From: Gammaproteobacteria bacterium
GTDB lineage: Bacteria; Pseudomonadota; Gammaproteobacteria; Steroidobacterales; GCA-2729495
DNA length: 10,937 bases
Reading direction: 5' to 3'
Assembly (NCBI GenBank): GCA_023150055.1
Contig: JAKLLP010000040.1
Location: 1-10,937 of the forward strand
The notes under the pieces are model-generated. The model did no database searches. It had not been told where the DNA came from and saw only the letters and a list, made by a program, of their open reading frames with translations. Shown one piece after another: positions 1-10,937 of the stretch. Each line of letters begins with the position of its first letter. Within the stretch, counting starts at the first letter, position 1. A program made the translations under genes and the position numbers.

Positions 1-1
1 C

Positions 2-754
2 GCGAATGCGATCACCGTGAACCTCGTCGCGCACAACCAGCGCAGCTCGAGCGGCACGCTGAGCACGCTCAAGTGGGCGACCTGCGCGCCGACGGGCGCC
101 ACCAATCCCTGTCTGAGCACCAACTCCGGCACCACGGGCGGCGCCTGGTCGCTCGCGAACGCCACGGGATCGACGGCCACCTGGGACTGGAATCCGGCGA
201 CCGGCGTGCTGACCAGCAGCGGGCTGTTCCAGACCACGTCTTTCGTCAGCAGCAACGCCAATGGGTCGCCGGTCATCAGCGACAAGGTCGTCGACATGGT
301 GATCGACACCACGAACGACACGACCACTGCCACCAGCTATAACTGCGTCGAGGGCACTTTCCTGGCCGGTGTCGGCGCGCACGGTTGCGCCAACGTGAGT
401 CTCGGCGATGACACCGTCTACGACAGCGCGGTCGTCTACAACGTCGGCGGCGGCGCCAACTGCGTACAGCGCACGCTCGGCGGCGACGACGTGAGCACCG
501 GCAACCCCCGGTCGTTGGCCAGCACCGCGGGCGGCGGCGGCTGCGACCCGGGCGACGGGGCGTTCAACCTCTGGACCGTGGTCTCCTACACCGGGCCGGG
601 TGGAGAGTTGATCGTTTCGAATGGCATCGACATTGCCACCGCAGGCACCAACTACCTGACCTTCCAGGTCGTGCCGCTGCCCGCAGCCGCCTGGCTGCTC
701 GCCCCCGCAGTCCTCGCCGCGGCGCGCTTCAGCCGCCGGCGGAAGGCCGCCTGA
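2..754 (+). CDS. PEP-CTERM sorting domain-containing secreted protein (5' end missing)
   Basis: Only the C-terminal 250 residues are visible. The frame is open to the left edge with no stop, so the gene begins outside the window; an in-frame GTG at 17 is probably internal. The body is rich in Thr, Ser, Gly and Asn with little charge, typical of an exported surface or matrix protein. It has six cysteines, in the stretches WATCAPTGATNPC, YNCVEG, AHGCAN, ANCVQR and GGGCDPGD, which could form three disulfides. The last 27 residues are a PEP-CTERM-type sorting tail: VPLPAAAWLL, a short hydrophobic helix, then the basic end RRRKAA. In the known system, exosortase (EpsH/XrtA family) recognises such a tail in the inner membrane after Sec export and processes it, often in exopolysaccharide-producing Gram-negative bacteria. 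No exosortase gene is in the window. The function of the body is not recognised. A strong terminator lies 35 nt after the stop. Confidence 0.85.
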   Translation, partial: ANAITVNLVAHNQRSSSGTLSTLKWATCAPTGATNPCLSTNSGTTGGAWSLANATGSTATWDWNPATGVLTSSGLFQTTSFVSSNANGSPVISDKVVDMVIDTTNDTTTATSYNCVEGTFLAGVGAHGCANVSLGDDTVYDSAVVYNVGGGANCVQRTLGGDDVSTGNPRSLASTAGGGGCDPGDGAFNLWTVVSYTGPGGELIVSNGIDIATAGTNYLTFQVVPLPAAAWLLAPAVLAAARFSRRRKAA

Positions 755-788
755 TCCCGCGAGCAGGCCTCGTTACGACCCCGACCGG

Positions 789-812
789 AAACCCCGCCAC
801 CTGGCGGGGTTT
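789..812. terminator. Rho-independent terminator between convergent genes
   Basis: AAACCCCGCC, loop ACCT, GGCGGGGTTT gives a perfect 10-bp stem with a 4-nt loop. On the + strand it is followed by the pyrimidine-rich TTTCGTCTTTC, so it should end the transcript of the PEP-CTERM gene 35 nt after its stop. The stem begins with AAA, so the minus-strand copy also ends in TTT. It may therefore also stop the operon read from the right, though that gene's stop lies about 160 nt away and its T-tract is only three bases. Confidence 0.85.
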
Positions 813-868
813 CGTCTTTCTGGTGGCGAGCGCAACGCGTCGCCCGAGGGTCCGGCAGGGCCGCGATA

Positions 869-894
869 GGCAGCGACCGCAGTGACACGCTGCC
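869..894. repeat. Inverted repeat, possible 3' hairpin of the minus-strand operon
   Basis: GGCAGCG (869-875) and CGCTGCC (888-894) form a perfect 7-bp stem around a 12-nt loop. It lies about 80 nt downstream of the stop of the last operon gene and has no U-tract in either direction. It could protect the 3' end of the mRNA or be chance in GC-rich DNA. Apart from this and the terminator, the 755-972 gap shows nothing else. Confidence 0.35.
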
Positions 895-972
895 GGTATC
901 TCGCGTCGTCGATTACGTGCGACTACTCATTGGCCTGCCTGCGCTCGATGCCGCTTTCATGAATAGCGCGGG

Positions 973-1692
973 CTAAGTCGTCACTTCGTAGAAGATCCGG
1001 CGGGCCGTTTCCGCGCCGATCATCTTCGCCATCATGCCCTGTGCCTTGTCCTGGGTGCGTATATCGGTCACGAACTGCTCGCGCCGGCGGCCGATCGCGG
1101 CGAGCCGCTCGGGATCGGGCTCCGGCCGGTTGGCTGCAGCGAGATCGAGGTACACGCGCAGATACTCGAAGCCACAGCGCATGAAGTCGTCGAAGCGCTC
1201 TCTCGTAAACATCCCGTAGATGCCCGCCGGCGTGCGCCACTTGAGCATCCACTCCGGGTAACGGTCATCGCACTCGAAGGACGGATACCGGTCACGGACG
1301 GCACACAACGGGCCGACCCACTTGTCGACATAGGCCTCATCCGTGAACGGACAGTTGACGTTGACGTGCGCAATCAGCTTGCGCCCGGTGAGAAGACAGA
1401 AGAACAGGAAGACGGGTGTGTCGTACGACGTATCGGGATAGACGATGAAGTTCATCTGGCTGAGGGCCGGCAGCCTGACGTCGAAGCGCATGCCGAAGAT
1501 CTTGTGGTAGCCGGCCGCCCGCCAGTTCATGTGCCGGGCACGCAGGATTTTCAGGAAGGAGCGCGGTTCGGCGAGTTCTCCGGGGAGCGCGACCGGCTCG
1601 AGATGCAGCCGCCCGTCGACGAGCGCAATGAGATCCTGGAATCGCCGTTCCAGGTCGTAGTCATCGCGCCCCGCTCCTGCCTGTCCGGACAT
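973..1692 (-). CDS. Ferredoxin-dependent bilin reductase-like protein (HY2/PcyA superfamily), divergent
   Basis: This 239-residue protein matches the usual length of ferredoxin-dependent bilin reductases (PcyA, PebA, PebB, HY2; about 240-250 residues), which reduce linear tetrapyrroles with electrons from ferredoxin. The C-terminal part carries the family pattern: Gln206 to Val237, including TQDKAQGMMAKMIGAETARR, parallels the NDKTRRVLEKAFGE..AERY segment of PcyA. The core stretch NFIVYPDTSYDTPVFLFF (81-98) fits PcyA's HCVMFPEPLYGLPLFGCD. In this hand alignment PcyA His88 becomes Asn81 and Asp105 becomes Phe98, so the standard proton-relay residues appear lost. No signal peptide or membrane segment is evident, so it is probably cytoplasmic. 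It is the last gene of the operon, 24 nt after the molybdoenzyme stop. The ATG start has only a weak SD (GGCGG), which suits translational coupling. No heme oxygenase or biliprotein gene is nearby, so the substrate may not be a bilin. The fold assignment is fairly sure; the function is unknown. Confidence 0.72.
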   Translation of the reverse strand: MSGQAGAGRDDYDLERRFQDLIALVDGRLHLEPVALPGELAEPRSFLKILRARHMNWRAAGYHKIFGMRFDVRLPALSQMNFIVYPDTSYDTPVFLFFCLLTGRKLIAHVNVNCPFTDEAYVDKWVGPLCAVRDRYPSFECDDRYPEWMLKWRTPAGIYGMFTRERFDDFMRCGFEYLRVYLDLAAANRPEPDPERLAAIGRRREQFVTDIRTQDKAQGMMAKMIGAETARRIFYEVTT

Positions 1693-1716
1693 GCAACACC
1701 GCCGGCGCAGGGGCCG

Positions 1717-4515
1717 TCAGTCGCCGGCCTGTCCCGCGGCAGCGAGCTTTTCGAAATCGCAGGTGAAGTCATGGAAGGTGTGATTGGGCTCGAACGCCAG
1801 CGCCCGGTAGGTCACGTGTCCGTAGCCCCCGACGAGTGAGGTCGGCTTGATCAGCCCCGCGGTCGGAATCACGCCACCGAAGTTCCGTCGGCCGCGAAAG
1901 AGCATCGGGTCCCAGCCATGATACATGAACATTACACCCGGCTGCATGGCTGCGCTGACATTGGCCATGGCGGTGAACTCCCCGTGGCTGTTGAACACGC
2001 GAATGAGTTCTCCGTCCGCCACCGCACGCGCGCGGGCGTCCTCGGGGCTGACGTAGACATCCGGCTCACCGCGGCGCAGGTTCAGCAGGAAGCCATCGTC
2101 GGTCCACATGCTGTGGATGCCGTGCCGTACATGCCCCATCGTGAACTGCAGGGGATAACCCTCGAGCCTCAGTGGGTCCTTGTGACCGGGCAAAGCCTCA
2201 TCCTCCGCGAGAAACCACTCGTGGTCGAGGTAGAACTGCTGCCGGCCGGTCAGCGTCGGATAGGGCTCTCTGCCCTCCACCGCCCGCAGCATCACCGATC
2301 CGTAGGGCGCCTTCGGACCGTAAACGACGCGCTCGGTGTCGGCGTTGCGCATCAGGCCGGCGGCGGCCATCTCCTCGAAGGGTACCTTCGGAACGCCTTC
2401 GTCGCGATCGATTAGGAACTGGATCACGTCGAGGGTGGAAGTGATCTTTCCCCCATGGCGATATAGCTGGTGCACCTGCCCCAGGTCGCGGGGCAGTGGC
2501 TGACCGACGAAATCATCCATCACCGGACCGATGTTGCGCTCCCTCGCGCGCCGGCTGATGGCCTCGGCGATGCGGTCGATCGCGGTCCAGTCGTCCACCG
2601 CTTCGCCGAGCGGCGGCACGGCGATATCGAGCACCTGCACGTACGGCGTCCTCGCCTCCAGCATGAAGTCCTGGCGCTCGTAGTGGTGCGCGATGGGCAG
2701 CACGTAATCCGCGTACATGGCGGTGACACCCATGTCAGGCGTCATAGAGACGATGGTGGCGAGTTTCTCGAAAGCCTGGGCGCGCCAGTGGCTGCCGGAA
2801 GCGCGCCAGTTGGCGGTATTGCTGCCGGCGAAGAAGCCCATTTTCCAGGGGCGCTCGGCATAATCCGGGAACCAGCCCCGGCGGACGGACTCCTGGTAAT
2901 GGCGATCGAAGTGCGCCGCCAGTTCCTCGCCGTAGATTTCCTCGTTGAGCCTGCGTCCCCCGGCATGCGTGTAGTCCCAGCGGGACAGCGTCGCCACGCG
3001 GAAGGTCGGCGGCACATCGGCCATCATGAAGGCGAGCTGGCTGTCGACGCGCGCAAGGTTCTCAAGTTGCAGGCCGCCACCCGCCTTGCCGAGGTTGCCC
3101 GTCAGCGACAGCAGCAGCATGAACGAGCGCTGCAGGAGGTCGCCGTGCAGCCATTTGCACATGCGATAGCCGCTGAAGATCATCGCCGGCTTCGCCTGCG
3201 CGAACTTCAGCGCCACCTCGCGAATATTGGCGGCGTGCACGCCGGTCATCGCGGCAGCTTTCTCAGGCGTGTAGTCCCGGAGCCGCGTCTTCAGCAATTC
3301 GAATACCGTCGTCACTTCGACCGGGCCCGACACGGTCTGGATCGTCCAGCGTCCCTCCAGCGCCGGGCGGAGCTTCCCAAGCAGGAGGCTGCCGGCCGGG
3401 ATGACTGCCACCGGCGAGCCGGGCGGCGGCGGCGGATTGCCCGTAGCGGGCGCCGGAACGGCCCGGGAGGTCACCGTGTCCCACAGGTAAAAGAGGTTGT
3501 CGCGCCCGTCGCCGCTGACGTCGGTCTCGCGCAGGAAACGCTGGTTGTCGACGCGCACGAGGAACGGCAGATCGCTCTGCTCGCGCAGGTAGTCCGCGTC
3601 GAACAGGCGGTTTTCGACGATGACCTGCGCCATCGACAGCGCGAGCGCCGCGTCCGTACCCGGCTTCGGGTTGAGCCAGCGGCTGGCGTGCATTGCCGTC
3701 GGTGTGAACTCCGGCGAAATGGCCACGACCTCGGTGCCGTTGTAGCGTGCTTCCCAGAAAAAATGCGCGTCCGGGATGCGGGTCACCGCGGGATTGCAGT
3801 ACCACACGAGGCAACAGCGTGACTTGTACACCGCCGCCATCGTGTCGCCGAGCAGGGGCTCGCCGACGGTCATCATGACCCCGGTAGGCAGGTCGCCGAC
3901 GCCGGCGAATGCTTCGGGCAGCTCGATACCGGTGACGGTGCCGAAGCGGCCAAGGGCGGCAAATGAAGCGCGCTTGAGCACCATCTGGGTGCCGAGATCG
4001 AAGGTGATCGAGCGTGGGCCGGACTCCACGTAATGATCGATGAAGCGATCGGCGATCTCGTTCATCGCCTGCTCCCAGCCGATGCGCTCCCACCTGCCCT
4101 CACCGCGGCCGCCAACACGTTTCATCGGGTAAAGCACGCGTTGCTTCCCGTACATGTACTTCGCGTGGCGCAGCCCTTTCTGGCAGCCGCGCGGGCCGTA
4201 GTCGGGCGCATCCTCCGAGCGCCCGTACTCGCCCTGCTGCTCCTCGCGCCAGACAATGCCGTTTTTCACATAGACATTGAACGCGCAGTTGCCGGTGCAG
4301 TTGGTGCCGTGCGTACCGCGCACGACACGGTCCCAGGTCCACTTGCGCCGCATCAGGTCTTCCCAGCGTCCGTAGGGCCCGGCGAGTTCACCGGCACCTG
4401 TCTGCGCCGCTCCGGCATAGCGCAGCGATAACGCCGCCACTCCGCCGGCGAGGAACTGCCGGCGGTTCGCGCCGTTGCCGGGCAAGCTGGATTCGATCTT
4501 CTGTTCCGCGCCCAT
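1717..4515 (-). CDS. Type II DMSO reductase-family molybdopterin oxidoreductase, catalytic (alpha) subunit, Tat-exported
   Basis: This 932-residue protein belongs to the family of NarG, EbdA (ethylbenzene dehydrogenase), PadB, PcrA, SerA and steroid C25 dehydrogenase. The N-terminus has a Tat-like signal, NRRQFLAGGVAALSL (17-31), then AGAAQ as a possible cleavage area. The FS0 [4Fe-4S] ligands are His69, Cys73, Cys77 and Cys111 (HGTNCTGNC, then RGCQKG); a His first ligand marks type II. GDLPTG puts Asp208 where these enzymes have their Mo-ligating Asp (222/223 in NarG/EbdA). VWYCNPAVTRIPDAHFFWEA and the C-terminal HSMWTDD...LLNLRRGEPDVYVSPEDA are bis-MGD binding regions. The ATG was chosen because GGGG sits 7 nt upstream; the frame stays open further upstream but would overlap the preceding gene. 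Family members hydroxylate or dehydrogenate hydrocarbons and acyl-CoAs, or reduce oxyanions. Beta (FeS), gamma (heme b) and TorD/NarJ-like genes are absent, so its electron partner is unknown. The catabolic neighbours favour an oxidative role (inference). Confidence 0.92.
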   Translation of the reverse strand: MGAEQKIESSLPGNGANRRQFLAGGVAALSLRYAGAAQTGAGELAGPYGRWEDLMRRKWTWDRVVRGTHGTNCTGNCAFNVYVKNGIVWREEQQGEYGRSEDAPDYGPRGCQKGLRHAKYMYGKQRVLYPMKRVGGRGEGRWERIGWEQAMNEIADRFIDHYVESGPRSITFDLGTQMVLKRASFAALGRFGTVTGIELPEAFAGVGDLPTGVMMTVGEPLLGDTMAAVYKSRCCLVWYCNPAVTRIPDAHFFWEARYNGTEVVAISPEFTPTAMHASRWLNPKPGTDAALALSMAQVIVENRLFDADYLREQSDLPFLVRVDNQRFLRETDVSGDGRDNLFYLWDTVTSRAVPAPATGNPPPPPGSPVAVIPAGSLLLGKLRPALEGRWTIQTVSGPVEVTTVFELLKTRLRDYTPEKAAAMTGVHAANIREVALKFAQAKPAMIFSGYRMCKWLHGDLLQRSFMLLLSLTGNLGKAGGGLQLENLARVDSQLAFMMADVPPTFRVATLSRWDYTHAGGRRLNEEIYGEELAAHFDRHYQESVRRGWFPDYAERPWKMGFFAGSNTANWRASGSHWRAQAFEKLATIVSMTPDMGVTAMYADYVLPIAHHYERQDFMLEARTPYVQVLDIAVPPLGEAVDDWTAIDRIAEAISRRARERNIGPVMDDFVGQPLPRDLGQVHQLYRHGGKITSTLDVIQFLIDRDEGVPKVPFEEMAAAGLMRNADTERVVYGPKAPYGSVMLRAVEGREPYPTLTGRQQFYLDHEWFLAEDEALPGHKDPLRLEGYPLQFTMGHVRHGIHSMWTDDGFLLNLRRGEPDVYVSPEDARARAVADGELIRVFNSHGEFTAMANVSAAMQPGVMFMYHGWDPMLFRGRRNFGGVIPTAGLIKPTSLVGGYGHVTYRALAFEPNHTFHDFTCDFEKLAAAGQAGD

Positions 4516-4532
4516 TGCCAATCCCCAGTTGG

Positions 4533-5162
4533 TTAACGTTGCCCGTGCGCCCCGGGCGCCACCAACGGGCGCTCCGCACAGCGGTTGAGTGCCAGCTCGA
4601 CGAGCGGCATGCGGTCGTTGCCGAAGAACATGTTCTCGCCCACGAACATCGTGGGCGAGCCGAACCCGCCGCGTGACTTCAGCTCGTGGGTATTGCTCTC
4701 CAGCAGCTCGCGAGTGACCGGGTCCCCGGCGCGGCCGATGAATTCCGCCCGGTCCAGTCCTGCCGCCACCGCACAGGCGGCGACGACATCGAGCGAGTCG
4801 ATATCCTCGAGCGCGTTGAAGCAAGCCTCGAAGACGCACTCGCTGTAGGGCTCGATGCGGCCGAGCGCCTGCGCCACGACAGCCCCCCGCTGCGCCCACA
4901 GCGCAGGCACGGGAAAAGGCCCGGCATGCCGCATGCGCACCCCACAGAACTCTGCCCAGTCGGCCAGGTCCTTCTTCGCGTAACTGGCGCGTGCCGGATC
5001 CGTGGCCGGCCCAGCCGTGGCGCGATGCCGGCCCAACTCCTCGATGAGGATCGGCTTCCAGACGATCCGCGCCGAGGTGCGCAGCGCCACCTCACGCAAC
5101 CGCGCAAATGCCAGCCGGGTCCACGGGCAACCGTACGTGTAAAAAAAGGTGACCTCCGCCAT
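4533..5162 (-). CDS. DsbA-family / 2-hydroxychromene-2-carboxylate isomerase-like protein
   Basis: This 209-residue thioredoxin-fold protein has an inserted helical domain and the length of HCCA isomerases (kappa-class GST-like) and FrnE-type DsbA proteins. Strand 1 leads into YGCPWT (10-15): one Cys at residue 12, with Thr15 where a dithiol enzyme would have its second Cys. The C-terminal GGFGSPTMFVGENMFFGNDR (165-184) is the HCCA isomerase-type signature with cis-Pro170. HCCA isomerases use glutathione to isomerise a chromene intermediate in naphthalene degradation and have Ser at the active site, so the Cys here suggests a different thiol chemistry or a GSH-dependent step. No signal peptide is seen. 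The start MAEV... was chosen because it falls 5 nt after the ligase stop; an open extension upstream would overlap the ligase. The stop is 17 nt before the molybdoenzyme. Exact reaction unknown. Confidence 0.8.
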   Translation of the reverse strand: MAEVTFFYTYGCPWTRLAFARLREVALRTSARIVWKPILIEELGRHRATAGPATDPARASYAKKDLADWAEFCGVRMRHAGPFPVPALWAQRGAVVAQALGRIEPYSECVFEACFNALEDIDSLDVVAACAVAAGLDRAEFIGRAGDPVTRELLESNTHELKSRGGFGSPTMFVGENMFFGNDRMPLVELALNRCAERPLVAPGAHGQR

Positions 5163-5167
5163 CGGGC

Positions 5168-6697
5168 TCAGTCGCCGCCACGCAGGGCCGTCTTCAGCAC
5201 CTTGCCATTGGCATTGCGGGGGATGCGCCCGATGAACGCCACTACCTTGGGCGTCTTCATCCCGGAAATCCGTCCCTCGCAAAACCGCAGGATATCGTCG
5301 GCGGCCAGCTCCGCGCCCGCCCGCGCGACGATGAACGCCTTCAACTTCTCGCCCCACTTCTCGTCCGGTATGCCGACGACCGCCACTTCGGCCACGCCGG
5401 GGTGCTGCAACAGCACGTCCTCGATCTCGCGCGGATAGATGTTGACCCCACCGGATATCACCATGTCTTTCTTGCGATCGACGATATAGACGTGACCGTC
5501 CGCATCGCGCCGCGCGAGGTCGCCCACCGTCACCCAGCCATCCCGCCAGGCCTCCGTGGTCGCCTCGGGCTTATTCCAATATCCATTGAATAAATATGGA
5601 CTTGCCGAGAACAGCTCACCTACTTCATCGACAGCACAGAGGCTGCCGTCGTCGCGCCGGATCTCGACCTCGGTCGCCGGGAAGGGCTGGCCGACGCAGT
5701 TACGCTTGCGCAGCTGGTCCGCGGGGCGCAGGTTGGTCACGATCCCGGCCTCGGTGGAACCGTAAGTCTCGTGCAGGAGTCCCTCGCCGAAGTAAGCGAC
5801 GAGTTTTTCCTTCATCGGTTGGGGTAGCGGCGCGGCGTTCGAGATGACGGCCCGCAGCGTGCACGGGCGGCAGCGTTCCAGCAACGCCGGCTCGAGCGAC
5901 ATCAGCGCGTGAAAATGAGTGGGTACCCCGAAAAACCCGGTCATCGCCCCATCGCCGAGCCGTCGCAACACCTCTTCCGGGTCGAACTTCTCCAGGATTT
6001 CGCAGTGCCCTCCGGCCAGCACCGGCCCGAGGGCGAAGAGCATGCCGGCGCCATGACACATCGGGGCGATCGCGAGAAAGCGGTCGTCCGGCCCGAAGCA
6101 GCCGTATTCCATGGCCATGGCGAATGCGGTGAGGGCCCGGGATCGCTGGCTGACCAGGACGCCCTTTGGCTTGCCGGTGGTGCCGGAGGTGTAGGGGATC
6201 GTGAAAACGCTCCACTCCGGAATCAGCAGCGACCCTGCGGTCGGACGGGCCCGCTCCAGCCAGCCCTCGAAATCCGGCCCGATGACGATGACCTGCCGAA
6301 CGGTCCCGAAACTGCTGTCCGCAAGTGCCGCCGCCAGATCCGACGTGGTGAACAGCACGCGCGCTTCGGCGTCGTCGCAGATCGCCACCATCTCGGCGGG
6401 CGTCAGCCGCGGATTGATGGTCGCCAGCGGCATGCCTGCCTGCGAGGCGCCGAAAACGATCTCCATGTACTCGATCGAGTTGGGCGCGATGATCGCGGCA
6501 TGCTCACCGGCCCGCTGCCCCGCCAGCAGCGCCGCGGTCACCCGGTTCATGCGATCGACCAGCTCGGCATAAGTGCGCCGACGCCCGCGATGCGTAAAGG
6601 CGATCTTCTGTGGGGCGCGCTGCATCGCCGAGCGCAGGGCTCCCGCCATGGTCAGGTGCCTGAAGGAGAATGGCAGCTCTACGTTACGCGTTTCCAC
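5168..6697 (-). CDS. AMP-dependent acyl-CoA synthetase/ligase
   Basis: This 509-residue, full-length member of the ANL superfamily activates a carboxylic acid with ATP to an acyl-AMP and then an acyl-CoA in the cytoplasm. Motifs in order: P-loop YTSGTTGKPKG (169-179), TYGSTEAG (311-318), the ATP-ribose Asp in GDLARR (393), hinge VDRKKDMVISGGVNIYPREI (407-426), and the catalytic Lys499 in NANGK. All key residues are present, so it should be active. The overall look is that of medium-chain, cyclohexane-carboxylate or aryl acid ligases, but specificity cannot be read from this. The start is GTG with CCTC/GAGG 9 nt upstream and a second GAGGAG at 14 nt. It sits 18 nt after the amidohydrolase stop. 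Its place in the operon suggests it activates the pathway substrate or an intermediate. Confidence 0.93.
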   Translation of the reverse strand: METRNVELPFSFRHLTMAGALRSAMQRAPQKIAFTHRGRRRTYAELVDRMNRVTAALLAGQRAGEHAAIIAPNSIEYMEIVFGASQAGMPLATINPRLTPAEMVAICDDAEARVLFTTSDLAAALADSSFGTVRQVIVIGPDFEGWLERARPTAGSLLIPEWSVFTIPYTSGTTGKPKGVLVSQRSRALTAFAMAMEYGCFGPDDRFLAIAPMCHGAGMLFALGPVLAGGHCEILEKFDPEEVLRRLGDGAMTGFFGVPTHFHALMSLEPALLERCRPCTLRAVISNAAPLPQPMKEKLVAYFGEGLLHETYGSTEAGIVTNLRPADQLRKRNCVGQPFPATEVEIRRDDGSLCAVDEVGELFSASPYLFNGYWNKPEATTEAWRDGWVTVGDLARRDADGHVYIVDRKKDMVISGGVNIYPREIEDVLLQHPGVAEVAVVGIPDEKWGEKLKAFIVARAGAELAADDILRFCEGRISGMKTPKVVAFIGRIPRNANGKVLKTALRGGD

Positions 6698-6715
6698 CTG
6701 TGGCTGCCTCGCTCC

Positions 6716-7576
6716 TCAATGCGGCAAGCGGAACACCCGCAAGGCATTTTCACGCATCATCAGGCGCAGGGCTTCATCCCGCATCCCGAGCTCGTCGATC
6801 TCGGCGACCGCGCGCTCGGGATCGATCACCGGCCAGTCGGTGCCGAACAGTACTTTTTCGCGTCCGTAGCTGTTGGCGTAATGCACGAACGGGGCCGGCC
6901 AGTGCCGGGGCGCATAGGCGTCGCCGGCCGTGTACACATTCTCGTGCTTCCAGCACATCGAGATCATTTCCTCCGTCCAGGGTACCCCGATGTGGATGCC
7001 GATGATGCGCAACTCGGGGAAATCTATGGCCACGCGGTCGAGGCAGATCGGCCGGCCGACGCTCGGCAAGCGGCGATGGCGCGAGTACACGAGGTTGTGC
7101 CCCACCTGCATCATGATCGGGATATCGAGCTCACAGCACTTCGCGTAATAGGGGTAATACCTGGCGTGGTCCGGGGGCAGCTCGCACCAGTGCGGGTAAA
7201 GATGCGCACCCACGAAGCCGTACTCACGCACCGAGCGCTCGAGGTCCCGCAGCCCCTGCATGCCACGAAACGGATCGACCCCGGCAAGTCCCGAGAAACG
7301 TTCGGGATACTGCCGACAGACTTCGTGCACCCGCTCGTAGGGAATCTCGAAGGACCCGCGGACGTTGATGTCCCCTGCCCTGACCGCAATCAACAGCGAA
7401 CGCTCGATACCGGCCCGATCCATCTTCTGCAGGTAGCGCTCGATGGTGACGCCACCGCGGATGTCCTCCGGCATGCGCACCTGCGCCTTGAAGTCCTCGT
7501 CCAGCCCGGTCCGGCCGTTGGCGACCTCGTCGGGCGTGAACAGGTTACAGACGATATCGATCGAGCCCGCTATCAT
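6716..7576 (-). CDS. Amidohydrolase_2-family protein (ACMSD-like TIM barrel), N-terminal metal motif altered
   Basis: This 286-residue protein has the pattern of the PF04909 family, which holds decarboxylases and hydrolases of aromatic and dicarboxylic acids (ACMSD, gamma-resorcylate decarboxylase). Family landmarks are GAHLYPHW (123-130, His125 and His129), MMQVGHN (155-161, His160), GIHIGVPW (193-200, His195) and LFGTDWP (243-249, Asp247). The usual N-terminal D-x-H-x-H metal motif reads Asp7-Ile-Val-Cys-Asn11, so both histidines are missing. The enzyme may bind metal differently, be metal-free, or have changed function. The ATG at 7576 was chosen because it overlaps the stop of the upstream cupin gene (TGATG), a typical coupled arrangement; a GTG one codon earlier is possible. 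The acyl-CoA ligase follows 18 nt later. Family fairly sure, reaction unknown. Confidence 0.82.
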   Translation of the reverse strand: MIAGSIDIVCNLFTPDEVANGRTGLDEDFKAQVRMPEDIRGGVTIERYLQKMDRAGIERSLLIAVRAGDINVRGSFEIPYERVHEVCRQYPERFSGLAGVDPFRGMQGLRDLERSVREYGFVGAHLYPHWCELPPDHARYYPYYAKCCELDIPIMMQVGHNLVYSRHRRLPSVGRPICLDRVAIDFPELRIIGIHIGVPWTEEMISMCWKHENVYTAGDAYAPRHWPAPFVHYANSYGREKVLFGTDWPVIDPERAVAEIDELGMRDEALRLMMRENALRVFRLPH

Positions 7577-8429
7577 CACCAGCCGTCCATGTCCCAGTCG
7601 CCGGTGGAACGCGACCGCACCGGTATGCCGGCAATGAGCGGGGCCTGGCTGACCGGGTCGTAGTTGAGCGCCTTGCCCTCGACGATGATCTTCTCCTCGA
7701 CGGTAATCCAGTTCACCAGGCTCCCATCGAGGCGGAAGATACCCATGTAACCCTTCTCCTCGCCGGCGATGAAGTGGCCGTGCTTGACGCGCGCCGGGCG
7801 GAAGAAATGTAGGCCTCCTCGAAGACCGGGTGATGCACCAGGCGTGAATCCGACCAGCCGGGCGGCGCCCAGCAGACCATGGTCAGAAAGCCCTTGCGGG
7901 GATTCTCGGGCGGCGCCGGATCATGATAGAGCGCCTTCAGCTTGAGGTAGCGCTGGGTGTCCCCCTCGTAGATGTTCGGTAGCCACTCGAGCCGGTTGAC
8001 ATCGGCCACCGTGAGCTTGCCGGCCTCTCGCGACGAGGTGTTCAGCCCCCGTGGCACGAATTTCGAACGGTTTTTGGACGAGAGGCTGAAGCCCCAGTCA
8101 CCGTATTCCCTGAACAACAGCACCTCGGTACCGGCCTTGACGGAGATCTCCGGCACCCGCAACCCGGCCGGCGCCCGGAAGTAGTTGCCCTTGCCAAGCA
8201 CGCGCTCGCCGAGACGCACCTCGCCGCCCAGCACATACCACTCCGTGTCGGCGTGGTGATATCCGCCTGGCCTGTGCCAGGCCGACTCGAACCGCACCTT
8301 GGTGGAGGCACTCCCGTCCTCCTCGTCGTACGACATGTTGCGCTGCCGGGCGCGACCTTCGCCCCGCGGCAACTCCGCCTCGTGCCAGCAGAGATCAGCC
8401 TGCTGAATCAGTTCCACATGGGGTCTCAT
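7576..8429 (-). CDS. Bicupin-domain protein, frameshifted in this sequence
   Basis: This is the first gene of the operon. The ATG at 8429 has a strong SD (GAGGAG, 6 nt spacer). The first cupin domain contains HRPGGYHHADTEWYVLGGEV (52-71), with His58, His59 and Glu63 as likely metal ligands, followed by LGKGNYFRAPAG. A second cupin begins near WAPPGWSDSRLVHHPVFEEA (187-206). At codon 208-209 the frame breaks: the original frame runs into low-quality Ser/Arg/Thr-rich sequence ending at 7713. The neighbouring frame continues the domain as FRPARVKHGHFIAGEEKGYM and on to DWDMDGW, stopping with TGA at 7576-7578, which overlaps the next gene. The intact product would be about 284 residues. Cupins of this type (ChrR or DUF4437-like) include dioxygenases, isomerases and binding proteins; no reaction can be assigned. 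The break may be a real mutation or a sequencing or assembly error. Confidence 0.8.
7801..7808 (-). other. Frameshift site in the bicupin gene
   Basis: The minus strand reads TAC ATT TCT TCC, giving Y-I-S-S. One extra T (TAC ATT TTC TTC CGC, giving Y-I-F-F-R) would rejoin the two halves of the domain, so this looks like a one-base deletion. It is not a canonical X XXY YYZ slippery site, which makes programmed frameshifting unlikely. Confidence 0.75.
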
Positions 8430-8435
8430 CTACCA

Positions 8436-8441
8436 CTCCTC
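8436..8441 (-). promoter_or_regulatory. Ribosome binding site of the operon's first gene
   Basis: GAGGAG on the minus strand lies 6 nt before the ATG of the bicupin gene. It is the strongest SD in the operon and fixes that start; several downstream genes have weak SDs and probably rely on coupling. Confidence 0.75.
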
Positions 8442-8461
8442 GGCAACCGGCTCCCGGCCTG

Positions 8462-8485
8462 CGAGAGCGTTTCCACGCTGTCTCG
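8462..8485 (-). promoter_or_regulatory. Hairpin in the operon leader
   Basis: CGAGA-GCGT, loop TTCC, ACGC-(TG)-TCTCG pairs as 5 + 4 bp with a 2-nt bulge. It lies between the putative -10 and the SD of the bicupin gene, so it would sit almost at the 5' end of the mRNA. It could stabilise the mRNA or be a dyad operator. It does not overlap the SD. Confidence 0.4.
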
Positions 8486-8490
8486 AGCGG

Positions 8491-8520
8491 ATATTAAATT
8501 CTGCGGAGCGGTTCCGTCAT
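8491..8520 (-). promoter_or_regulatory. Putative sigma70-type promoter of the minus-strand operon
   Basis: Minus-strand ATGACG (8515-8520, 4/6 to TTGACA) and TAATAT (8491-8496, 4/6 to TATAAT) are separated by 18 nt. This is the only AT-rich patch in the divergent region, about 60 nt before the bicupin ATG. The match is weak, so an activator may be needed. Confidence 0.35.
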
Positions 8521-8614
8521 CCGGTTTTGCGCGCGACCCGCCACGTGGTTGCACGGGGCAGGGTTTTCCCCTATTTCCCATTGTCGCAGTAGATCAATCC
8601 CAGGCCCGACAGGC

Positions 8615-8623
8615 TGCTAGCAT
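8615..8623 (+). promoter_or_regulatory. Possible extended -10 element for the + strand unit
   Basis: TGCTAGCAT has the TGn extension and 4/6 matches to TATAAT. It would place the transcript start about 25 nt before the ATG at 8654. No good -35 is seen at the right distance. Weak support. Confidence 0.25.
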
Positions 8624-8653
8624 ATGCAGCACAGGACACCCCGGGGGCCTCAC

Positions 8654-9412
8654 ATGACGTCGGTCGAGATCTGGCAATACCTGCACGTGCTGATGTTCGT
8701 GTTCTGGGTCGGGACCGACATGGGCGTCATGCTCAGCGCGAGAAAATCCACCGACAGCCGCCTGACCCTGGAAACACGGCTCATGCTCGTCAAGATGGCG
8801 CTGTTGATCGAACTGCTGCCACGGACGATGTGGGCGATGGCGCTGCCTTTCGGCGTGGTCCTGTCCAGGGAGGTCGGCCTGCTGGAGATCTCCGACGCGG
8901 CCCTCGCAGGCGTGTGGATCTTTACGCTCGCCTGGGTCGCGATCAGTCTCGGTGGTGCGCATTTCTCCGAAAAGCCCTTCGGCCAGCGGCTGGCTGCCAT
9001 CAACCGCTGGATCATCGGCGTACTCGGCATCGGCCTCGCCGCCGTCGGCGCCTGGTCGTATTTCGGTGATGGGCCCTTCGACTCGGCCTGGCTCGCCGCC
9101 AAGGTCGGTCTCTACGGCCTGATCAACCTGACCGTGCTCGGCATCGAGGCGGCGTTCGTGCCGGTCGGCCCCGCCTTCGGCCGCTTGTTCGGTGAGGGCT
9201 CGACACCGGCGGTCGAAGCAGCCATCGCCAAGGGCATGCGCACCACCATGTTCTGGGTCTATGCGAGCTACATACTGATCCTGATCGTAGGGTTCATCGG
9301 CGTGGCGAAACCCGCGGCGATCAGCATCGCCTTCCTCGCCTATTTCACCTGCATCGCGCTCGCCGCCAGTGCCGCGTTCACGGGCATGGGCAGGATGCTG
9401 TGCTCGGCCTGA
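8654..9412 (+). CDS. Polytopic inner-membrane protein of unknown function
   Basis: This 252-residue, strongly hydrophobic protein has about six or seven predicted membrane segments, near residues 7-27, 45-70, 84-101, 117-136, 148-170, 198-217 and 221-241. The N-terminus YLHVLMFVFWVGTDMGVML resembles the LHxL..FWVG start seen in CopD/DUF2269-like membrane proteins, where a His in the first helix can bind heme or metal; that resemblance is only suggestive. The ATG at 8654 was chosen over one at 8624 because GGGGG lies 6 nt upstream and the first helix follows directly. The HpnN-like transporter starts immediately downstream, so the two are probably co-transcribed and may act together at the membrane. 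Function not recognised. Confidence 0.75.
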   Translation: MTSVEIWQYLHVLMFVFWVGTDMGVMLSARKSTDSRLTLETRLMLVKMALLIELLPRTMWAMALPFGVVLSREVGLLEISDAALAGVWIFTLAWVAISLGGAHFSEKPFGQRLAAINRWIIGVLGIGLAAVGAWSYFGDGPFDSAWLAAKVGLYGLINLTVLGIEAAFVPVGPAFGRLFGEGSTPAVEAAIAKGMRTTMFWVYASYILILIVGFIGVAKPAAISIAFLAYFTCIALAASAAFTGMGRMLCSA

Positions 9413-9438
9413 CAGCCCGCGACGCAGCCGCGAACACC

Positions 9439-10937
9439 ATGCGCGTGTTGCGTCACCCTCGCCTGGTGGTCCTGGCCGTATTGATCGCGACGCTCGCCGC
9501 CGCGCGCCTCGCCTCTACGCAGCTCGGCCTGAATACGGACACGGCCGCCCTGCTCTCGGCCGACCTCCCGTTCCGTCAGGCCCACCGTCACTACCAGGAA
9601 CAGTTTCCTGCCATGGTGGACGTGTTCCTGGCAGTCATCGACGGGAATAGCGAGGAGCGCGCCACGAATGCGGCACGGGCGCTTGTCGCTGCGCTCGAAT
9701 CGAACCCCGACCTGTTTCCGGAGGTGTCGCTCCAGGACTCGGAGGCATACTTCGAGCGGAACGCGCTGCTCTATCCCGCGGCGGAAGAACTGGAGCAGAT
9801 CATCGACCGCCTGATCGCCGGCCAGGCCCTCATCGGCTTGCTGGCGCGCGACCCGAGCTTGCCCGGTCTGGCGAGCGGCCTCGGGACCATCCTGGGCGAG
9901 GCGTCACCGGGGGACCCCGCCGTAACCCGGCTGCTGGCCGCCATCGAGCCCGGCCTCGACACCCCGCCGGAACCGGTGTCGTGGCAGGCAGTACTGATGG
10001 ACGAGACGCCATTTGGCCCTGCGGCACGCCGCCTGGTGATGATCAAACCGGCGCTCGATTTCAACGCGCTGCTGCCGGCCGACCGCGCCATGGCGGCCTT
10101 GCGCGCGGCCATCGATGACACCGAGGCGGTCTATCCGGATACGCGGATCCGCGTCACCGGGGATGCGGCGCTGGCCCACGAAGAGCTGGACGCGGCGCTG
10201 TCCGGCACGCTGCTGACCGCGGTCCTGGCGCTCGCCGCCATCACGGCCCTGCTCATCCTCGGACTCGGCACGGCCTGGCTCGCCGGCGCCTGCCTCGCGA
10301 GCCTCCTCAGCGGGCTGGCACTGACCGCGGGATTTGCGGCGCTCGCGGTGGGTGAGCTGAATCTCATCTCTCTGGCTTTCGGCGTGCTCTACATCGGGCT
10401 CGCGGTCGATTACTCGATTCACTTCTGCCTCGCCTACCGCGAGGAGTTGCCGAGGCACGGCGCGCGTGAAGCCGCGCTGTACGCCGCCATGACGCAGCTG
10501 CGCCGTCCGCTCGTGCTATGCACCGTGACGACCGCGCTCGGCTTTCTGGCATACCTGCCGACTGCTTTCCGGGGCATTGCCGAACTCGGCCTGATCGCCG
10601 GAGCAGGCATGGTCATCAACCTGCTGCTGACATTCCTGCTGCTGCCGGCGCTGCTCGCCTGCCTGCCACGACCACCCGCCTGGCTGCCGCCTGAACGGCC
10701 CGGCGGTCGCATCCCGGCGCGCAGCGTGCTCCTCGCCGCTGCGCCCCTCACGCTCGCTGGCGCCGCGTTGCTGCCCTCGTTGAGTTTCGATCGCGATCCG
10801 CTCAACCTGCGCGACCCGTCGTCGGAGTCGGTGGCGACCTTCCGTGCCCTGCTGGCCGACCCGGGGCAGGCAGCACAGGGGGTGACCGTGCTGCTGCCGG
10901 ACCCCGACACGGCCCGCCGGATGGCCGCGGACCTCGC
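9439..10937 (+). CDS. hpnN: RND/MMPL-family transporter, HpnN-like (hopanoid transport), 3' end missing
   Basis: 499 residues are visible and the gene runs off the right edge; full HpnN proteins are about 850-900 residues. After an N-terminal membrane helix comes LGLNTDTAALLSADLPFRQA, close to the NTDT..LSPDLPFR pattern at the start of the first periplasmic domain of HpnN. Membrane helices from about residue 255 include GLAVDYSIHF (320-329), the MMPL/RND GxxxDY motif with Asp324 as likely proton relay. A second periplasmic domain opens with FDRDPLNLRDPSSESVATF, also HpnN-like. HpnN moves hopanoids from the inner to the outer membrane. The ATG at 9439 lacks an SD; a GTG at 9400, preceded by AGGA and overlapping the previous gene by 13 nt, is an equally possible start. 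No other hopanoid gene is in view, so a related lipid-exporter role remains possible. Confidence 0.83.
   Translation, partial: MRVLRHPRLVVLAVLIATLAAARLASTQLGLNTDTAALLSADLPFRQAHRHYQEQFPAMVDVFLAVIDGNSEERATNAARALVAALESNPDLFPEVSLQDSEAYFERNALLYPAAEELEQIIDRLIAGQALIGLLARDPSLPGLASGLGTILGEASPGDPAVTRLLAAIEPGLDTPPEPVSWQAVLMDETPFGPAARRLVMIKPALDFNALLPADRAMAALRAAIDDTEAVYPDTRIRVTGDAALAHEELDAALSGTLLTAVLALAAITALLILGLGTAWLAGACLASLLSGLALTAGFAALAVGELNLISLAFGVLYIGLAVDYSIHFCLAYREELPRHGAREAALYAAMTQLRRPLVLCTVTTALGFLAYLPTAFRGIAELGLIAGAGMVINLLLTFLLLPALLACLPRPPAWLPPERPGGRIPARSVLLAAAPLTLAGAALLPSLSFDRDPLNLRDPSSESVATFRALLADPGQAAQGVTVLLPDPDTARRMAADL

Follow-up and report, generated by a model that had tools for sequence, protein, structure and literature searches.

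What compound is broken down by an operon that joins a type II molybdoenzyme to a protein of the bilin-reductase fold? The question is raised by six genes on the minus strand, from 8429 to 973, of a 10,937-nucleotide stretch of gammaproteobacterial DNA (the window). A first-pass annotation had named their families and read them as a catabolic operon, and Pfam and NCBIfam profiles bear out all six names. Read along the minus strand, the genes are CUP (7579..8429), a DUF4437 bicupin (PF14499, 79.9 bits); AMH (6716..7579), of the Amidohydro_2 family (PF04909, 146 bits); ACS (5168..6697), an AMP-forming acyl-CoA ligase (PF00501, 251.8 bits); DSBA (4533..5162), an HCCA-isomerase-like protein of the DsbA fold (PF01323); Mo (1717..4515), a type II DMSO-reductase alpha subunit of clade A (TIGR03479, 834.8 bits, below the cut-off of 984.75); and FDBR (973..1692), the bilin-reductase-fold protein (PF05996, Fe_bilin_red, 57.8 bits against a cut-off of 31). 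The translations searched for Mo and DSBA begin one residue after these corrected starts. From AMH to FDBR only 11-27 bases separate the matched parts. The CUP frame is broken near 7810-7824: by tblastn, similarity to the orthologue in genome G014 covers 8429-7809, then shifts frame and continues over 7824-7582, so that the open ORF at 7713-8429 is not the whole gene. No promoter-like sites were found in the window, and nothing is built on its three terminator-like sites (4.4 expected). The gene content fits a catabolic operon, as first proposed.

The arrangement recurs in related genomes. Of 34 loci compared, 28 have the whole core CUP-AMH-ACS-DSBA-Mo with its gene order intact: 22 of 27 loci from the window's family and six of seven from a second, small-genome family, f14. 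Both families belong to one gammaproteobacterial order. With the arrangement kept so widely, the five-gene combination is more than chance. Conservation of the six genes together in related genomes, which the first-pass annotation had set as a check on its reading, holds for this core but only in part for FDBR, which directly follows Mo at only eight of the 34 loci, all in the window's family. FDBR was thus rejected as an obligate partner of Mo and is an optional accessory of the operon. Mo-clade genes occur in 39 of 40 genomes of the window's family, in 50 of 196 genomes of the order (38 of the same family, 11 of f14 and one of f11) and in 2 of 369 genomes of the class, both again of the window's family, counts that are not phylogenetically independent. 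Clade A Mo is present in 30 of the 40 family genomes and absent from 10. Genomes of f14 span 1.1-1.6 Mb, and 10 of the 11 Mo-clade carriers among them have at least two matches; the retention of two Mo-type enzymes in such small genomes suggests an important, still unread piece of carbon or nitrogen turnover. A literature search for this gene combination, judged by titles and abstracts, returned nothing relevant, and the relatives of Mo, FDBR and CUP found on plasmids were all distant. An in-frame ACS-Mo protein (P0221, 1237 aa) was rejected as evidence of fusion, as a twin-arginine leader falls within its sequence and DSBA is absent.

By its sequence, Mo belongs to a clade of type II DMSO-reductase alpha subunits that is well supported and stands apart from the known enzymes compared. 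Its identity to PcrA, ClrA and EbdA is 34-35%, and in a tree that compared these three and did not include S25dA, CmdA, DdhA or SerA it falls in a clade of its own. The tight grouping with an enzyme of known substrate and like operon layout that the first-pass annotation had named as counting against its reading was not seen among these. No characterised member of the branch was found. Within the tree, the clade A Mo sequences of f14 and f1 do not fall together. The AGVGD stretch of Mo aligns with YGD of PcrA and IGD of EbdA (alignments to 5e7o, 4ydd and 2ivf), and the Asp at this position is presumably the Mo ligand. The His/Cys FS0 motif is kept (H68, C72, C76 and C110 in 931-aa numbering), and an RRQFL twin-arginine motif, read by eye, gives Mo a predicted Tat leader. 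Lys454 (counting from the ATG) stands opposite Lys450 of EbdA, an active-site residue. According to PMC10100899, an Asp ligand is characteristic of the type II DMSO-reductase lineage. S25dA, CmdA, DdhA and SerA are members of the same family.

A beta partner for clade A Mo would mostly be encoded elsewhere. A beta subunit (TIGR03478) scores over cut-off in 32 of the 40 family genomes, and of 40 full-length beta genes 39 have some other Mo gene within 2 kb and none has a clade A Mo gene at that distance; in G024 a partial beta, under cut-off, lies directly 3' of clade A Mo. The gamma subunit (TIGR03477) is over cut-off in none of the 40 genomes, with two weak matches. One f14 beta locus carries a TorD/EbdD-like chaperone (TIGR03482, 94.5 bits, under cut-off). 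In f14 the beta gene also adjoins one for an MFS protein whose C-terminal tail carries CxxCH by visual inspection and which has no Pfam cytochrome match; this neighbour suggests that Mo works in the oxidative direction. FDBR was considered as a stand-in for beta and rejected: only Cys173 is invariant in 28 sequences and no beta-type Fe-S motif was seen. Mo resembles the type II family in its Asp ligand, FS0 motif and twin-arginine motif, and in the occurrence of beta-subunit genes in most of the family genomes and of the chaperone gene at the f14 locus, but differs from it in identity, in its score below the curated cut-off, in the lack of a gamma subunit over cut-off, and in being an alpha subunit without its own full beta that is tied to a CoA ligase-amidohydrolase-bicupin set.

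The conserved neighbours of the operon make the class of substrate testable. In relatives they include nitrilase-fold, PuuE-like and carbamoyl-amidase-like hydrolases, and the presence of several hydrolases of amide, ureide or nitrile type points to a nitrogen-containing compound. Of the 30 genomes that carry clade A Mo, 26 have the first nitrilase-fold gene, against none of the 10 that lack this Mo; G000, 73% complete, has no match to the nitrilase-fold gene at E <= 1e-80. The catalytic Cys is absent from two of the three nitrilase-fold types aligned. PuuE-like and isochorismatase-fold genes lie near clade A loci L085, L086, L088, L089 and L093 and also at three beta-bearing loci of f14. The PuuE-like genes are about as frequent in genomes without clade A (8 of 10) as in those with it (26 of 30), so they may belong to another route. 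Among solved or curated proteins, the conserved neighbours come closest to PuuE allantoinase, N-carbamoylsarcosine amidohydrolase (both among the closest solved chains) and the aliphatic-amidase type; unlike those named enzymes, the neighbour hydrolases all score below equivalog cut-offs. In the window itself no C-N hydrolase other than AMH was found. The first-pass annotation had considered a hydrophobic aromatic, terpenoid, steroid or tetrapyrrole-derived acid; no steroid-, hydrocarbon- or terpenoid-specific gene was identified among the neighbours, which are annotated in part. Judged from its sequence and surroundings, the operon probably serves the breakdown of a nitrogen-containing organic compound.

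The scheme that best explains the locus as a whole, and which stands about an even chance of being correct, combines oxidation by a Tat-exported Mo, CoA activation and hydrolysis of such a compound, with FDBR optional. Mo would be exported by Tat, pair with a beta subunit whose gene usually lies at a different Mo locus, and oxidise or hydroxylate the compound with water, in the direction suggested above, passing electrons to a c-type cytochrome. The product would enter by MFS transport, be activated to its CoA form by ACS, and be opened or trimmed by AMH, CUP and DSBA together with the nitrilase-fold, PuuE-like and carbamoyl-amidase-like hydrolases. Where present, FDBR would use ferredoxin to reduce a conjugated intermediate, presumably other than biliverdin from a canonical heme oxygenase.

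The AF2 model of FDBR (pLDDT 90.7) matches PebA, PebB, HY2, PcyA and RCCR in Foldseek, with PebA at TM 0.81/0.83, and its C-terminal Asp215 does not vary among 28 sequences. Where PcyA has its Asp105-type acid, the alignment shows Phe or Cys. Canonical heme oxygenase (PF01126; the IsdG, HugZ and other unrelated types lie outside this search) is matched weakly in 2 of 40 genomes and not in G000, itself incomplete. One match, in G005 (22 bits, counted over cut-off with its frame neighbours), is in a genome with no FDBR orthologue; the other, in G014, which has FDBR, is under cut-off at 19.8 bits. Biliverdin is therefore an unlikely substrate, given both the scarcity of heme oxygenase and the lack of one usual catalytic acid. 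According to PMC10151467, ferredoxin-dependent bilin reductases, including pre-PcyA, occur in heterotrophs and non-photosynthetic hosts. FDBR is like them in fold, Pfam family, C-terminal Asp and non-photosynthetic host, and unlike them in the substituted acid, the rarity of heme oxygenase and its ability to sit in a molybdoenzyme operon. It represents a bilin-reductase fold in genomes mostly without canonical heme oxygenase.

FDBR may also have no part in the pathway, being an independently useful ferredoxin-dependent reductase that sits at the operon's end in some lineages, a substantial possibility that falls somewhat short of probable. Orthologues occur in 19 of the 40 family genomes, and 11 of these were not found beside Mo (G054 is probably a contig split, and the G046 copy is partial and unread). 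Copies elsewhere follow a run of his-type genes at L029 and L031 (his families by Pfam for L031) or adjoin a Rieske oxygenase at L003 and a molybdopterin oxidoreductase at L034; FDBR is present in one f3 genome that lacks the Mo clade, and f14 genomes have none at E <= 1e-30. Against this, all 19 FDBR carriers of the family are among its 30 clade A genomes and none is among the other 10 (Fisher p 0.0005, relatedness ignored). The window copy, moreover, groups with non-operon copies and apart from the g5 and g6 operon copies (support 91 in a poorly rooted tree, whose root, with an outgroup branch length of 10, was not used), so that FDBR may have joined the same slot twice. A scan of genome contigs for FDBR gave two named relatives only. 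Another possibility is that the operon belongs to tetrapyrrole or bilin breakdown. Oxidative cleavage would then yield maleimide-like imides carrying propionate side chains; FDBR would serve as the reductase of linear tetrapyrroles, ACS would activate the side chains, and PuuE-like and isochorismatase-fold enzymes would open the imides. A g7 locus lends this some support, with a Rieske oxygenase, an isochorismatase and two polysaccharide-deacetylase-fold genes around an FDBR paralogue that scores below the Pfam cut-off, as do the Foldseek matches, but 11 of the 30 clade A genomes, and f14, gave no FDBR, canonical heme oxygenase is matched in few genomes and weakly, the Rieske protein is VanA/SdmA-like with no PaO domain match, and one canonical acid is missing. 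A chlorophyll-type PaO/RCCR pair was rejected, as the six Rieske proteins scanned near FDBR genes are VanA_C/SdmA-like. Such breakdown is unlikely, and a particular, novel pigment route in which FDBR reduces open-chain tetrapyrrole fragments that do not derive from a canonical heme oxygenase, exported Mo oxidises them, and CoA ligase with imide and ureide hydrolases finishes the side chains and maleimide-like rings is slightly less likely again.

Two further explanations turn on Mo and are about equally doubtful, each a little less so than tetrapyrrole breakdown. Mo could be a respiratory reductase for an oxyanion or an N- or S-oxide, with the cytosolic genes loosely related to it. Perchlorate reductase is indeed its best solved relative (556 bits, against 414 for ethylbenzene dehydrogenase), but Mo is separate from the PcrA branch and is linked to a CoA ligase and an amidohydrolase in two families. 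An EbdA/S25dA-type hydroxylase of hydrocarbons or steroids, in an operon degrading a hydrocarbon-derived acid, would account for the resemblance to TIGR03479 and for an EbdA-like K-x-x-H-G-D-L stretch; the 34% identity to EbdA without tight grouping (in the tree described above), the lack of a gamma subunit over cut-off in 40 genomes and the absence of steroid- or hydrocarbon-specific genes among the neighbours identified speak against it.

The remaining proteins show distinctive features. In CUP the second cupin keeps the HHxxxEE motif, with H199, H200, E204 and E205 in conserved columns. DSBA is the least conserved operon member (30-64% identity); its C11-P12-W13 is conserved and its closest solved chains are 2-hydroxychromene-2-carboxylate isomerases (PDB 2imd/3fz5). 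Among the matches listed for ACS are 25 NCBIfam acyl-CoA ligase models, all under cut-off. TM262 (8624..9412, plus strand), all-helical and probably a membrane protein, whose true start may be internal, diverges just upstream of the operon's first gene at 24 of the 34 loci, with 47-75% identity when the window copy is left out. It has no Pfam match and an invariant H21 in the alignment, and its AF2 model (pLDDT 83.2) has no PDB fold match at E <= 0.001. Metal-dependent Amidohydro_2 enzymes carry an HxH metal motif at strand 1, in place of which AMH has D8-x-V-x-N12 while keeping H126, H130, H196 and D248. The D-x-V-x-N form is present in all eight AMH-type proteins aligned, including those of Comamonas, Rhizobium, Variovorax and Roseomonas. 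On plasmids of these four, an AMH 48-55% identical to that of the window stands beside an adenylate-forming ligase (28-31%), the Roseomonas pair being divergent. Unlike the window, these regions, whose annotation is incomplete, have no type II molybdoenzyme, DUF4437 bicupin or FDBR named. An isochorismatase is annotated near three of the four pairs, and in Comamonas the surroundings of the AMH and ligase genes include an isochorismatase and two PuuE-like genes.

The window holds a conserved operon of an as yet uncharacterised kind. The window proteins were searched against segments of at most 20 kb that surround clade A genes, which encode the operon-type alpha subunit of a type II DMSO-reductase-like molybdoenzyme (Mo), and this gave 34 loci: 27 from the window's family, f1 (the window among them), and 7 from f14, a second family with small genomes. 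The order bicupin (CUP), amidohydrolase (AMH), acyl-CoA ligase (ACS), HCCA-isomerase-like protein (DSBA) and Mo, on a single strand, is complete at 28 of the 34 loci (22 of 27 in f1, 6 of 7 in f14). In genome G008 the order is intact, yet about 6.7 kb lie between ACS and DSBA, and in G123 (f14) the CUP similarity is split in two pieces. Of the six incomplete loci, G049 and G052 give no CUP match, G047 and G037 (f14) are clipped by a contig end, G054 shows AMH, ACS and a Mo truncated by the contig end, and G011 has TM262 and Mo only, with a contig end near Mo. Outside this count stand f1 genomes with clade A fragments only (G046, G050, G051) and f14 genomes with matches (G065, G096, G109, G118). 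TM262, probably a membrane protein gene (8624-9412, plus strand, in the window), lies divergently upstream of CUP or AMH, within about 1.4 kb, at 24 of the 34 loci; it sits elsewhere in the segment in G015 and G022, adjoins Mo in G011 and was not found at seven loci, six of which have a contig edge on that side. In one metagenome protein (P0221), ACS runs into Mo in a single frame, with DSBA absent and the twin-arginine leader internal.

The window is the whole of contig C344 (10,937 bases) of a 2.65 Mb draft genome, G000, that is 73% complete, and its six genes run on the minus strand from 8429 to 973. The family names proposed for them in the first-pass annotation were upheld by Pfam and NCBIfam profile searches. 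Its layout of six genes also stood, with limits mended to 1717-4515 for Mo and 4533-5162 for DSBA, except at the bicupin, which is frame-broken: the G014 orthologue matches 8429-7809 and then, in a different frame, 7824-7582, and the break may reflect either misassembly or a genuine lesion. At 2-754 a partial open reading frame has no Pfam or NCBIfam match; its end (VPLPAAAWLL...RRRK) resembles a PEP-CTERM sorting tail. The frame is followed, at 788-813, by a GC-rich stem that has a T-rich tail. Past TM262, at 9400-10935, lies an HpnN-like hopanoid RND transporter gene, clipped by the contig end and scoring 454.7 bits, under the NCBIfam cut-off.

The pairing of the molybdoenzyme with a relative of ferredoxin-dependent bilin reductases (FDBR), the headline of that annotation, is present but confined to some lineages: FDBR lies directly after Mo at 8 of 34 loci (G000, G013, G014, G020, G021, G043, G044, G045). 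The slot beyond Mo is unreadable, with less than 0.7 kb to the contig end, at five of the 34 (G008, G011, G023, G042, G054); for G008, G042 and G054, FDBR maps to a separate contig from Mo. The G054 gene is probably a ninth operon copy, as it closes contig C56 (at 11359 of 11388) and the start of C142 truncates Mo. Elsewhere FDBR stands behind his-type genes, away from the operon (G015, G022), in other non-operon settings (G008, G017, G024, G040, G041, G042, G052) or as a partial gene (G046). Searches of an open-licence library turned up no description of this combination, going by titles and abstracts.

Of 40 f1 genomes, 19 have an FDBR orthologue (E <= 1e-34); a weak match in G053 and an additional one in G021 were set aside as paralogues. 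Across 196 genomes of the order, FDBR (E <= 1e-30) was found in 20, 19 from f1 and one from family f3, and in none from f14. All 19 f1 carriers have a clade A Mo, in G046 only a fragment. FDBR is present in 19 of 30 clade A genomes versus 0 of 10 without clade A (Fisher 0.0005, relatedness not corrected for), clade A being called in those 30 by identity, plus the operon where fetched, and in three from fragments. In the FDBR tree the window copy groups with non-operon copies of G052 and G008, apart from the operon copies of groups g5 and g6 (support 91 on the separating branch); this allows, but does not prove, that FDBR may have joined the same slot after Mo twice. G000 carries a second FDBR-family gene on contig C501 (L001:1459-2382; 62.6 bits), with relatives 47-58% identical in G013, G014, G017, G020 and G021.

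At least one Mo gene is found in 39 of 40 f1 genomes, two or more per genome being usual, and the whole group is monophyletic (support 1.0); the perchlorate reductase, chlorate reductase and ethylbenzene dehydrogenase alpha subunits (PcrA, ClrA, EbdA) share 34-35% identity with the window Mo. Genes of clade B, whose proteins share about 55-63% identity with the window Mo, usually neighbour genes for a nitrilase-fold protein and a beta subunit. In f14, f11 (another family of the order) and some f1 genomes there is a third type, which adjoins a TorD-like chaperone and beta. Despite the same gene order, the clade A proteins of f14 and f1 do not group in the Mo tree. Of 40 beta genes above cut-off, 39 lie less than 2 kb from a non-clade-A Mo gene, one (G024:C35) is beside no Mo, and none is within 2 kb of a clade A Mo; G024 also has a partial beta, under cut-off, directly 3' of its clade A Mo. 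No gamma subunit gene exceeded the cut-off in the 40 genomes, two giving weak matches. We infer that the clade A alpha subunit usually borrows a beta subunit encoded elsewhere in the genome. Mo genes at G018:C152 and G010:C149 (L113, L114) group with PcrA with full support, each followed by a beta above cut-off.

Outside the operon, many of the clade A loci, in both f1 and f14, share genes for an MFS transporter and a UbiD-type decarboxylase as well as a pair of nitrilase-fold genes. The catalytic-position Cys is kept in the first nitrilase-fold type and absent from the second type and from that of clade B (two proteins of each). With identity of at least 67% required, the first type occurs in 26 of the 30 genomes that have clade A and in 0 of the 10 others, the four without it (G000, G042, G046, G054) being 72-87% complete; the PuuE-like gene (at least 75% identity) shows no such link with clade A (26 of 30 versus 8 of 10). 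PuuE-like and isochorismatase-fold genes stand at five clade A loci of groups g7 and g9 (L085, L086, L088, L089, L093), and at three f14 loci they adjoin the beta-bearing Mo gene instead; the proteins of the five loci are 67-81% identical to those of f14, unusually high between families. Their best solved relatives include PuuE allantoinase and N-carbamoylsarcosine amidohydrolases, respectively, and their NCBIfam scores fall below every equivalog cut-off. A Comamonas plasmid carries AMH (55% identical) and a ligase alongside an isochorismatase and two PuuE-like genes. The shared theme is C-N bond hydrolysis and CoA activation, together with a molybdoenzyme of predicted export. An oxidative direction is favoured for Mo because of the CoA-ligase linkage, an EbdA-like Lys and, in f14, a protein with CxxCH next to beta.

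As to the substrate, a steroid, entertained in the first-pass annotation, or a hydrocarbon finds no support among the neighbours identified. The boldest reading that survives, tetrapyrrole breakdown, is improbable: a g7 locus does join an FDBR paralogue to an isochorismatase, a Rieske gene and two genes of polysaccharide-deacetylase fold, but FDBR gave no match in f14 or in 11 of the 30 genomes with clade A. The AlphaFold model of FDBR (pLDDT 90.7) matches PebA, PebB, HY2, PcyA and plant red chlorophyll catabolite reductase. Asp215, in its C-terminal helix, is invariant across 28 sequences, and Phe or Cys replaces Asp105 of PcyA, the second usual acid (PMC10151467). That paper also reports active FDBRs from heterotrophs, linked to heme oxygenase, Fe-S, V4R and globin genes, as well as an FDBR lineage, pre-1, without the PcyA residues (PMC10151467). 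Heme oxygenase (PF01126) matches occur in two of the 40 f1 genomes: G005 (22 bits, counted above cut-off with its frame neighbours), which has no FDBR orthologue, and G014 (19.8 bits, below cut-off), which carries FDBR in the operon.

The FDBR paralogue of the g7 locus (L039:2714-12544 in G015; L040 in G022) scores 26.1 bits with PF05996, below cut-off, and lies alongside MFS transporters, two polysaccharide-deacetylase-fold genes, an isochorismatase, a GST, an SDR and a VanA/SdmA-type Rieske oxygenase. Rieske oxygenases recur close to FDBR-family genes (L003, L038, L039, L040, L041, L043, L044), though such oxygenases may be common in these genomes at large; the six scanned all have Rieske and VanA_C domains, and that of L040 was assigned by clustering only.
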